Source: Hyphomonadaceae bacterium | Lineage (GTDB): Bacteria; Pseudomonadota; Alphaproteobacteria; Caulobacterales; Hyphomonadaceae | Direction of reading: 5' to 3' | Length of the DNA: 64,000 nt | Assembly (NCBI GenBank): GCA_022844475.1 | Contig: JALHLR010000020.1 | Span: 1 to 64,000 of the forward strand | Shown: positions 1-64,000 of the stretch, in pieces | How the letters are laid out: the number at the start of each line of letters is the position of its first letter | Position numbering within the stretch: the first letter of the stretch is position 1 | Notes under the pieces: generated by a model | Seen by the model: the letters and a program-made list of their open reading frames with translations, nothing else | What the model was told of the DNA's origin: nothing | Databases searched by the model: none | Program-made: the position numbers and the translations under genes

Positions 1-3
1 TTT

Positions 4-78
<75 letters not shown>

Positions 79-173
79 ATCCTGGGTAGGAACAGGCCCG
101 GAGGCCTTGGGAGGGGGTCTATAAGCTGAAAGCCGGGGCGGACGCAAGTGGCCGGATACAATGGCCGGTCCGG

Positions 174-938
174 CTATTCCCCGCCAAGTCCTGGCAGCGG
201 CTTTGCGACAGGCCTCGGCGCCTTGAGCTTGCGCTTGGTCTGGTGGGTTTCGGCCTCGCCGCCAGAGACTTTCTGGCCCTTCATGTAATGGCGCTGCCAG
301 CCCTGTTTCGTCGCCTCGGCGTCGCGCTGGATCAGCTTCTTGTTGAAGTCGCCACGGCTTTCAGCCCACGCCTTGTATTCCTCGAACAGCTTCGGATTGT
401 CCGCCAGCAGCTTGAGGCTGGGCTGCACCTCCTCCAGCGGCTGGTCCTGCACGAGCGTGACGAAGCAGAACGGCTCGCCCTTCTCGAACCGCACCTTGCC
501 AGGCCGCGTCATCTGCCAGTTCATGGTGAAGGGAAACGGCAGCCACTCGGTCTCGATCAGGCCCTGCAGCGGATAGATGCCGTCCTTTGGCTCGTTCGGC
601 GGCCCCATCGTCCACACCCGCCAGCCCGGATCGGTGCGGAACAGATGGCCGGTGTGGAACGTGACGATGCCACGCCGGAAATGGCTGTCGGCAATATTCT
701 TGACCGGCGGCCATGGTTCATCGCCGGTGATCTTGATGGCGGCTTCCAGCATCCCGCCATCCCATTCGATGGTGAGCCCGACCGGGCAGAGGATTTCCCA
801 GCCCGTGCAGTTCGCCATGGTCAGCGGCAGACAGCGATAGGGGTGCCGATCCTGGAAGGCGTCCATCCAGGCGCGTCTGCCCTGCCCCGGCACGATCTCC
901 GGCGCCCATTCGTGGATCTTGTAGCAGTCGAAGCGCAT
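174..938 (-). CDS. DUF6065 family protein
   Basis: 254 residues with no signal peptide or membrane segment. The arrangement MDAF...YRCLPLTMANCTGWEI, then IEWDGG, FRTDPGW, a GPPN-PKDGIYPLQG-ETEW stretch, FTMNWQMTRPG and a late GWQRHYMKG resembles the family annotated DUF6065, which has no established biochemical role. It is recognised from memory of the family pattern. The C-terminus (about 225-254) is basic and proline-rich. It is divergent from the deacylase gene that starts 62 bp away, so the two may share a promoter region. Function unknown. Confidence 0.85.
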   Translation of the reverse strand: MRFDCYKIHEWAPEIVPGQGRRAWMDAFQDRHPYRCLPLTMANCTGWEILCPVGLTIEWDGGMLEAAIKITGDEPWPPVKNIADSHFRRGIVTFHTGHLFRTDPGWRVWTMGPPNEPKDGIYPLQGLIETEWLPFPFTMNWQMTRPGKVRFEKGEPFCFVTLVQDQPLEEVQPSLKLLADNPKLFEEYKAWAESRGDFNKKLIQRDAEATKQGWQRHYMKGQKVSGGEAETHQTKRKLKAPRPVAKPLPGLGGE

Positions 939-999
939 GCACCCTCAGTTCCGAAAACCGGCCTTCAAATTCGCACCACCGACATCTAGACCAGCCATC

Positions 1000-1566
1000 A
1001 TGACAGATCAAAGGACAGCTGAACCGACCCGCGGCCCGATGCCGGCGCCTGACGACTTCTCCCGCGCGCCCGAGACGCCCCTCTTCGCCCTGCTCGACCA
1101 GCTGGGCATCCGCACCAGCACCATCACCCACGAGAAAGTCTTCACCGTCGCCGAGAGCCAGAATGTGAAGGCCCACCTGCCGGGCGGCCATACCAAGAAC
1201 CTCTTCATGAAGGACAAGTCCGGGCAGCTCGTGCTGGTCTGTGCGCTTGGCTCGTCCACCCTGCCGCTCAACCAGCTGCACCGGGCGCTTGGCTGCCAGC
1301 GCCTGTCCTTCACCGACGCACCCCTGCTGTGGGATGCGCTGGGCGTCACCCCCGGCTCGGTCACAGGTTTTGCAGTCCTGAACGACACCGCCGGAAGGGT
1401 AAGGCTTGTGGCCGAGGACGCCCTGCTGGCCCACGATATCCTCAATTTCCACCCGCTCCGCTGCGATATGACAACCTCGATTTCCCGGGCGGATTTCCTT
1501 GGCTTTGCAGCCGCCACGGGCCATACCGTCACGCCCGTGGACTTCACGAAACTGGGCGCCAGCTGA
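1000..1566 (+). CDS. YbaK/ProX-type aminoacyl-tRNA deacylase
   Basis: 188 residues from the ATG at 1000; the frame is open 63 bp further upstream but that extension lacks family features. The protein matches the YbaK/EbsC (PrdX/ProXp) fold: LFALLDQLGI-TSTITHEKVFTVAES near the N-terminus, GGHTKNLFMKDKSGQLVLVCA with the usual Lys-Asn pair, and GVTPGSVTGFAVLND. Family members hydrolyse mischarged tRNA, most often Ala-tRNAPro in the free-standing ProXp-ala type. The exact substrate cannot be read from the sequence. It is followed 62 bp later by the CnoX-like gene on the same strand. Confidence 0.9.
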   Translation: MTDQRTAEPTRGPMPAPDDFSRAPETPLFALLDQLGIRTSTITHEKVFTVAESQNVKAHLPGGHTKNLFMKDKSGQLVLVCALGSSTLPLNQLHRALGCQRLSFTDAPLLWDALGVTPGSVTGFAVLNDTAGRVRLVAEDALLAHDILNFHPLRCDMTTSISRADFLGFAAATGHTVTPVDFTKLGAS

Positions 1567-1628
1567 GGCGTTGCCGTTTCGATGACCAGCGCCCATCTAG
1601 GGCCAAACACGACGACAGGAGCTCTTCC

Positions 1629-2570
1629 GTGGACATCATTGGTGCAGGCGCAGGCCGTCCCCCCGCTGGCGGACCCAAGAGCCCACACGTATCCGACGGC
1701 ACGGATCAGTCCTTCCTGGCCGACGTGATCGAGCCGTCGAAGACCGTCCCCGTCATCGTCGATTTCTGGGCCACCTGGTGCGGCCCCTGCCGGACGCTGG
1801 GCCCGATGCTCGAGAAGATCGTCGACGAGAACAAGGGCTCCGTGAAAATGGTGAAGATCGACGTCGACAAGAACCCTGCCGTCTTCTCCCAGATCGCGCG
1901 CATGACCGGCTCGCAGTCCATCCCGACCGTTGTGGCCTTCAAGAACGGCCAGCCGGTTGATCTCTTCATGGGCGCCCTGCCCGAAAGCCAGATCCGCGCC
2001 TTCATCAATAAGATCAAGGGTGCAGCCGGTCCCGACGCAGGCCCCACCGTCGCTGAAATGCTCGCCGCCGCCGAAGACGCCTCCGATGCGGGTGACTTCC
2101 CCGCCGCCGCCGAAATCTATTCGGTCGTCCTCGAACAGGAGCAGGACAATATCGAGGCGCTTGCAGGCCTTGCGCGCTGCTATCTGAAAGCCGGCGATGT
2201 CGACCGCGCCCGCCAGTTCGCCGAACTGATCCCGGAAGCCAACCGCAAACACCCCTCAGCCGCCGGCATCTTCGCCTCGCTCGACCTCGTGAGCCACACC
2301 CTCGCGCCCGACGAGACGCTCGAACTCAAGACGCGCGTCACCAACACGCCGACCGACTGGGACGCCCGCTTCGACCTCGCCGCCGTCTACTCGGCGCAAG
2401 GCAAGCACGAGGAAGCCGCCGACCAGCTCCTCGCCATCCTTGAGAAGAACATGAACTGGAAGGAAGGCGCCGCCAAGGAACAGCTCCTCAAGATCTTCGA
2501 AGCCGCCGGCCCGAAAGCCGACGTCACCAAGGAAGGCCGCCGCAGGCTGTCGGCGATCCTGTTCAGGTAG
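1629..2570 (+). CDS. cnoX: CnoX/YbbN-type thioredoxin-TPR co-chaperone
   Basis: 313 residues from a GTG at 1629, chosen because AGGAG lies at about 1617-1621 and the thioredoxin fold begins shortly after; the upstream open frame has no homology. An N-terminal thioredoxin domain (about 25-135) contains WATWCGPC with C51 and C54, a DVDKNPAV strand and the cis-proline segment SIPTVVAF. The C-terminal half is TPR-like (EIYSVVLEQEQDNIEALAGLARCYLKAGD). This is the CnoX/YbbN architecture: a holdase that passes clients to GroEL/DnaK and protects cysteines. Unlike E. coli CnoX, which has SXXC, this copy keeps a full CXXC and could be redox-active. Confidence 0.92.
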   Translation: MDIIGAGAGRPPAGGPKSPHVSDGTDQSFLADVIEPSKTVPVIVDFWATWCGPCRTLGPMLEKIVDENKGSVKMVKIDVDKNPAVFSQIARMTGSQSIPTVVAFKNGQPVDLFMGALPESQIRAFINKIKGAAGPDAGPTVAEMLAAAEDASDAGDFPAAAEIYSVVLEQEQDNIEALAGLARCYLKAGDVDRARQFAELIPEANRKHPSAAGIFASLDLVSHTLAPDETLELKTRVTNTPTDWDARFDLAAVYSAQGKHEEAADQLLAILEKNMNWKEGAAKEQLLKIFEAAGPKADVTKEGRRRLSAILFR

Positions 2571-2669
2571 TTCGGCAGTGGCTGCCACTCGTCCTTCACC
2601 GCTTGCGGGGACGACGAACGCCAAGCGGTTGGATGGGGCGCGCGGCCGGGCGACCTTCGCGAAGCGACC

Positions 2670-3239
2670 CTACCTCCGCGCCGCCCCCAGAAACTCCGCC
2701 CTTATCATCGCCGGCGTCATCCCCAGTGCTGGCGGCTTGCCCGGCGCCGGCGCGACATCCGCGACAATCATCGCCGGCCGCGCAACGCCCGCCCAACGCT
2801 CGGCCGTCAGCTCCGACAGCCGCAGGCATTGCGCCTCGCCGAAGAAGGCGCGCCCGACCGCGAGCCAATCCAGCTCCCGCGTCGGCGTCGGCACGCTCGC
2901 GGTGAACTCGTAGACGCGATTATCCACCAGCAGGATCGACAGGTTCGAAGGCTTTGCCCCCGCAATCGTCGCCAGCGACGTCAGGTTCATCGCCAGCGCG
3001 CCATCGCCCGCAATCGCCAGCACCTGTTCGTTGGGCCGCACGGCCGCCAGCCCCAGCGCCACCGACGTCGCCAGCCCCATCGGCCCGGAGACATAGAGAT
3101 TGCGCGGATCGTGTCCGGCAGCCTTCAGCCAGCCGGTCTGCGAGCCGATGTCCGACACCGCAAACGGCCGGGCCGGATAAAGCGCCAGCGCCGCCGCGAT
3201 CGCATCCTGCTGCGAAGGAAGGTTCGAAAGCTCGCTCAT
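2670..3239 (-). CDS. ThDP-dependent decarboxylase, PP-domain subunit (sulfopyruvate/phosphonopyruvate decarboxylase-like, beta)
   Basis: 189 residues from the ATG that overlaps the stop of the alpha-subunit gene by 4 bp, so translation is probably coupled. It is the pyrophosphate-binding half of a ThDP enzyme: SGPMGLATSVALGLA near residue 50, then the ThDP/Mg motif that begins GDGALAMNLTSL and ends LLVDN about 30 residues later. The split into PYR and PP polypeptides resembles sulfopyruvate decarboxylase ComD/ComE, while most bacterial phosphonopyruvate decarboxylases are a single chain. No phosphonate or coenzyme M genes are nearby, so the substrate is uncertain. Confidence 0.82.
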   Translation of the reverse strand: MSELSNLPSQQDAIAAALALYPARPFAVSDIGSQTGWLKAAGHDPRNLYVSGPMGLATSVALGLAAVRPNEQVLAIAGDGALAMNLTSLATIAGAKPSNLSILLVDNRVYEFTASVPTPTRELDWLAVGRAFFGEAQCLRLSELTAERWAGVARPAMIVADVAPAPGKPPALGMTPAMIRAEFLGAARR

Positions 3240-3751
3240 GCCGCGGCCTCCGCGCCGAGCCGCTTCTCCAGCGCCAGGATCACCGGCTTGCGCGCCGCCT
3301 CCGCCCACTTGAACGCCGCCGGGATGAGATCATCCGGCAAATCCCCCGCATCGAAATCGAACACCCGCGCCATCGGCCGCACGCCCGCATCGAACGCCTC
3401 GCGCTTCTCGATGTCATAGCCGTTGGGGTCCGCGAGCGCCCCGCGATTGGTCACGATCACCACAATGGGCAGGCCGTAGCGCAGCCCCATCGTCGCGAAC
3501 GCCCCCAGCGAATTCAGCAGCCCTGCATTCTGCACCATCACGATGGCGCGCTCGCCCGCCATCGCCGCGCCGCACGCAACGCCGATGCACTCCTCCTCCC
3601 GCGCACACGCGATGTAGGGAAAATCCGGGCTCGCCTCGCACAGCATGATGGTCCGCGCCAGCATGCCGTCCGGCACGCCCGTGACCAGCTTCGGCTTCGC
3701 CGCCGCAATCGACCGGAAAAGCCGGTCGCCCCCTGATGCCGCCTCGGCCAT
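3236..3751 (-). CDS. ThDP-dependent decarboxylase, PYR-domain subunit (sulfopyruvate/phosphonopyruvate decarboxylase-like, alpha)
   Basis: 171 residues from the ATG at 3751. The frame is open 51 bp further, but that stretch runs toward the intergenic palindrome. It is the pyrimidine-binding half of a ThDP enzyme: LVTGVPDGMLARTI, then CAREEECIGVACGAAMAGERAIVMVQNAG, which holds the catalytic-type glutamate, and GLRYGLPIVVIVTNRGAL. The subunit should need the downstream PP subunit to make an active site at the interface. The pair forms a two-gene minus-strand operon. Substrate assignment is inference from subunit layout. Confidence 0.82.
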   Translation of the reverse strand: MAEAASGGDRLFRSIAAAKPKLVTGVPDGMLARTIMLCEASPDFPYIACAREEECIGVACGAAMAGERAIVMVQNAGLLNSLGAFATMGLRYGLPIVVIVTNRGALADPNGYDIEKREAFDAGVRPMARVFDFDAGDLPDDLIPAAFKWAEAARKPVILALEKRLGAEAAA

Positions 3752-3797
3752 GCAGAACTCCCTGATTGGGACGGTGGTAAAAGGATCAGCCCCGGTT

Positions 3798-3831
3798 GTC
3801 ATCCCGGATAGCCGCTGCGCTCGGCCGGGAT
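3798..3831. repeat. REP-like palindromic element, copy 1
   Basis: Begins GTCATCCCGG and closes with CCGGGAT; ATCCCGG (3801-3807) is the exact reverse complement of CCGGGAT (3825-3831), with a C/G-rich middle. The same GTCATCCCGG head recurs at 35247. It sits between the divergent ThDP-decarboxylase and MAPEG genes. It resembles extragenic palindromes scattered through alphaproteobacterial genomes; genome copy number cannot be judged here. Confidence 0.55.
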
Positions 3832-3909
3832 GGCAAACTGTGCAACACGCGCCTACTGTGACGCGAGAAACGCACGGCTACCCTGCAAAAGGGTCACGGG
3901 GAGAACTGA

Positions 3910-4320
3910 ATGGATATCCTGACAGCCATGTCGCCTGTACAGGCGGCGGCGATGAATATCGGCCTGCTCATTCTGATGATGCTGGGCCTCAAGATGTATG
4001 TCGGGGCGCGCCGTGGACAGATGAAGCTGCCCTCCGGCGAGACGAACCCGGAATTCAACCGCGCCACACGGGTACAGCTGAACGCGGTCGAGGACGTGCC
4101 GGTCCTCATGGTGGGGATCGCCGGCCTCGCCATGCTCGGCATGCCGGCCTGGTATATCCACATGTGCGGCCTCGTCCTGCTGGTCTCACGCGTGCTGCAC
4201 GCCTACGGCCTTGCAGCCTCCGGCGGCTTCTCCATCGGCCGCGCCGTGGGCACGATGGGCACCTTGCTTGTCTTCCTCGCCATAGCGGGCGCCCTGCTCG
4301 TTCACGCCTTCATTGGCTAG
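3910..4320 (+). CDS. MAPEG family membrane protein
   Basis: 136 residues with four hydrophobic segments (about 12-30, 62-80, 82-101 and 108-132). The segment LPSGETNPEFNRATRVQLNAVEDVPVL matches the conserved loop of the MAPEG superfamily (E-x-N-R-x-x-R-x-x-x-N-x-x-E), which includes microsomal glutathione S-transferase-like proteins. Bacterial members are inner-membrane proteins of mostly unproven substrate, with detoxification or eicosanoid-like chemistry inferred from eukaryotic relatives. A GGGGAG ribosome site lies just upstream. It stands alone between divergent and same-strand neighbours. Confidence 0.9.
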   Translation: MDILTAMSPVQAAAMNIGLLILMMLGLKMYVGARRGQMKLPSGETNPEFNRATRVQLNAVEDVPVLMVGIAGLAMLGMPAWYIHMCGLVLLVSRVLHAYGLAASGGFSIGRAVGTMGTLLVFLAIAGALLVHAFIG

Positions 4321-4403
4321 GCCACTGGAAAGCATCGCGGCCAGGCCCATCTCATGCTATGCACGATGCATCGCGTGTGGGGACGCAATCGACGAGGGCC
4401 CTT

Positions 4404-5072
4404 TTGTCACGCACCTACCGCAAGCCAGCTGACCTCCCCGCCGCGATCCCGGTCTTCCCGCTCGGCGGGGCGCTGCTGTTTCCGCGCGCCACCCTGCCGC
4501 TCAACATTTTCGAGCCCCGCTATCTTGCGATGGTGGATGCAGCCCTCGCGAGCCACCGGCTCATCGGCATGATCCAGCCCGCCGCCATGTTCGGCCCCAA
4601 CGCGCCTCTTGAGGATGACCGCCCGCCCCTCAGCCGCGTCGGCTGCGCCGGCCGCATCACCGCATTCCAGGAAAGCGGCGATGGCCGCTATCTCATCGTG
4701 CTGACAGGCATCATGCGCTTCGAAGCCGGCGACGACCTTGCCGCCGGCGCGCCCTATCGCCTCGTCCGCGCCAACTGGAACGCGTTCGCACACGACCTCA
4801 TCCAGGACGTGGCCCTCGACAATTCGGCGCGCACACGCCTCATGGGCGCGCTCGAGTCCTATCTCCGCCGCGGCGACTTCAAGGCCGACTGGAGCGAGGT
4901 CGAATCGGCGCCGCTGGATGCGCTGATCAACTCGCTGGCCGCCGGCTGCCCCTTCGCGAATTCCGAGAAGCAGGCCCTGCTCGAGGCTAGCTCGCTGGAG
5001 GACAGGTGCACGGCGCTCATAACTCTGCTAGAAATGGAGCGTCCAGGTCAGGGTGGCGGATACGTGCAATGA
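4404..5072 (+). CDS. LON-type substrate-binding domain protein
   Basis: 222 residues from a TTG at 4404 with GAGG 7 bp upstream; an ATG at 4359 in the same frame is the alternative start. The N-terminal half is a Lon N-domain (PUA-like): [26 protein letters not shown], then IGMIQP and GCAGRI, with no ATPase or protease domain. This stand-alone form is common in alphaproteobacteria and probably binds protein substrates, but its role is not established. Its stop overlaps the Trm112-like start by 4 bp, and that gene in turn touches the DUF971 gene, making a three-gene operon. Confidence 0.9.
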
Positions 5073-5311
5073 TGAGCGCTGCAGAAAGCAAGTCGCATAC
5101 GGATGCTAGCCCATCCGAGTCCGGCCAGGAGCCGGGTGTCGATCCGCGCCTGCTCGAAGTCCTCGTCTGCCCCGTCTCGCGTTCGGCCCTGACATACGAC
5201 CGCGAAGCCAATGAGCTGATCAGCCGCGCCGCCGGCCTCGCCTACCCAATCCGCAACGGCGTCCCCGTGATGCTCCGCGACGAAGCCCGCGACCTCGGCG
5301 CGCCAAAATAA
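5069..5311 (+). CDS. Trm112 family protein (UPF0434/YcaR-like)
   Basis: 80 residues from the first of two consecutive ATGs, overlapping the previous stop as ATGA. The C-terminal 55 residues carry the family signature: [20 protein letters not shown], then [21 protein letters not shown]. Only one cysteine of the usual CP-x-C pair remains (VCPVSRS), so zinc binding is probably lost, as in other bacterial members. In eukaryotes Trm112 activates methyltransferases; the bacterial role is unclear. The N-terminal 25 residues look disordered. Confidence 0.9.
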
Positions 5312-5676
5312 TGGCCGCCCCACAGGCGCAATGGCCGCTCGAACTCCGCTTCAACAAGGCCCGCGCCGAACTCCTGATCCGCTTCGACGACGGGACAGAC
5401 GGCGCCATCCCCTACGAGCTCCTGCGCGTCGAAAGCCCCAGCGCAGAAACCAAGGGCCACGGCAATGAGCGCCCGCCCCCGCCCGTCCGCAAACGCCATA
5501 TTGGTGTCATTGGCGCCGAACCTGTCGGCCGCTACGCCCTTCGCATCCGCTTCGACGACGGCCACGACACCGGCCTCTACACCTGGCCCTACCTCGCCGA
5601 GCTTGCAGCCCAGAAATCCAGCCGCATGGCCGCCTACCTCGCTCGCCTGCATGAGCTCGGCCTCTCCCGAGGCTGA
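5311..5676 (+). CDS. DUF971 (gamma-butyrobetaine hydroxylase-like N-terminal) protein
   Basis: 121 residues; the ATG overlaps the previous stop (TAATG). The sequence contains two related beta segments, ELLIRFDDGTDGAIPYELLRVESPSAE and YALRIRFDDGHDTGLYTWPYLAELA, typical of DUF971/GBBH-like N-terminal domains. In other proteins this domain is fused to hydroxylases or Mrp/ApbC ATPases; free-standing forms are uncharacterised. The operon context (LON-domain, Trm112, DUF971) recurs in alphaproteobacteria from memory, but a joint function is not known. Confidence 0.88.
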   Translation: MAAPQAQWPLELRFNKARAELLIRFDDGTDGAIPYELLRVESPSAETKGHGNERPPPPVRKRHIGVIGAEPVGRYALRIRFDDGHDTGLYTWPYLAELAAQKSSRMAAYLARLHELGLSRG

Positions 5677-5816
5677 GTCAGAATCGCAGGTTTTGGTTGG
5701 AAACAGCGGCGCCAGATCGACGGGGGAGAATGCTGACTTGAGGTGGTCGACATGACATGGGCACGAACCACATCCCCAGCGGACGCCTGACCCGGGCAGA
5801 CATAGCGCCTGTGCGC

Positions 5817-6515
5817 CTAGTTCCCGACAATACGCGTGCGCGGCTCAAGCGCCTGGTCCAGCCCCGCCGGATCCTCCATCCCCTCTCTCCGCATCGCCTC
5901 GCGCACATCGCCGCGCAGCACCACGACGTTCACATCCGTCGGCGCGAGCTTCATGGCCGCCTCGACATCCTGCCAGGCTTCGCCCAGCCGGCCCTGCTTC
6001 AGCCGGACATGTCCGCGCATCCGGAACGACTCCACATCACCCGACGACTGGATGATCGCCCTGTCGAGGTCATCGCCCGCCTCGGTCCATTGCTTCAGCG
6101 TGACATGCGCCCGCGCCCGGTCCTTGAACAATTCGCCATCGCCCGGCCGCAGCTTCAACGCATTGGTGAGCGTCACCACCGCCTCCGCCGGCATCCCGGC
6201 CATCAGCCAGGCATTGCCCGACTGCGCGAGATAGACCGCCCGCATTTCCGAACTCCCCGCGTCAGGCGCATTCGCCAGCTCTTCCAGCCGCGCCGCCCCT
6301 TCCGCCTCTTCCCCCAGCGCGATCAGCGCCAGCGCCGTGCACTGACGCGCAGCCGGGCGATTGCCGACTGCCAGCCAGGTCAACCCGTCCTGATAGGCGC
6401 CTTCCGCATCGCGATCGATCTTCTCGATGCACTGCTCCAGCCGCGCCTGCTCCGTCTGCGCGAAAGCCGGGGCGGCGGGTACAAGAACAAGGCATGCAAC
6501 AAGGACAAGACGCAT
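5817..6515 (-). CDS. Secreted TPR-repeat protein
   Basis: 232 residues beginning with a clear Sec signal peptide (MRLVLVACLVLVPAAPAFAQ, cleavage after AFA-Q). The remainder is helical with TPR-like repeats: AVYLAQSGNAWLMAGMPAEAV, LRPGDGELFKDRARAHVTLKQW and SFRMRGHVRLKQGRLGEAW. It is predicted periplasmic and would act as a protein-interaction scaffold. It is divergent from the SDR gene at 6588 with 72 bp between. No specific partner can be named. Confidence 0.85.
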   Translation of the reverse strand: MRLVLVACLVLVPAAPAFAQTEQARLEQCIEKIDRDAEGAYQDGLTWLAVGNRPAARQCTALALIALGEEAEGAARLEELANAPDAGSSEMRAVYLAQSGNAWLMAGMPAEAVVTLTNALKLRPGDGELFKDRARAHVTLKQWTEAGDDLDRAIIQSSGDVESFRMRGHVRLKQGRLGEAWQDVEAAMKLAPTDVNVVVLRGDVREAMRREGMEDPAGLDQALEPRTRIVGN

Positions 6516-6587
6516 CGCAGGATCGTTCCGGGCTGGCCCTCAGGACGCGGGGGCCCTAAGCCCTACACCCGATCAAAAGGCAATATC

Positions 6588-7421
6588 ATGGCCGCAAAGC
6601 AGCTCATCGCCTTCGGTTTCGGCTATGTCGCCGCCGAACTCGCCAGCAATCTTGTCGCCGAAGGCTGGACCTGTGCCGGCACGGTCCGCAGCGAAGCCTC
6701 CGCCCAGCCCCTCCGCGCCGAGGGCTACACCGCCCACATCTGGCCAGGCGCCGAGATTGCCCCGCCCCCCGGCGCGGCCTGGCTCATCTCCGTCCCGCCG
6801 GATGACACGGGCTGCCCGGTCTTCCGCAGCTTCGGCCATCTCGCGCCGACCGCCAGCTGGATCGGCTATCTCTCCACCACCGGCGTCTATGGCGACCTCG
6901 CGGGCGGCTGGGCCTTCGAGGAAACACCTCTCAACCCACAAAGCCGCGAAGCTAGAAACCGCGCCGCTGCCGAAGCCCAGTGGACCACCGTCGGCGCCCG
7001 AACCTTCCGGCTCCCCGGCATATACGGCCCTGGCCGTTCCGCGATCGAGCGCGTGCAGGAGCCCGGCGCACGCCGCATCGTGAAGCCAGGCCAGGTCTTC
7101 TCGCGCGCCCACGCTGCAGACATCGCCAGCGCCCTCCTTCTCTCCATCACGAACCCCGCCACCGGCGCCTTCAACATCTGCGACGACGAACCCGCCCCCG
7201 CCGACGACGTCCTCACCTACGCCGCCAACCTCCTCGGGATCGACCCGCCGCCCGCCGTCGCTTTCGAAGACGCCAACCTCTCGCCAATGGCCCAGCGCTT
7301 CTACGCCGAATGCAAGCGCGTCTCGAACGCGCGGGTGAAGGCAGCACTTGGCTGGCGGCCAGAGTTTCCGACCTATCGTGAGGGACTGCGGGATTGTCAG
7401 CTGAAGGCAATGCGGAGTTGA
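6588..7421 (+). CDS. NAD-dependent epimerase/SDR-family oxidoreductase (YeeZ-like)
   Basis: 277 residues from the ATG at 6588 (the open frame extends about 830 bp upstream but antisense to the TPR gene). An N-terminal dinucleotide-binding strand IAFGFGYVAAELA, then YLSTTGVYGDLAGGWAFEETPLNP with the SDR Y/T region, RLPGIYGPGRSAIERV and FSRAHAADIASALLLSI. The profile is of the extended SDR group annotated NAD(P)-dependent epimerase/YeeZ. The usual YxxxK is not obvious, so it may be an atypical SDR without classic catalysis. Substrate unknown. Confidence 0.85.
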   Translation: MAAKQLIAFGFGYVAAELASNLVAEGWTCAGTVRSEASAQPLRAEGYTAHIWPGAEIAPPPGAAWLISVPPDDTGCPVFRSFGHLAPTASWIGYLSTTGVYGDLAGGWAFEETPLNPQSREARNRAAAEAQWTTVGARTFRLPGIYGPGRSAIERVQEPGARRIVKPGQVFSRAHAADIASALLLSITNPATGAFNICDDEPAPADDVLTYAANLLGIDPPPAVAFEDANLSPMAQRFYAECKRVSNARVKAALGWRPEFPTYREGLRDCQLKAMRS

Positions 7422-7515
7422 ATGGCGGCAACGGGGCCCTTTTTCTGCCAGTTGTGCCGTGGTGCATACTCCACTCGCTGCGGCGGGGCGGGGGCTAAGT
7501 TTCCGGGATCATACA

Positions 7516-8079
7516 GTGGAGTTTACAGCAGCCGTTCGGTTTTGCTTTGACCGCTTGGCGGCGGAGCGCGGCCTTGCGTTCATACGCGCCAACAACATGA
7601 CCGGCCTTTACGAGGGAAACGGGGTCCAGCTTCTCATCACGTGGTGGTCCTGGCGAGGCGGAGAGCTGAACGTCACAATCTCCATCGCTGGGCCTGAAGC
7701 TACCAACCGAGAGATCCGCCTTGAGGGGATTTTAAGTGTCAGGCGCCCCGAAGAAGCCGAACGTGTGGAGCGATACCAAGCCGCAAGCGGTGAACGGCTG
7801 CTTACAGGCTTGAAGCTACTCGCCACTTTGACCCACGAGCATGCAGGCGACATTTTGAGCGGTGATTTGGCAGCGTTCTCTCAAATTGAAGCTGACGCAG
7901 AGCTTCGAAATAAAGCGCGATCTGAGGAGCATGCCTTGAATGAAGCCCGTAACAGCGCGGACAAGGCATGGCACGCGGGGCGATATACGGATGTGGTGGC
8001 GAGCCTGAGCCCCTTTGAGCATCAGCTTTCAGCGATGGAGATAAAGCGTCTTCAAATTGCGCGGGCGCACATACATTGA
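7516..8079 (+). CDS. Hypothetical protein of lower GC
   Basis: 187 residues from GTG 7516, or 206 from GTG 7459; the shorter form begins right where a foldable domain starts (VEFTAAVRFCFDRLAAERGLAF). An alpha/beta N-terminal half (LLITWWSWRGGELNVTISI) is followed by an acidic helical C-terminal half with many Glu and Lys residues. I do not recognise a named family; the N-terminus recalls small immunity-like domains of the form short helix plus beta sheet. Codon use is visibly more A/T-rich than either neighbour, suggesting recent acquisition. It stands alone between the SDR and the convergent hydrolase. Confidence 0.65.
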   Translation: MEFTAAVRFCFDRLAAERGLAFIRANNMTGLYEGNGVQLLITWWSWRGGELNVTISIAGPEATNREIRLEGILSVRRPEEAERVERYQAASGERLLTGLKLLATLTHEHAGDILSGDLAAFSQIEADAELRNKARSEEHALNEARNSADKAWHAGRYTDVVASLSPFEHQLSAMEIKRLQIARAHIH

Positions 8080-8122
8080 GGCGATCCCCACCGATGTCGA
8101 TTTCTGGGCGAGGTCCAGTCAC

Positions 8123-8896
8123 TCAGCCGCGCAGCCCATCCACTTCGCCGGCCAACCGCAGCACCGTCTCGACCATCCGAGCAATATCCTGCGGCCGCGA
8201 CAGCCGGTGGTCGCCATCCTTGATCAGCGACCACACCACATCCTTCGAGCGCAGCTTGTCCGCCAGATCCAGCGAATGGGTCCACGGCACATCCGGATCG
8301 AGCCCGCCCTGCAGGATACGCACCGGCACATCGATCGCGATCTCGCCATCCAGCACATTCCACTCGCGTCCCTCGACGATCAGTTCGCGTGTGATCGGAT
8401 AGCCGGCGGGGTCATAGTCAGACGGCCGCGTCCAGAACCCCTCCTCCATGATCTGGCGCCTTTGACTCTCATCGAACGACGCCCACATCAGCCTGTCGGT
8501 GAAGTCCGGCGCCGGCGCGAGCAGCACCAGCCCCTTCACCAACTCCGGCCGCGCCAGCGCGACAAGCAGCGCCATCCACCCGCCCATCGATGAGCCGACC
8601 AGCACCAGCGGCCCGGTGGTCAGCCGGTCCACCACCGCCAGCGCGTCCGACCGCCAGCGGCCTATTGTTCCCTGGCCGAACTCACCGCTGCTCTCGCCGT
8701 GCCCGAAATAGTCGAACCGCACGAAACGCCGCCCGGCCTCCCGGCAGGCGCCATGCAGAACCGACGCCTTCTCGCCGAGCATGTCGGAGTGAAACCCGCC
8801 GAGCCACACCACCCCCGCGCATCCCGGATCGCCTTCACTGCGGCGATAGGCAATCCTCGCCCCGCTCTCATCAAGATATTCGGCTGCATCTGTCAT
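8123..8896 (-). CDS. Alpha/beta hydrolase (ABHD10-like)
   Basis: 257 residues, cytoplasmic. Nucleophile elbow GSSMGG places Ser103 after a beta strand (GPLVLVGSS); Asp200 sits in LQGGLDPDVPW and His230 in KDGDHRLS, completing a triad. The oxyanion region WLGGFHSDMLGEKA and FDYFGHGES resemble ABHD10-type esterases and thioesterases common in alphaproteobacteria. The physiological substrate is unknown. It is divergent from the glycosyltransferase gene at 8987 with 90 bp between. Confidence 0.9.
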   Translation of the reverse strand: MTDAAEYLDESGARIAYRRSEGDPGCAGVVWLGGFHSDMLGEKASVLHGACREAGRRFVRFDYFGHGESSGEFGQGTIGRWRSDALAVVDRLTTGPLVLVGSSMGGWMALLVALARPELVKGLVLLAPAPDFTDRLMWASFDESQRRQIMEEGFWTRPSDYDPAGYPITRELIVEGREWNVLDGEIAIDVPVRILQGGLDPDVPWTHSLDLADKLRSKDVVWSLIKDGDHRLSRPQDIARMVETVLRLAGEVDGLRG

Positions 8897-8986
8897 GGCC
8901 TTGTTCTCGTCGGTTTGCGCCGGGCTGAAAAGCGACTATTGGGGCCCCCATGGGATCGCACGGCGCGATCGCACGGGGAATCACGT

Positions 8987-10144
8987 TTGCCGCTGAGCGG
9001 GGCCACGATCCTGCAGGTCATCCCGCACCTCGCCGCCGGCGGGGCCGAACGCACGGCCATCGAAGTGACCGAGGCTCTCACCGCAGCCGGCGCGAAATCG
9101 ATCGTCGCCAGCAAGGGCGGCCGCCTCGAAGCCGAACTCACCCGCGCGGGCGGCGAACTGATCCGGATCGACAACCTGCCGACCAAGAACCCGCTCGCCA
9201 TCCGCGCCAATGCCGGCGTTCTCGCGAAGATCGCCACGGCGCGAGACGTCAGCCTGATCCACGCCCGCTCCCGCGCCCCCGCCTGGAGCGCACTCTGGGC
9301 GGCGCGGCAGACAAAGCTCCCCTTCGTCACCACCTATCATGGCGTCTACAGCGCGAAGGGCCGTCTCAAGCGTCTCTACAATTCGGTCATGGCGCGCGGC
9401 GACAGGGTGATCGCCAATTCGGAGTTCACCGCCCGCCATATCCTCAGCGAGCACCCCTGGGCGAAGGGCCGGATCGTCACCATCCATCGCGGCGTCGACA
9501 TCGCGAAGTTCTCGCCAGACAATGTCTCGGCAAACCGCAAGGACGACCTGCTGAAGTCATGGAAGCTGGGCTCCACGCCAAGCGCCACCATTCTCCTCCC
9601 CGCCCGCCTCACGGGCTGGAAAGGCCATCGCGAAGCCATCGCCGCCGCCGCCACCCTGAAAGCACAGGGCGCTGCATTCCGCATGCTCTTCGTTGGCGAC
9701 GCCCAGGGCCGCGACGGCTACAGCCACGAACTCGCCGCGCTGATTGCCGCGAACGGCCTTGACGGACAGGTAATGATGGTAGGGCATTGCGACGACATGC
9801 CAGCCGCCCTCGCCCTCGCCGATATCGTGATTGCACCGTCCAACCTGCCCGAAGCGTTCGGCCGGGTTGCGGCCGAAGCGGGCGCCATGGCGGTCCCCGC
9901 GATCGGTTCAAGCATCGGCGCGCAGGGCGAGATCATCGTCGATGGCGTAACCGGCCTTATCGTCCCGCCCGCCAGTCCCGACGCCCTCGCTGATTCGATG
10001 GGCCGGCTTCTCGCCATGGGCCCGGATGGACGGCGTGTCATGGGCGGGGCCGCCCTGGTCCGGGTCCGCGAACGCTTTACCACATCTGCGCTTCAGAAGG
10101 CGACGCTTGCAGTCTATGAAGGCCTGACAGGTCAGGCCCGATGA
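8987..10144 (+). CDS. Family GT4 glycosyltransferase
   Basis: 385 residues from a TTG at 8987 with GGGGAA 6 bp upstream, which places the first beta strand (ATILQVIPHLAAGGAERTAIEV) at the N-terminus as in GT4 enzymes. A GT-B fold: acceptor half with TTYHGVYSAKGRLKRLYNSVMARGD and ANSEFTARHI, then donor half with LLPARLTGWKGH, FVGDAQG and the EX7E motif in PEAFGRVAAEAGAM. It probably transfers a sugar from a nucleotide donor to a lipopolysaccharide or other envelope glycan. It overlaps the next gene by 4 bp, so the two are co-translated. Confidence 0.92.
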   Translation: MPLSGATILQVIPHLAAGGAERTAIEVTEALTAAGAKSIVASKGGRLEAELTRAGGELIRIDNLPTKNPLAIRANAGVLAKIATARDVSLIHARSRAPAWSALWAARQTKLPFVTTYHGVYSAKGRLKRLYNSVMARGDRVIANSEFTARHILSEHPWAKGRIVTIHRGVDIAKFSPDNVSANRKDDLLKSWKLGSTPSATILLPARLTGWKGHREAIAAAATLKAQGAAFRMLFVGDAQGRDGYSHELAALIAANGLDGQVMMVGHCDDMPAALALADIVIAPSNLPEAFGRVAAEAGAMAVPAIGSSIGAQGEIIVDGVTGLIVPPASPDALADSMGRLLAMGPDGRRVMGGAALVRVRERFTTSALQKATLAVYEGLTGQAR

Positions 10145-11322
10145 GCATACTGGACACCTACACCCCGCCCCCGAACCCCGGCGACACGCTGCGCCGGGTG
10201 CTGGTCATCAAGCTCGGCGCGATGGGCGATTTCATGCAGGCGCTCGGCGCAATGCGCGTCGTCCGCGCAACCCACCCGTCCGCCCGCATCACGCTGCTGA
10301 CCACCGAACCCTTCGAAGCCTTCGCCAAGGCCTGTCCCTATTTCGACATCGTTGAAGCCGACGGCCGCCCGCGCGACATCAAGGGCCGCACCGACCTGAT
10401 CCGCCGCCTGCGCGCGGCCAACTACGACATGGTCTACGACTTCCAGAACAATGACCGCACGGCGCAATACTTCGTCGGCCTGACCGGAAAGAAGCCGCTC
10501 TGGTCGGGCGCCGCCAAGGGCGCCTCGCACCAGCACATCAATCCCGAGCGGGCCGAGATGCACAATTTCGACCGGCTCGCCGAACAGCTGGTGCATGCCG
10601 GGCTCGGACCCAAACCGCCCGGCGACCCGACCGGCTGGTTCATCGGACAGGACCTGACCCCCAGCCTCGACTGGGTCCGCCCCGCCTTCCGCGACCCGCC
10701 ACGCTTCCAGCCTGCCTTCTTCGGGCTCAACGGCCCCTACGTCCTTATCATCCCCGGCTCATCGGCCGAGCATCCGGAAAAGCGCTGGCCGGTCGATCGT
10801 TTCATCGGCCTCTCCAGCTGGTTCGCTGGCGGTGGCGTCACACCCGTCATCGTCGGCGGCAAGGCGGAAGGCGATATCGGCATCCAGATCCAGCGCAAGG
10901 AACCCCGCGCGAAGAGCATCATCGGCCGGACCGATCTGTTCCAGCTGGCGACCCTGTCCGAACGCGCCCTGCTGGCGATTGGCGGCGATACCGGTCCGAT
11001 GCATCTGGCTGCCGCCGCCCGCGCGCCGGGCATCTGCCTGTTCGCCCAGGAATGGAACGAGGAGATGGCGCTCGACCTCCACACCGTCTGGAACCCCAAG
11101 ACCCGCCTTGGCCGCGCCGCACCGCGCGGCGGACCGATGATGCTCCTCCACGCCCCTGCCCTCGAACAGATCGGGCTCGACGATGTGAAACGCGCCGCCT
11201 GGGCGCTGGGCGTCCTGCCCGCCGGCATGGCCCCGCCGCGGCCGGCCCCGCCGGCAACCCCGGAGACCAGCGACAATCCGGCCGAATCCGCCGGCGCCCT
11301 TGCGCAGGGCCTGAATTCTTGA
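10141..11322 (+). CDS. Family GT9 (heptosyltransferase-like) glycosyltransferase
   Basis: 393 residues. The start strand [29 protein letters not shown] and the donor-site segment [14 protein letters not shown] are diagnostic of GT9/WaaF-type enzymes that add heptose-like sugars to the lipopolysaccharide core. [18 protein letters not shown] is the family's central P-x-S-x4-KRW segment. The C-terminal 35 residues are Pro/Ala-rich and probably disordered. Overlap with the GT4 gene indicates an operon; infC begins 70 bp downstream. Substrate specificity is inferred only at family level. Confidence 0.93.
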
Positions 11323-11380
11323 ACATTGCGCCGTTCGCAGGCATATTGCGCTGTCCGGCAACGCATTCCGGAAGTCACCG

Positions 11381-11395
11381 AGGAGATCGACCATC
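11381..11395 (+). promoter_or_regulatory. infC ribosome-binding site and ATC start codon
   Basis: AGGAG (11381-11385) stands 7 bp before ATC (11393-11395), in frame with IF-3. No ATG, GTG or TTG occurs in frame before 11510, which is inside the conserved N-domain. Non-canonical starts (AUU, AUC) are the known autoregulatory feature of infC. Confidence 0.85.
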
Positions 11396-11932
11396 GCTCA
11401 GCGTCCACAAGCGGCCCAGTCGCCCAAGAAGGAAGGTCCGCAGATCAACGAGGACATTCGCGCGCCGCGCGTCCTCCTGATTGACGAGAAAGGCGAGAAG
11501 CAGGGCGAGATGCCGCTCGAAGCAGCGCTCGACGCCGCCAAGGAGGCTGGCCTCGATCTGGTGATGGTTGCGCCCGACAACGAGCCTCCGGTCGTGAAGA
11601 TTTCGGACTACGGCAAGCAGCGCTTCGCCGAGCAGAAGAAGAAGGCCGAAGCGCGCAAGAAGCAGAAGTCGGCCGACCTTAAAGAGATCAAGCTTCGTCC
11701 GAACATCGACAAGCACGATTACGAGGTGAAGGGCCGCTCCATCCGCCGCTTCTTCGAGGAAGGCGACAAGGTGAAGATCACCATGCGCTTCCGCGGCCGC
11801 GAAATGGCGCACCAGCATCTCGGCATGGAATTGCTCACCAAGGTGAAGGCGGAATTCGCCGATGTCGCCAAGGTCGAGTCCGAACCGCGCCTCGAAGGCC
11901 GGCAGATGGTGATGGTGCTCTCGCCACGCTGA
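11393..11932 (+). CDS. infC: Translation initiation factor IF-3
   Basis: 179 residues when started at ATC 11393. The N-domain begins with the family signature [18 protein letters not shown] and continues [21 protein letters not shown] and [18 protein letters not shown] lysine-rich linker ([13 protein letters not shown]) leads to the C-domain [36 protein letters not shown] and [14 protein letters not shown]-3 binds the 30S subunit and proofreads the initiator codon and tRNA; it rejects its own rare start codon when abundant. Starting at the first ATG (11510) would remove 39 conserved residues. The usual partners rpmI-rplT lie 2.2 kb downstream. Confidence 0.96.
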
Positions 11933-11955
11933 AGCGTAGCGAGCGTTCGGCCGGC

Positions 11956-12675
11956 ATGGAGCGTGGCGTGATGTTCAGGTCCGGCGCGGCGATCATGGCC
12001 GCCATTGTTCTGGCGGGTTGTGCAGCAGGCGAAGTCACGCCCGCGGCTGGGCCTTCCTCGGGAAAGGTCTCCCTGCAGACCCCTCCCTACGCTGGCGAGG
12101 CAACACCAGGCGAGCCGGCATCGCCCCTTGCCGCGCCGCCGGTGCAGTCGGCGGACACGGCGCTTCCCGACGCCGCACAGGACATCTCGCTGACAAGCAT
12201 TGCGACACAGTTCGATCCTGCGCGGCAGCGTTTCGTCTGGGTTCTGCCGCCGGGCATTCACGGCGAGGGGCCGTGGGATTTCAAGGCTGTCGTGAAGATC
12301 CGTGGCGAGTCGAAATTCGAGACAACCCTGCCGCTGAAGGCCGAACTCGCACCTTCCGGGACGCGACCTGAATACACCGCGGGCTACGAGATCGTGCGCC
12401 TGACCGATGACGGACGCTGGGCGCAAAGCACAGCCGAAGTCGACAAGGTGATCCAGCAACTCGTCGCCGAGTACGGTCGCGGACTTGGCGAGCTGGAAAT
12501 GATCAGCCAGCTCTATGTCAGCGTTGCACCGGCCTATCGCGCGCAGCACTGCGCCGCGGGCGCGCAACACGATATCCGCGTTTACATGGAGGAAGACGGC
12601 AAACCGCTCGTCAGCCTGAACAACGCCATGATGAGCACGATGATCACCCAGGTTGTGCGCGAGGCTTGCGGCTGA
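11956..12675 (+). CDS. Putative lipoprotein
   Basis: 239 residues. The hydrophobic start FRSGAAIMAAIVLAGCAAG has a lipobox (LAGC), so it should be lipid-anchored; the second Met (MFRSG) is a possible start. A Pro/Ala-rich linker (about 30-70) is followed by a folded domain with two late cysteines (AQHCAAG and REACG-end) that could pair. I do not recognise the domain. It follows infC by 23 bp and overlaps no gene; it starts the envelope block that separates infC from rpmI. Confidence 0.8.
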   Translation: MERGVMFRSGAAIMAAIVLAGCAAGEVTPAAGPSSGKVSLQTPPYAGEATPGEPASPLAAPPVQSADTALPDAAQDISLTSIATQFDPARQRFVWVLPPGIHGEGPWDFKAVVKIRGESKFETTLPLKAELAPSGTRPEYTAGYEIVRLTDDGRWAQSTAEVDKVIQQLVAEYGRGLGELEMISQLYVSVAPAYRAQHCAAGAQHDIRVYMEEDGKPLVSLNNAMMSTMITQVVREACG

Positions 12676-12752
12676 CCCGCGCGCCAGCGCGCAACGCCCG
12701 CCTAACCGTACCGTCACTTGCCCGGCCCGCGCTGCGGCTTACTCTCCTCGCC

Positions 12753-13109
12753 ATGAAAAACGCTCTGCTCGCACTTCTCGCCGGGACCGCCCTGATGGCG
12801 TGCGCGCCCGCATCCGGACCGGCGCCGGAGACCCCGACCGTCGAACCTGCGCTCGCCGCTCCGGTCAATCCGCAACCGATGCCGCAACCGCCAGCCGCTG
12901 ATCCGACAGCTCCGGGCGCCGACGCATGCGGGGCTGCCCAGTACGCAGCCCTTGTCGGCAAGGCGATCACCGAGCCGGGCGTCCCGCCCGAAGGTCCGAA
13001 CGTTCGCTACATCCGCCCGGATACCCAGGTGACGATGGATTTCCGCCCTGACCGTCTCAACGTGGATATCGATGCGGCCAACGTGATCACCGGTTTCCGC
13101 TGCACCTGA
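12753..13109 (+). CDS. I78-family peptidase inhibitor lipoprotein
   Basis: 118 residues from the ATG at 12753. The signal MKNALLALLAGTALMAC ends in a lipobox (LMAC). After a Pro-rich spacer the last 62 residues match the I78 family (potato-inhibitor-like fold): ACGAAQYAALVGKAITEPG, RYIRPDTQVTMDFRPDRLNVDID and a terminal ANVITGFRCT, with the two conserved cysteines. Family members bind serine proteases; a role guarding the envelope is inferred. It lies just 3' of the putative lipoprotein gene on the same strand. Confidence 0.85.
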   Translation: MKNALLALLAGTALMACAPASGPAPETPTVEPALAAPVNPQPMPQPPAADPTAPGADACGAAQYAALVGKAITEPGVPPEGPNVRYIRPDTQVTMDFRPDRLNVDIDAANVITGFRCT

Positions 13110-13141
13110 TCGCCCCCCTCGGGACGCGATGGCGTGACGGC

Positions 13142-13270
13142 ATGAGACTGGCCGCAACGATGTTGCTCGTCCTCCCGATGGCGGCATGCGCAAGTCCGCC
13201 TCCCGCTGTCGAGGCGCCCTCCAGTCCCAACGCCGCACTCCGCACGCCGTCCATTAACACCTGCGGCTAG
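13142..13270 (+). CDS. 42-residue mini-lipoprotein
   Basis: A short frame (ATG 13142, TAG 13268-13270) encoding a signal MRLAATMLLVLPMAAC with an apparent lipobox (MAAC), then a Pro/Ser/Ala-rich tail ending NTCG. The ending recalls the start of the I78 domain in the gene immediately upstream (DACG), so this may be a truncated sibling that kept the secretion signal and lost the inhibitor domain. No strong ribosome site is seen. It could also be a genuine micro-lipoprotein or a chance frame. Confidence 0.45.
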   Translation: MRLAATMLLVLPMAACASPPPAVEAPSSPNAALRTPSINTCG

Positions 13271-13375
13271 GCACGGACGGACGCATTTTTTCGGGCGCGA
13301 CGTAACCTTTGCACGTGCAGGTGCGGGTTGATGGTTGGGCTTCCGCATCACGCCCGACCGCTGTGGAGATACTCC

Positions 13376-13951
13376 GTGAAAAACCTGCTCGCCGCCATCC
13401 TGATGGCAACACTGCCGGTCTCGGCCACCGCCCTTCCCGCTGTCGCGCAATTGCCGGCCGGGATGGAACTCGGCCCGAAGGTCGGCGCCAAGGCCCCGCC
13501 GTTCACGGTCGCCACGATTGGCCGAGAGGCGCGCAATCTGCAGTCGGTCGTCGGAGAAAAGGGCGCGACCCTGGTCTTCGTCAGGTCGGCGGACTGGTGT
13601 CCCTTCTGCAAGTTGCAGCTCAGGAGCCTGAACGAGATAGCAGACGAGCTCGACGCGATGGGCTGGCCCGTGACGGCGATTTCCTACGATTCGCCCGAAG
13701 TGCTGGACACGTTCACGAAGGCGAACAGCATCAGCTACAGCCTGATGTCCGATCCTGGCTCAAAGGCCATCGACGCATTCGGACTGCGCAATGAGGCCAT
13801 GAACGGCAAGGCCCGCTTCGAAGGCATCCCGCACCCGATCATCCTGTTCATCGCGAAGGATGGAACGGTGAAGGCCAAACTCTATGAGAAGGCCTACCAA
13901 AAGCGGCCGGCCGGCGAAGTGGTGGTGCAAAAAGCCCGGACACTGAAATAG
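13376..13951 (+). CDS. Secreted peroxiredoxin-like (AhpC/TSA-fold) protein
   Basis: 191 residues from a GTG at 13376 with GGAG 7 bp upstream. Sec signal VKNLLAAILMATLPVSATA, mature start near LPAVAQ. The domain has GAKAPPFTV, TLVFVRSADWCPFCKLQLRSLNEIADEL with a CxxC-type peroxidatic site, then GWPVTAISYDSPEVL and FEGIPHPIILFIAKDG. This is the peroxiredoxin-like/thioredoxin-fold family. It is predicted to act in the periplasm in peroxide or thiol chemistry. Confidence 0.88.
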   Translation: MKNLLAAILMATLPVSATALPAVAQLPAGMELGPKVGAKAPPFTVATIGREARNLQSVVGEKGATLVFVRSADWCPFCKLQLRSLNEIADELDAMGWPVTAISYDSPEVLDTFTKANSISYSLMSDPGSKAIDAFGLRNEAMNGKARFEGIPHPIILFIAKDGTVKAKLYEKAYQKRPAGEVVVQKARTLK

Positions 13952-13981
13952 GCGGGCAGGCCGCTCATGAACCGCGGCGCC

Positions 13982-14009
13982 TTGCTTTTGCGGGACTCCC
14001 GCGTATAAA
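13982..14009 (+). promoter_or_regulatory. Candidate sigma-70-type promoter for rpmI-rplT
   Basis: TTGCTT (13982-13987) and TATAAA (14004-14009) are 16 bp apart, 119 bp before rpmI. Such A/T-rich hexamers are rare in this GC-rich intergenic DNA. It would give the ribosomal pair transcription independent of infC. Confidence 0.45.
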
Positions 14010-14127
14010 CCCCGCCTTCCACAGGACCGGACAGGCTAATGGCATGCCTCCCGGGACTTTTTCAGGCGTCGCGCCGTTGAATCCTAAGGGATTTTTCGGG
14101 TCGGACTGTCGCCCACAGGAGACCGAA

Positions 14128-14334
14128 ATGCCGAAGATGAAGACCAAGCAGGCCGCTGCAAAGCGGTTCTCGCAAACCGCGTCGGGAAAGCTCAAGCACG
14201 GCGTCGCCGGCAAGCGCCACCGACTGATCAGCCATAATGCGAAATACATCCGCCAGAACCGCGGCACGGAAGTCGTGTCCGAGTCTGACACCCCCCGCAT
14301 CGTGAAGAAGTTCCTGCCCTACGGCGTCAAGTAA
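14128..14334 (+). CDS. rpmI: 50S ribosomal protein L35
   Basis: 68 residues from the ATG at 14128 (AGGAGA upstream). MPKMKTKQAAAKRF is the canonical L35 N-terminus, followed by HGVAGKRHRLISHNAKYIRQNRGT and the closing PRIVKKFLPYG. It is highly basic, as expected for an rRNA-binding protein of the large subunit. rplT follows 43 bp downstream. The frame continues upstream 84 bp without family similarity. Confidence 0.97.
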   Translation: MPKMKTKQAAAKRFSQTASGKLKHGVAGKRHRLISHNAKYIRQNRGTEVVSESDTPRIVKKFLPYGVK

Positions 14335-14377
14335 GCCGTCCGCGGCATTTTCCTGATCAGATAATCGGAGTTTCCCT

Positions 14378-14743
14378 ATGCCCCGCGCACGCGGCCGAGT
14401 TCCGGCCCACGCCCGTCACCGCAAGGTCATCAAAGCCGCCAAAGGCTTTTACGGCCGTCGCAAGAATACCTTCCGCACAGCCCAGGCCGCCGTCGTCAAA
14501 GCCGGCGTCAACGCCTACAAGGGCCGCAAGCAGAAGAAGCGCAATTTCCGCTCGCTCTGGATCCAGCGCATCAACGCAGCCGTCCGTTCGGTCGATGACA
14601 CGCTGACATATTCCCGCTTCATCGACGGCCTCACCAAGGCTGGCCTCGGCGTTGACCGCAAGGTCATGGCCGACCTCGCCATGCACGAACCGGCCGCCTT
14701 TACCGCCCTGGTGGAGAAGGCCCGGGCGGCGCTCGCGGCCTGA
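14378..14743 (+). CDS. rplT: 50S ribosomal protein L20
   Basis: 121 residues, normal L20 length. [23 protein letters not shown] is the expected N-terminal extension, with [20 protein letters not shown] and [16 protein letters not shown] following. L20 is needed early in 50S assembly and in some bacteria represses its own operon through the leader; no obvious 23S-mimic leader could be recognised. pheS follows 102 bp downstream. Confidence 0.98.
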
Positions 14744-14845
14744 TCCGGCCAACGGCACTTATCTCCGAAGCCTTTCTCCGCTAGTTCCGACCGCTAAGCG
14801 CGGGGCGGACTATGGCCCCGTGCGCTCCCCACGCACGAGACCGAC

Positions 14846-15928
14846 ATGGCTATCGAACAACAGGTTACAGAGATCGAGGCGGACGCTGGCAAAGCGATCG
14901 CCTCAGCGTCTGACGAAGCAGCGCTCGAAGCCATCCGTGTTGCCGAACTCGGCAAGAAGGGGCGCGTCTCGCTTCTGATGCGCGAGCTCGGCGGCATGAG
15001 CCCGGAGCAGCGCCAGGTTGCAGGCCCCGCGCTCAACGGCCTCAAGGATCGCCTCACCGCGACACTCAATGCGCGCAAGGCCGACCTCGAAATGGCTGCG
15101 CTGAATGCGCGCCTCGAAGCCGAACGCGAAGACCTCACCCTGCCACCGCGCTTCGAACCCGTTGGTGCGCTGCATCCCGTGATGCAGGTGTTCGAGGAAC
15201 TCGCCGCGATCTTCGCCGACATGGGCTTCGCCGTCGCCGAAGGCCCGGATATCGAGGACGACTTCCACAACTTCACGGCGCTCAACTTCCCGCTCGGCCA
15301 CCCGGCGCGGGAGATGCACGACACCTTCTTCATGAAGCCTGCAGCCGACGGCTCGCGGAAACTCCTGCGCACGCACACCTCGCCGATCCAGGTGCGCGCG
15401 ATGCTGAACTCGAAGCCGCCCATCCGCGTGATCGCGCCGGGCCGCGTCTACCGCAAGGACTGGGACGCGACGCACACGCCGATGTTCCACCAGATCGAAG
15501 GCCTTGTGGTCGACGAGACCGTCCACATGGGCCACCTGAAAGCCTGCCTGACCGAAGCCTTCTCGCGCTTCTTCGAAGTGCCGACCACGCAGTCGCGCTT
15601 CCGCCCGCACTTCTTCCCGTTCACCGAGCCAAGCGCGGAAATGGACATCCGCTGCGATCGCTCTGGCGGCGAGATCAAGATCGGCCAGGGCGATGACTGG
15701 CTCGAGATTCTCGGCTGCGGAATGGTGCACCCGAACGTGCTCGGCTCCTGCAATATCGACCCGGAGAGATATCAGGGCTTTGCCTTCGGCCTCGGCGTCG
15801 ATCGCCTCGCTATGCTGAAATACGGCATGCCGGACCTGCGTCCCTACTTCGAAGCGGACGTCGAATGGATCAAGCATTACGGCTTCAAGCCGTGGCTTCT
15901 GCCGACGGTAACTGGAGGTCTCTCGTGA
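14846..15928 (+). CDS. pheS: Phenylalanyl-tRNA synthetase alpha subunit
   Basis: 360 residues. An N-terminal coiled-coil (about 1-90, rich in Ala/Glu/Arg) is followed by the class II catalytic core: motif 1 region [19 protein letters not shown], motif 2 region [14 protein letters not shown] and [21 protein letters not shown], and motif 3 [17 protein letters not shown]. With PheT it forms the alpha2beta2 enzyme that charges tRNAPhe. Its stop overlaps the GNAT gene start as GTGA. No attenuator-like Phe-rich leader peptide was found in the 102-bp upstream gap. Confidence 0.98.
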
Positions 15929-16344
15929 GCGACGGCTACGTCCTGCGTGATGGCGCGCCCGACGCAGAAACGCTTCTGCGCCTTCGCGGCGCCGCGGGTC
16001 TCACGACGTACTCCATCGAGCAGGCGCGCCGTGGCGCAACCCACGCCCTCTTCGGCGTCACAGCCTGGCATCGCGAACATGTTGTCGGCATCGGACGCAT
16101 CCTCGGGGATGGCGGATACTTCTTCACCGTCACAGACGTTGCGATTGATCCCGCACATCAGGGCAAGGGCGTTGGGCGGATGGTGATTGCGCGGCTCACC
16201 GACTGGCTGGGCGCAAATGCCCCGGAACCCTCCTTCGTCTCGCTGTTCACCGACGAAGCCAAACCGCCGCTCTACGAGAAATTCGGCTTCCGCGTCTGCG
16301 GGCCGGAAGACACTGCCATGGTCTGGAATCGAGACGCACAATGA
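15925..16344 (+). CDS. GNAT acetyltransferase between pheS and pheT
   Basis: 139 residues from a GTG that overlaps the pheS stop; its own TGA overlaps the pheT ATG. The GNAT core is clear: [15 protein letters not shown], then [22 protein letters not shown] with the acetyl-CoA loop Q-x-G-x-[21 protein letters not shown]. Both 4-bp overlaps imply production coupled to the two synthetase subunits. The acetyl acceptor is unknown; some GNAT proteins modify aminoacyl-tRNA (TacT-type toxins), but nothing in the sequence proves that here. Confidence 0.93.
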
Positions 16345-18842
16345 AATTCACCCTCCCCTGGCTGAAGGACTATCTCGACACGAGCGCGGACCTGCCCGCG
16401 ATCCTCGAGGCCATGACCATGGCCGGCCTCGAAGTCGAGGAAGCGCATGATCCGCGCGAGGCGCTGAAGCAGTTCACCGTCTGCCGCATCGTCTCCGCCG
16501 CGCAGCACCCGAATGCCGACAAGCTGCAGGTCTGCCAGGTCGAGACCGTCGATGGCATGAAGGAGATCGTCTGCGGCGGCCTCAACGCCCGACCCGGCCT
16601 CGTCACTGCCTATGCGCCCATTGGCGCCTTCATCCCCGGCTCGGGCATCACGCTGGTCCCCAAGCCGGTGCGCGGCGTCGTGTCCAACGGCATGCTGTGC
16701 TCGGGCGGCGAGATGCAGACAGACGAAGACCCGTTCCGCCTGCGCATCGCCCGCTTCGAGGACTGGCAGCCGCGTGCGCAGGCGCTCGGCCTCTCCGACG
16801 AACAAGCTATCGCCGACGGCGGCATCCTCGAACTGCCCGACACGCTGAAAGTCGGCGCGCCTGTCGCCGATGCGCTCGCGCTCGACACCGTGATCGATTT
16901 CGAGGTGACGCCCAACCGCCCTGACTGGCTCGGCGTGGTCGGCATCGCTCGCGACCTCTCCGCCAAGGGTCTCGGCCCGTTCAAGCTGCGACAAGTCGAG
17001 CCCGTGCCGGGAAACTTCCCGAGCCCCGTGAAAGTCCGCATCGAAGCCCCCGAAGCCTGCCCCGTCTTCGCTGGCCGCCTCATCCGTGGCGTGAAGAACA
17101 AGCCGTCGCCGGACTGGCTCTCGAGCCGCCTCAAGGCGATCGGCATCAATCCGAAGAACATGCTGGTCGACGTCACGAACTATATCTCGATCGACCGCTG
17201 CCGTCCGCTGCACGTCTATGACGCGGCCAGGCTGAAGGGCGACATCCGCGTCCGCCTCGGCACAGCGGACGACTCATTCGTTGCCCTCGACGGCAAGACC
17301 TACGCGAGCCTCGCCGAGATGTGCGTCATCGCCGACGACAGCGGCGCCATCGGCCTCGGCGGCGTGATGGGCGGCGAGTCCACCGGCTGCTCGATCGATA
17401 CCGTCGATGTCTTCATCGAGAGCGCCTATTTCGACGCGAACCGCACGGCCCGCACCGGCCGCGCCACCGGCATCATCTCCGACGCCCGCTTCCGCAACGA
17501 GCGCGGCATCGATCCGCACTCCTGCGTCGATGGCATCGAACTGGCCACAAGGCTGATCCTCGAAATCTGCGGCGGCGAAGCGTCCGACGTCATCGTCACC
17601 GGAAAAGTCCCCGAGGGCCCAGCCCCCGTCGCGTTCCGCGTCCGCGACATGAAGCGACTCACCGGCCTCGATATGCCAGCAAAGCGCATGGAAGTGATCC
17701 TGCGCTCGCTCGGATTCGAGCCCGTCGTCCCGCCCAAGGCCCAGCATGACAGCGACACCGTGTGGACGACCAAGGTCCCGTCCTGGCGCCCCGACGTGGA
17801 AGGCTCAGCCGACATCGTCGAGGAACTGATCCGCATCGAAGGCTACGACAAGCTGCCCGACGAGAAGCTCCCAGCCCCGGCGACCCTCGGCGTCGTCGTC
17901 ACGCCGCTGCAGAACCGTGTCCGCACCGCCCGGCGCGTTCTGGCCGCGCGCGGTTTCCTCGAAACCGTCACCTGGTCCTTCATGCACCATGAGACGGCCG
18001 CGCTGATGATCGGCGGCGCGAACAACCTGCAGGGCGCGCTCACCATCGACAATCCGATCGCGTCGGATCTCGATTACATGCGCCCGTCCATGCTCGCCAA
18101 CCTGGCGCAAGGCGCCCAGCGCAATGCCGACCACGGCGCAGACGACGTCCGCCTGTTCGAAGCAGGCCCGGTCTATCCGGGCGACAAGCCAACCGACCAG
18201 CGCATGCACGTCGCCGCCGTGGTGAAAGCGGCGCGGGCACGCGACTGGCAGGGCCAGCCAGCACCCTACAACGCCTTCTCCGCCAAGGGCGATCTCCTGG
18301 CGCTTCTGCAGTCGCTCGACCAGTCGCCGGACAAATTCCAGATCGGCCCCGTCGATTCGCCCTGCTGGCACCCCGGCCGCGCCGGCACGCTGCGCCTTGG
18401 GCCCAAGCAGGTCATCGCGACATTCGGCGAACTCCACCCCGGCTTCCTGAAGCAGCTCCGCGTCGATGGTCCGGTCGTCGCGATCGAACTGGCGCTCGAT
18501 GCCCTGCCCGCAGCCAAGGCCAGACCGACCAAGACCCGCGCTGTTCTCGACAAGGCCGACCAGACACCCGTGCGCCGCGACTTCGCTTTCGTGGTCGAGG
18601 AGAAAGTCGCAGCCGCCGACATCACGCGCGCCGCATTGAAGGCTGATCCCAAGCTGATCACCGCTACCCGCATCTTCGACGTCTACCGCGGCGCAGCCAT
18701 CGGCGAAGGCAAGAAGTCAGTCGCGATCGAGGTCACGCTCCAGCCGCGCGGTTCAGCTATGAAGGACGAAGAGATCGAAGCGATCTCCCAGTCCATCGTG
18801 AAGGCCGTCACAAAGGCAACGGGCGCCAGCCTGCGCGGCTGA
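16341..18842 (+). CDS. pheT: Phenylalanyl-tRNA synthetase beta subunit
   Basis: 833 residues, full length. N-terminal domain with LPWLKDYLD, an EMAP/OB tRNA-binding domain (about 40-150, with HPNADKLQVCQVETV and CGGLNA), a B3/B4 editing region (DVTNYISIDRCRPLHVYDA, IGLGGVMGGESTGC), a B5 domain (RLTGLDMPAKRMEVIL), and the C-terminal ferredoxin-fold anticodon-binding domain (PVRRDFAFVVEEKV, KSVAIEVTLQP). With PheS it charges tRNAPhe and edits Tyr-tRNAPhe. It ends 26 bp from the end of the convergent cckA gene. Confidence 0.98.
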   Translation: MKFTLPWLKDYLDTSADLPAILEAMTMAGLEVEEAHDPREALKQFTVCRIVSAAQHPNADKLQVCQVETVDGMKEIVCGGLNARPGLVTAYAPIGAFIPGSGITLVPKPVRGVVSNGMLCSGGEMQTDEDPFRLRIARFEDWQPRAQALGLSDEQAIADGGILELPDTLKVGAPVADALALDTVIDFEVTPNRPDWLGVVGIARDLSAKGLGPFKLRQVEPVPGNFPSPVKVRIEAPEACPVFAGRLIRGVKNKPSPDWLSSRLKAIGINPKNMLVDVTNYISIDRCRPLHVYDAARLKGDIRVRLGTADDSFVALDGKTYASLAEMCVIADDSGAIGLGGVMGGESTGCSIDTVDVFIESAYFDANRTARTGRATGIISDARFRNERGIDPHSCVDGIELATRLILEICGGEASDVIVTGKVPEGPAPVAFRVRDMKRLTGLDMPAKRMEVILRSLGFEPVVPPKAQHDSDTVWTTKVPSWRPDVEGSADIVEELIRIEGYDKLPDEKLPAPATLGVVVTPLQNRVRTARRVLAARGFLETVTWSFMHHETAALMIGGANNLQGALTIDNPIASDLDYMRPSMLANLAQGAQRNADHGADDVRLFEAGPVYPGDKPTDQRMHVAAVVKAARARDWQGQPAPYNAFSAKGDLLALLQSLDQSPDKFQIGPVDSPCWHPGRAGTLRLGPKQVIATFGELHPGFLKQLRVDGPVVAIELALDALPAAKARPTKTRAVLDKADQTPVRRDFAFVVEEKVAAADITRAALKADPKLITATRIFDVYRGAAIGEGKKSVAIEVTLQPRGSAMKDEEIEAISQSIVKAVTKATGASLRG

Positions 18843-18867
18843 TTTCGTCGCTCGAGGCCAGGCCGGA

Positions 18868-21534
18868 TCAGGCTGCGTCCTTCAGCTCCGCCTTCACGCG
18901 CTCAGCCAGCTGCTTCAGCGTGAACGGCTTGGGCAGGAAGGAGATCGCGCGATCGTCCTCCAGCGTCTTGGCAAGGTCGCGCTCGGCATATCCCGAGATG
19001 AACATGACACGGGTCTTGGTCAGCCACGGCCGCGCTTCGCGCAGCAGCGCCGGTCCGTCCATGCCCGGCATCACGACATCGGAGATCAGCAGGTCGATCG
19101 TTCCCGCCTGCTGCTTGATGATCTCGAGCGCCTGCTCGCCATCACAGGCTTCGACAACCTGATAGCCGAATGACTGAAGCAGCTGGGCGGCAATGCCGCG
19201 CACGCCGTCTTCGTCCTCGACCAGCAGGATGCTGCCGCGGCCAGCGAGATCGCCACCATGGCGCGGTGCATGTGCAGGCTCCGCCGGCGGGGATGCCACC
19301 GGCGCATCCAGCATGGATTCGGCTGGCGCTTCCTCGACGGCGCCGGTCCAGGCCGGCAGGAAGATCTTGAATGTGGTGCCGCGCCCGATCTTGGAAACGG
19401 GATAGATGAAGCCCCCGAGCTGCTTGACGATACCATAGCAGGTCGCAAGACCCAGCCCGGTGCCCTTGCCTTCCGCCTTGGTGGTGAAGAACGGCTCGAA
19501 GATCTTCTCGAGGATCTCCGGCGGAATGCCGCCCCCGTCATCAACCACTTCGATCAGCGCGTAGTCGCCGTCGGTGACGTGGATGAACCCATCCTTGCGC
19601 GCAGCAGCAGCATCAGACCGCGAGGTCCGGATCAGCAGGCGCCCGCCGCCGCTCTTCTCGACCATGGCGTCACGCGCATTGGTGCAAAGGTTGGTAACCA
19701 CCGTCTCCAGCTGGCCCTTGTCCGCCCGGATGCGCGGCAGGTCGCGGCCGTGGACGATGTCGAGCTTGATGCGCTCGTCGATGATGTCGCGCAGCAGGGT
19801 GTAGTAGTCAGATAGCGCGTCTGTGACGTCAAAGACTTCGGGAACGAACGTCTGCTGGCGCGTGAAGGCCAGCATCGTGCGGATCAGTTGCGAGCCACGC
19901 GCCGCAAACTCGTTGATCGACTTGAGCTCGTAGAAGGTGGGATCGCCCGGAGGATGGCGGATCTCGAGCTTGTTCACGTTGAGGATGATCCCAAGCAACA
20001 TGTTGTTGAACTCGTGCGCCAGCCCGCCCGCCATGTTGCCCAGCGCCTGAAGCTTCTCGCCCTGCGCCAGCCGCTTTTCCAGGTCGCGCTTCTCGGTCGT
20101 GTCGATGACATAGGCTGCCGCTGGCCTGCCTTGCCGATCCAGCATCACGAACACATCGGCCGAGCGGTCCTTGCTGCCCGCCAGCTTGAACGTGCGCGCG
20201 CCGTCCAGCGCCTTGGTCAATTCCTCGGCGAGCGCTGCCGTTCCCTGGTCCGCCACGAAAAGATCGGCAAAGCGCGTACCCGGTTGAGCGCGGCCGCTGG
20301 TCATCTCGACCAGTGCGCGGTTTGCATCCAGCATCACGGCGCTTTCGACGCCCTCACCGTCAAGCCGGACAATGCCGAGTGGCGCATCAGTGAACATGGA
20401 GTCGTCAATGCGGCTCGCCGCTGCGCGATCTTCCGCGCTACCCGACGCCGCAGCCGCCGGCGCCGCGCGCCGCACATTCTGTTCGGAGGCATTCGCCACA
20501 TAGACGATCGAGCGGGTCAGCGCCTCGCTGCCCTTGCCCGCCCAGGTCGTGATCAGCGTCGCCGCTGTCTCCACCCCGTCGCGCGCGCGCAGGATGACTT
20601 CGGCGCGCTGGCTCGACTGGCCGCGCACTTCACGCTTCACCAGTTTGAGGCCTTCCGGCCGCATGATGTCTTCAAGCCGCAGGGCATGCTCGCCATCAGG
20701 CAGTCCCAGCATCTGGCGCAGCGTCTGGTTGATGTAGACGACGCGGTTGTCGCGCCGCGCCGAGAAGAAGCCAACCGGCGCATCTTCCACATAGAGCGCA
20801 CGCGCATCCACGGATCCGCCCGCGGCCATTGCAGCAGTCGCCTCGATCTTGCGCAGCCGCCATAGCGCGCGCGTCTTGCCCAGCGGCGCAACGCTGGCCT
20901 CGAACTGCGTCGGCGTCAGACTGTCCCCGAACAGCAGCGCCGGCAGAAGCTCCGTACGCGCCACCCCGGTCTTTGCGGCCTTCGACAGACGATAGATCGG
21001 CGCAGCCATGCCGGGGTTGGACGAAAACAGGCGATCGACCGACGGAGCATGCGCGCTGTCACCGACTTCGTGGGCCAGCTGAGCCAGTTCCTGATAGGCC
21101 TGGTTGGCGGCGACGCTTGCCCCGCCCCTGTCGGAGATCAGTGCAGGTTCGTTCAGCGCTTCCAGCCAGACATGGCGCTTGGTCGACTGCGCCGCCGCCT
21201 CGGCTGCGCCACGCTCGGGAAACACGCCCAGCTTGCGGCCCGCGCCGCGCACGGCCCAGAGCACGAGCACAAGCGCCATGGCCGCCAGCGCGATGACCAG
21301 CACGGCGCCGGAAGGCCCGACCGCATCCTGCCATGTCAACGCCATGCCCGCGGCCGCACCCGCGATGACCAGCGCGGACCAGAAGCCAAGCTGGATCCAG
21401 TCGAACCCCTTGGCTGGCGCCGGCGCGGGCGTCTCGATGGTTTCGTAAGCGAGCGGTTCGTTCGCATCAGCCATGGGCGGAATTCCGTTTCTCGGTCGGG
21501 CAGTCGGGGTCTGATCGGAGGCCTTGGGGTCCAT
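18868..21534 (-). CDS. cckA: CckA-type hybrid histidine kinase
   Basis: 888 residues (868 if started at the ATG at 21474). Two membrane segments (about 45-66 and 75-92), PAS-like sensor regions (about 110-490), then the HisKA box [14 protein letters not shown] with phospho-acceptor His507, an HATPase with DNARDAM-like [22 protein letters not shown] and [18 protein letters not shown], and a C-terminal receiver ([14 protein letters not shown], Asp819; KPFTLKQL). The H-box wording and the single receiver match CckA, which phosphorylates ChpT and through it CtrA and CpdR, controlling the cell cycle. Two GANTC sites and a TTAA half-site lie upstream. Adjacency to flhB supports the assignment. Confidence 0.92.
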
Positions 21535-21654
21535 GAGACCCGGGCAAGTTAACGATTTGAGTCTGCAGGTGAATCTGACGTATTGGCCACCTTGCGGCTA
21601 CCGGAAAATCGCGAGTCAAAACAAGGCTGCGGCGCGCGGCGGGGATGGCAATCA

Positions 21655-22725
21655 TCAGCGCTTCTTCCCCTTGGCGGTATTCATGACGAAGCCGATCACC
21701 TTGGCCACCGCCTCGAAATGCTCGCGCGGGACGGTTTCCTCGATCTCGACGGTCGCAAACAGGGCGCGGGCAAGCGGCACGTTCTCGACGATCGGGATGC
21801 CGTGTTCCTTTGCCTTCTCCCGGATGCGCAGCGCGACCTCGTCGGCGCCCTTGGCCATGCAGACCGGCGCCGCATCGACCTCGGGATCATAGCGCAGCGC
21901 AACGGAATAGTGCGTCGGGTTGGTGATGACCACGGTCGACTTCGGCACGTTCTGCATCATGCGCTTGCGTGACCGCTCCAGGCGGATCTGGCGCAGGCGC
22001 GCGCGGATATGCGGGTCGCCTTCCTGCTGCTTGACCTCGTCGCGCACATCCTGGCGTGACATCCGCATGCGCTGCATGAAGGTGAAACGCTGGTAGAGGT
22101 AATCGATCGCCGCGATGATCCCGATGACGACGATCGCCGCCAGCAGCAACCGCCCGGCGATCACCTGCGTCATCAGCAGGAGGCCTGCGGGATCCAGCCT
22201 GCCCGACTCCGATATGGCCGTCGCTTCCGGCCAGACCGCGTAGATCATCGCTGCGGTAATCGCCGCCATCTTGAGAAACGACTTCAGCAGGTTCATCCAG
22301 CCCTGCATGCCGAACATGCGCTGGAGCCCCTTGATCGGCGACAGCTTGGCAAGATCCGGCTTCATCTTCTCGCCTGTCCAGAGCGGACGGTGCTGGATCA
22401 CATGACCCAGCACGCTGGCGACTGCGATCACGGCGAAGATTATGCCCAGCGGCAGGGCCAGCGACATCAACAGCGCGCCCATCAGCTGCTGCGCCCCGCC
22501 ATCGGTCAGCTTGAAGGCGTGCGGGTGATCCATGATCCGCACGAGCGGATCTGCGATCATCGCTGCCAGAGGTCCGGCAGCCGCCATGATTCCAGCGGTT
22601 GCCAGAAACAGGAACCAGATCGGGACATCGAGGCTCTTGGCGACATCGCCTTTCTTGCGTGCGTCCTCAAGACGCTTCTGTGTCGGATCTTCTGTCTTCT
22701 GACTGTCATCCTGCTCTTCGGCCAT
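21655..22725 (-). CDS. flhB: Flagellar export apparatus protein FlhB
   Basis: 356 residues, with the cytoplasmic N-tail DSQKTEDPTQKRLEDARKKGD that is the FlhB/YscU signature, four membrane segments (about 30-210) and the self-cleaving NPTH motif (VVITNPTHYSVALRYD) near residue 270. It switches substrate specificity of the flagellar type III export gate. A basic C-terminus (AKGKKR) ends the protein. It is 9 bp downstream of fliR and 120 bp before cckA on the same strand. Confidence 0.97.
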   Translation of the reverse strand: MAEEQDDSQKTEDPTQKRLEDARKKGDVAKSLDVPIWFLFLATAGIMAAAGPLAAMIADPLVRIMDHPHAFKLTDGGAQQLMGALLMSLALPLGIIFAVIAVASVLGHVIQHRPLWTGEKMKPDLAKLSPIKGLQRMFGMQGWMNLLKSFLKMAAITAAMIYAVWPEATAISESGRLDPAGLLLMTQVIAGRLLLAAIVVIGIIAAIDYLYQRFTFMQRMRMSRQDVRDEVKQQEGDPHIRARLRQIRLERSRKRMMQNVPKSTVVITNPTHYSVALRYDPEVDAAPVCMAKGADEVALRIREKAKEHGIPIVENVPLARALFATVEIEETVPREHFEAVAKVIGFVMNTAKGKKR

Positions 22726-22734
22726 GGCGCGCCC

Positions 22735-23490
22735 CTATCGCACCGTGAAGACGCGCATCTGCGTCTCCATTGCTTCGAGCCACATCATCAGCCCACCGCC
22801 CAGTCCGAGTGCGATAACGGCAAGGCTAAGTATGATCGACAGCGGCATCGTGGTCATGAAGATCTGTACCTGCGGGATCAGGCGGGAGATGAGACCCAGC
22901 GCGATGTTGAAGATCAGGGAGAAGATCAGCACCGGCGCCGCGATCTGGATACCCAGGCGGAAGGAGTTCGAAACCGCATCGATCATGAAGGTCGAGGCGT
23001 CCCCGATCGGCGGAAAGGATCCCGGCGGAAAGATCTGGTAGCTGTCGGCTGCGGCTTCCAGCATGACACGATGCAAGCCCGCAGACATGATCAGCAGCAA
23101 GCCCATCATCGAGAAGAAGCCGGAGAAGATCGCCGCAGGCTGGCTTGCGATGGGATCAACCTGCTGCGCAAACCCGAGACCCGAGGCCAGGCCCACCGTC
23201 GCGCCGGCCACTTGTAGCGCGCTCATCATCAGGCGTGCGCCAAGGCCAAGGATCAACCCGATGACAATTTCGAAGATGATGAGCGGCATCGCCATGATGA
23301 TGTCCGCCGGCGGCTGCGGCGCACGCCCCGCAAGCGCGGGCGCCAGCGTCGCCGTCACCAGCAGCGCCATCCCCAGCCGCATCATCGGCGGCATGACCTG
23401 CTCGCCCCACACGGGGGCCACCATCAGCACGGCGCCCAGCCGTGCAAACAGCAGAGCCCCGATCCAGGCGTATTGGGTCAGCCAGTCCAA
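22735..23490 (-). CDS. fliR: Flagellar biosynthesis protein FliR
   Basis: 251 residues with about six membrane segments, e.g. ARLGAVLMVAPVWGEQVMPP, VTATLAPALAG, ADIIMAMPLIIFEIVIGLILGLGARLMM, and the later LIFSLIFNIALGLISRLIPQVQIFM, all characteristic of FliR. It is a component of the FliPQR core export gate. The stop is 9 bp before flhB and the start 15 bp after the fliQ stop, so fliQ-fliR-flhB form one transcript. Confidence 0.96.
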   Translation of the reverse strand: MDWLTQYAWIGALLFARLGAVLMVAPVWGEQVMPPMMRLGMALLVTATLAPALAGRAPQPPADIIMAMPLIIFEIVIGLILGLGARLMMSALQVAGATVGLASGLGFAQQVDPIASQPAAIFSGFFSMMGLLLIMSAGLHRVMLEAAADSYQIFPPGSFPPIGDASTFMIDAVSNSFRLGIQIAAPVLIFSLIFNIALGLISRLIPQVQIFMTTMPLSIILSLAVIALGLGGGLMMWLEAMETQMRVFTVR

Positions 23491-23505
23491 CGCGTCTCGG
23501 CTCCC

Positions 23506-23769
23506 CTAGAATTCGGCGATTCGGACGAAGACCTGATCAGCGAAGTTGGCCAGCAACCCGCCCATCAGCGGCAGGAAGATCAGCAGGGCGGCAAAGATCG
23601 CGATGATCTTGGGCACGAAGACCAGGGTCATCTCCTGGATCTGCGTAAGCGCCTGGAAGAAGGCGATTACCAGGCCCACGACCAGACCGGCGATCATCGC
23701 CGGCGCGCACATCCAGACCGTGGTCCAGAGGGCCTCACGGCCAAAGTCCAGAACTTCCAGGCCATCCAT
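23506..23769 (-). CDS. fliQ: Flagellar biosynthesis protein FliQ
   Basis: 87 residues from the ATG at 23769 with GGAG upstream; the longer open frame is not conserved. Two long membrane helices around residues 16-42 and 55-77 (APAMIAGLVVGLVIAFFQALTQIQEM and IIAIFAALLIFLPLM), with the FliQ-typical QALTQIQEMTLVFVPKI. It forms the export gate with FliP and FliR. The upstream region has three TTAA half-sites (23805, 23826, 23903) but no pair with correct 7-bp spacing, so CtrA control is plausible yet unproven here. Confidence 0.95.
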   Translation of the reverse strand: MDGLEVLDFGREALWTTVWMCAPAMIAGLVVGLVIAFFQALTQIQEMTLVFVPKIIAIFAALLIFLPLMGGLLANFADQVFVRIAEF

Positions 23770-23919
23770 GCCTGATCTCCAACGTAGTTTATGGTTTGCG
23801 GCCGTTAACTCTCGCAAATGAGTGGTTAAGAAAGGGTAGGCAAAACCTGCCGCCCGGGGCCGGAGACAGCCAATTCCCGGCACTTTTGGCGGCCGCGCCG
23901 CATTAACCGCACCACCCGG

Positions 23920-23955
23920 CGCAAATAAAAAGCCCGGGCGCGGGGCCCGGGCTTT
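23920..23955 (-). terminator. Rho-independent terminator of the DegP-like gene
   Basis: An 11-bp perfect stem AAAGCCCGGGC/GCCCGGGCTTT (23929-23939 and 23945-23955) with a 5-nt loop; in minus-strand reading it is followed by TTTTTATTT. It starts 24 bp past the protease stop. The best terminator in the window. Confidence 0.9.
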
Positions 23956-23978
23956 CCTCGATCTGGGTTTCCGACAGA

Positions 23979-25499
23979 TCAGCCGCTGAACGGAACGCCG
24001 ACGAAATACTTCGTGCCCTGCCGCTCGAGCTGCAGCAGCACGGCCTGGCCATTGGCCTTCTTGGCGTCGTCGACGGCCTTCTTCGCGGCCTCCGGCGAGG
24101 CAGGCTGGGTCTGGTTCACCTTCACCAGCTTGTCGCCGGTGCGGATGCCTGCCTCGGCTGCCGGCGAGTTCACCTTCACAGCTGTCACGACCACGTCCGA
24201 TCCGTTGACGCCCAGCGTGAGGCCCAGGTCCGCCATTTCCATGACGCTGCCGCGCGGAGGGCTTGGAGCGGCACTTGCCAGCTGGGGCCGCTGCACCTCG
24301 TCCTTGAGCGCCGCGATGTTCACCTTCAGCGTCTGATTTCGCCCATCCCTGATGATCCGCAGGTCACGCGTCGTGCCCGCCTTGGTGTCGGCCACCGCGC
24401 GGGTCAGATCCTGCACACTGGCGATCGGGCGATCGCCGAATGACAGGATCACGTCGCCTTCACGCACGCCCGCCCTGGACGCAGGACTGTCATCCGTCAC
24501 CGAATTCACCATCGCGCCCTTCGCATCGGCCAGCCTGAGGCTGGAGGCGATCTCCGGCGTCACCGGCGCAATCGCGACGCCCAGCCAGCCGCGCTGCACC
24601 GAACCGCTCTGCACGATCTGCTGCACGATGCCCCTGGCCTGGTCGGACGGGATCGCAAAGCCGATGCCGACGTTTCCACCGCTCGGGGAGAAGATCTGGG
24701 AATTGACGCCGATGACCGCGCCCGTGTGATCGAGCAGCGGGCCGCCTGAATTGCCCCGGTTGATGGGCGCGTCGACCTGGATGAAATCGTCATACTGTCC
24801 GTTGAGATTTCGCCCACGCGCCGAGACGATGCCCGCCGTGACCGTGTTGGAAAGCCCGAAAGGCGCGCCGACGGCGAACACGCTGTCGCCCGGACGCGCA
24901 ACCTTGCTATCACCCCAGGGCAGGGCGCGCGGCAGGTTCTTGCCGTTCGAGATCTTGAGCACGGCAAGATCCGTCTTGGGATCGGTGCCGACCAGTTCGG
25001 CGTCGAACCGGCGGCCGTCGCTCAGCAGGACCGTCATCTTGGTCGCGTCTTCAACGACGTGATTGTTGGTGACGACATAGCCGCCATCGACAAAGAAGCC
25101 TGAACCGGAAGCCCGCTGGTCAGGCATCTCGCCCTGTGGCGCGCCGGGCGCGCCGGGGGCGCCCTGGAAGAAGTCCTCGAAGGGTGTTCCCTGGAACGGG
25201 TTGGGGCCGAGCTGCCGCATGGTCTGGGCCCTGGCCTGGCTGCGCACCTCGATCTGAACGACCGAGGGCGATGCCGCCTCAACGAGATCGGCAAGGTTCG
25301 GCAACACGCCCCACCGGGCCTGTTGCGACATGGCCGGCAGCGCCAGCTGCGCCGCCGCTGGAGCCGCGACGACCGCTCCACTCTGAGAAAACAGCGCGAA
25401 GGAGGGAGCAGCCAGCGCGAGGGCCCCGAGGCTCACTCCCGCAACCAGTCCACCAACCGCGCCGACAACAACACCGCGATTCATCTGCTTCTCCGTCAA
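23979..25499 (-). CDS. DegP/HtrA-type periplasmic serine protease (Do family)
   Basis: 506 residues. A hydrophobic N-terminal segment (about 8-36) should direct or anchor it to the periplasm. The trypsin-like domain has His147 (VVTNNHVVEDA), Asp177 (DPKTDLAVLKI) and Ser251 (INRGNSGGPLLD). Two PDZ domains follow (AKGAMVNSVTDDSPASRAGVREGDVILSFG and VTAVKVNSPAAEAGIRTGDKLVKVN). It degrades or refolds envelope proteins under stress. The promoter region 25500-25707 is shared with nothing; the LysR gene is on the same strand further upstream and is transcribed toward it. Confidence 0.95.
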   Translation of the reverse strand: MTEKQMNRGVVVGAVGGLVAGVSLGALALAAPSFALFSQSGAVVAAPAAAQLALPAMSQQARWGVLPNLADLVEAASPSVVQIEVRSQARAQTMRQLGPNPFQGTPFEDFFQGAPGAPGAPQGEMPDQRASGSGFFVDGGYVVTNNHVVEDATKMTVLLSDGRRFDAELVGTDPKTDLAVLKISNGKNLPRALPWGDSKVARPGDSVFAVGAPFGLSNTVTAGIVSARGRNLNGQYDDFIQVDAPINRGNSGGPLLDHTGAVIGVNSQIFSPSGGNVGIGFAIPSDQARGIVQQIVQSGSVQRGWLGVAIAPVTPEIASSLRLADAKGAMVNSVTDDSPASRAGVREGDVILSFGDRPIASVQDLTRAVADTKAGTTRDLRIIRDGRNQTLKVNIAALKDEVQRPQLASAAPSPPRGSVMEMADLGLTLGVNGSDVVVTAVKVNSPAAEAGIRTGDKLVKVNQTQPASPEAAKKAVDDAKKANGQAVLLQLERQGTKYFVGVPFSG

Positions 25500-25707
25500 A
25501 GCCCGGATAAGCCGGGCAAAATTCCTCAGGGCCTCGCAAGCGAGCCCACCGGGAATTAGTTTGGGCCTGCTGGCGTGTTTTCAAGCGGGGCGCGGCGACC
25601 TCGGCGGTCTCGGCCGCTGAATATCTGCAGCGCCCCGGAAACCGCAGCGTGCCCCCGCAATCTGGACCTTTTTTTGGCAGGAATCGGCGCCTGCCGTTGA
25701 TTGGTGA

Positions 25708-26703
25708 TTAAGCCGCACGCTCATCCGGCCAGGCGATGGCCGGCGCATTGTCGAACAGGCTCGGCGGCACATACTCCTCACGGAACCAGGGGTTCTTCCG
25801 GCGGTCGAACATCAGACGCATCCAGCTCACGACATTGCGCACGCGCGGCGCCCGGCGCGCGCTCTCATGGAAGCCCAGCCAGACCTTGACCGAGGCAAGC
25901 GGCGGAATGGGCAGCGCAACCAGACGCGCATCCAGCCGCGCCGCATAGCTCGGCATAACCGCTATTCCAGCGCCCGAAGCTGTCGCCTGAAGCAGCGAAG
26001 CGCTGCAATCGGTCAACAACGCCGGCTCCACCAGCGCCGCGATCTGGGCGGTCTTGTCCTTCCAGCCCGGATTCTCGCTGTAGAGCGTGTGATTCAGGAC
26101 ACGGTGAGCGCCAATGTCGAGCGGACCGGTCGGTACGCCATACGTCGCGATGTAGTCGCGCGAGGCAAACGCACAGTAGTGCAGCGTCGCGATTGGAAAC
26201 GAAACGACGTCGCCCTGCACCGGCTGATCGAACCCGATCACGACGTCCGCATAGCCCTGCCCCTGTTTCGGCAAGTAGCGATCCGACGTCATCGTCAGGC
26301 GCACACCGGGGTTCTCGGCAAGGAAAGACGAAACATTCGGCGCAATGCAGAAGGCAAGAACGCCGTCATTCGCCCAGATCTTCACTTCACCCTGTGTCTT
26401 TGTCTCAAGACCACGCAGTGTGTTCTCCAGAGACTGACTTGCGCGCATCATGGTTGTCACATGATCGAGCGCTTCTGCGCCTGCCTCTGTTAGCTGAATG
26501 CCTGTCGGCGACCGCTCGAGCAGACGCGCGCCGAGACGTTGTTCGAGCTGTCCGAGTCGCTTCGAAATTGCCGATTGCGTTACACCCATCAGCTCCGCAG
26601 CGGCGTTCATCGAACCCGCCGTCGCGACCGCGTAGAATGTTCGAAGGTCCGACCAATCGACCAGCTCGCGGATAGGACGTTCGTTGAGGTCCTTGCCCGT
26701 CAT
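25708..26703 (-). CDS. LysR-family transcriptional regulator
   Basis: 331 residues from ATG 26703; a TTG 30 bp upstream has a too-close ribosome site. The N-terminal winged helix is DLRTFYAVATAGSMNAAAELMGVTQSAISKRLGQLEQRLGARLLER, and the substrate-binding half includes the EVKIWANDGVLAFCIAPNV start and LLTDCSASLLQATASGAGIAVMPSYAARL. It is divergent from the GNAT-like gene at 26805 with about 100 bp between, the usual place for LysR autoregulation and control of the neighbour. Co-inducer unknown. Confidence 0.93.
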   Translation of the reverse strand: MTGKDLNERPIRELVDWSDLRTFYAVATAGSMNAAAELMGVTQSAISKRLGQLEQRLGARLLERSPTGIQLTEAGAEALDHVTTMMRASQSLENTLRGLETKTQGEVKIWANDGVLAFCIAPNVSSFLAENPGVRLTMTSDRYLPKQGQGYADVVIGFDQPVQGDVVSFPIATLHYCAFASRDYIATYGVPTGPLDIGAHRVLNHTLYSENPGWKDKTAQIAALVEPALLTDCSASLLQATASGAGIAVMPSYAARLDARLVALPIPPLASVKVWLGFHESARRAPRVRNVVSWMRLMFDRRKNPWFREEYVPPSLFDNAPAIAWPDERAA

Positions 26704-26804
26704 ACCCGCTCTGCCTGAAACGCAATGGCGCAACGCTCCAGTTTGTGTTGAATGGTTAGCAAGTGATTAACGGCCAGAACGGTCGGGGTGCGAGGGGGCT
26801 GGTT

Positions 26805-27404
26805 ATGGGGGACAACGCGACATCGCTTTTGCGTTCGCTGGGAGGCGAACGTTTGCACACGCAATACATGCGCGGCGCATCCGAAGCGATGATGGCCGCG
26901 GTACGGCTCGAGCATGCGGCGAGTGATCAGGATTTTGCCGACGTGCACGCGCTCGCAACCCAGGAACTTGGACCGGGCCTTGCCTCGCTCGACGAGATCA
27001 AGCGCGTCGATGCGCTGACCGGTGCATCGATCTGGGTGATCCGCCGCCGCGGCGAAGTCACCGGCTTCCTCGCGCCTCTCGCGCTGACGGCTGCAGGCGT
27101 CGCCGCCCTCGTCGACAACACGTTCGACGCCGCAAACATCGACCAGAAATGGGTCGCCCGCATGGGTGAGCCGCTCGCTGGCTTCTATTGCTGGTGCTAC
27201 GCCGGGAAGGATCAGGTCAGCCGCGGCGCGCTTGTGCTCGGCCTGCGCACACTGATCGACCGCTACTTCCCGGACCTGCCCTTCTTCGGACGGGACTCCA
27301 CCGAAGCCGGAGCGCGCATCATGCGCCATCTCGGCTTCTTCCCGTTCGACAATACCCCCCACCTTTTCTGGCGCTGCGCCTCGGTCATGGAGATGGCGGC
27401 ATGA
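26805..27404 (+). CDS. Divergent GNAT-like protein
   Basis: 199 residues from ATG 26805, preceded by GAGGGGG 6 bp away. It has a weak GNAT outline: SIWVIRRRGEVTGFLAPLALTAAG as an early beta hairpin, SRGALVLGLRTLIDRYFPDL in the acetyl-CoA-binding helix position, and RIMRHLGFFPFD as the terminal GNAT segment. The canonical R/Q-x-x-G-x-G/A loop is not recognisable, so cofactor binding may be altered. Its stop overlaps the next GNAT gene (ATGA). It forms an operon with the two downstream genes, probably under the LysR regulator. Confidence 0.75.
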   Translation: MGDNATSLLRSLGGERLHTQYMRGASEAMMAAVRLEHAASDQDFADVHALATQELGPGLASLDEIKRVDALTGASIWVIRRRGEVTGFLAPLALTAAGVAALVDNTFDAANIDQKWVARMGEPLAGFYCWCYAGKDQVSRGALVLGLRTLIDRYFPDLPFFGRDSTEAGARIMRHLGFFPFDNTPHLFWRCASVMEMAA

Positions 27405-27982
27405 TGTCGGTCCACACAAATCACGCAAACAACGACCTGCGTATCGAGATGGTGCGCGATCTCAACGGCTTCATGAAGGTCGTCGCGATCCGCGCATCCG
27501 TGTTCCTCGCGGAGCAGGACTGCCCCTATGACGAGGAGTTCGACAACAACGATCTCTCCTCCTGCCACCTGATTGCGTATCTGCGCAACGAACCGGTCGC
27601 GACGCTGCGCATCCGCTGGTTCGCCTCATTCGCCAAGATCGAGCGCGTCTGCGTGATGAAGCATGTGCGCGGTGGCGCGCTGGTCAAGCTGATGATCGAG
27701 ACCGCGGTCGACATGATCGGCCGCAAGGGCTACCGCCACGTGCTCGGCTACATCCAGAAACGCCTCGTGCCCTTCTGGAAGCAACTCGGCTTCCATCCGC
27801 GCGAGGGCCGCCAGGGCTTCCGCTTCTCGGACTATGACTATGTCGAATGCTACCGCGAACTGGCGGCGCGCAACGACGCCGTCACGATGGATAGCGATCC
27901 TTACGTGGTCATGCGCCCCGAGGGAGAGTGGGACGAGGAAAGTGTCCTCGACCGCTCGGCTGCCCGACCTGCGGTAGCCTAG
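27401..27982 (+). CDS. GNAT-family N-acetyltransferase
   Basis: 193 residues beginning inside the previous stop. The GNAT core is CHLIAYLRNEPVATLRIRWFASFAKIERVCVMKHVRGGALVKLMIETA, followed by GYRHVLGYIQKRLVPFWKQLGFHPREGRQGF. The NxRxSVFLAEQ start (FMKVVAIRASVFLAEQDCPYDEEFDNNDL) resembles enzymes that act on small metabolites or acyl donors related to the ElaA/PhnO-type group. The acceptor is unknown. It lies between a second GNAT-like gene and an isochorismatase-fold gene. Confidence 0.88.
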   Translation: MMSVHTNHANNDLRIEMVRDLNGFMKVVAIRASVFLAEQDCPYDEEFDNNDLSSCHLIAYLRNEPVATLRIRWFASFAKIERVCVMKHVRGGALVKLMIETAVDMIGRKGYRHVLGYIQKRLVPFWKQLGFHPREGRQGFRFSDYDYVECYRELAARNDAVTMDSDPYVVMRPEGEWDEESVLDRSAARPAVA

Positions 27983-28041
27983 CCGCCACCGCCTCCAGAC
28001 CGACTTCTTCCAGCTTGGCCTTCCAGCTCCAGGGTCTCCCC

Positions 28042-28611
28042 ATGGACGTTTCGACCTGTCGCCTTGTCTGCGTCGACCTGCAACCGGACGCCGTGCCCGA
28101 TCGCGAGCCTGATGCAAAGGCGGGCAGCGCCGCACGCCAGTTGCTCACGCTCGGCCGGCGCCTGGGCTGGACGATTGCGCACACGCGCAGGCGCACACGC
28201 CAGCCGCTGATCCGTACCCGCAACACGGGCGCCGCCACAGGCCTCAACCCGCTGATGTCGGAAGCTGTCTTCTTCCATGACACACGCTCGCTCGCCGACA
28301 GCCACGGCCTCGCCGCCCTTCTCCATGAATGGCGTAGCGAGACGATCCTCGTCGCCGCCTTCGATCCGATGGCGCTTTCATCCCTCGTGCTCGCCTGCCA
28401 CGAGCCCGGCCCGCGCCTTCTTCTGGTGGAAGACGTGACCCCGCTCAGCGACCTGCGCGCCGCAACGCCTGTGAGCGCTTTCCACGGCAAGGGCTGGAAA
28501 GGCGCTTTTGGCCAGATCACCCTCGCCGAGCTGATCCGCCGCGCCAATCGCGAGGGGGTCCATCTCTTCCCGGGTGTCGCCTCCGACCGCCACGCTCCCA
28601 CCCCGGCGTGA
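28042..28611 (+). CDS. Isochorismatase-fold hydrolase-like protein without the catalytic Cys
   Basis: 189 residues. The start CRLVCVDLQPDAVPD carries the Asp of the cysteine-hydrolase triad, and the fold continues RLGWTIAHTRRR and DTRSLADSHGLAALLHEW. In the nucleophile segment (usually V-x-G-x-x-T-x-x-C-V) this protein has VAAFDPMALSSLVLAC, so the cysteine is replaced by Ser. It is therefore likely a non-hydrolytic or altered member. It ends the LysR-linked cluster, 60 bp after the GNAT gene. Confidence 0.75.
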   Translation: MDVSTCRLVCVDLQPDAVPDREPDAKAGSAARQLLTLGRRLGWTIAHTRRRTRQPLIRTRNTGAATGLNPLMSEAVFFHDTRSLADSHGLAALLHEWRSETILVAAFDPMALSSLVLACHEPGPRLLLVEDVTPLSDLRAATPVSAFHGKGWKGAFGQITLAELIRRANREGVHLFPGVASDRHAPTPA

Positions 28612-28714
28612 CCGACAACGGGGCTTGCGATCAGTTCATTCGGGATACAGAAGATGCCGGGATATCCTACTGTCTGACCGGGATTCGGAACCAGCGTACT
28701 CAAGGGGGCTTTGC

Positions 28715-29203
28715 GTGAACTTTCGTCCTGCAACTCTGACGGTGTCGGCGCTCGCCCTGTTCGCAGCCTGCACGCCCGCGGCCGAAGCACCGGTCCCCGC
28801 AACGCCGCCACCCGCGCCGATCGCTGAAGAGCCCGCCGGCCCCAGCGGCCCCGCCGCCGAAAACACCCCCGACAGCCTGTCGACTGCGCCCGCCGACACA
28901 GCCGCGCCAGCCGCCGCGCCCGCCATCCCCGCAGCATCGACCGGGCCGAGCAGCGAAGAGCTGGCCAATGGGCGCGCAATCTATGCCGGCGTCGGCTCGT
29001 GCGCCATGTGCCACGGCCCGACCGGCCAGGGCACCCAGATGGGCATCGCCCTCACCGCGGGTCTCGACTACGAGGCGGTGAAGGAAAAGATCGTCAAGGG
29101 CATGGTCAGCCCAGGCGAGAAAATGCCGCCCATGGGCGCTGCGCTCTCGGCCGACCAGCTCGACGACCTGGCCAAATTCGTCGCTGCCGGCCTGCCGCAA
29201 TAG
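28715..29203 (+). CDS. c-type cytochrome lipoprotein
   Basis: 162 residues from GTG 28715 with AGGGGG upstream. The signal VNFRPATLTVSALALFAAC ends in a lipobox (FAAC), then a long Pro/Ala/Ser-rich linker (about 20-80) leads to a single-heme domain with CAMCHG (heme attachment) and a candidate distal Met in GEKMPPMGAAL. The linker probably lets the heme domain swing from the membrane. Its redox partner is not encoded nearby. Confidence 0.9.
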   Translation: MNFRPATLTVSALALFAACTPAAEAPVPATPPPAPIAEEPAGPSGPAAENTPDSLSTAPADTAAPAAAPAIPAASTGPSSEELANGRAIYAGVGSCAMCHGPTGQGTQMGIALTAGLDYEAVKEKIVKGMVSPGEKMPPMGAALSADQLDDLAKFVAAGLPQ

Positions 29204-29317
29204 GATCGCTGCTCAGGCCAGCGCTTCGCTCATCCCCAGAAACCGTCAGGGTTGCGCCGGCTCTCGCTTGGCCTCCTGACCTGACCGCTGCAGACTTGGC
29301 GCGTCGGGAGAGCGGCC

Positions 29318-30010
29318 ATGTCGAAACTGTATTTTTCCTACGCCGCGATGAATGCAGGCAAGTCCACTGTGCTGCTGCAGGCGTCCTACAACTACCAGGA
29401 GCGCGGCATGCATTCGCTGCTCTTCACCTCGGCGCTCTATGCCGAGACCGAGGAAGGCCGCATCACATCGCGCATCGGCATCAGCGCCGACGCGCTGCTC
29501 TATGGCGAAACCGACGACCTCTACGCATGGATCAGTCGCGAACAGCGGAAGAAGAAGATCGACTGCGTCTTCGTCGACGAGGCGCAGTTCCTGACGAAGC
29601 CCCAGGTCTGGCAACTCGCGCGCGTCGCAGACCGCCTCGGCATCCCCGTGCTCTGCTACGGCCTGCGCACCGATTTCCGCGGCGAGCTGTTTCCCGGCTC
29701 GGCTGAACTCCTCGCCATCGCCGACAATCTCCGGGAGATCCGCACCATCTGCCATTGCGGAAGCAAGGCCACCATGGTCGTCCGCCGCACGCCTGATGGG
29801 CGCGCGATCATGCGCGGGGATCAGGTCGGCATCGAAAAGTCGATGTACGTGTCGCTCTGCAGGTCACACTGGGAAGAAGAGACCGGCCGCTGGCCTGTGG
29901 CATCCACGCTCAAGGCCAAGACCGCTGCTCCGGCGCGCAAGAAGTCGACCGTCAAGAAAGCCAAGCCAGCGCGGCGCTCGCCTGCGCAAACCCGTCGCGC
30001 CGCGCGCTAG
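29318..30010 (+). CDS. tdk: Thymidine kinase
   Basis: 230 residues, class II TK. P-loop AAMNAGKSTVLLQASYNYQERG, catalytic segment CVFVDEAQFLTKPQV, the lasso GLRTDFRGELFPGSAELLAIAD and zinc-type ICHCGSKATMVVR with a later CRSH, matching the E. coli enzyme almost throughout. It phosphorylates thymidine in the salvage pathway. The last 35 residues form an unusual Lys/Ala/Arg-rich tail not seen in E. coli TK. Its TAG lies in CTAG, which also supplies the stop of the convergent MerR gene. Confidence 0.97.
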   Translation: MSKLYFSYAAMNAGKSTVLLQASYNYQERGMHSLLFTSALYAETEEGRITSRIGISADALLYGETDDLYAWISREQRKKKIDCVFVDEAQFLTKPQVWQLARVADRLGIPVLCYGLRTDFRGELFPGSAELLAIADNLREIRTICHCGSKATMVVRRTPDGRAIMRGDQVGIEKSMYVSLCRSHWEEETGRWPVASTLKAKTAAPARKKSTVKKAKPARRSPAQTRRAAR

Positions 30011-30783
30011 GCCTGGCCCCCGCGTTCCGCGTGCGCTTTCATCGCGTCCGTCAGCCACACCGAAAATCCCGGCGCGATCGTCTCGTAGCGCGTCACGAAA
30101 TCCGGATGCGAGAGATAGAGATCGGCCAGCCCCGCATAAGCCTGAGGCGGGCACGACTTGCCCCACGCCGCCGCCACCCATGCCCGGTGCCGCCTGATCA
30201 TCCTGTCCACAGGCGCTGCATCCGGCGCGATGCCGCGCTTCATGCCTTCGGCGAGTGACCTCTCGATGTCCTTCAAGTCATCCATCGCCGCGCCCTGTTC
30301 GGCCTCCGACATACCCGCCCGCGCCTTGCGCGAGCGCGCGATGTCGTCCTTCATCGGATCGTCATAGCGCTCGACCAGCCACGCTTCGTACGCGGCCTGC
30401 TTCTCGGCAGAGAAACCCTTGTAGAGATCAGCATTGGACATGTTCGCCTCGCCCTTCATGGCAGCGACCGTACGGTCAATTGTTTCGATGAGGACGCGAT
30501 AGCGTTCCCGCTCGGCCTCCAGCTTTTCGCGATGGCGCATCAGGACGTCGACCTGATCCTCGCCCTCGAGATCCAGCAACGCCGCGATTTCTCCCAAAGG
30601 CACGCCCAGTTCGCGATGGAAAAGGATCCGCTGCAGCCGGAGCAGTTCGGCGCGGCCGTAGTAGCGATACCCATTCGCCCCGATATGGGCCGGTGCGAGC
30701 AGGCCGATCTCGTCATAATGGTGCAGCGTGCGCACCGTTACGCCCGAAATCGCAGCAACTTGCTTGACGGTCAGATCCTTCAT
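30007..30783 (-). CDS. MerR-family regulator with TipAS antibiotic-recognition domain
   Basis: 258 residues from ATG 30783. N-terminal MerR DNA-binding region (TVKQVAAISGVTVRTLHHYDEIGLLAPAHIG, YRYYGRAELLRLQRILFHRELG), a dimerisation coiled coil (about 80-120), then a TipAS domain (LYKGFSAEKQAAYEAWLVERYDD to SHPDFVTRYETIAPGFSVWL). TipAS domains bind thiopeptide or other ligands and activate efflux or stress genes. It ends on the shared CTAG with tdk, and 121 bp separates its start from the unknown gene at 30905. Confidence 0.93.
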   Translation of the reverse strand: MKDLTVKQVAAISGVTVRTLHHYDEIGLLAPAHIGANGYRYYGRAELLRLQRILFHRELGVPLGEIAALLDLEGEDQVDVLMRHREKLEAERERYRVLIETIDRTVAAMKGEANMSNADLYKGFSAEKQAAYEAWLVERYDDPMKDDIARSRKARAGMSEAEQGAAMDDLKDIERSLAEGMKRGIAPDAAPVDRMIRRHRAWVAAAWGKSCPPQAYAGLADLYLSHPDFVTRYETIAPGFSVWLTDAMKAHAERGGQA

Positions 30784-30904
30784 GACGCTCCTCTGCGGCC
30801 TCACGAGGCGTGAGGGTCAATGAACTGATGCGGCGATCCGATGGTTAATCTTCGCGCGGTCCGATAGTTGCTTGGAAGTCCCAAACGGTTCTGGGAGACT
30901 GCAC

Positions 30905-31699
30905 ATGAACGGGACAAACACGCTCGAACGCCAACCGGTCAGCGCCAATTCGGGGAATCCCTTTCCCTGGGCCGGCCAGCCTGACGAGACGGCGTGCAAC
31001 TACGCCTTCGGCAACCTCATCCGCAACCTGCCCCCGCGCATCGCCCTTGAGGGCCAGCTGCACGCGCCGACCGTGATGGCGGCGATCGGCGCTGTCGCCG
31101 GCGTTGCCGCCCAGGTCTCGCTTCTGGCCGACGCGGAAAAGATGGAGAAGGTCACTTCGGAAAAGAAACTCTCGGAACTGACGCTCAAGGCCGACGGCCG
31201 CATTTTTCTTTACGGCCCCGCCCTCAATGAGATGCTCTACAGCGTCAGCGATCCTGTCCTCGCCCGCTCGCGGGTATGGAACATGATGGTCGCCGCTGCG
31301 CTGTCGAAGGGCCTCGATCGCAAGGACCTGCCGAACGTGCCGGCGATGTTCCGCCATGTCAGCGACTCGTTCAACACGCCAAAGGAGGGCCTGCCGTCCG
31401 TGGCGGACAAGCTCCAGCCCGTGGCGTCCACGCGTGACCTCCTGAAACTTGTCGGCCCCGTCGCCTTCGCCGCGCTCGCCGGAGAGATCAGCCCCGCCAT
31501 CAGCACGGCGGGCGGCATTGCGAACCGCAAGTCATGGGTCGCCATCACGGCTCAGGCCGCCGCAAACATGCTGCTCAGCGCCTCGCGCATCCTCCCCCCG
31601 GCCCAGTGCCTCACCATCGCGATGGAATCGGCGATCTACGCGTCCAAGATGCGCGCGAACGCCCCGGCCGAAACCACGACCGTCGTAGGTCACGCGTAG
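30905..31699 (+). CDS. Unknown conserved-looking alpha-helical protein
   Basis: 264 residues from ATG 30905 with GGGAG 7 bp upstream. I do not recognise the family. The sequence is mostly helical with an Ala/Gly-rich stretch (IGAVAGVAAQVSLLAD about 62-77) that is too short for certain membrane insertion, a DLRRWEY-less middle, and a region SRVWNMMVAAALSKGLDRKDLPNVPAMFRHV. No signal peptide. It is monocistronic, divergent from the MerR gene, and its 3' end overlaps the convergent SnoaL-like gene by 10 bp. Confidence 0.7.
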   Translation: MNGTNTLERQPVSANSGNPFPWAGQPDETACNYAFGNLIRNLPPRIALEGQLHAPTVMAAIGAVAGVAAQVSLLADAEKMEKVTSEKKLSELTLKADGRIFLYGPALNEMLYSVSDPVLARSRVWNMMVAAALSKGLDRKDLPNVPAMFRHVSDSFNTPKEGLPSVADKLQPVASTRDLLKLVGPVAFAALAGEISPAISTAGGIANRKSWVAITAQAAANMLLSASRILPPAQCLTIAMESAIYASKMRANAPAETTTVVGHA

Positions 31700-32046
31700 G
31701 CAGCGACAGACCTGACCACCTTGCCATCCGTCCCCAGCACAAAGGTCTCCGTGACCTGCTGCTGGCGGTGGTTGGTGTAGAGGATGGTCAGGGCGTCGGA
31801 GCTGGCGAATACCAGGTCCACTTCGAAATAAAGGTCGCGCGCGAGATCGAGGGCTTTGCCCCAGTAGTCCCGCAGCGCGGCCTTTCCGTTCAGGGCATCG
31901 ACGTCCCGGCCCGTGACGATCCGGATGCGCGGCGAATGGAACACCACATCGTCCGCATAGTGGGCGAGGATTGCCTCAAGATCATGGTCGTTCCACGCCT
32001 TCACCCATTCCCGGGCGAAGGTCTGCGCGTCATCCGGGCTGATCAT
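31690..32046 (-). CDS. SnoaL/NTF2-like domain protein
   Basis: 118 residues from ATG 32046, overlapping the upstream caspase-like stop by 4 bp. NTF2-like fold: FAREWVKAWNDHDLEAILAHYADDVVFHSPRI, then GKAALRDYWGKAL and LYFEVDLVFASSDALTILYTNHRQQ. Such single-domain proteins are ligand-binding or small isomerases; no catalytic set can be assigned. The coupling suggests it works with the caspase-like protein, or is only carried with it. Confidence 0.88.
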   Translation of the reverse strand: MISPDDAQTFAREWVKAWNDHDLEAILAHYADDVVFHSPRIRIVTGRDVDALNGKAALRDYWGKALDLARDLYFEVDLVFASSDALTILYTNHRQQQVTETFVLGTDGKVVRSVAAYA

Positions 32047-32756
32047 CGAAAAGGGTCGTCCCTGCAGCTTGCGTACAGCACCAGATTGAGCGACCGCGCC
32101 CGACCCGCCTTCGCAATCTCGCTGACCGGAATCGCATGCGTCGACAACCATTTCCCATCCTGCGCGGGAAAATCCCCCATCATCCAGTAGACGCTGCGCT
32201 GGTGCTGCGCCCCATGGCCGCCAATGTAGATGATCGCATTGTCGGCGGCCTCAGAGGCGTCGGCAAACTCCGCCATCGCCGCGCGCGCCTCCTCAGCAGT
32301 CGCATCAAGCACCAGCATGGTCTGGTAACCCGCCGCGCTCAGGGCCTCGGGAACACGTTTCGCATCATGCGCCGCGCCCGGCAGTGAGTAGGCATCAGAC
32401 TTCGAGTAGTCGGCATTGATCAGAACCAGCGCGAGCCGCGTCCCGCCCTTGTCCAGCCGGCGCTTCGGGTCAGGCAGCGTGCGCGGATAATCCATCATCT
32501 GCCAGCCGCGCGAATGGATCTGGTTCGCCTCCGCCATTCGCCGCGTGAACGCCTCCAGCGTCAGAGGCTTGCCGGCGATCACCTCGCACAGCGCGCTCGC
32601 AAACGGATTTCCGCCCTGGCTTGACCGGTCACTAGTGAGCCGCCCCGCCTGCCCCGCATAGTAGATCAGCGGCGCGGCGGGTGACGGCGCAGTCTGCGCA
32701 AATGAAGGGCTCGCGGAGGATGCGGCCAGCGCAGCGATGAAAGTTCGGCGGTTCAT
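32043..32756 (-). CDS. Caspase-like (C14) protein with apparently permuted domain order
   Basis: 237 residues from ATG 32756, with a Tat-like signal (MNRRTFIAALAASSASPSFA). After the signal, LIYYAGQAGRLTSDRSSQGG and NPFASALCEVIAGKPLTLEAF to MMDYPR match the segment that normally closes bacterial caspase domains (YAAxPG, then SDG, NSPFT, RVR). The normal N-terminal part follows: LALVLINADYSKSDAYSLPG, AAHDAKRV, catalytic His181 in YIGGHGAQ, and Cys231 in LVLYASCRDDPFR, where the protein ends. Both catalytic residues are present, but the C-terminal lobe sits first. The stop overlaps the SnoaL-like start. The permutation is inference by eye. Confidence 0.8.
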   Translation of the reverse strand: MNRRTFIAALAASSASPSFAQTAPSPAAPLIYYAGQAGRLTSDRSSQGGNPFASALCEVIAGKPLTLEAFTRRMAEANQIHSRGWQMMDYPRTLPDPKRRLDKGGTRLALVLINADYSKSDAYSLPGAAHDAKRVPEALSAAGYQTMLVLDATAEEARAAMAEFADASEAADNAIIYIGGHGAQHQRSVYWMMGDFPAQDGKWLSTHAIPVSEIAKAGRARSLNLVLYASCRDDPFR

Positions 32757-32804
32757 GAGGCGGAGGGTAGCGGGCCGCCGCCTCATGTCCAGCTTGTCCG
32801 ACAA

Positions 32805-34388
32805 CTAGAACTTCAACACCTTCACATACCGCACCTGCGGCAGCTTCTCGATGGCTTCCAGCGTCGCCGCCGGCACGTCCTGGTCCACGCCAACGATCGC
32901 GATCGCATCGCCGCCCGCCGCCTCACGACCAAGGTTGAACGTCGCGATGTTGACCTTTGCCTCGCCCAGTAGACCCGCCATCGCGCCGATGAAGCCGGGC
33001 TTGTCCGAGTTGTTGACGAACAGCATGTAGGGCTGGAAGTCGGCTTCCAGCGCCATGCCCTTGACCTCGACGATACGCGGCTTGCCGCCGACGATGGCGC
33101 CGGCGACAGAGCGCCACTTGCCCTCGACCTTCACCTTGATGCGGACGAGCGAGTCATAGATGGGGCTCGCCTCGTTGACCGATTCCTTCAGCGAGCCGCC
33201 GCGCTCCTGCAGGATGGCAGGCGCCGAGACCATGTTCACTTCTGCCAGGAACGGACGCAGCAGGCCCGCCAGCGCCGCCGACGTCAGCGGCTTGCGATTG
33301 AAGGCTGCGACCGCGCCTTCATATTCGATCTCGACCTCCGACACGCCGCCGTCAGCAACCTGGCCGGCAAATTGCCCCAGCTTCTCGGCCAGCGCCACGA
33401 ACGGCTTCAGCTTCGGCGCCTCTTCTGCCGTCACCGACGGCGTGTTGAGCGCGTTGGTGACCGCCCCCGTCAGCAGGTAATCCGCCATCTGCTCGGCGAC
33501 CTGGAAGGCCACATTGTCCTGCGCCTCCACGGTGGACGCGCCAAGGTGCGGCGTCGCCACGAAGTTCGGCGCGCCGAACAGCACGTTGGTCTTTGCCGGC
33601 TCCTCGAGGAACACGTCGAACGCTGCCGCACCGATATGCCCGCTATCGAGCCCCGCGCGCACTGCCGCCTCGTCGGCAAGCCCGCCGCGCGCGCAGTTGA
33701 TGAGGATCACGCCCTTCTTCGTCCTGGCGAGGTTCTCGGCCGACAGGATGTTCTTCGTCTGCTCGGTCAGCGGCGTGTGCAGCGTGATCACGTCGGCGCG
33801 CGCCAGCAGCTCATCCAGCTCGACTTTCTCGACACCCAGCGCCGTCGCACGATCTGCCGTCAGGAAGGGGTCATAAGCGACGACTTTCATCTTGAGACCC
33901 AGCGCGCGGTCCGCAACGATCGAACCGATATTCCCGGCGCCGATAAGGCCGAGCGTCTTCGCATACAGCTCGATGCCGATGTAGTCCTTCTTCGGCCATT
34001 CGCCCGCGATGGTGCGCTGGCTGGCGGACGGAATCTGGCGCGCGGCCGCAAACATCATCGCAATCGCATGCTCGGCCGTGGTTATGGCGTTGCCGAACGG
34101 CGTATTCATCACGATGACGCCCTTGGCGGTCGCTGCCTTCACATCGACGTTGTCGACGCCGATGCCCGCGCGGCCAATCACTTTCAGCTTCGTGCCCGCA
34201 GCGATCACGTCCTTGTCCGGCTTGCAGGCCGAGCGCACGGCCAGCCCGTCATAGTCGCCGATGATCCTGATCAGCTCGTCCTTCTTAAGGCCGACCTTCA
34301 TGTCCACCTCGATCCCGCGATTGCGGAAGATGTCGGCCGCGCCTGGCGCGAGGTCGTCGGCGATGAGGACTTTCACTTTGTTGGTCAT
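32805..34388 (-). CDS. serA: D-3-phosphoglycerate dehydrogenase
   Basis: 527 residues from ATG 34388 with AAGGAG upstream. Substrate and NAD domains: VGLKKDELIRIIGDYDGLAVRSACKPD, GRAGIGVDNVDVKAATAKGVIVMNTP, TLGLIGAGNIGSIVADRALGLKMKVVAYDP, and the catalytic region INCARGGLADEAAV, AFDVFLEEPAKTN, ATPHLGAS. Then an intervening (ASB) domain and a C-terminal ACT domain (DKPGFIGAMAGLLGEAKVNIATFNLGRE). This is the long form. It makes 3-phosphohydroxypyruvate, the first step of serine synthesis, and belongs to the serC-mazG-GNAT-serA cluster; the gap to the GNAT gene is 2 bp. Confidence 0.97.
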   Translation of the reverse strand: MTNKVKVLIADDLAPGAADIFRNRGIEVDMKVGLKKDELIRIIGDYDGLAVRSACKPDKDVIAAGTKLKVIGRAGIGVDNVDVKAATAKGVIVMNTPFGNAITTAEHAIAMMFAAARQIPSASQRTIAGEWPKKDYIGIELYAKTLGLIGAGNIGSIVADRALGLKMKVVAYDPFLTADRATALGVEKVELDELLARADVITLHTPLTEQTKNILSAENLARTKKGVILINCARGGLADEAAVRAGLDSGHIGAAAFDVFLEEPAKTNVLFGAPNFVATPHLGASTVEAQDNVAFQVAEQMADYLLTGAVTNALNTPSVTAEEAPKLKPFVALAEKLGQFAGQVADGGVSEVEIEYEGAVAAFNRKPLTSAALAGLLRPFLAEVNMVSAPAILQERGGSLKESVNEASPIYDSLVRIKVKVEGKWRSVAGAIVGGKPRIVEVKGMALEADFQPYMLFVNNSDKPGFIGAMAGLLGEAKVNIATFNLGREAAGGDAIAIVGVDQDVPAATLEAIEKLPQVRYVKVLKF

Positions 34389-34390
34389 GG

Positions 34391-34939
34391 TCAGTCTCCT
34401 TGAATCCGGGCGAGCCAATCGGCGCGCGTTAGTCTGTGAACGAGGCAGTCGTCCTCCTCATGGAAGACCTGCCGATGCGTCGGGACAAAGCCGAGACGCT
34501 GGTAGAATTTGTGCGCCCGCGTGTTGGACGCGAGCGGATCGATGATGATCGCCGTCACCGGCGGATCTGAAAAACAGCGCGCTAAGGCGAGGCGCATCAT
34601 CGTCTCGCCATGCCCCTTGCCGCGCGCGTCGGCCTCGCCAATCCAGATATCGAGCGAGCGCAGGTTGGGTTCGATCTCGCCCCAGTAGTGCGTCGGCTCC
34701 AGATGCGGATCGCACATCTGCATGGCGCCAATCGGTCGGCCATCAAGTTCGGCGATCCAGTATTCCCAGACATCGCGCTGGTAGAGATCGATGTTCGCGG
34801 CCCAGTCATTGTCCTCGCCCCACGCTATGACCGCATCGGGATCATCGCTGCCTGAAGCGATCACGACGGGGTCGGCGTCCCAGCGCAGAAGCGTCGGAAT
34901 GTCGGCATGTGTGGCGGCGCGAAGCGTGATGTCAGACAT
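34391..34939 (-). CDS. GNAT acetyltransferase in the ser operon (AAC(6')-like)
   Basis: 182 residues. GNAT features: LRAATHADIPTLLRWDADPVV, YWIAELDGRPIGAMQMCDP, RSLDIWIGEADARGKGHGETMMRLAL with the acetyl-CoA loop RGKGHG, and RAHKFYQRLGFVPTHR. The overall pattern is like the aminoglycoside 6'-acetyltransferase-type branch, though family membership alone does not show resistance. It overlaps the MazG-like gene by 8 bp and is 2 bp from serA, so it is embedded in a serine-biosynthesis operon. Confidence 0.88.
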   Translation of the reverse strand: MSDITLRAATHADIPTLLRWDADPVVIASGSDDPDAVIAWGEDNDWAANIDLYQRDVWEYWIAELDGRPIGAMQMCDPHLEPTHYWGEIEPNLRSLDIWIGEADARGKGHGETMMRLALARCFSDPPVTAIIIDPLASNTRAHKFYQRLGFVPTHRQVFHEEDDCLVHRLTRADWLARIQGD

Positions 34940-35228
34940 GACCGCCCGTCCCGTCTCCCGCCGCTCTCCATTTGCGCGCGCGGTTTACCTGCATCTTGGC
35001 GTCGACCTGTTCGGACAGCTCCATGCCGAGAAGCCCGACGAGACGATGCAGCAGGATGGCGACATCGGCCGCCTCCCAGCCCGCTTCGGTTGTGTCGCCG
35101 TCACGTAGAGCCCGCTCGAGTTCATCCATCTCGCCGCGCGCGCGCGCGACGAGCACGGTGAGATCGCGCGCTTCGCCAAACGTGGCGTCGCCCCATTCGC
35201 GGATGGTATGAGAGGTCTCGGTCGCCAT
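34932..35228 (-). CDS. MazG-like nucleotide pyrophosphohydrolase domain protein
   Basis: 98 residues from ATG 35228. The all-alpha MazG core is visible: EARDLTVLVARARGEMDELERAL, then EAADVAILLHRLVGLLGMEL, and K-x-x-x-N-x-x-x-x-W in DAKMQVNRARKWR; the E-x-x-E and D residues are the metal site. Such proteins hydrolyse dNTPs or modified NTPs. It sits in the operon after serC with two REP-like palindromes in the gap and overlaps the GNAT gene. Confidence 0.9.
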   Translation of the reverse strand: MATETSHTIREWGDATFGEARDLTVLVARARGEMDELERALRDGDTTEAGWEAADVAILLHRLVGLLGMELSEQVDAKMQVNRARKWRAAGDGTGGHV

Positions 35229-35246
35229 ATCGGGCTTCCTCAGCTT

Positions 35247-35345
35247 GTCATCCCGGCCGGAGCGAAGCGGAGAACCGGGACCCATTCATCGACCCGCGTG
35301 GGTATGAACCAGGCCCCGGACAACGCTGCGCATGTCCGGGATGAC
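35247..35345. repeat. REP-like palindrome pair in the ser operon, copies 2 and 3
   Basis: Begins GTCATCCCGG (35247-35256) and ends CCGGGATGAC (35336-35345), an exact inverted pair. Inside are two hairpins: TCCCGG/CCGGGA (35251-35256 and 35275-35280), and CCCGGACA/TGTCCGGG (35315-35322 and 35333-35340). The head matches the element at 3798. It lies between the serC stop and the MazG-like start, so the transcript can carry it. Likely a BIME-like pair. Confidence 0.6.
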
Positions 35346-35347
35346 TG

Positions 35348-36511
35348 CTAGTTGAGTTCCGCCACCGTCGTCTCAAACGCCCAGTCGAGCCACGGCGTCA
35401 GCTTTTCGAGGTCAGCTGCTTCAACCGTCGCGCCGCACCAGATGCGCAGGCCCGGAGGCGCCGCCTTGTAGCCGCCGATGTCGTAGGCTGCGTTTTCCTT
35501 CTCGAGCGCGCCGACGAACTTCTTCACGAAGTCCTGCTGGCCCTTGTCGTCGAGCCTGGCCACACGCGGATCGGTGATCGAGAGCGTGACCGACGTGTTG
35601 GAGCGGATGGCTTTGTCAGCCGCGAGGAATTCGACCCACGGGGTCTTCGCGACCCACGCCTCGAGCACGGCAAGGTTGGCGTTCGAGCGCGCGACAGTGG
35701 CGTCAACACCGCCAAGACCTTCGACCCACGCCAGCGCATCGAGATAGTCCTCGGTCGCCAGCATCGAGGGCGTATTGATCGTCTCGCCTTCGAAAATGCC
35801 CTCGGTGACTTCCCCGCCCTTGGCCATGCGGAAGAGTTTCGGCATCGGCCATTTCGGCGTGTAGGTCTTCAGCCGTTCGATGGCGCGTGGGCTGAGAATG
35901 AGGATGCCATGCGCGCCCTCTCCGCCCAGCACTTTCTGCCAGGAGTAGGTCAGAACATCGATCTTGTTCCACGGGATCGGCATCGCAAACACCGCGGAGG
36001 TGGCGTCGCAGAAGGTGAGGCCTTCGCGATCATCCGCGATCCAGTCGCCGTTGGGCACTTTCACGCCCGATGTCGTGCCATTCCAGGTGAAGACGATGTC
36101 AGCATCCCTGCGCGCCTTCGACATGTCCGGCAGCTGGCCATAACCGGCCTTGTGCGTTGTGGCGTCGACCTTCAGCTGCTTGGTGATGTCCGTCACCCAG
36201 TCTTCGCCGAAGCTCTCGAAGGCAAACACGTCCACCGGACACGCACCCAGCATCGACCAGAAGGCCGCCTCGATGGCGCCCGTGTCCGAGCCCGGCATGA
36301 TGCCGATGCGATAGTCTGGGGGGATCCTGAGAATTGCGCGGGTCTTGTCGATCGCCAGCTTCAGGCGCGCCTTGCCGAGCTTCGACCGGTGCGAACGGCC
36401 CAGCGATTCAAGCTTGAGATTGTCGGGGCTCCAGCCAGGCCTTTTGGCACAAGGTCCTGAGGAAAAGTGTGCGCGATCAGGGCGCACTGCCGGTTTGGCA
36501 GCTGTCGTCAT
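35348..36511 (-). CDS. serC: Phosphoserine aminotransferase
   Basis: 387 residues from ATG 36511; GGGAG lies 7 bp upstream. It is the alphaproteobacterial-type enzyme: [52 protein letters not shown], the PLP-lysine segment [29 protein letters not shown] and [16 protein letters not shown]. It converts phosphohydroxypyruvate to phosphoserine with glutamate. A structured leader precedes it, and serA is the last gene of the same operon, so the pathway steps are co-expressed. Confidence 0.97.
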
Positions 36512-36572
36512 CTGTTTTTCTCCCATCCTTACAGATGGGCTGGTCGCCGTTGGGGGCGACTGGCCCGGGCCG
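36512..36572 (-). ncRNA. Candidate serC leader RNA
   Basis: Two hairpins in the serC 5' leader, read on the minus strand. GTCGCC/GGCGAC pairs 36555-36560 with 36543-36548 around a 6-nt loop; CCCATC/GATGGG pairs 36534-36539 with 36522-36527 around a 6-nt loop and overlaps the ribosome-binding sequence GGGAG. A further GGCCC/GGGCC self-complement sits upstream (36562-36571). This layout resembles the published alphaproteobacterial serC RNA motif, which lies before serC. Match by memory only. Confidence 0.6.
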
Positions 36573-36602
36573 GGATATGCGCCTGAAAGGGCTTCGCGTC
36601 AA

Positions 36603-37559
36603 TTAACGGGCGGGTCGCGGCCTGCGGTTCGCCACCGCCACGCCCGCAAGGATCAGCGCCAGCGCCCCGACCATCGACCATTGCAGCTGCTCCCCGAGGA
36701 ACAGCACGCCGAGCCCAGTGGCCCAAAGTGGCGAGAGATATGTGGTGAACGACACGAAGACAGGCCCTGCCCGCTGGATCAGCCAGACATAGACAAACAT
36801 CGCAAAGGCAGTCGGCAGAAGGCCCAGAACGATCATCGCGATGATCGAGTTCGCGCTCGCTGCCTGAGGGAAAGGTTCAGCGACGATCGCATAGCCAAGC
36901 GCCGACACCCCCGCGAGCGCGACGATCCAGAAACTGGAGATGATCGGAGACACACGCGGCGCAAGGCGCGTGCCGATATTGCCAACCGCATAGAGCCACG
37001 CGCCCACGACAGCGAGAAGTATGCCGATCAGGCCGGCCGACTGCTCCTTGCCGAACTCCGGTAGCACCAGCACGACAAGCCCGAGGAAACCAAGCATCAC
37101 GCCGGCCACGCGGCGCGCGCTCAGCCGGTCGCCGGTGAACATGTGGGCGAGGATCACGGTCGCGAACGGCGTCGCGCCATTGCAGATCGCCATCACCGCA
37201 GACCCGATGCTCTCGGCCGCATGGGCATAGAGCACGAAGGGTACAGCCGTCCCCGCAACACCGATCAGCGCGAACCAGCCGATCGCGGCAAGTCCGACTT
37301 TCGGTGTCGTATCAGGGGGCGGCGACCTTTTCACCACGCCAGCGATCGCGATCCACGCGCCCAGAAACGCTGCGCCGCTCAGCAACCGGCCCGTCACAAG
37401 CCAGGCCGGCGAAATCGTCTCTACCCCGATGCGGATGCCCGCGAACGTCGAACCCCAGATCACCACCAGCAAAAGCAGTGCAGCCCAGCTCAACGTGTCG
37501 CCGGACAGGCGCGGCGCGGCCGGGCGGAATGTCTTTGCCTTTCCCCCCGCCGTTTCCAC
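36603..37559 (-). CDS. EamA-family (DMT superfamily) transporter
   Basis: 318 residues with ten hydrophobic segments in two EamA repeats: AALLLLVVIWGSTFAGIRIGVE at about 24-45 and GLVVLVLPEFG, then IIAMIVLGLLPTAFAMFVYVWLIQ and SPLWATGLGVLFLGEQLQWSMVGALALILAGV. The family exports amino acids, metabolites or drugs across the inner membrane. It is directly upstream of serC on the same strand (91 bp), so read-through is possible, but the serC leader probably makes them separate units. Substrate unknown. Confidence 0.92.
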   Translation of the reverse strand: METAGGKAKTFRPAAPRLSGDTLSWAALLLLVVIWGSTFAGIRIGVETISPAWLVTGRLLSGAAFLGAWIAIAGVVKRSPPPDTTPKVGLAAIGWFALIGVAGTAVPFVLYAHAAESIGSAVMAICNGATPFATVILAHMFTGDRLSARRVAGVMLGFLGLVVLVLPEFGKEQSAGLIGILLAVVGAWLYAVGNIGTRLAPRVSPIISSFWIVALAGVSALGYAIVAEPFPQAASANSIIAMIVLGLLPTAFAMFVYVWLIQRAGPVFVSFTTYLSPLWATGLGVLFLGEQLQWSMVGALALILAGVAVANRRPRPAR

Positions 37560-37658
37560 CTGGTGCTCCGCCTGTGACGGCGACCTGCTAGAACGGATTC
37601 AGCTGAAGGGCAAAGCCACAACGGCGCGCGAGATCGAAATCTTCAGACCACAAACGGA

Positions 37659-37687
37659 AACGGCCCGGGAACCAGTCCCGGGCCGTT
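37659..37687. terminator. Strong hairpin, possible terminator after csbD-like gene
   Basis: 12-bp perfect stem AACGGCCCGGGA/TCCCGGGCCGTT (37659-37670 and 37676-37687) with a 5-nt loop, 22 bp past the CsbD stop. The run of T is short and interrupted, so termination strength is uncertain. Confidence 0.6.
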
Positions 37688-37709
37688 CCTGTTGGTGATG
37701 AGCCGGGGT

Positions 37710-37922
37710 CTAGAAGCCGCGCTTGCCAGCTTCGCGATCGGCGTCCTTGCGGGCGTCCTTCGCCGATTCCTTCATGTTGCCGACAGCTTTCTCGGTCTTG
37801 CCTGCAATTTCCTTCATGCCGCCCTGGATCTGGTGCTTGGGAGAATCGACTGCCTTGCCGAATTCCTTCTGCGCCTTGCCAGCGGCTTCTTTCATGCCAC
37901 CCTTGATCTGATCCTTGTTCAT
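37710..37922 (-). CDS. CsbD family stress protein
   Basis: 70 residues from ATG 37922, which is preceded by AAAGGACG. It contains two CsbD-like repeats: IKGGMKEAAGKAQKEFGKAV and IQGGMKEIAGKTEKAVGNM, in a very charged, probably flexible helical protein. CsbD proteins are induced by general stress; mechanism unknown. It follows the GMC oxidoreductase on the same strand with 46 bp between. Confidence 0.93.
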   Translation of the reverse strand: MNKDQIKGGMKEAAGKAQKEFGKAVDSPKHQIQGGMKEIAGKTEKAVGNMKESAKDARKDADREAGKRGF

Positions 37923-37968
37923 CGGGACGTCCTTTGCTTGTTGTCGCAAAGAAACGTGCGGTCGTACG

Positions 37969-39585
37969 CTACAGTTCCGCGCGGCTCCGAACATCCTGCA
38001 ACAGCATCTCCGCGCCCTTTTCCGCGATCATGATCGTCGGCGAGTTCGTGTTACCCGAAACGATCCGGGGCATCACCGACGCATCGATCACGCGCAGCTT
38101 GCCAACGCCCCGCACACGCAAGCGTTCATCAACCACCGCGCCTGCATCGCCCTCGGCGCCCATCTTCGCCGTGCCGACGGGGTGGAAGATTGTCGTGCCG
38201 ATATCGCCGGCCGCTTTCGCCAGTTCAAGGTCCGACTGCAGCGTCTCTCCGGGCATGAACTCCTGCGGCGAGAACCGCTTGAGCGGGGCCTGGTCAACAA
38301 TGCGCCTCACGAGCCGGATCGACTCCACCGCCGTGATGCGATCAGCCTCGGTGGACAGATAGTTCGGCTGGATCGCCGGCGCAGCTCCGGGATCAGCCGA
38401 AGCCGCGTGGATCGACCCGCGACTCTCGGGCCTCAGATTGCACACGCTGATCGTGATCGCCGGGAACGAATACATCGCCTCGCCGAATTTCGGCAGCGCC
38501 AGCGGCTGCACATGGAACTGCACGTTCGGCGTCGCGTGCCGCTCATTCGATTTCGCAAATGCTCCCATCTGCGACGGCGCCATCGTCATCGGCCCGCGCC
38601 GGCGCAGCGCATAGTCCGCCGCCATCAGGGGGCGCCGCAGCAGGTTGGCATACTGCTCATTTAGCGTCGGCACGCCGCTCACCTTGTAGATCGGCCGCAG
38701 CTGCAGGTGATCCTGCAGGTTCCCGCCCACGCCCGGCGAATGCCGCGCAACCTCGACGCCCAGCGCCTTCAACCGCTCGCCATCGCCGACACCCGACAGC
38801 TCCAGCAGCTTCGGCGTCTGCACGGCGCCCGCCGCCAGAACCACGCAGCCCTCGGCCAGCGATTCGAAACGCTGCCCGCGACGCGACCACACAACGCCCT
38901 TCGCTTCGCCATCGCGGATGATCACGCGTTCCACCAGCGCGCCTGTCTCAAGCCGCAGATTGGCGTGGCTCAGGGCGGGCTTCAGGAAGCCACGCGCGCT
39001 CGACCAGCGCCTTCCCGCCTTCTGGTTCACCTGGAAATAGCCGACCCCGGAATTGTCGCCCGTGTTGAAGTCAGCGACCTTCGGAATCCCCGCCGCCTCC
39101 GCCGCATCGGCAAATGCATCGAGCACTTTCCAGCGCATGCGTGGATGCTCGACCCGCCATTCCCCGCCCTGCCCGTGATGGTCGCCGCCCGAGACGTGAT
39201 CCTCGTGCCGCAGGAAGTGCGGCCTCACATCGTCCCAGCCCCACCCCGTCAGCCCCAGCTGCCGCCAGCCATCGTAATCCGCCGCCTGCCCACGCATGTA
39301 GATCATGGCGTTGATCGCTGACGACCCGCCGATCACCTTGCCGCGCGGATAGGCCAGAGCGCGCCCATTCAGCCCCGGCACGCCATCCGTCGTGAACATC
39401 CAGTCCGCGCGCGGATTGCCGATCGCGAACAGGTAGCCGACGGGGATGTGAAACCAGATCCAGTCATCCTTGCCGCCAGCCTCAAGCAGCAGCACGCGGT
39501 TCTTCGGATCCTTCGACAGCCGGTTCGCCAGCAGGCACCCCGCGCTGCCGGCGCCCACAATGATGTAATCGAACCGCTCGCCCAT
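37969..39585 (-). CDS. GMC-family FAD-dependent oxidoreductase (choline dehydrogenase-like)
   Basis: 538 residues. N-terminal FAD strand FDYIIVGAGSAGCLLANRLSKDPKNRVLLLEAG, the GMC signature GKVIGGSSAINAMIYMRG, CVVLAAGAVQTPKLLELSGVG, and the C-terminal His/Asn region GTTIFHPVGTAKMG and ASVMPRIVSGNTNSPTIMIAEKGA. It is an alcohol dehydrogenase-type flavoprotein; choline is one possible substrate but no betaine genes are nearby. The csbD-like gene follows. Confidence 0.94.
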   Translation of the reverse strand: MGERFDYIIVGAGSAGCLLANRLSKDPKNRVLLLEAGGKDDWIWFHIPVGYLFAIGNPRADWMFTTDGVPGLNGRALAYPRGKVIGGSSAINAMIYMRGQAADYDGWRQLGLTGWGWDDVRPHFLRHEDHVSGGDHHGQGGEWRVEHPRMRWKVLDAFADAAEAAGIPKVADFNTGDNSGVGYFQVNQKAGRRWSSARGFLKPALSHANLRLETGALVERVIIRDGEAKGVVWSRRGQRFESLAEGCVVLAAGAVQTPKLLELSGVGDGERLKALGVEVARHSPGVGGNLQDHLQLRPIYKVSGVPTLNEQYANLLRRPLMAADYALRRRGPMTMAPSQMGAFAKSNERHATPNVQFHVQPLALPKFGEAMYSFPAITISVCNLRPESRGSIHAASADPGAAPAIQPNYLSTEADRITAVESIRLVRRIVDQAPLKRFSPQEFMPGETLQSDLELAKAAGDIGTTIFHPVGTAKMGAEGDAGAVVDERLRVRGVGKLRVIDASVMPRIVSGNTNSPTIMIAEKGAEMLLQDVRSRAEL

Positions 39586-39701
39586 GAGGCTACATCGGCC
39601 AGTGCGCTTGAAGGATCAACCACCTTCCGCCAGGACGCAGGTGAAGCTTGAACGCTTTCCTCCCAGCTGCCATCGTCCGGAAAAGACTTCGGGAGGACTC
39701 C

Positions 39702-41018
39702 ATGCCGCTGCGCTCAATGCTCTTGGCCGGTCTGTGCGCACTCGCCCTGCCGGGCTGCGTTGTCTCCGTGACCGACACCGAGCGGCTGGCGCCGCTCGCA
39801 CCGCTCGCCCACCCGCCGATCATCAACGACGCGCCCCACGGCATCTCGCAATCGCGCCTCGCCGTGCTCGACGCCACGATGAAGAGTTACGTCGCCGACC
39901 AGAAGCTCGCCGGCGCCGTGGTGATGATCCACCAGGATGGCCGCGAAGTCTTCTCCGAAGCCTATGGCTGGCGCGACCGCGAGGCAAACGACCGCATGGA
40001 GGAAGACGACATCTTCCGCATCGCCTCGCAGACGAAGGCCCTCACCAGCGTCGCGATCATGATGCTGATGGAGGAAGGCAAGCTCCTGCTCGAGGATCCG
40101 CTCAGCAAGCACCTGCCCGAATGGTCGAAGACCACCGTCGCCGTCGCAAAGGAGAAGGGCGGCTACGATGTCGTGCCGGCCAGGCGCGCCATCACCATTC
40201 GCGACCTGCTCAGCCATTCCGCCGGCATCTCCTACGGCTCAGGCCCCGGCGAACAGGCGTGGCGGGAGGCTGGCATTTTCGGCTGGTACTTCGCCGACAA
40301 GACCGTCCCGGTCTCCGAGATCGTCGCGAAGATGCCGGCACTTCCCATGGCCGCGCAACCAGGCGAGCAGTGGGTCTATGGCTACAACACCGACATTCTC
40401 GGCGTGGTTGTCGAGAAGCTTTCAGGCCAGTCACTCGACGCCTTCTTCAAGCAGCGCCTGATCGATCCGCTCGGCATGAAGGACACAAGCTTCTGCCTGC
40501 CGCCGGAAAAGTCCGAGCGCCTCGCGGTCGTCTATTCAGCGAAGGAGGGCAAATCCGAACGCGCACCGAACCCGGGCAGCTGGCAAGGCTCCGGCCATAT
40601 CGGCCAGGGCCACTATCTGGGCGGCCCCTGCAAGGCCTTCGCCGGCGGCGCAGGCCTCCTGTCAACCGCGCGCGACTATTCGCGCTTCCTCGAAATGCTC
40701 CGTCAGGGCGGCGCGTTCGAAGGACGGCGCTACCTCTCGCGCAAGAGCGTCGAACAGATGAGCCAGGACGCGCTGGTGAGCGCAACCTTCCAGCCCGGCC
40801 AGGGTTTCGGCCTCGGCTTCCGCATCACGGAAGACCCGGGCGCCATGGGCAATCTCGGCTCGAAGGGCGATTATGGCTGGGGCGGAGCATACCACTCGAC
40901 CTACTGGATCGATCCCGCCGAAGGCCTCACCGTCACCTTCATGACGCAGCTCATCCCCGCCGGCGGCCTCGACACGCAAGCCAAGCTGCGCGCGCTGATC
41001 TATGCGGCGGTGGAGTGA
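39702..41018 (+). CDS. Serine hydrolase (beta-lactamase/esterase class C-like) lipoprotein
   Basis: 438 residues from ATG 39702 with GGGAGG upstream. The signal PLRSMLLAGLCALALPGC ends in a lipobox (LPGC). Catalytic S-x-x-K is S109-Q-T-K112 in FRIASQTKALTSVAIMML, with an YGYN segment (226-229) holding the general-base Tyr. The domain layout matches family VIII esterases/class C enzymes rather than true cephalosporinases. It is divergent from the GMC gene. Natural substrate unknown. Confidence 0.92.
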   Translation: MPLRSMLLAGLCALALPGCVVSVTDTERLAPLAPLAHPPIINDAPHGISQSRLAVLDATMKSYVADQKLAGAVVMIHQDGREVFSEAYGWRDREANDRMEEDDIFRIASQTKALTSVAIMMLMEEGKLLLEDPLSKHLPEWSKTTVAVAKEKGGYDVVPARRAITIRDLLSHSAGISYGSGPGEQAWREAGIFGWYFADKTVPVSEIVAKMPALPMAAQPGEQWVYGYNTDILGVVVEKLSGQSLDAFFKQRLIDPLGMKDTSFCLPPEKSERLAVVYSAKEGKSERAPNPGSWQGSGHIGQGHYLGGPCKAFAGGAGLLSTARDYSRFLEMLRQGGAFEGRRYLSRKSVEQMSQDALVSATFQPGQGFGLGFRITEDPGAMGNLGSKGDYGWGGAYHSTYWIDPAEGLTVTFMTQLIPAGGLDTQAKLRALIYAAVE

Positions 41019-41024
41019 GCGCCG

Positions 41025-41318
41025 GTGCGCCTGATTCCCGACCACGACCTGAGGGCGGACCTCATTCCCACCGTCAGATCACCATGGGGGCAGATCAGCC
41101 GCTTCGGCCATTCCTTCGACGGATACGCAGCCTTCGGCGACGACTGCGCAAGACTCGCCAATGAAGGCACGCCGGATTCGCTTCGCGAACTCCGCGCTGT
41201 GCTCTTCTTCGAGCTTCGACGCTGGCGCCATTTTGGATACGAGCCCGATGCAGAGGCAATGAAGAAGTTCGACTGGCTTCTCGAAAGCATCCGCAACAAG
41301 GTAACGGAGCGCGCCTGA
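41025..41318 (+). CDS. Small hypothetical protein
   Basis: 97 residues from GTG 41025, 6 bp after the hydrolase stop, so probably co-transcribed. Acidic-basic mixed, no signal peptide or membrane segment; helical C-terminus ELRAVLFFELRRWRHFGYEPDAEAMKKFDWLLESIRNKV. I recognise no family. It converges on a lipoprotein gene with a 3-bp gap. Confidence 0.65.
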   Translation: MRLIPDHDLRADLIPTVRSPWGQISRFGHSFDGYAAFGDDCARLANEGTPDSLRELRAVLFFELRRWRHFGYEPDAEAMKKFDWLLESIRNKVTERA

Positions 41319-41321
41319 TCG

Positions 41322-41939
41322 CTACGGCGTGAGCGCCCGCGAGTAGGTGAACGTGCCGCACAGCGCCGCCGCCGCAGCCGGAGGCCACTGATCGCCGTTG
41401 AACGCTGCGATGGTGATCTCCTCCGTGGAAGCGGTCGCCTTTGAGTACGTCGCAAGAAAGCTGGTCTTGTCGCAGAATCCGCCATTGGCCGAACCCGGCG
41501 GCACGATCTCGTCATCGACCGAATACATCGCGATTTCGTCCGGTTTCACCTTCTGTCCATCCGCCGCGACGAAGACAGGCGTGAAATCGAACAGCGGCGT
41601 ACCCTGCACTGCCCCGCCCGGCATCGTCGTGGTGTCGAGGATGTAGCCATTGCCGAACTGGAAGACCGCGCCCTCGGGCAGGTTCACCGATTTCTGAGGC
41701 GTCGGCGTCAGCGTGAGGACGCCCGGCGTGAGACTCATCGCCGTCTTCGACATCGCATCATACTTGCGTGGCGGTCCAACCGGCGCGGGCGTGAAAACCG
41801 CCTCGGGATCGTCCTGCCCCATCTCCTCTGCAGTCGGCTCCACGGGAGTGGCCGGCGCCGGATCGGCGGCAGGCTGGCAGCCGGCCATCATCGCCGCCAC
41901 AACAGCCCCAGTCAGAAATGTCGCCGCAATCCGCATCAC
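41322..41939 (-). CDS. Putative lipoprotein
   Basis: 205 residues; signal MRIAATFLTGAVVAAMMAGC with lipobox (MAGC), followed by an acidic Pro/Ala-rich linker (about 22-55) and a beta-rich domain (VLTLTPTPQKSVNLPEGAVFQFGNGYILDTT, TPVFVAADGQKVKPDEIAMYSVDDE). Two late cysteines (FCDK and LCGTF) could form a disulfide. No family is recognised. It is 18 bp downstream of a small secreted protein gene on the same strand. Confidence 0.8.
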   Translation of the reverse strand: MMRIAATFLTGAVVAAMMAGCQPAADPAPATPVEPTAEEMGQDDPEAVFTPAPVGPPRKYDAMSKTAMSLTPGVLTLTPTPQKSVNLPEGAVFQFGNGYILDTTTMPGGAVQGTPLFDFTPVFVAADGQKVKPDEIAMYSVDDEIVPPGSANGGFCDKTSFLATYSKATASTEEITIAAFNGDQWPPAAAAALCGTFTYSRALTP

Positions 41940-41957
41940 GTCTCTCCACTACGCCCG

Positions 41958-42281
41958 TCAGCCGCCAGCCGGCGGCGCGGACCTGATCTCGAATGGCTCG
42001 CATTCATCCGAGATTGCTGCAAGATCAGCAGGTGCGCGCGTCGCGAATTTCGTCGCCTCTGCTCTGGCCTTCGCAGCGTCGACGCCGGACAGCAGCCACG
42101 CATCACGCGCCGCCTCAACCAGCGCATCCGGCCTGTGCGCCGATTGCGCCAGCCGAAGCCCGGCGCATTTCAACGCATTCGCCGGAGAGACGTCATCCTC
42201 GATCGTCACGCGAGGTGCACCCTGCGCAAGGGCGGCGCCGGCAAGGCCGAGCACAATGATCAACGGCGCAACAGGACGCAT
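41958..42281 (-). CDS. Small secreted protein
   Basis: 107 residues from ATG 42281, 6 bp after GGAGG. Sec signal MRPVAPLIIVLGLAGAALAQ. The mature part is helical (VSPANALKCAGLRLAQSAHRPDALVEAARDAWLLSGVDAAKARAEATKFATR) with a pair of cysteines (LKCAG and DECEP). Unknown family, predicted periplasmic. It forms a small minus-strand operon with the lipoprotein downstream. Confidence 0.7.
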   Translation of the reverse strand: MRPVAPLIIVLGLAGAALAQGAPRVTIEDDVSPANALKCAGLRLAQSAHRPDALVEAARDAWLLSGVDAAKARAEATKFATRAPADLAAISDECEPFEIRSAPPAGG

Positions 42282-42348
42282 CTGCAACCTCCACCTCCCC
42301 CAACATCTACCGCGCCATGGCGGCAGATTGAAGGCCGGAAGGCGCCGC

Positions 42349-43875
42349 CTACCGCGTCAGCCCCAGCGACTGCGCCATGACATGGAAGATCTCGTTCTGC
42401 TCCACCGTCCCCGAGAACAGGTTCGCGCCCGGCCCGCCCGCAAAAATCGCAACATCCTCGCCGCCGTGCGTCTCCGAGCCGAGTGGCACCAGCGACTGCT
42501 GGCGGAAGCCCAGCGCCGTCGTGTCCACATTGGTCAGGTCCGCGCGATCGCACAGCCACTTGCCATCAGGCTGCGCCGCGCAGATCGAGCCCGGCCCGTT
42601 GGCGAAGCCCAGCGTCGTGTAGGGCTTGCCATCGCGCGCCAGCGTAAGCTTGTCGCCCTCCTTCACCAGGCCAAGGATCGGGTTTCCGCGCTGGGGATAG
42701 CCCGACATCGACAGCGTGTGCGAATGGTCCGCTGTCACGATGATCAACGTGTCTTCGGCGCTCGTCATCGCGACGGCCGCTGCGACCGCCTCATCCAGCG
42801 CCGCGGCGTCGCCAAGCGCGCGCTGCGCGTCGCCCGCATGCAGGCCGTGGTCAACACGGCCGCCCTCCACCATAAGCACATAGCCGTTGGCATTGCGCGA
42901 CAGCCGCGTGATCGCCGCCGTGGTCATTTCCGCGATCGAAGGCTCGCCCGTTTCCGTCTTCGAGCGGTCGAGGTCGTACTGCATGTGGCTCGGCTCGAAG
43001 AGGCCGAACACCTGCCCATCGCCAGTCCAGTTGAACGCCTTGAAGCCGGCGGCGTCGGTCACCAGCGTGCGGTTGGCAGCCTGCGTCTTCCATTCGTCTG
43101 CGAGGTTGCGACCATCAAGGCGGCGGCCTTTCTGGGCGGGATATTCCGGGTCGGCGGCCGTGTTCGGCAGGAAGTTCGCCCGCCCGCCGCCAAGGATCAC
43201 CTCGAACCCGTCGCCGTTCGCTTTCGTCCAGTCGACCAGTTGCGCGGCGATGTCCTTGCACCCCGCCGCCTTGCCTTCGGCAGATATGGCGGCGTCGTTT
43301 TCCCAGTCACGTTCTACGGTCTCAGCATAGGTGGCGGCCGGCGTCGCGTGTGTGATGGTCGCGGTCGAGACGACCCCCGTCGCCATGCCGGCGGCTTCGG
43401 CCATCTCCCAAAGCGTCGTCGTGCCTGTTGTCCCCGCGCTCGTGCAGTCCTTGAGGTTCGCCGCCTGCGTCACGCCGATCGAGCCATTGTAGGATTTGAT
43501 CCCCGCGGTCATCGCCACGGCGGTCGGCGCCGAGTCGGCGACCTGAGAATCATGCGTGTAGGTTTTGGAGAAGGCTGACCAGGGCAGCTTGTCCATGGCG
43601 AGCTGATAGCTCTCGCCATCAAGCCCCTTCACCTGCCCGGCATAAATGCGCGCCGCCGTGATTGTCGCGATGCCCATGCCGTCGCCGACAAACAGGATGA
43701 CGTTCTTCGCTCGCTTTGGCGCCCGCTCGGCAGCGCGCGCCTTCACCGCGGCGCTGGCCTTGACGTAATAGCTGTCCCCCGCCTGCACGGGCGCTGCGAC
43801 ATCGACGGTCTGTTGGGTTGTGGCGCAGGCTGCGAGGCCCAGCGCGAGCGTGGAAACTGCAAGCGTGCGAATCAT
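42349..43875 (-). CDS. Alkaline phosphatase (PhoA-family), lipoprotein form
   Basis: 508 residues. The lipobox LGLAAC puts the anchor at Cys17. The metalloenzyme core is intact: NVILFVGDGMG (metal ligand Asp65), ADSAPTAVAMTAG (nucleophile Ser115), MVEGGRVDHGLHAGD (metal ligands), DTLIIVTADHSHTLS and SETHGGEDVAIFAGGPGA. It hydrolyses phosphomonoesters in the periplasm or outer leaflet. It is on the minus strand downstream of the ParA-like gene, with a 76-bp gap. Confidence 0.96.
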   Translation of the reverse strand: MIRTLAVSTLALGLAACATTQQTVDVAAPVQAGDSYYVKASAAVKARAAERAPKRAKNVILFVGDGMGIATITAARIYAGQVKGLDGESYQLAMDKLPWSAFSKTYTHDSQVADSAPTAVAMTAGIKSYNGSIGVTQAANLKDCTSAGTTGTTTLWEMAEAAGMATGVVSTATITHATPAATYAETVERDWENDAAISAEGKAAGCKDIAAQLVDWTKANGDGFEVILGGGRANFLPNTAADPEYPAQKGRRLDGRNLADEWKTQAANRTLVTDAAGFKAFNWTGDGQVFGLFEPSHMQYDLDRSKTETGEPSIAEMTTAAITRLSRNANGYVLMVEGGRVDHGLHAGDAQRALGDAAALDEAVAAAVAMTSAEDTLIIVTADHSHTLSMSGYPQRGNPILGLVKEGDKLTLARDGKPYTTLGFANGPGSICAAQPDGKWLCDRADLTNVDTTALGFRQQSLVPLGSETHGGEDVAIFAGGPGANLFSGTVEQNEIFHVMAQSLGLTR

Positions 43876-43951
43876 GATGGGGCTCCCGCCGACGTGATGG
43901 CGGGGAACCTAGTCGACGGATGCGACACTTCCGAGTCGTAATATTGCCGCC

Positions 43952-44749
43952 TCAGGCGGCGAACTTCTGCTCAGAACGCCCCCGTTCCGACGCCGGGTCG
44001 AGAAGCGAAAGCAGCGCCCGCACTTCCGAGCGGCCTGCGAGCTCACTCATGGTCAGCTTGCCGTCAGCGGGCATGTCGAACACGGTGCGGCCATCAAGAC
44101 CCAGCGCGCGGTGAACGACGCGGTCGCGCAGGCTCCAGGTCGATTCGAAGCCCGCTTCCTCGGCGATCGCGGCCACACGCTGGTTGACCGTGTTGGAAAT
44201 CCGGCTGGCCAGCGCCGAAACGCGGTTCAGAACGACGTGCCAGCGTTGCACAGCAAGACCCGCGCGGCGCCGGTCGAAGCGCACCGTGTCGAGCATCTCG
44301 CGATAGTTGATGCGCGGAGCGGCGGGCTGGCCTGCCTTGGTGAACAGGCCGTGCATGTCGGCGGGGCTCTCATTCATCGGCGTGAGGATCAGGTCGGCCA
44401 GAAGGTGGGCTTCGTACACATCCGACAGATTGCCCGAGGACGTGTCGATGATCATCAGGTCATAGCCGTCCATCGCGGCCAGGCGAACCAGCGGCTCGAG
44501 CCGGCCGGCGTGCTTCGGGCGGGCATTGGTGCGGCTGTCTTCTTCAGTATCCATCAGCATGACGTGATCGGGGCATTCCAGCCTGGACGCCCGCCGAAGT
44601 GTCAGGAAACTGGACAGGTTGCGTGTATTCCGGTCGAGGTCGACGCAGGCCGTGCGCAGCCCGTCCTTGGTCGCCGCAACGCCCAGGAGGCAGGCCAGGG
44701 TCGTTTTGCCCGTGCCGCCCTTGAAACCGCCAATGGTTACCACCTGCAT
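43952..44749 (-). CDS. MipZ-like ParA-family ATPase
   Basis: 265 residues from ATG 44749 with GGAGAG 4 bp upstream. The deviant Walker A is KGGTGKTT (Lys10 and Lys15), Walker A' is CVDLDRNTRNLSSFLTLRRASRL, and Walker B is YDLMIIDTSSGNLSD. The segments LTPMNESPADMHGL and RWHVVLNRVSALASRISNTVNQRV, ending in SLRDRVVHRALGLDGRTVFD, are closer to MipZ (division-site placement in Caulobacter) than to chromosomal ParA. It may be a second MipZ relative or a protein-cargo positioning ATPase. It is divergent from chvI. Confidence 0.85.
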   Translation of the reverse strand: MQVVTIGGFKGGTGKTTLACLLGVAATKDGLRTACVDLDRNTRNLSSFLTLRRASRLECPDHVMLMDTEEDSRTNARPKHAGRLEPLVRLAAMDGYDLMIIDTSSGNLSDVYEAHLLADLILTPMNESPADMHGLFTKAGQPAAPRINYREMLDTVRFDRRRAGLAVQRWHVVLNRVSALASRISNTVNQRVAAIAEEAGFESTWSLRDRVVHRALGLDGRTVFDMPADGKLTMSELAGRSEVRALLSLLDPASERGRSEQKFAA

Positions 44750-44964
44750 GGAACTCTCCATTTGACCCATGGCCGGCCGACCGGCGCCAGGGCCTGAACG
44801 CCTGCGTCTTCCCTTCGGACGTGTGTTTCAATTCGCGTGCCAGATGAGCGCCCGGGACGAGAACTGCCGGTTTGCAGGCAGATTCAGGGTACTTGCCCTT
44901 GCGCCCGCAGACCCCGATTATGGCGCAGTGCAGCGCGGCGGGACGCCGTGCGAGGAGACCCGGT

Positions 44965-45660
44965 ATGGCCACCATCGCCCTCGTCGACGACGACGAGAAC
45001 ATTGTCGAATCACTCAAGGTCTTCTTCGAGGCGGAAGGTTACCAGGTCCGCGCCTATCATGACGGCGCAGCCGCCCTCGCCGGCCTGTCGGAAAACCCGC
45101 CCGATATCGCCATTCTCGACGTGAAGATGCCGAAGATGGACGGGATGGAGCTGCTCCGTAAGCTGCGCCAGACCTCCAACCTGCCTGCGATCTTCCTCAC
45201 CTCCAAGGACGACGAGATCGACGAGGTGGTCGGCTTCAACATCGGCGCCGACGATTTCATCCGCAAGCCATGCTCGACGCGCCTGCTGGCCGAGCGGGTG
45301 AAGGCCATCCTGCGTCGCTCGCGCGGCGCATCGGCAACGCCGGAAGACGGTGACAAGAAGCCCATCGTCCGCGGCCGCCTCACGCTCGATCCGAACCGCC
45401 ACGCCTGCCAGTGGGACGGCAAGGTCGTGCGCCTCACCGTCACCGAATTCCTCATCCTCCAGGCCCTCGCCCAGCGCCCCGGCTACGTTAAGAGCCGCGA
45501 CCAGCTGATGGACGCGGCCTACGACGACCAGGTCTATGTCGATGACCGCACGATCGACAGCCACATCAAGCGGCTGCGGAAGAAGTTCAGGGACCTCGAC
45601 GATAATTTCGACGGCATCGAGACGCTCTACGGCGTGGGCTATCGCTACAAGGAAGCCTGA
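44965..45660 (+). CDS. chvI: Response regulator ChvI
   Basis: 231 residues from ATG 44965 with GAGGAGA upstream. Receiver domain with [23 protein letters not shown], phospho-acceptor Asp52 in [16 protein letters not shown] and [25 protein letters not shown], then an OmpR-type winged helix ending [11 protein letters not shown]. Very high similarity to ChvI, partner of ChvG in alphaproteobacterial envelope/acid stress control. The kinase gene follows 23 bp later. Confidence 0.96.
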
Positions 45661-45683
45661 ACACATCGGGCAGGCCAGACACC

Positions 45684-47360
45684 GTGACCAGGCCAGACAA
45701 AGCGACGAGGCCCGACAAGGCTGCGAAGCCAGAGAAGGCTTCGAGACCTGACAAGGGCCTGCGGCTCGCGCCGCGCAAGGCGCGTTCCCTGCTCTGGTCT
45801 CCGATTGCGCGGCTCATCCTTGCTTCCAACCTCGCAGGCCTGATCATCCTGATCGCCGGCGCACTGGTGCTCAACGAAGTCCGGGCGAGTCTCGTCAACG
45901 CTCGCAAGGCCAGCCTCGAGGAAATGAGCCAGCTCATCTCCTCCTTCATGACAGACAACGCGACGACCGAAGAGCCAGTCGCCCTCGATCTCGACGAAGT
46001 CTTCCGCCAGCTGACGGCGATGCCGCTGACCAAGGCGACGCGCATCATCGTGCACGACCCGCAAAAGCAGATCGTCGCCGACACGCGCCTGCTGAAGGAC
46101 GTCATCAACCAGCGCGACCTGCCGCCCCTGCGCGATCCCAGCTGGCTCGAACGCACATGGCTCGACACGGTGCGCGCGATCAACCGCACCTTCGAATCCG
46201 TCAGTTCCCCCGGCCGGCCGCCCATCGCCGAAGTGCTTACGCTCGATGAGGAAGTGGCCCGCGCGGTGGAAGGCGAAGGCGTTTTCTCCGAACGCTTCAA
46301 CGATCAGGCCGAGCGCGTCTTGTCCGTCACCATGCCGATCGAGAAAGTGCTGCGCGTTGTCGGCACGCTGACCATCGAGACGAGCGACGTCTCCGAGATC
46401 ATCGCAGCCGAACGCGCAGCCCTCATTCCCCTGATCATTGTCGCCATCCTGGTTTCAATCATCACCGCGACACTCCTGACGCTGGGCATCGCGCGGCCGC
46501 TACGCCGCCTCGCCATCGCCTCTGACCGCGTCACCATGGGCGTCTCGCAGAAGCTCAATCTCGGGACGCTGCACAGCCGCAAGGACGAGATCGGCGATCT
46601 CTCGCGCGCGATGGAGGCGATGACCTCTTCGCTCTACGACCGGATCCAGGAGAACGAGCGCTTCGCCGCCGACGTGGCGCACGAACTCAAGAACCCCCTG
46701 ACCTCGATCCGCTCCGCCGTCGAGACGGCGCAGACGGTGAAGGACCCCGCTGCAAAGGAGAAGATGATGAACGTCATCGCGCGCGATGTCGTTCGCCTCG
46801 ATCGCCTGATCTCGGACATCTCCAACCTGTCGCGGCTCGAAGCGGAGATCGTCCGCGAGAAGCTGTCGCGCGTCGATCTTCGCAAGCTGCTGGAAGATAT
46901 CGTCTCGATCTACGCCGACACGGCGCGCGAGGCCGATGCGCGCGTGAAGCTCGTCGCCTCGCCAGGCCGCAACGCCGATGTCATGGGCCGCGAGGGGCCG
47001 CTCGGTCAGGTTCTGCGCAACCTCGTCGAGAATGCGCGCTCCTTCTCTCCGCCGGGCGGCGAGGTGACCGTTTCGCTGGCGAATGTCAGTTCACCCCGCG
47101 GCCCCATGGTCCGTCTCGTGGTCGAGGACCAGGGCCCGGGCATTCCGCCGGACAAGCTCGAGAAGATTTTCCAGCGCTTCTACACCGATCGCCCTGTCGG
47201 TACGAAGTTCGGGAATAATTCAGGTTTGGGCCTTTCAATCGTGCGTCAGATCACGGAGACGCACAGGGGTTCCGTCTGGGCCGAAAACCGGATGATCGAC
47301 GGCCAGATTGCAGGCGCGCGTTTCGTGGTGGAACTGCCCCCGGCGCCGCTGGATATCTGA
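45684..47360 (+). CDS. chvG: Sensor histidine kinase ChvG
   Basis: 558 residues from GTG 45684. An N-terminal basic leader with four short RPDKA-type repeats precedes TM1 (about 42-62); a periplasmic sensor region runs to TM2 (about 243-265), then HAMP, HisKA with His333 in FAADVAHELKNPLTSIRSAVE and HATPase with ENARSFS, EDQGPGIPPDKLEKIFQRFY and NNSGLGLSIVRQITETHRG. It phosphorylates ChvI in response to envelope conditions. The repeats are not typical of the family. EIIA follows 67 bp later; hprK, usually next, is absent here. Confidence 0.96.
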   Translation: MTRPDKATRPDKAAKPEKASRPDKGLRLAPRKARSLLWSPIARLILASNLAGLIILIAGALVLNEVRASLVNARKASLEEMSQLISSFMTDNATTEEPVALDLDEVFRQLTAMPLTKATRIIVHDPQKQIVADTRLLKDVINQRDLPPLRDPSWLERTWLDTVRAINRTFESVSSPGRPPIAEVLTLDEEVARAVEGEGVFSERFNDQAERVLSVTMPIEKVLRVVGTLTIETSDVSEIIAAERAALIPLIIVAILVSIITATLLTLGIARPLRRLAIASDRVTMGVSQKLNLGTLHSRKDEIGDLSRAMEAMTSSLYDRIQENERFAADVAHELKNPLTSIRSAVETAQTVKDPAAKEKMMNVIARDVVRLDRLISDISNLSRLEAEIVREKLSRVDLRKLLEDIVSIYADTAREADARVKLVASPGRNADVMGREGPLGQVLRNLVENARSFSPPGGEVTVSLANVSSPRGPMVRLVVEDQGPGIPPDKLEKIFQRFYTDRPVGTKFGNNSGLGLSIVRQITETHRGSVWAENRMIDGQIAGARFVVELPPAPLDI

Positions 47361-47427
47361 ATCACTATTGACCACGGAACAAACGAGTCCTCACCATGGT
47401 TTGCTGGAAAGAGCGGGAGTGCTTCCT

Positions 47428-47832
47428 ATGATCGGGTTGGTCGTGGTCACACACGGCCGGTTGGCCGAGGAGTTCATCTCCGCCGCCGAGCACGTCGTCG
47501 GACCTCTCGAAAATGTCAGCGCAATCTGCATAGGCCCTGACGACGACATGGACATGCGCCGCCGCGAGATCATCGCCGCCGCGAAAGCCACCGACACCGG
47601 CGCAGGCGTCGTCATCCTCACCGACATGTTCGGCGGCACGCCGTCCAACCTCGCCATCTCGGTGATGGGCGGCGCCAAGATCGAAGTGATCGCAGGCGTG
47701 AACCTGCCCATGCTGATCAAGCTTGCCGAAGTTCGCAGCCGCCTCGCCCTCGCCGAGGCCGCGCTCGCCGCTCAGGAAGCCGGACGCAAATACATCTCCG
47801 TCGCCTCCACCCTGCTGCAGCGAGCCGGATGA
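47428..47832 (+). CDS. PTS EIIA component (mannose-type, ManX/PtsM-like)
   Basis: 134 residues from ATG 47428. Phospho-acceptor His9 in MIGLVVVTHGRLAEEF, with IICIGPDDDM-like AICIGPDDDMDMRRREIIAAA and GVVILTDMFGGTPSNLAIS characteristic of EIIA-Man. In alphaproteobacteria this protein is part of a regulatory PTS, not of sugar uptake. Its stop overlaps the HPr gene (ATGA). It follows chvG directly. Confidence 0.95.
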   Translation: MIGLVVVTHGRLAEEFISAAEHVVGPLENVSAICIGPDDDMDMRRREIIAAAKATDTGAGVVILTDMFGGTPSNLAISVMGGAKIEVIAGVNLPMLIKLAEVRSRLALAEAALAAQEAGRKYISVASTLLQRAG

Positions 47833-48122
47833 GCGAGACCCCGAATGGTGAGGCATGGTCACGCAGCGCAGAGCTCGTGAACCAGCGCGGGCTGCATGCA
47901 CGCGCCTCCGCAGCCTTCGCGCGCGAGGCCTCGAGGTTCGATGCGAGGATCACCGTCCGCTATGACGGAATGTCCGCAAGCGCCGCCTCGATCATGGACC
48001 TGCTGATGCTCGGTGCACGCTTCGGCCAGATCATCGAGATCGACGCTGAAGGCCCGCAGGCCCGCGAAGCGCTTGACGCCGTATGCGATCTGATCGGCCG
48101 CAGGTTCGACGAGCGCGAGTAG
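47829..48122 (+). CDS. Phosphocarrier protein HPr
   Basis: 97 residues. The active site is His23 in VNQRGLHARASAAFA; the regulatory serine corresponds to Ser54 in GMSASAASIMDLLML, equivalent to E. coli Ser46. The rest follows HPr: GQIIEIDAEGPQAREALDAV. It relays phosphate from EI to EIIA. The regulatory Ser is kept although no hprK is found at the usual position. No EI is seen in the window. Confidence 0.95.
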   Translation: MSETPNGEAWSRSAELVNQRGLHARASAAFAREASRFDARITVRYDGMSASAASIMDLLMLGARFGQIIEIDAEGPQAREALDAVCDLIGRRFDERE

Positions 48123-48154
48123 TCGCGGCATCGGTGAGGACGAGGTCCACCGAC

Positions 48155-48724
48155 CTAGCGGCCCCCGCGGTCCCTCGGCGGCGTACCGCGTCCCCGGATC
48201 GTGCCCCAGTCCAGCCCCTGCCCTTGCTGGGCCTGCTGATTGAGTCGTGACAAGGGCTGCAGAAGATCCGCGAACGTAAGATCGCCATTCGGCTGGATCT
48301 GCCCTGCGATCCGCACGAGACCCGCGGCGAACTCCGCCTTCGTCACAGAGCGGTCGAGATCGATGTCGAATGTCATGGCGTTGGCCATCAGGTCGGACGG
48401 GTTGCCCATCCTGGCCGCCCAATCGGTCTGCTCGAAACCCGTGATCTGCTGGTCGCCATTTGCGTCCGCCGCCATGAAAGCCAGCGAGGCGCCCGCCTCG
48501 ATCTCAGCGCTCGTGATCCTGCCGTCGAAGTCTGCGTCGAACCGCGCATAAATGAGCGCGCCCGGCGCAACCACCTTCACGCCATCCGGGGCCCGCGGCG
48601 CACCGCCCGGCGAGACCTGACCGGTTATGCGGTCGATCGTTTCGACATCCTGCGCAAAAACAGGCGCTGCGCACATGCCGAGCACGACGAAGGCAATTCC
48701 AGCGCGAAACGGCGTTCCCGGCAT
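48155..48724 (-). CDS. EF-hand domain protein, secreted
   Basis: 189 residues with Sec signal PFRAGIAFVVLGMCAAPVFA. Three EF-hand loops: DADFDGRITSAE (about 65-76), DANGDQQITGFE (about 87-98) and DIDLDRSVTKAE (about 120-131); all keep most Ca ligands at 1, 3, 5 and 12. The Gly/Arg-rich C-terminus is disordered. Probably periplasmic calcium-binding, role unknown. It converges on the HPr gene. Confidence 0.88.
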   Translation of the reverse strand: MPGTPFRAGIAFVVLGMCAAPVFAQDVETIDRITGQVSPGGAPRAPDGVKVVAPGALIYARFDADFDGRITSAEIEAGASLAFMAADANGDQQITGFEQTDWAARMGNPSDLMANAMTFDIDLDRSVTKAEFAAGLVRIAGQIQPNGDLTFADLLQPLSRLNQQAQQGQGLDWGTIRGRGTPPRDRGGR

Positions 48725-48879
48725 TCGATCACCTCACACGGCTTCCGCAGCGCCCGTCTGTCTTGCGGAGGCGGACTGTGGCCCCAAGGCAACAGCCAGC
48801 GCAACCCTTCGATACAGAGAGATGGGATCCGGAAGGTGGCGAAGCGAGGGCGCCCCGGACGCCTTTTGAACGGGTCGCT

Positions 48880-48909
48880 AAATCATATAAAGATATCCTT
48901 ATATGATTT
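48880..48909. promoter_or_regulatory. 30-bp palindromic operator before ahcY
   Basis: An almost perfect inverted repeat centred between 48894 and 48895: 14 of 15 base pairs match, left arm AAATCATATAAAGAT and right arm ATCCTTATATGATTT. Very A/T-rich in a GC-rich genome, 72 bp before ahcY. Its dyad layout is that of a dimeric repressor site. ArsR-type SahR regulators control SAM-cycle genes in some Proteobacteria; assignment to that family is inference. Confidence 0.8.
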
Positions 48910-48981
48910 GCCGGGCGCGCGGCGCTCTGCTACACGCCCCGCACAAACGAAAAGCCCCGAAACAAGCTGAGGAGTGCGGTG

Positions 48982-50382
48982 ATGGCGTTCGATGATTTCA
49001 AGGTGGCGGACATTTCCCTCGCCGATTACGGCCGCAAGGAACTCGTGATCGCCGAAACCGAAATGCCGGGCCTCATGTCGACCCGCGCCGAATACGGCAA
49101 AGCGCAGCCGCTGAAGGGCGCGCGCATCACCGGCTCGCTCCACATGACGATCCAGACCGGCGTACTGATCGAGACACTGACGCATCTCGGCGCCCAGGTC
49201 CGCTGGGCCTCGTGCAACATCTTCTCGACCCAGGACCACGCAGCAGCCGCCATCGCCAAAGCCGGCGTCCCGGTCTTCGCCGTGAAGGGCGAGAGCCTCG
49301 AAGAGTACTGGGACTACACCGACAAGATCTTCCAGTGGCCGGATGGCGGCTTCACCAACATGATCCTCGATGATGGCGGCGACGCCACCATGTACATCCT
49401 CATCGGCGCGCGCGTTGAAGAGGGCGAGACCCAGCTGATCGAGAAGCCTGAATCGGAAGAGGAAATCTACTTCTTCAAGCAGATCAAGAAGCGCCTTGCC
49501 CAGTCGCCCGGCTGGTTCACGAAGCAGCGCCACGCCATCAAGGGCGTCACCGAAGAAACCACCACGGGCGTCAACCGCCTCTATCGCCTGATGGAAAAGG
49601 GCCACCTGCCCTTCCCCGCGATCAACGTGAACGACTCGGTCACCAAGTCGAAATTCGACAACAAGTACGGCTGCAAGGAGTCGCTGGTCGATGGCATCCG
49701 CCGCGCCACCGACACCATGATGGCCGGCAAGGTCGCCGTGGTGTGCGGCTATGGCGACGTCGGCAAGGGCTCGGCCGCCTCGCTGCAGGGCGCCGGCGCC
49801 CGCGTGAAAGTCACGGAAGTCGACCCGATCTGCGCGCTGCAGGCCTGCATGGACGGCTATGAAGTCGTCACGCTCGAAGACGTCGTGAAGACCGCTGACA
49901 TCTTCATCACCACGACCGGCAACAAGGACATCATCCGCCTCGAGCACATGCGCGAGATGAAGGACATGGCCATCGTCGGAAACATCGGCCACTTCGACAA
50001 CGAGATCCAGGTCGCGTCCCTGCGCAACTACAAGTGGGACAACATCAAGCCGCAGGTCGACATGATTTCCTTCCCCGACGGGAAGCGGATGATCCTCCTG
50101 TCGGAAGGCCGCCTCCTGAACCTCGGCAACGCCACCGGCCATCCCAGCTTCGTGATGTCCGCCTCCTTCACCAACCAGACGCTGGCGCAGATCGAACTGT
50201 GGACCAACGGCAAGGCCTACGAGAACAAGGTCTATACCCTGCCCAAGAAGCTCGACGAGAAGGTCGCCATGCTCCACCTCAACAAGCTCGGCGCCAACCT
50301 CACCAGGCTGACGCCCGACCAGGCCTCCTACATCGGCGTCGCGCCGGAAGGCCCCTACAAGCCGGAGCACTACCGCTACTAG
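48982..50382 (+). CDS. ahcY: Adenosylhomocysteinase
   Basis: 466 residues from ATG 48982, 7 bp after GGAG. NAD-dependent SAH hydrolase: [76 protein letters not shown] in the NAD-binding strand and the C-terminal KPEHYRY that folds over the active site. It splits S-adenosylhomocysteine into homocysteine and adenosine, sustaining methylation. A 30-bp palindrome lies in the promoter. Confidence 0.98.
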
Positions 50383-50742
50383 GCGAGGCAATCAGGAGAA
50401 GATCGCTTTCTCCGGAACCACTCGCGCGAAGTCGCGTTCTTCACCTGTCACGGCCGGTGTTCCTTATCCGCCCCCCCCGACCCCGCAGGGACCCTGGCTG
50501 TGACATCGCTTTACCGGAACGGGCGACCTGGACAGGGGTCGCCCGCTCTGCGTTCAGGTTTGGCGCAGGCTTCCCACGGGCGCGCTGCCTCTGCTGCAGT
50601 GCGAAGTAAATAGCAGCCGCTGAAAATATTCCTGCTTCCGCCCCCCGCGCGACAGGCGTAACAGCCGCCTCCGTTCGGGATCCGGTCCGGTCTGGCTCAG
50701 GCCTGCAGGGCTTTGCGTGGTTCGCGGCTGAAGGCACACACG
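50383..50742. other. Long intergenic region between ahcY and kup
   Basis: 360 bp with no convincing gene. It contains GGAGAA/TTCTCC (50395-50413), an 8-bp perfect stem GGGCGACC/GGTCGCCC (50521-50528 and 50537-50544, 8-nt loop), and a C-rich tract near 50469-50478. Neither hairpin has a T tail. It may hold the ahcY 3' end and a kup leader. Confidence 0.5.
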
Positions 50743-52716
50743 ATGAGCGATGCTTCCCCTGACGGCGGCGCAGCTCAGGCGACTGATGGCAAGCCGAGCG
50801 GCGCCCGGTTCTGGGCGCTTGCGCTGGGATCCGTGGGCGTCGTGTTCGGCGACATCGGCACCAGCCCGCTCTACGCCTTCAAGGAATCCATCCACCACAT
50901 CAATGTGCGCAACCACGAGGCCGCGGGCATCGAGGTCGGGCCCGACACCGATCTGACCACGATACCGCTTTTGCGGGATGATGTTCTGGGCGTGATCTCG
51001 CTGATGCTGTGGTCGCTGATCATCGTCGTCACGATCAAGTACATCTTCATCCTGACCCGCCTCGACAACAAGGGTGAAGGCGGCACGCTGTCCCTGATGG
51101 CGCTGGTGTCCCGCACCATCGGGCGGCGAACGCCGCTCCTCTTCCTGATCGCCATCTGCGGCGCAGGCATGTTCTTCGGCGACGCGCTGCTGACGCCCGC
51201 CATGTCGGTCCTCTCAGCGGTCGAAGGCGTCACCGTCATCGAAGAGCTGCAGGGCAAGGTCGAGCCATTCATCATACCCGTGGCGATCGGCCTGCTGACG
51301 GGACTGTTCCTGATCCAGAAACGCGGCACGTCCATTGTGGGCAGGCTGTTCGGGCCGATCTGCCTTGTCTGGTTCCTCACACTCGGCGCGCTGGGCCTCT
51401 ATCACATCATAATGGACGGGATGGCGATCTTCGCTGCGTTCAGCCCGCACCACGCCATCATGTTCCTGGCGACGCACCAGCTGCTGGGCTTCGTTGTCCT
51501 GGGATCTGTCTTCCTTTGCGTCACAGGCGCCGAAGCGCTCTATGCCGACATGGGCCATTTCGGGCGCCGGCCGATTGTCGCGACCTGGATCTGGCTCGTG
51601 CTGCCCTGCCTTGCGCTCAACTATCTTGGCCAGGGCGCCATGGTTCTCGCCCACCCGGAAACGACGGCCAATCCGTTCTTCCTGATGGCCCCGGATGTGC
51701 TGCAGGCACCGCTCGTGATCCTCGCGACGATGGCGACCATCGTGGCAAGCCAGGCCGTAATCACCGGCACGTACTCCATGGCGCAGCAGGCCGTGCAACT
51801 TGGCCTGCTGCCGCGGTTGCAGATCGTCAACACGTCCGCAAAGGAGCACGGCCAGATCTACATGCCGCAAGTGAACTGGATGCTGGCCGCAGGCGTTATC
51901 TTCCTTGTCGTTGCGTTCAAGTCATCAAGCGCGTTGGCGGCCGCCTACGGTGTCTCCGTCATCGGCGCCATGATCACATCCACGCTGCTCGCCTTCATCG
52001 CCGCGCAACGCATCTGGAAGATGTCGCTGTGGATGTCTGCCCTGATCGTGCTGCCCTTCGTCGCGATCGAAGGAGTCTTCCTCACATCCAACCTCCTGAA
52101 AGTCCCTCAGGGCGGCTATGTCCCGCTCCTCATCGCCAGCGTGATGATGCTGATATTCTGGACCTGGGTTCGTGGCGCGCGCCTGCTGACCGAGCGCACA
52201 CGCAACAGCGTCACGCTTGAGGACGTCATCAAGAGCCTCGACGTGAAGCTGCCCCACATCGTCAAGGGCACGGCCGTCTTCCTCACCGCCGAACCCAATT
52301 CCGCGCCGACCGCCCTGCTGCACAATCTCAAGCACAACAAGGTCATCCACGAGAACAACGTCGTCCTCACCGTGAAGACGGCGGATGTCCCCTATGTGCA
52401 CGACGACAAGAAGCTGTCCTTCGAAGAGATATCGCCCCACTTCAATCGCCTCACCATGAAGTTCGGTTTCATGGAGACGCCCAACGTCACCTATGGGCTC
52501 ACACTGGCAAAGAAGAAGACCGAGCTGTCCTTCGACATCATGTCGACCTCCTTCTTCCTCAGCCGCCGCACGCTGCTTGCCGACGGCAAGCACGGCATGC
52601 CGCTCTGGCAGGACCACCTCTTCATCTTCCTCAACCGCAACGCCACCAACGCCACGGAATTCTTCCGAATCCCGACCTCCCGCGTTGTGGAAATGGGCTC
52701 CCAGCTGACGATCTGA
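50743..52716 (+). CDS. kup: Kup-type potassium uptake transporter
   Basis: 657 residues from ATG 50743; the frame continues 30 bp upstream. Twelve hydrophobic segments and the Kup signature: GVVFGDIGTSPLYAFKESI, KYIFILTRLDNKGEGGTLSLMAL, AICGAGMFFGDALLTPAMSVLSAVEG and FVVLGSVFLCVTGAEALYADMGHFG, with a cytoplasmic C-terminal domain (about 475-657). It imports K+ with H+ symport. Mutual spacing suggests it is monocistronic. Charged C-terminal regions are typical. Confidence 0.97.
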   Translation: MSDASPDGGAAQATDGKPSGARFWALALGSVGVVFGDIGTSPLYAFKESIHHINVRNHEAAGIEVGPDTDLTTIPLLRDDVLGVISLMLWSLIIVVTIKYIFILTRLDNKGEGGTLSLMALVSRTIGRRTPLLFLIAICGAGMFFGDALLTPAMSVLSAVEGVTVIEELQGKVEPFIIPVAIGLLTGLFLIQKRGTSIVGRLFGPICLVWFLTLGALGLYHIIMDGMAIFAAFSPHHAIMFLATHQLLGFVVLGSVFLCVTGAEALYADMGHFGRRPIVATWIWLVLPCLALNYLGQGAMVLAHPETTANPFFLMAPDVLQAPLVILATMATIVASQAVITGTYSMAQQAVQLGLLPRLQIVNTSAKEHGQIYMPQVNWMLAAGVIFLVVAFKSSSALAAAYGVSVIGAMITSTLLAFIAAQRIWKMSLWMSALIVLPFVAIEGVFLTSNLLKVPQGGYVPLLIASVMMLIFWTWVRGARLLTERTRNSVTLEDVIKSLDVKLPHIVKGTAVFLTAEPNSAPTALLHNLKHNKVIHENNVVLTVKTADVPYVHDDKKLSFEEISPHFNRLTMKFGFMETPNVTYGLTLAKKKTELSFDIMSTSFFLSRRTLLADGKHGMPLWQDHLFIFLNRNATNATEFFRIPTSRVVEMGSQLTI

Positions 52717-53036
52717 ATCTGCGGATCGCCGGACCCCGCCTCCCCACGACACCCGCCTGCGGCGCAGGCGGACCGCGCAACTGCCGAAATCCTCCACCAC
52801 AAACAGCCGATTCCGGGCGCGCGCGTCCCCCACCGCCAGACCTGCGAGATGCTCCAGTCATTCACTCCGCATGGAAGGCCGCGGATCACCGTTCACCGGC
52901 GCGGGGCTGATGCGGGCGAACGGATAGAGCCTCTCGAGCCGAATAACCATTCAGCCTCCGCTGGCTTGGCCCTGCGATTGCTCTACCTTAAGGAAGGGCC
53001 TCAGCCGCCCGTTACCAAATGCACCGGAACACCGTG
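52717..53036. other. Intergenic region between kup and the phosphomannomutase gene
   Basis: 320 bp. An 8-bp perfect hairpin CCGCCTGC/GCAGGCGG (52753-52760 and 52764-52771, 3-nt loop) follows the kup stop by 36 bp but has no T tail. A 62-residue frame at 52849 has neither family similarity nor neighbour-like codon use. No other structure is evident. Confidence 0.45.
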
Positions 53037-54557
53037 ATGAAGACGCCCCGCACCGACCTGTCGGCCAACACGTACGAATTCGAGACAACACCGCTGGTCA
53101 AGGCGACCGGCTTTCGCGAGTACGATGCGCGCTGGTGGTTTGGCGGCCCGCAATATCCCAAGGCGCCGGAGCTGAACTTCCTCGGCGTCCAGGCGCTGGG
53201 CCTTGGACTGGGAACCCTGATCAGGGAAATGGGCGTCGAACCCCGCATCGTCACTGGCCACGACTACCGGTCCTATTCGCTCTCGATCAAGCAGGCGCTG
53301 ACACTCGGCCTGATCGAGGCCGGCTGCGAAGTGCACGACATCGGCCTCGCCCTGTCGCCAGTCGCCTATTACGCGCAGTTCGACCTCGACATTCCCTGCG
53401 TCGCGATGGTGACCGCCAGCCATAACGAGAATGGCTGGACCGGCGTGAAGATGGGCGCGAACAAGCCGCTCACCTTCGGCCCGGAAGAAATGGGCCGCCT
53501 CAAATCCATCGTGCTCGGCGGCAAGTTCAACCCGCAGCCAGGCGGCAAGCTGATCCGCGTCGAGGGCATGCGCGAACGCTATATCGACAGCGTCTCGCAA
53601 AGCGCCAAGCTCACGCGCAAGCTGAAAGTCGTCTGCGCCTGCGGCAATGGCGCAGCTGGCGCCTTCGCGCCCGAAGCCCTGCGCCGCATGGGCGCGGAAG
53701 TGATCGAGATGGACACCAACCTCGATTACAATTTCCCGAAATACAATCCGAACCCCGAAGATCACGAGATGCTGGTCTCGATGGGCCAGGCCGTGAAGGA
53801 ACATGGCGCCGATCTCTGCGTCGGCTTCGATGGCGATGGCGACCGCTGCGGCGTGGTCGACGACAAGGGCGAGGAAATCTTCGCCGACAAGATCGGCCTG
53901 CTGCTCGCGCGCGACCTGTCGAAACTCCACAAGGGCGCAACCTTCGTGGTCGATGTGAAATCGACCGGCCTCTACAAGACCGACCCGGTGCTGAAGGAAA
54001 ACGGCGTCACCGTCGACTATTTCAAGACCGGCCATTCCTACATCAAGCGCCGCACGACCGAACTGAACGCCCTCGCCGGCTTCGAGAAGTCCGGCCACAT
54101 GTTCTTCCGCAAGCCCTATGGCTATGGCTATGACGACGCGCTCGTTGCGGCGGCGGCGGTTCTCATGATGCTGGACCGCAACCCGGGTCGTTCGCTTTCG
54201 GATCTGAAAGCCGACCTCGGCGATGCGTGGACCTCGCTGACGATGAGCCCGCACTGCGACGACGAGAAGAAATACGGCATCGTCGATCAGGTCGTCGCGG
54301 ACTACCAGGCGCTCGGCAAGGCAGGCGGTGAAATCCTCGGCCGCAAGGTGATCGACGTGAACACCGTCAACGGCGCCCGCGTGACGCTTGACGACGGCTC
54401 CTGGGTCCTCGTCCGCGCTTCTTCCAACAAGCCGGAGCTGGTCGTGGTCGTCGAGTCCATGCAGGGCGAAGACGACATGCGGGCCCTGTTCCGCCAGGAA
54501 GTGAAACCGCGCCTCGCGAAGTTCGCGGACGTCGGCCACTACAATCAGGAGATCTGA
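53037..54557 (+). CDS. Phosphomannomutase/phosphoglucomutase
   Basis: 506 residues from ATG 53037 (an ATG at 53019 is in frame; neither has a strong ribosome site). The alpha-D-phosphohexomutase domains are clear: TGFREYDARW, catalytic Ser in VAMVTASHNENGWTG, metal loop GFDGDGDRCGVVDD, sugar loop LAGFEKSGHMFF, and a C-terminal phosphate-binding RASSNKPELVVVVES. It makes mannose-1-phosphate or glucose-1-phosphate for envelope polysaccharides. It is 200 bp upstream of divL. Confidence 0.95.
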   Translation: MKTPRTDLSANTYEFETTPLVKATGFREYDARWWFGGPQYPKAPELNFLGVQALGLGLGTLIREMGVEPRIVTGHDYRSYSLSIKQALTLGLIEAGCEVHDIGLALSPVAYYAQFDLDIPCVAMVTASHNENGWTGVKMGANKPLTFGPEEMGRLKSIVLGGKFNPQPGGKLIRVEGMRERYIDSVSQSAKLTRKLKVVCACGNGAAGAFAPEALRRMGAEVIEMDTNLDYNFPKYNPNPEDHEMLVSMGQAVKEHGADLCVGFDGDGDRCGVVDDKGEEIFADKIGLLLARDLSKLHKGATFVVDVKSTGLYKTDPVLKENGVTVDYFKTGHSYIKRRTTELNALAGFEKSGHMFFRKPYGYGYDDALVAAAAVLMMLDRNPGRSLSDLKADLGDAWTSLTMSPHCDDEKKYGIVDQVVADYQALGKAGGEILGRKVIDVNTVNGARVTLDDGSWVLVRASSNKPELVVVVESMQGEDDMRALFRQEVKPRLAKFADVGHYNQEI

Positions 54558-54655
54558 CGCAGTCGCGCCATGCGCCAAAAACGGCTTTCGTATCAAGTCG
54601 TTAGCTTGCGATCACGCGAGCAGCTAGGCAAAACTTACCCACACCTGTGAGTGGT

Positions 54656-54670
54656 TTAACCGACCGTTAA
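54656..54670 (+). promoter_or_regulatory. CtrA-type box upstream of divL
   Basis: Perfect TTAA-CCGACCG-TTAA, 87 bp before the divL start; a third TTAA is at 54691 and a GANTC site (GATTC, 54731-54735) follows. This is the consensus CtrA target of Caulobacterales. CtrA binding here is inference from the motif. Confidence 0.8.
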
Positions 54671-54757
54671 CCCCGCGCGTCGTCCATTGGTTAACTGAGG
54701 GTGTCCGTCTGTAGGATGCGCTTGCGTAGTGATTCGGCCCCGACGGGACGTCGATAG

Positions 54758-57247
54758 ATGGACATGACACTGACCCAGCCGCTGGTCCTGCTCGTCGCAG
54801 GCGCAGCGGCATTTGGCATTGCGGCCCTGCTGTGGGCGCTGCGCATCTCCGACGGCGCCCGCGGCGCTGCCCGAAAATATCGCGAGCAGGAACAGCAGGC
54901 CCGCGAAAAGCTTGCGCGTGCCGAAAGCGTGTTCGGCGCCCATCCGGGCGTGATCATGGTCTGGGAAGACGCCGACGCCGAGGCACAACCCAATGTCCTG
55001 CAATCCGAATGGGGCCTGCCAAACCTCTATGGCTCACCCGTCGCCCTGATGGGCATTCTCCGCTTCGCCGACGATGGCACATCGGAAGACCCCGGCGTGC
55101 GCATCCTCGAAGGCCTCGCCGATCTTGAAGCGCGCGACGGCGCCGGACAGGACGCAACCCTGCGCGAACGCCTGAAGCAGCTGCGCAAGGACGGCGCCCC
55201 CTTCTCGCTCACCATCATCGGCCCCTCCGGCCGCTTCCTCGAAGCCGACGGCCGCACCGCTGGCGCCCGCGCCGTGCTGTGGATCACCGACACCACCATC
55301 AAGGGCCTTGAAGAGTCAGGCGCCCGCGCCCGTATCGAGGAAGCCCGCGCCGCCGTTGCGCGCGATCCGATGGCCTTCCTCGAAATGCTCGGCAAGGCGC
55401 CCTTCCCCGCCTGGCGCATGAGCGGCGCCGGCAAGCTGCAATGGGTCAACCGCGCCTATCTCAAGGCAGTCGGCGCCCCCGGCATCGACCATGTGCTCGA
55501 CCGCCAGATCATGCTCGACCAGCACGTCACGACGCAGGCGCAGAAGACGATCGGCGGCAATGCCGAGACCGACGAAATGCGCCACATCGTGGTCGACGGC
55601 GAGCGCCGCGCCATGCGCGTGAAGATGTTCCCGCTCTCCGGCGGCATCGGCGGCATGGCCTTCGACATCACCGACCTGGAGTCCGCCCGCGAGACACTGG
55701 AGAAAAACTCCAAGGCGCATGACGACACACTCAACCATGTCGCCGACGGCGTCGCCATCTTCGGCGCAGACCGCAAGCTGATCTTCAACAACCGCGCCTT
55801 CCAGGCGATGTGGGATCTCGACCCCTCCTACCTCCTCGACAAGCCGGATCACGGCTCGATCCTCGATCGCCTGCGCGAGCGTCGCAAGCTTCCCGCCAAG
55901 CCGGATTTCGGCAAATGGCGCCGCGACGAGCTGGCCTACTATCAGGGCGAAAAGGTCGATTTCACCGAGGACCTCTGGAACCTGCCCGACGGCCGCATCC
56001 TGCGCGTGACGCGCCAGCGCCATCCGCTTGGCGGCGTGCTTCTGCTGTTCAAGGACATCACCGACGAAGTCTCGCTCAAGGCCGAGTTCAACCGCCTGAT
56101 CAACGTCCAGAAAGCAACGCTCGACCACCTGCGCGAAGCCGTGGTGGTGTTCAGCGCCGATGGCCGCCTGCGCCTGCACAACGACGCTTTCGCCGACCTC
56201 TGGGAGCTGAAGGGCGACGGGCTGAACGACGGCCCCGACTTCGACGACGTCGTCGGCCAGTGCGCGCGCATGTTCCACGACAGGAATGTCTGGGCGACGA
56301 TCCGCAGCCGCGTCACCAACCCCTCGCCCGACTACCGCCAGCAGGCGCAGGGCGTGATGCGTACATCCAACGATCGCACCATCACCTGGATCACCCAGCC
56401 CCTGCCCAATGGCGCAACCCTGGTCGCCTTCATGGACGTCACCGCTGCCCGCAAGGTCGAACAGGCGCTGAAGGACAAGAACGAGGCGCTGCAGGCTGCG
56501 GACAAGCTGAAGAACGAGTTCGTGCAGAACGTGTCCTACCAGCTGCGCTCACCGCTCACGACCATCCTGGGCTATGCCGAACTGCTCGAGAGCGAACGTC
56601 CCGGCCCGCTCAGCGGCAAGCAACGCGAACAGGTCGACTCGATCCTGTCCGCCGCCGACCACCTCTCCAAGGTCATCGACAACATCCTCGACCTTGCCAT
56701 GATCGAGGCCGGCAAGATGGAGCTGGAGCTTTCCAGCTTCTCGCTGCGCGCCGCCATGGAAGGCGCGGTCGATCTCGTCGTGTCCTCGGCCCAGAACACG
56801 AAAGTGCGCGTCGAAATCCTGTGCGACGACCGCATCGGCAACATCCATGCCGACGAGCGCCGCATCAAGCAGGTGCTGTTCAACCTGCTCACCAACGCGC
56901 TGCGTTTCACGGGAGCGGGCGGCCACATCAAGATCGAAGCCTCCAAGCCCGTGCCAAGCGAGAACATCATCCGCCTCGCCGTCTCCGACAACGGCAAGGG
57001 CATTGCGCTCGACCGTCAATCAAGCGTGTTCGACAGCTTCATCTCGGATACCCGCGGCGCCGGGCTTGGACTCGCCCTTGTCCGCTCCTTCGTCGAACTG
57101 CATGGCGGCGACGTGAAGATCAAGTCAGCGCCCGGCGCGGGCACATCCGTGATCTGCCAGCTGCCTGAAACAACCTCGCCGCGCGTGGCGGGCCGCACCG
57201 AGCTGGAGCTTGGACCGGAAGCGGTTGCAGGCCAGACCTCGCTGTAA
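54758..57247 (+). CDS. divL: DivL, tyrosine-box histidine kinase-like cell-cycle regulator
   Basis: 829 residues. One N-terminal membrane segment (about 9-29), several PAS-like regions (about 60-590, e.g. DGVAIFGADRKLIFNNRAFQ and EAVVVFSADGRLRLHNDAF), then NEFVQNVSYQLRSPLTTILGYAELL, where the phospho-acceptor His of the HisKA box is Tyr594, and a kinase-like ATPase domain (RIKQVLFNLLTNALRFT, SDNGKGIAL, GAGLGLALVRSFVELHGG). The NVSYxLRxPLTTI box is diagnostic of DivL, which activates CckA and senses DivK~P. C. crescentus DivL is 769 residues. Confidence 0.96.
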   Translation: MDMTLTQPLVLLVAGAAAFGIAALLWALRISDGARGAARKYREQEQQAREKLARAESVFGAHPGVIMVWEDADAEAQPNVLQSEWGLPNLYGSPVALMGILRFADDGTSEDPGVRILEGLADLEARDGAGQDATLRERLKQLRKDGAPFSLTIIGPSGRFLEADGRTAGARAVLWITDTTIKGLEESGARARIEEARAAVARDPMAFLEMLGKAPFPAWRMSGAGKLQWVNRAYLKAVGAPGIDHVLDRQIMLDQHVTTQAQKTIGGNAETDEMRHIVVDGERRAMRVKMFPLSGGIGGMAFDITDLESARETLEKNSKAHDDTLNHVADGVAIFGADRKLIFNNRAFQAMWDLDPSYLLDKPDHGSILDRLRERRKLPAKPDFGKWRRDELAYYQGEKVDFTEDLWNLPDGRILRVTRQRHPLGGVLLLFKDITDEVSLKAEFNRLINVQKATLDHLREAVVVFSADGRLRLHNDAFADLWELKGDGLNDGPDFDDVVGQCARMFHDRNVWATIRSRVTNPSPDYRQQAQGVMRTSNDRTITWITQPLPNGATLVAFMDVTAARKVEQALKDKNEALQAADKLKNEFVQNVSYQLRSPLTTILGYAELLESERPGPLSGKQREQVDSILSAADHLSKVIDNILDLAMIEAGKMELELSSFSLRAAMEGAVDLVVSSAQNTKVRVEILCDDRIGNIHADERRIKQVLFNLLTNALRFTGAGGHIKIEASKPVPSENIIRLAVSDNGKGIALDRQSSVFDSFISDTRGAGLGLALVRSFVELHGGDVKIKSAPGAGTSVICQLPETTSPRVAGRTELELGPEAVAGQTSL

Positions 57248-57367
57248 CGGGCGCTACCGTAACAACGCCGTGAGGCGCCCGGGCGCCCGCACGCACTGGC
57301 ACTTGACGTCCGCTACGTCGCTCACCTTCTAACCTCCTCGAGCATTCGAACTCGTGAGGAGGACACC

Positions 57368-58576
57368 ATGATCACACGCAACTGGCGCCTGCAGGCAACT
57401 GCCGCGGGCGCGCTGGTCGTCGCGCTGGCCCAACCTGCCCTGGCGCAGAAGCCGATCACGAACCCGCCCGTCGCATCGATCCTGACATGGACACAGAAGC
57501 AGCAGCTGGAACGCTATCCGGCAATCGAGAAGGTCTACGCGGTCGATACGATCAGGAAGGGCGACAAGGTCCGCGCACTTCCCGCGGCTGCAACGCAGAT
57601 CGATCCGAAAGTCACCTTCAACAAGCGCGCCGCGACGCTCGACGCTTTCATGAAGGACAACCGGATCACCGGCCTGATCGCCCTCAAGGATGGCGAGGTG
57701 GTGCTGGAGAAATACGCTCTCGGGCGCAAGCCTGAGGACCGCTGGACCTCGTTCTCGGTCGCCAAGTCCATGACCGCTGTCCTGATGGGCGCCGCGATCA
57801 GGGACGGCTGGATCAAGAACGTGCACGAACCGGTTACGCGCTATCTGCCCGAGCTGAAGGGCTCGGCATATGACGGCGTCAGCATCCGCCAGCTGATCTC
57901 GATGCAGACGGGCGTGAAGTGGGACGAGAACTATGCCAGCCAGCAATCCGACGTAGCCCGCGCCAGCACGGCGCCCTTCACCGGCGGTCATCCGATCGAG
58001 AACAATCCGCTGCTGCAGTACATGGCGAAGCTCCCCAAGAAGGCGGAGCCGGGCCAGGAGTGGGTCTACAAGACCGGCGAGACCGACCTCGCCGGCATGG
58101 TCCTGGTTCGCGCGCTCGCCGGCAAATCGCTGGCGCAATACGCCTCCGAGAAGATCTGGGCCCCCTATGGCATGGAGCAGGACGGCATCTGGATGCAGGA
58201 CAAGGCAGGCCTCAATCGCGGCGGCTGCTGCATGAGCATGACGCTCCGCGACTATGCCCGCATCGGCCAGTTCATGCTGGAAGGCGGCAAGATCGATGGC
58301 AAGGACGTGCTCGCGCCCGGCTGGGTCGAGGAGTCGACCAAGAACCACGCGCCGCCGAAATCCCGCGCGAAGGGCGAGAGCTACGGCTATTTCTGGTGGC
58401 CGATGGACGACGGCTATCGCGCCGTCGGAATCTTCGGCCAGGGCATCTACGTCTATCCCGAGGAAAACCTCGTGATCGCCATCAACTCGGCAATGCCCAA
58501 AGCGTCCGACCGCGTCCAGAGCCAGAAGATCGCCGCCGTGGTCGGCGCGCTGAGAGCCGCAGCCAATGACGGCTAG
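57368..58576 (+). CDS. Secreted serine hydrolase (beta-lactamase-fold, 6-aminohexanoate hydrolase-like)
   Basis: 402 residues with Sec signal (RLQATAAGALVVALAQPALA). S-x-x-K is S130-V-A-K133 in FSVAKSMTAVLMGAAIRDGW; a Tyr-containing YKTGETD (about 237) is the likely general base, and GIFGQGIYVYPEENLVIAI is the third strand. It matches the amide/ester hydrolase branch with NylB-like enzymes more than class C beta-lactamases. Two such hydrolases occur in this window. AGGAGG lies just upstream of the ATG. Confidence 0.9.
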   Translation: MITRNWRLQATAAGALVVALAQPALAQKPITNPPVASILTWTQKQQLERYPAIEKVYAVDTIRKGDKVRALPAAATQIDPKVTFNKRAATLDAFMKDNRITGLIALKDGEVVLEKYALGRKPEDRWTSFSVAKSMTAVLMGAAIRDGWIKNVHEPVTRYLPELKGSAYDGVSIRQLISMQTGVKWDENYASQQSDVARASTAPFTGGHPIENNPLLQYMAKLPKKAEPGQEWVYKTGETDLAGMVLVRALAGKSLAQYASEKIWAPYGMEQDGIWMQDKAGLNRGGCCMSMTLRDYARIGQFMLEGGKIDGKDVLAPGWVEESTKNHAPPKSRAKGESYGYFWWPMDDGYRAVGIFGQGIYVYPEENLVIAINSAMPKASDRVQSQKIAAVVGALRAAANDG

Positions 58577-58654
58577 GCGCGGACGCGCCCGGGGCTGAGA
58601 CCCCGCGCTCACGCGCCAGATTGACAGCCGGGACGGGCGACAGGAGGTTGGGGA

Positions 58655-59044
58655 ATGCTCTCGAAGCTGACCCGCATCCTGCTGGCGCTCGTCACGGCCC
58701 TTGTCTTTACCGGGCAGATGGAGGCCGCAGCGGAGCATTGCGCGCGCCTCGCCCACGAAGCAGCGTCGATCGAACAGACGACGAGTGCCACTGCTCCGGA
58801 ATGCCACGATCCTGCGTCTGCGCACGGCGCGCATCATGCGGCCCCGTCAGATGCGCCACCCGCCCACGATCCCGCCTCGCACGCCGCTGATCACTGCGAA
58901 TGCGTCGCCGCCCTTAACGGCTTCACCAGCATCACCGGCGCACGCGCAAGCAACGTCGTCGCGCACTACGCCTGGCAAGCGCCTGAAACCGCCAGCTTTG
59001 TCTCAAGCCGGCCCGATCCGGATCTTCGTCCCCCACGCGCCTGA
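58655..59044 (+). CDS. Small His/Cys-rich secreted protein, likely metal-related
   Basis: 129 residues. Hydrophobic start MLSKLTRILLALVTALVFT acts as a signal; the mature chain is rich in His and Cys (EHCARLAHEAAS, PECHDPASAHGAHHAAPSDAPPAHDPASHAADHCECVAAL). The clustering suggests metal binding. It is followed by a large His-rich outer-membrane-type gene, so a copper/zinc resistance pair is plausible. No exact family is recognised; DUF2946-like proteins have a similar build. Confidence 0.65.
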   Translation: MLSKLTRILLALVTALVFTGQMEAAAEHCARLAHEAASIEQTTSATAPECHDPASAHGAHHAAPSDAPPAHDPASHAADHCECVAALNGFTSITGARASNVVAHYAWQAPETASFVSSRPDPDLRPPRA

Positions 59045-59114
59045 CCCGAACCCAGACGCTCACCCGGCCCGCAATGGCCGGGTCCACATGGATTCATGTT
59101 CAGGACGACGACTC

Positions 59115-60479
59115 ATGTCACATCACATTCTGATCGCTTCGGCGATCCTCCTCGCGCCATCCGCCATGGCGCAGACACCCGCCCATCCGGACCACGCGTC
59201 GCATGCGCCGGCGACACAGGCCCAGCCGCCGGCGGACGACCACGCCGGCCACGAAGGCCACACGCCACCAGCTGCAACGAGCGGGCACTCCGGTCATGAC
59301 GAAGCCGGCTCCCAGCATCACGACATGCGCAGCGCGCTCGGCAACTACGCCATGACCCGCGACGCCAGCGGCACGTCCTGGCGGCCTGCCACTGCCAGGC
59401 ATGACATGGCAATGAGCCACGTCGGCGACTGGATGCTGATGGCCCACGGCAGTATCGACCTTGTCTATACCGCGCAGAACGGTCCGCGCGGAGACGACAA
59501 GGGCTTTGTTGCCGGCATGGTGATGGGCGCCGCGCAACGGCGCTTCGATGACGGAAGCGCGCTCCAGTTCCGCGGCGCCATCAGCCCCGACCCGCTGATG
59601 GGCAAGCGCGGCTATCCCCTGCTTCTCGCTGCAGGCGAGACAGCCGATGGCGTCGAGACGCTGGTAGACCGCCAGCATCCGCACGACATCTTCATGGAAC
59701 TGTCGGCGAGCTACTCCCGCTCCCTCGGGGCAGGCCAGAGCGTGTTCGTCTATGCGGGTCTGCCGGGCGAGCCAGCCTTCGGTCCACCAGCCTTCATGCA
59801 TCGCCCTGCCGCCGAGCCGAACCCGGAAGCGCCAATCACCCACCACTGGCTCGATTCGACGCACATCTCATACGGCGTGCTGACCGCAGGTTACGCGAAT
59901 GGCGGGGTCAAGATCGAAGCCTCGCGATTCCGCGGCCGCGAATCGGACCAGGACCGCTATGACATCGAGACCGGCGAACTGGACTCAACGGCCGTGCGCC
60001 TGTCGTGGAATCCCACCGACAACCTCGCCCTGCAGGCAAGCTGGGCCGACGTTACCTCGCCAGAGCAGCTGGAGCCGGATGTCGATGTCGTCAAATGGTC
60101 GGCCAGCGCGCTCTACACGCAGTCGTTCGACGGCAAGACGCTGTCGCTGAGCGCCGCCTTCGCGCGCAAGGACAACAGCGAGGGCGTCATCCTCGATGCG
60201 TGGCTGGGGGAAGCGGCGCTGCAGCTTGACCAGGACTGGACACTGTTCTCGCGCATCGAGGCGATCGAGACGGACGAACTCGGCCTCATCCACCATGGCC
60301 CGGTCGAGGACGTGGCGCGCGCAACAATCGGCGTCTCGCGTGACTTCCGGCTTTCCGACAGCCTCGTGGTGGCGCTCGGCGCATCCGCCACGCAGAACTG
60401 GGTCAGCGATGCACTGTCGCCGCTCTACGATGGCGACCCCACAGGCGCACTGGCGTTCGTGCGCTTCAGGATCATGTAG
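59115..60479 (+). CDS. His-rich outer-membrane-type protein, putative metal tolerance factor
   Basis: 454 residues with signal MSHHILIASAILLAPSAMA. Residues about 20-75 are a His/Asp/Ala/Pro linker with HPDHASHAP, HAGHEGHTPP, HSGHDEAGSQHHDM. The rest is beta-rich with repeated amphipathic strands (LDSTAVRLSWNPTDNLALQASWADV, SASALYTQSFDGKTLSLSAAFA), ending FVRFRIM, consistent with an outer-membrane barrel. Such proteins occur near copper-resistance genes in other Proteobacteria. It is 70 bp after the His/Cys-rich gene. Function is inference. Confidence 0.75.
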   Translation: MSHHILIASAILLAPSAMAQTPAHPDHASHAPATQAQPPADDHAGHEGHTPPAATSGHSGHDEAGSQHHDMRSALGNYAMTRDASGTSWRPATARHDMAMSHVGDWMLMAHGSIDLVYTAQNGPRGDDKGFVAGMVMGAAQRRFDDGSALQFRGAISPDPLMGKRGYPLLLAAGETADGVETLVDRQHPHDIFMELSASYSRSLGAGQSVFVYAGLPGEPAFGPPAFMHRPAAEPNPEAPITHHWLDSTHISYGVLTAGYANGGVKIEASRFRGRESDQDRYDIETGELDSTAVRLSWNPTDNLALQASWADVTSPEQLEPDVDVVKWSASALYTQSFDGKTLSLSAAFARKDNSEGVILDAWLGEAALQLDQDWTLFSRIEAIETDELGLIHHGPVEDVARATIGVSRDFRLSDSLVVALGASATQNWVSDALSPLYDGDPTGALAFVRFRIM

Positions 60480-60500
60480 GATCCGGATCCCCGCCTGGCG

Positions 60501-61250
60501 TCAGCTGGGCGGGGACTGCATGAAGCTTTCGACCAGCGCGCCTGACAGCAGCCGCCAGCCATCGACCAGCACGAAGAAGATCAACTTGAATGGCAGCGAG
60601 ATCGTGACGGGCGGCAGCATCATCATCCCCATCGCCATCAGGATGGACGACACGACAAGGTCGATCACAAGGAATGGCAGGAAGATCATGAAGCCGATCT
60701 CGAAGGCGCGCTTCAGCTCCGAGATCATGAAGGCCGGCGCAAGCACGTGGAATGGTGCGTCCGCGGCGCTCTGGAGATTCTGGATGTTGGCCATGCCCGC
60801 GAACATGGCGACGTCTGCCTCGTTGGCATGAGCGCCCATGAAGGCCTGAATCGGGCCAAGCGTACGCGGGATCGCCTCTTCGAGCGTGATGGCCTCAGCC
60901 ATGAAGGGCTGGATGCCTGCTTCGTAGGACGCCATGAAGGTCGGCGCCATCACGAAGGCAGTGAGGAACAAGGCCAGGGAGATGATGACGGAGTTGGGCG
61001 GCGCGTTCTGAAGACCGATGGCTGTACGAACAAGCGACAGCACGATGACGATACGCACGAAAGACGTCGTCATCACCAGGATCGAGGGTGCAAGCGAGAG
61101 CACCGTGATCGCTGCAATCAGCTGCACGATGCCGGATGTCAGGCCCTGCCCCGTGCCAAGATCGACGGATACGGTCTGCGGCAACGCCTCCGGGGCGACC
61201 ACGAGGGCCAGCAGGACGACCGGCGCCAGACGAAGGAGGCGGGCCATCAT
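60501..61250 (-). CDS. fliP: Flagellar biosynthesis protein FliP
   Basis: 249 residues from ATG 61250, overlapping the fliO stop. A signal peptide (MARLLRLAPVVLLALVVAPEALP), then four membrane segments with the FliP signatures MTTSFVRIVIVLSLVRTAIGLQNAPPNSVIISLALFLTAFVM and LKRAFEIGFMIFLPFLVIDLVVSSILMAMGMMMLPP. It forms the core of the flagellar export gate with FliQ and FliR. The upstream region carries the CtrA box shared with flgB. Confidence 0.97.
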   Translation of the reverse strand: MMARLLRLAPVVLLALVVAPEALPQTVSVDLGTGQGLTSGIVQLIAAITVLSLAPSILVMTTSFVRIVIVLSLVRTAIGLQNAPPNSVIISLALFLTAFVMAPTFMASYEAGIQPFMAEAITLEEAIPRTLGPIQAFMGAHANEADVAMFAGMANIQNLQSAADAPFHVLAPAFMISELKRAFEIGFMIFLPFLVIDLVVSSILMAMGMMMLPPVTISLPFKLIFFVLVDGWRLLSGALVESFMQSPPS

Positions 61251-61549
61251 TGCTTCGGCTCGTCTGGCGCAATCGGCTTGAACGGCGCCGGCGCATCGCG
61301 CGATGCAATCAGGATGTCGCCGCTTGGGGCGGTGGAAAGCAGATGCTCTGTGTCGCCCCAGCGCACGACGACCAGCTTTCGGCGCATGTCGAGCGAGCGC
61401 CACTCGACGACTCGCAGATCCTGACTGACAGCGCCCGTCTTCAGGCCGATGCGGCTGCCATACTTGCGCAGCAGCCACGTGCCGCCGAGCAGCAGGCCGA
61501 GCACGAAGGCCAGGGCGGCGATGGCCTTGATGGCGGAGAAAAAGTCCAT
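61247..61549 (-). CDS. fliO: Flagellar biosynthesis protein FliO
   Basis: 100 residues with one membrane segment (IAALAFVLGLLLGGTWLLRKY, about 10-30) and the FliO domain LKTGAVSQDLRVVEWRSLDMRRKLVVVRWGDTEHLL. FliO stabilises FliP during export-gate assembly. Its stop overlaps fliP (ATGA). It is divergent from flgB; the 173-bp gap contains CtrA-type boxes. Confidence 0.92.
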   Translation of the reverse strand: MDFFSAIKAIAALAFVLGLLLGGTWLLRKYGSRIGLKTGAVSQDLRVVEWRSLDMRRKLVVVRWGDTEHLLSTAPSGDILIASRDAPAPFKPIAPDEPKQ

Positions 61550-61611
61550 GGTTGGACAGCCAGCTGACGGCCGTGCGGCCGGTTTCTTGGTTAATGCATC
61601 TGAAATGCCGG

Positions 61612-61626
61612 TAAACGACAGGTTAA
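61612..61626 (+). promoter_or_regulatory. Degenerate CtrA-type box (TAAA-N7-TTAA)
   Basis: TAAA-CGACAGG-TTAA, one mismatch to TTAA-N7-TTAA, 17 bp from the perfect box and on the fliO side of it. Could be the site serving the minus-strand promoter, or a cooperative half-site. Weak on its own. Confidence 0.45.
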
Positions 61627-61642
61627 CGCCGGGCCGCGGCCT

Positions 61643-61657
61643 TTAAGACGGCCTTAA
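61643..61657 (+). promoter_or_regulatory. Perfect CtrA-type box between fliO and flgB
   Basis: TTAA-GACGGCC-TTAA, 65 bp before the flgB start and 93 bp before the fliO start. It is the CtrA consensus and lies between divergent early flagellar operons, as in Caulobacter class II promoters. Function inferred from motif and position. Confidence 0.85.
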
Positions 61658-61722
61658 GCAAAGCGGTAAATTCTGCCGGGCGATGGGCCTGTCCGAAGGG
61701 ACCGGCCGAGCGGAAATGAGCC

Positions 61723-62154
61723 ATGTCGGACCCGACGCAGATCTCGGTTTTCCACCTGATGAAGTCCCGCATGCAGATGCTGGGCGAGCGTCAGAAGGTC
61801 ATCGCGCAGAACGTCGCCAACGTTTCGACGCCGGGCTATGTGCCCGGCGACATCGACCAGCAGGCCTTTGCAGCGACGCTGCAGCGGATGGCCGGAAAAT
61901 CCGCCGGGCCGGGCCGCACCGCGATGGTCGCGACGCAGGCCGGCCACATGACGCCGAATCACGGATCGGGCGCGCCCGCCATGTCCGTCCAGAAATCCCC
62001 TGACTCCGAAACCACGCTCGACGGCAACGCGGTGGTGGTCGAAGAGCAGATGATGAAGATCGCCGAAACCCGAATGGATTTCGAGACCATGGTTGGCCTG
62101 TACCAGAAGAGTCTGGGCCTGCTGAGGCTGGCGTCGCGCGCACCCGGAAGGTGA
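61723..62154 (+). CDS. flgB: Flagellar basal-body rod protein FlgB
   Basis: 143 residues. N-terminal rod motif MSDPTQISVFHLMKSRMQMLGERQKVIAQNVANVSTPGYVPGDID, and a C-terminal helix EEQMMKIAETRMDFETMVGLYQKSLGLL for rod polymerisation. It builds the proximal rod with FlgC, FlgF and FlgG. flgC follows 29 bp later, fliE after that, all on one transcript. Confidence 0.97.
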   Translation: MSDPTQISVFHLMKSRMQMLGERQKVIAQNVANVSTPGYVPGDIDQQAFAATLQRMAGKSAGPGRTAMVATQAGHMTPNHGSGAPAMSVQKSPDSETTLDGNAVVVEEQMMKIAETRMDFETMVGLYQKSLGLLRLASRAPGR

Positions 62155-62183
62155 GCGGCTGACGTCCCGAGGAGACGCAACAC

Positions 62184-62600
62184 ATGTCATCCGACCTCAT
62201 GTCCGCCATGGGCGCGGCCGCGACGGGACTGCGCGCCCAGACCGTGCGCATCCGTATCGCAGCGGAGAACCTTGCAAACGCAGACGCCACGGCCAACACG
62301 CCAGGCGGCGATCCCTATCGCCGGAAGGCGCCTGTGTTCCGCACGCTGTACGATCGCGAGATCGGCGCCGACACCGTGAAGGTGACGGGCGCGCGGATGG
62401 ACATGTCGCCCTTCCAGATGAAATTCGATCCGTCGCATCCCGCCGCCGACGCGAACGGATATGTGAAGACGTCGAATGTCTCCTCCCTGATCGAGATGGC
62501 CGATCTGCGCGAGGCGCAGCGCGCCTACGAAGCCAACCTCAATGTCATCGAGTCGAGCCGGGCGATGATGCTCGGCGTCGTCTCGCTGCTGAAAGCATGA
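62184..62600 (+). CDS. flgC: Flagellar basal-body rod protein FlgC
   Basis: 138 residues. MSSDLMSAMGAAATGLRAQTVRIRIAAENLANADATANTPGGDPYRRK is the FlgC start, and the middle DPSHPAADANGYVKTSNVSSLIEMADLREAQRAYEANLNVIESSRAMM is the C-terminal rod helix. Proximal rod component. It follows flgB and precedes fliE by 11 bp. Confidence 0.97.
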   Translation: MSSDLMSAMGAAATGLRAQTVRIRIAAENLANADATANTPGGDPYRRKAPVFRTLYDREIGADTVKVTGARMDMSPFQMKFDPSHPAADANGYVKTSNVSSLIEMADLREAQRAYEANLNVIESSRAMMLGVVSLLKA

Positions 62601-62611
62601 GGGAGCGCTAG

Positions 62612-62926
62612 ATGTCCGATCTCGGTCTTTCAGCGGTCAAGGCATATGGCGGCGTCGCCCAGACCATCGGCGGCATGGCTGGCGGCAAGGAGTCGGGCGG
62701 TATCGAAGGCCCGGACTTCGGCAAGATGCTCAACTCTGCGGTTGGCGCCGTCAGCGGCGCGGGCAATGCGGCCGAAACTGCAGTGACGAACGCTGCGATG
62801 GGCCGGGGCGACCTGGTCGACGTGGTGACGGCGGTGGCCGCTGCAGAGGCGACGCTGGAGACGGTGATCGCCGTGCGCGACGAGGTCATCAAGGCGTACC
62901 AGGAAATCATGCGCATGCCGATCTGA
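62612..62926 (+). CDS. fliE: Flagellar hook-basal body protein FliE
   Basis: 104 residues. Small Gly/Ala-rich protein with the FliE C-terminal helix AAEATLETVIAVRDEVIKAYQEIMRMPI, which links the MS ring to the proximal rod. The N-terminal half is low in bulky residues, as is usual. It ends the flgBC-fliE unit; the convergent dnaE2 gene ends 31 bp further on. Confidence 0.95.
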   Translation: MSDLGLSAVKAYGGVAQTIGGMAGGKESGGIEGPDFGKMLNSAVGAVSGAGNAAETAVTNAAMGRGDLVDVVTAVAAAEATLETVIAVRDEVIKAYQEIMRMPI

Positions 62927-62957
62927 GGCGGCTTCGCGCTGCTGCTGCGTGTGGCTT

Positions 62958-64000
62958 TCAATGAAAGTCGCGCGACCTGGGCAGGATACGGACGTCGCGG
63001 GGATGGCGGAACAGGCCATCGGGGCCCCTGGGACCGCGCGGGTGTTGCGGATGCTTGATCTCGTCGGCGCGCGTGAGTTCGGTTTCGACAACATGATCCT
63101 CCGAGAGGCGTTCGAGTTCGGATGAGCGGTCGAAGGCGCGCGCGGCCATCAGGTGTGTGACGCCCTCCTTGCTCCGCTGCACCCTGCCCTCGATCAGCAG
63201 CAGGCGCGCGCCCATCACCTCGGCGCGGAATTTCTCGAAGGTACGCGCCCACAGCAGCGCATTGGTGATGCCGGTCTCGTCCTCCAGGGTAATGAAGATC
63301 GCCTTGCCGTTGCCGGGCCTCTGACGCACCAGAACGATGCCGGCGGTTCGCGTCCAGCTTCCATCCTTCAGCTCGGATGTCTGCCTGCAGGACAGGATAC
63401 GCTGTGCTTCGAGCAGCGGACGCAGGATCTGCATCGGATGCGCCTTCAATGAGAGGCGCGTGGTCTGGTAATCGGCGGCGACATGTTCGCGCAGCGGCAT
63501 GTCAGGCAGGAAGCTTTCGGGCTCCTCGCCCAGTTCGCGCGCGCGGGCATGGGCAAAGAGCGGAAGCACATCGTCATCCGGAAGGCGGCGCACATCCCAT
63601 AGCGCCTCGCGCCTGTCCTGCGCCAGCGAGCGGAAGGCGTCTGCATCCGCCAGCCGCCGCAGCATGGGCGCGGAGACACGCCCGCGCTCGCGCATCTCGG
63701 CCACGCTGGCAAATCCCTGCCCGCGCGCCGCGACGAGTGCATCGGCGTCCTCCTCGCGCATGCCGTCGATCTGGCGGAAGCCGAGACGAAGGGCGAGCGC
63801 TCCATCCTCGCACCGTTCGAGCGTGTTGTCGTAATGGCTGAAATTGACGTCCACCGGCCGCGCCTCGACGCCATGCTCCTGCGCATCGCGCACGATCTGT
63901 GCGGGGGCGTAGAAGCCCATCGGCTGTGCATTCAGCAGGGCGCAGGCGAAGGCCGCGGGGTGATGGCATTTCAGCCAGGATGAAACATAAACGAGCTGGG
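62958..64000 (-). CDS. dnaE2: Error-prone DNA polymerase DnaE2, 3' part
   Basis: About 346 residues visible; the frame runs out of the window at its 5' end. Just inside the edge, WLKCHHPAAFACALLNAQPMGFYAPAQ is the C-family polymerase core, followed by VDVNFSHYDNTLE, a helix-hairpin-helix region (FASVAEMRERGRVSAPMLRRLADADAF) and an OB domain (WTRTAGIVLVRQRPGNGKAIFITLEDETG). The pattern matches the DnaE2 branch (ImuA-ImuB-DnaE2 mutasome) rather than DnaE1. The N-terminal PHP region lies outside. It converges on fliE. Confidence 0.93.
   Translation of the reverse strand, partial: QLVYVSSWLKCHHPAAFACALLNAQPMGFYAPAQIVRDAQEHGVEARPVDVNFSHYDNTLERCEDGALALRLGFRQIDGMREEDADALVAARGQGFASVAEMRERGRVSAPMLRRLADADAFRSLAQDRREALWDVRRLPDDDVLPLFAHARARELGEEPESFLPDMPLREHVAADYQTTRLSLKAHPMQILRPLLEAQRILSCRQTSELKDGSWTRTAGIVLVRQRPGNGKAIFITLEDETGITNALLWARTFEKFRAEVMGARLLLIEGRVQRSKEGVTHLMAARAFDRSSELERLSEDHVVETELTRADEIKHPQHPRGPRGPDGLFRHPRDVRILPRSRDFH

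Follow-up and report, generated by a model that had tools for sequence, protein, structure and literature searches.

A natural bacterial caspase-fold family with circularly permuted lobes, a predicted cysteine protease of Hyphomonadaceae

The stretch of DNA analysed here (64,000 nucleotides from a Hyphomonadaceae bacterium, referred to as the window) carries a compact caspase-like gene in which the p10-like lobe precedes the catalytic p20 domain. The gene and its parts, together with its two closest neighbours, are as follows.

32043..32756, minus strand: permuted caspase-like gene, 237 amino acids, ATG at 32756 and TGA at 32043-32045, with 15 homologues of the same lobe order
32694..32756, minus strand: signal-peptide-like N terminus (residues 1-21), read by eye from an RR pair, a hydrophobic stretch and an AQ junction
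32463..32672, minus strand: p10-like lobe in first place (residues 29-98), from the p10 profile of linear relatives and the predicted strand and helices
32442..32462, minus strand: short p10-p20 linker (residues 99-105), bridging what in linear relatives are the C and N termini of the domain
32049..32441, minus strand: p20 catalytic domain (Peptidase_C14, residues 106-236), from profile matches
32214..32216, minus strand: catalytic His181 (GGHG), invariant in 16/16, role by homology
32070..32072, minus strand: Ala229, position Cys-2 in the alignment of 16, occupied by the S1 Asp in linear relatives
32064..32066, minus strand: catalytic Cys231 (ASCRDDPF), followed by six residues and the stop, invariant in 16/16, role by homology
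31690..32046, minus strand: SnoaL_2 or NTF2-like gene, 118 amino acids from MISPDD, overlapping the caspase stop as ATGA
32805..34388, minus strand: putative serA-like gene (3-phosphoglycerate dehydrogenase), a frequent upstream neighbour outside the system

The open reading frame lies exactly where the original prediction had placed it. The Pfam model Peptidase_C14 (PF00656) matches residues 106-207 of the product (E=9.5e-15; 55.3 bits against a cut-off of 21.4), no further domain was found besides the caspase lobes, and within the window's own genome (78% complete) this protein is the sole PF00656 match found. More specific assignments were rejected: the NCBIfam caspase model, whose cut-off is 140, gave 27.5 bits, and the caspase model of the defence collection PADLOC, a model without a listed cut-off, gave 17.1 bits.

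A search of 150 related genomes recovered 13 more homologues of full length, which align at 48-95% identity. One more (L045), outside that set, came from a scan of genome contigs that was limited by its pattern (30 stretches, 14 relatives), and a distant one (L053; 36% identity), belonging to another family, turned up among 398 genomes sampled from the same order. The family thus comprises 16 proteins with that of the window, one of them on a chromosome record (CP051229.1, Hyphomonas sp. isolate ih12). All 16 have the p10-then-p20 order and retain both catalytic residues, as had been claimed for the window protein, and the N-terminal block is present in every full-length homologue found. Pfam assigns C14 to each member (E up to 0.1), CHAT to two and TAT_signal to one. 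Both lobes are under purifying selection, with dN/dS of 0.04-0.36 for p10 and 0.10-0.20 for p20 across eight pairs, and the signal region gives 0.19-0.81 across seven pairs. Among the matches listed for 385 genomes sampled from the class at E 1e-18 there was no other full-length match, and 60 genomes of the family of L053 yielded no second permuted protein at E 1e-25. The phylum sample (398 genomes) was queried with a rotated linear profile and its results are the matches listed; up to seven candidates per genome were scored in the class, phylum and order samples where more existed. Two partial extensions (L140 and L141) were, on inspection, ordinary linear proteins. Spread on plasmids was considered and set aside after 0 matches in 72,556 plasmid records, a set that may omit records near the window's genome. 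As found here, the family is confined to Hyphomonadaceae-like genomes and one relative of the same order.

The order of the lobes was read from sequence with profiles built from 29 distinct linear C14 domains, which had been extracted by a text pattern from 37 of 41 loci carrying linear relatives. The p10 profile ranked all 16 N-terminal blocks above the best of 4,000 shuffled blocks, the decoys being composition shuffles. E values ran from 1.5e-7 to 0.11 (1.7e-5 for the window) against 0.24 for the best shuffle, the weakest true block (L012, E 0.11) lying near that decoy. The p20 profile from these proteins, by contrast, did not separate true from shuffled blocks, whose best E values were 0.96 and 1.6, respectively. 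The block at the N terminus is thus the closing part of a caspase domain, as predicted, and the p10 scores over shuffles exclude an unrelated domain. When the linear profile was duplicated, one continuous alignment ran from p10 to p20 in 16/16 proteins, and the permuted alignment outscored the best single linear match in every one, by 9.6 to 27.3 bits (102.2 against 85.0 bits for the window). The sequence-total scores of the window protein are about equal (103.7 bits linear, 103.6 duplicated) because HMMER adds up the two swapped pieces, so that the gain sits in the single-pass score.

The predicted structure agrees with this reading. AlphaFold2, given the 16-row alignment, modelled the window protein with a pLDDT of 89.8 and a pTM of 0.87; segments under 50 fall within residues 1-17, and the p10 lobe shows a strand at 29-33 and helices at 51-59 and 67-81. 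Foldseek against the PDB placed chains of JF1cpCasp2 (8vp4, 9c2y) at ranks 1-4, over 242-259 columns and with TM scores by query length of 0.67-0.68. We read the name as circularly permuted caspase-2, and a sequence search agrees: the p20 part of the family matches residues 137-229 of 8vp4, so that p20 comes second there too. Among the best 50 PDB chains this engineered protein was the only one aligned end to end. Animal caspase large-subunit chains aligned over 136-184 columns, the longest with an rmsd of ∼8, and MALT1 chains, which have both lobes in linear order, over 128-142 columns of the p20 half. Many caspase chains are single large subunits that could never align end to end, which makes MALT1 the fair comparison; it shares the p20 half with the window protein and differs in lobe order and in its Ig domains. 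The linear control, a domain of L016 (pLDDT 88.7), behaved in the opposite way: its 50 best chains, aligned over 231-256 columns, belong to MALT1 and animal caspases and include no cpCasp2. Against viral models, Foldseek yielded two hits with E up to 0.001, spanning 133 and 137 columns.

Fold and order are therefore well supported by computation, and we regard it as nearly certain that the order of the lobes is a circular permutation of the caspase fold. The central claim of the original prediction, a permuted caspase-fold domain, is borne out by the duplicated profile in 16/16 members and by the full-length match with permuted caspase-2. The reading that we favour, and hold to be likely, is that of a natural circularly permuted C14 caspase-fold cysteine protease, predicted to be active without linker cleavage, probably exported, and with a presumably altered S1 pocket.

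A source for such an order was sought in tandem caspases. Proteins with a p20-p10-p20-p10 layout occur at 11 loci in a sister genus (label g5) of the same family, and cutting the outer pieces off such a protein would yield the permuted order. Nine of these loci (L133-L139, L144 and L145) have frames of ∼490-600 amino acids with a Tat-like start, judged by eye, where uncut. The main tandem type carries Tyr for the catalytic His in its second domain (GYG for GHG; 9/9) and keeps the His in its first. In a second type (L146 and L147; ∼650-660 amino acids) a long insert separates the domains; the first of them has DTNR or DTCRYW where the usual Cys motif would stand, and the second keeps DACRN. Second domains of tandem proteins also differ at the Cys-2 motif (VDCG). 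One genome (G085) has a linear caspase match, equal in score and identity, near both ends of its single contig (C1, positions 11610-12017 and 3778226-3778633), perhaps reflecting overlapping ends of a circular contig and not a true duplication.

The tandem layout allows a different history, in which the permuted gene is a chimera with p10 and p20 taken from different copies, for example the first p10 and the second p20 of a tandem protein. The profiles lean this way: under the permuted p20 profile the second tandem p20 outscores the first in 9 of 11 proteins, and under the permuted p10 profile the first tandem p10 outscores the second in 10 of 11. Nine members of this set of 11 are close relatives of one another. 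With the same p20 profile, however, all 29 linear single-domain relatives outscore every tandem p20. In trees of the p20 and p10 pieces a single branch sets the permuted rows apart (support 100/99, 100/97 and 99/98), the 100/99 tree with a long-branch warning at L053. In the 100/97 tree of p20, from which near-identical rows had been dropped (11 linear and 2 permuted rows, and 2 tandem pairs), the permuted p20 and the second tandem p20 fall together (97/77). The later trees (the 99/98 tree and the next) also left out both pairs that represent the second tandem type, the last of them L053 as well, and the p20 grouping was lost once L053 and that tandem type were removed. None of the tested placements was rejected by AU tests (p 0.155-0.293), and in the main tandem type the second p20 carries Tyr at the position of the catalytic His. 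On this balance we think such a fusion doubtful. Of the duplication and trimming that had been proposed for the window protein, the duplicated layout does exist in a sister genus, whereas the trees disagree on descent.

Beyond its order, the permuted family departs from its linear relatives in the active site. The residue two before the catalytic Cys is Ala in 13 members, Gly in two and Ser in one. The linear relatives have a DAC motif after GHG, with Asp at Cys-2, in 41/41 loci, some of which represent the same gene, and the pattern that extracted the linear domains itself demanded D or E at this position; when a looser pattern was applied, the stray non-Asp matches lay on the opposite strand. 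An Asp in helix 1 (D131) is kept in 16/16 members and another in the p10 loop (D43) in 15/16. By residue numbering, position Cys-2 is that of Gln184 in caspase-7 and presumably of Asp211 in TbMCA2 and Asp462 in MALT1. Gln184 of caspase-7, Asp211 of TbMCA2 and Asp462 of MALT1 are given as S1 residues in the available text of PMC4357240, and reading our alignment beside that text suggests that D131 and D43 match S1 acids of other families. The S1 pocket would thus be changed, the Asp on the L4 loop at Cys-2 giving way to Ala, Gly or Ser with D131 and D43 retained. Loss of the one and retention of the others suggest that either cleavage after Arg or Lys persists or small or neutral residues are taken; cleavage after basic residues is possible, not assured, and whether the P1 preference is altered, as predicted from these substitutions, seems to us an even call.

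The same substitutions could mean that activity has been lost, leaving the caspase fold as a pseudoprotease or binding scaffold. The Cys-2 Asp is absent in 16/16 members, which fits either lost or changed activity, and pseudo-orthocaspases are described as frequent in Alphaproteobacteria in the part of PMC6426788 available. The pseudo-forms described there replace the catalytic dyad, however, whereas here His and Cys are invariant in 16/16 under purifying selection, and we judge a pseudoprotease unlikely. That the family consists of active proteases, as we predict, is fairly probable.

The permutation also removes the segment through which caspases are processed. In 28 of the 29 linear relatives, 29-40 residues separate the Cys from the p10 strand motif (one is without the motif). 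All 16 permuted proteins, by contrast, end 6 to 9 residues beyond the Cys, the early stop noted in the window thus being common to the family. The intersubunit stretch is gone, 20-23 residues lie between the conserved p10 Gln and the start of p20, and the new chain ends fall at the place where linear relatives have the p20-p10 stretch, the intersubunit linker cut in caspases. Engineered caspases work as dimers. According to the portion of PMC7760212 available, permuted caspase-2 (cpCasp2), with its small subunit first, is constitutively active, the swap letting the chain fold into an active form without cleavage, and earlier permuted caspases, all but one, still cut themselves at the linker. 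By analogy with cpCasp2, joining the lobes at their opposite ends would let the chain fold straight to the active arrangement with no linker cleavage. We infer that there is no zymogen stage, because the linker that is cut in engineered permuted caspases is absent here; activity without processing, predicted on this analogy, we rate as evenly poised.

Export would keep such a constitutively competent protease outside the cytoplasm. The Tat-like signal is less clear-cut than originally proposed: an RR pair occurs within the first eight residues of 14/16 members, a strict Tat motif is present in 0/16, and the Tat profile scores the window protein at 12.7 bits against a Pfam cut-off of 22.7. From the N terminus as read by eye, the permuted caspase is probably exported from the cytoplasm.

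The caspase gene stands in a recurrent neighbourhood. The serA-like gene lies upstream in 12 of 15 fetched loci as well as in the window (L032 is cut off by a contig end), and a SnoaL-like gene lies directly downstream in 12 of 15 and in the window (13/16 in all), with the ATGA overlap in four. At L041 the SnoaL-like gene is some 950 bp from the caspase, the surroundings of L043 hold no SnoaL or serA match, and visual inspection of the 9 kb surrounding L053 revealed neither gene, the search having given no SnoaL match there either. A 275-residue protein encoded at 30872-31699 of the window (plus strand), tail to tail with the SnoaL-like gene, recurs in 4 of 15 related loci at 43-97% identity.

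The frequent adjacency and the overlap would fit a SnoaL-like protein that works with the caspase from one operon, and coupling of the two had been claimed. This claim is not supported. SnoaL adjoins serA with no caspase in between in two genomes (G014 and G001), and in G001 the permuted caspase (L043/L015) is on contig C46 and the adjacent serA and SnoaL genes on contig C3 (L091). SnoaL homologues are present in 54 of 105 family genomes and the permuted caspase in 14, and the caspase begins with a signal-like segment whereas the SnoaL-like protein, by eye, does not. Since serA and SnoaL also pair without a caspase, the SnoaL link probably reflects gene position, transcription perhaps being shared. 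G014, G001 and the surroundings of L053 rule out SnoaL as a required partner; a working partnership is improbable, and the SnoaL-like neighbour is probably no functional part of the caspase system.

The original prediction knew of no named bacterial family with this order. This stands for bacteria as far as searched, no permuted or p10-first bacterial caspase having been found in open-licence PMC papers; it needs qualifying for algae, since the type III metacaspases of some algae place p10 before p20, according to the available parts of PMC6426788, PMC5756287 and PMC10888605. The 2019 census of 11,208 prokaryotic p20 sequences reports no type III metacaspases in prokaryotes, in the text of PMC6426788 available, and there applies a p10 cut-off of 30 bits with its own profile. 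Our N-terminal blocks reach 10.6-29.4 bits with the p10 profile of linear relatives; being below 30 bits, if with a different profile, such proteins could have counted as orthocaspases in that census (PMC6426788). The Pfam C14 model likewise covers only residues 106-207 of the window protein, and others may thus be filed as orthocaspases. From the p20-only orthocaspase class the window protein differs in having a p10-like lobe, first in the chain. The linear alphaproteobacterial C14 proteins (orthocaspases or bacterial metacaspases) share its p20 and p10 motifs and His-Cys dyad but differ in lobe order and in having the intersubunit stretch, the Cys-2 Asp and further C-terminal domains.

Type III metacaspases likewise have p10 N-terminal to p20, with p10 ending before p20 and the dyad in p20, and the common order could point to type III metacaspases in bacteria, either descended or transferred from those of algae. 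Their QTSAD, DLP and DCCH/DSCH-type motifs, however, the first belonging to the D(X)QTSAD p10 motif that carries calcium-binding aspartates, occur in 0/16 of the permuted proteins (the algal proteins were compared by description only), and each of the two lobes is recognised by profiles of linear bacterial C14 proteins. The permuted proteins are also bacterial, of about 237 residues, with a signal-like start and an end just past the Cys segment, and we hold a type III origin to be very improbable. A truncated gene, frameshift or assembly artefact, which the stop right past the Cys and the overlap with the next gene might bring to mind, is refuted by the same C-terminal end in all 16 proteins, from different assemblies including a chromosome record, and by purifying selection; its likelihood is negligible.

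The natural circularly permuted caspase thus stands closest in form to designed proteins. Srinivasula et al. (1998) reportedly made rev-caspase-3 and -6, 'reverse' caspases with the small subunit first. Engineered cpCasp2 (8vp4, 9c2y) has the small subunit first, ends in the intersubunit region and matches the fold over its whole length; unlike it, the window family is natural and bacterial, is not derived from an animal caspase and has other S1 residues. The p10-first algal type III proteins and the engineered permuted caspases are already known; a natural bacterial permuted family is, as far as searched, new. Somewhat tentatively, we propose that one bacterial lineage, independently of the algal type III proteins, has arrived at a zymogen-free exported caspase that would lack the linker, be short of one Asp in S1 and have an uncommon specificity. 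With 237 amino acids and no other domain found, the window protein is small, and it offers a natural parallel to the permuted caspase-2 that serves to remove tags. Control of caspases rests largely on cutting the intersubunit linker, and a family without that linker offers a way to test the need for a zymogen stage in a bacterial caspase and to ask why a protease of this kind would leave the cytoplasm.
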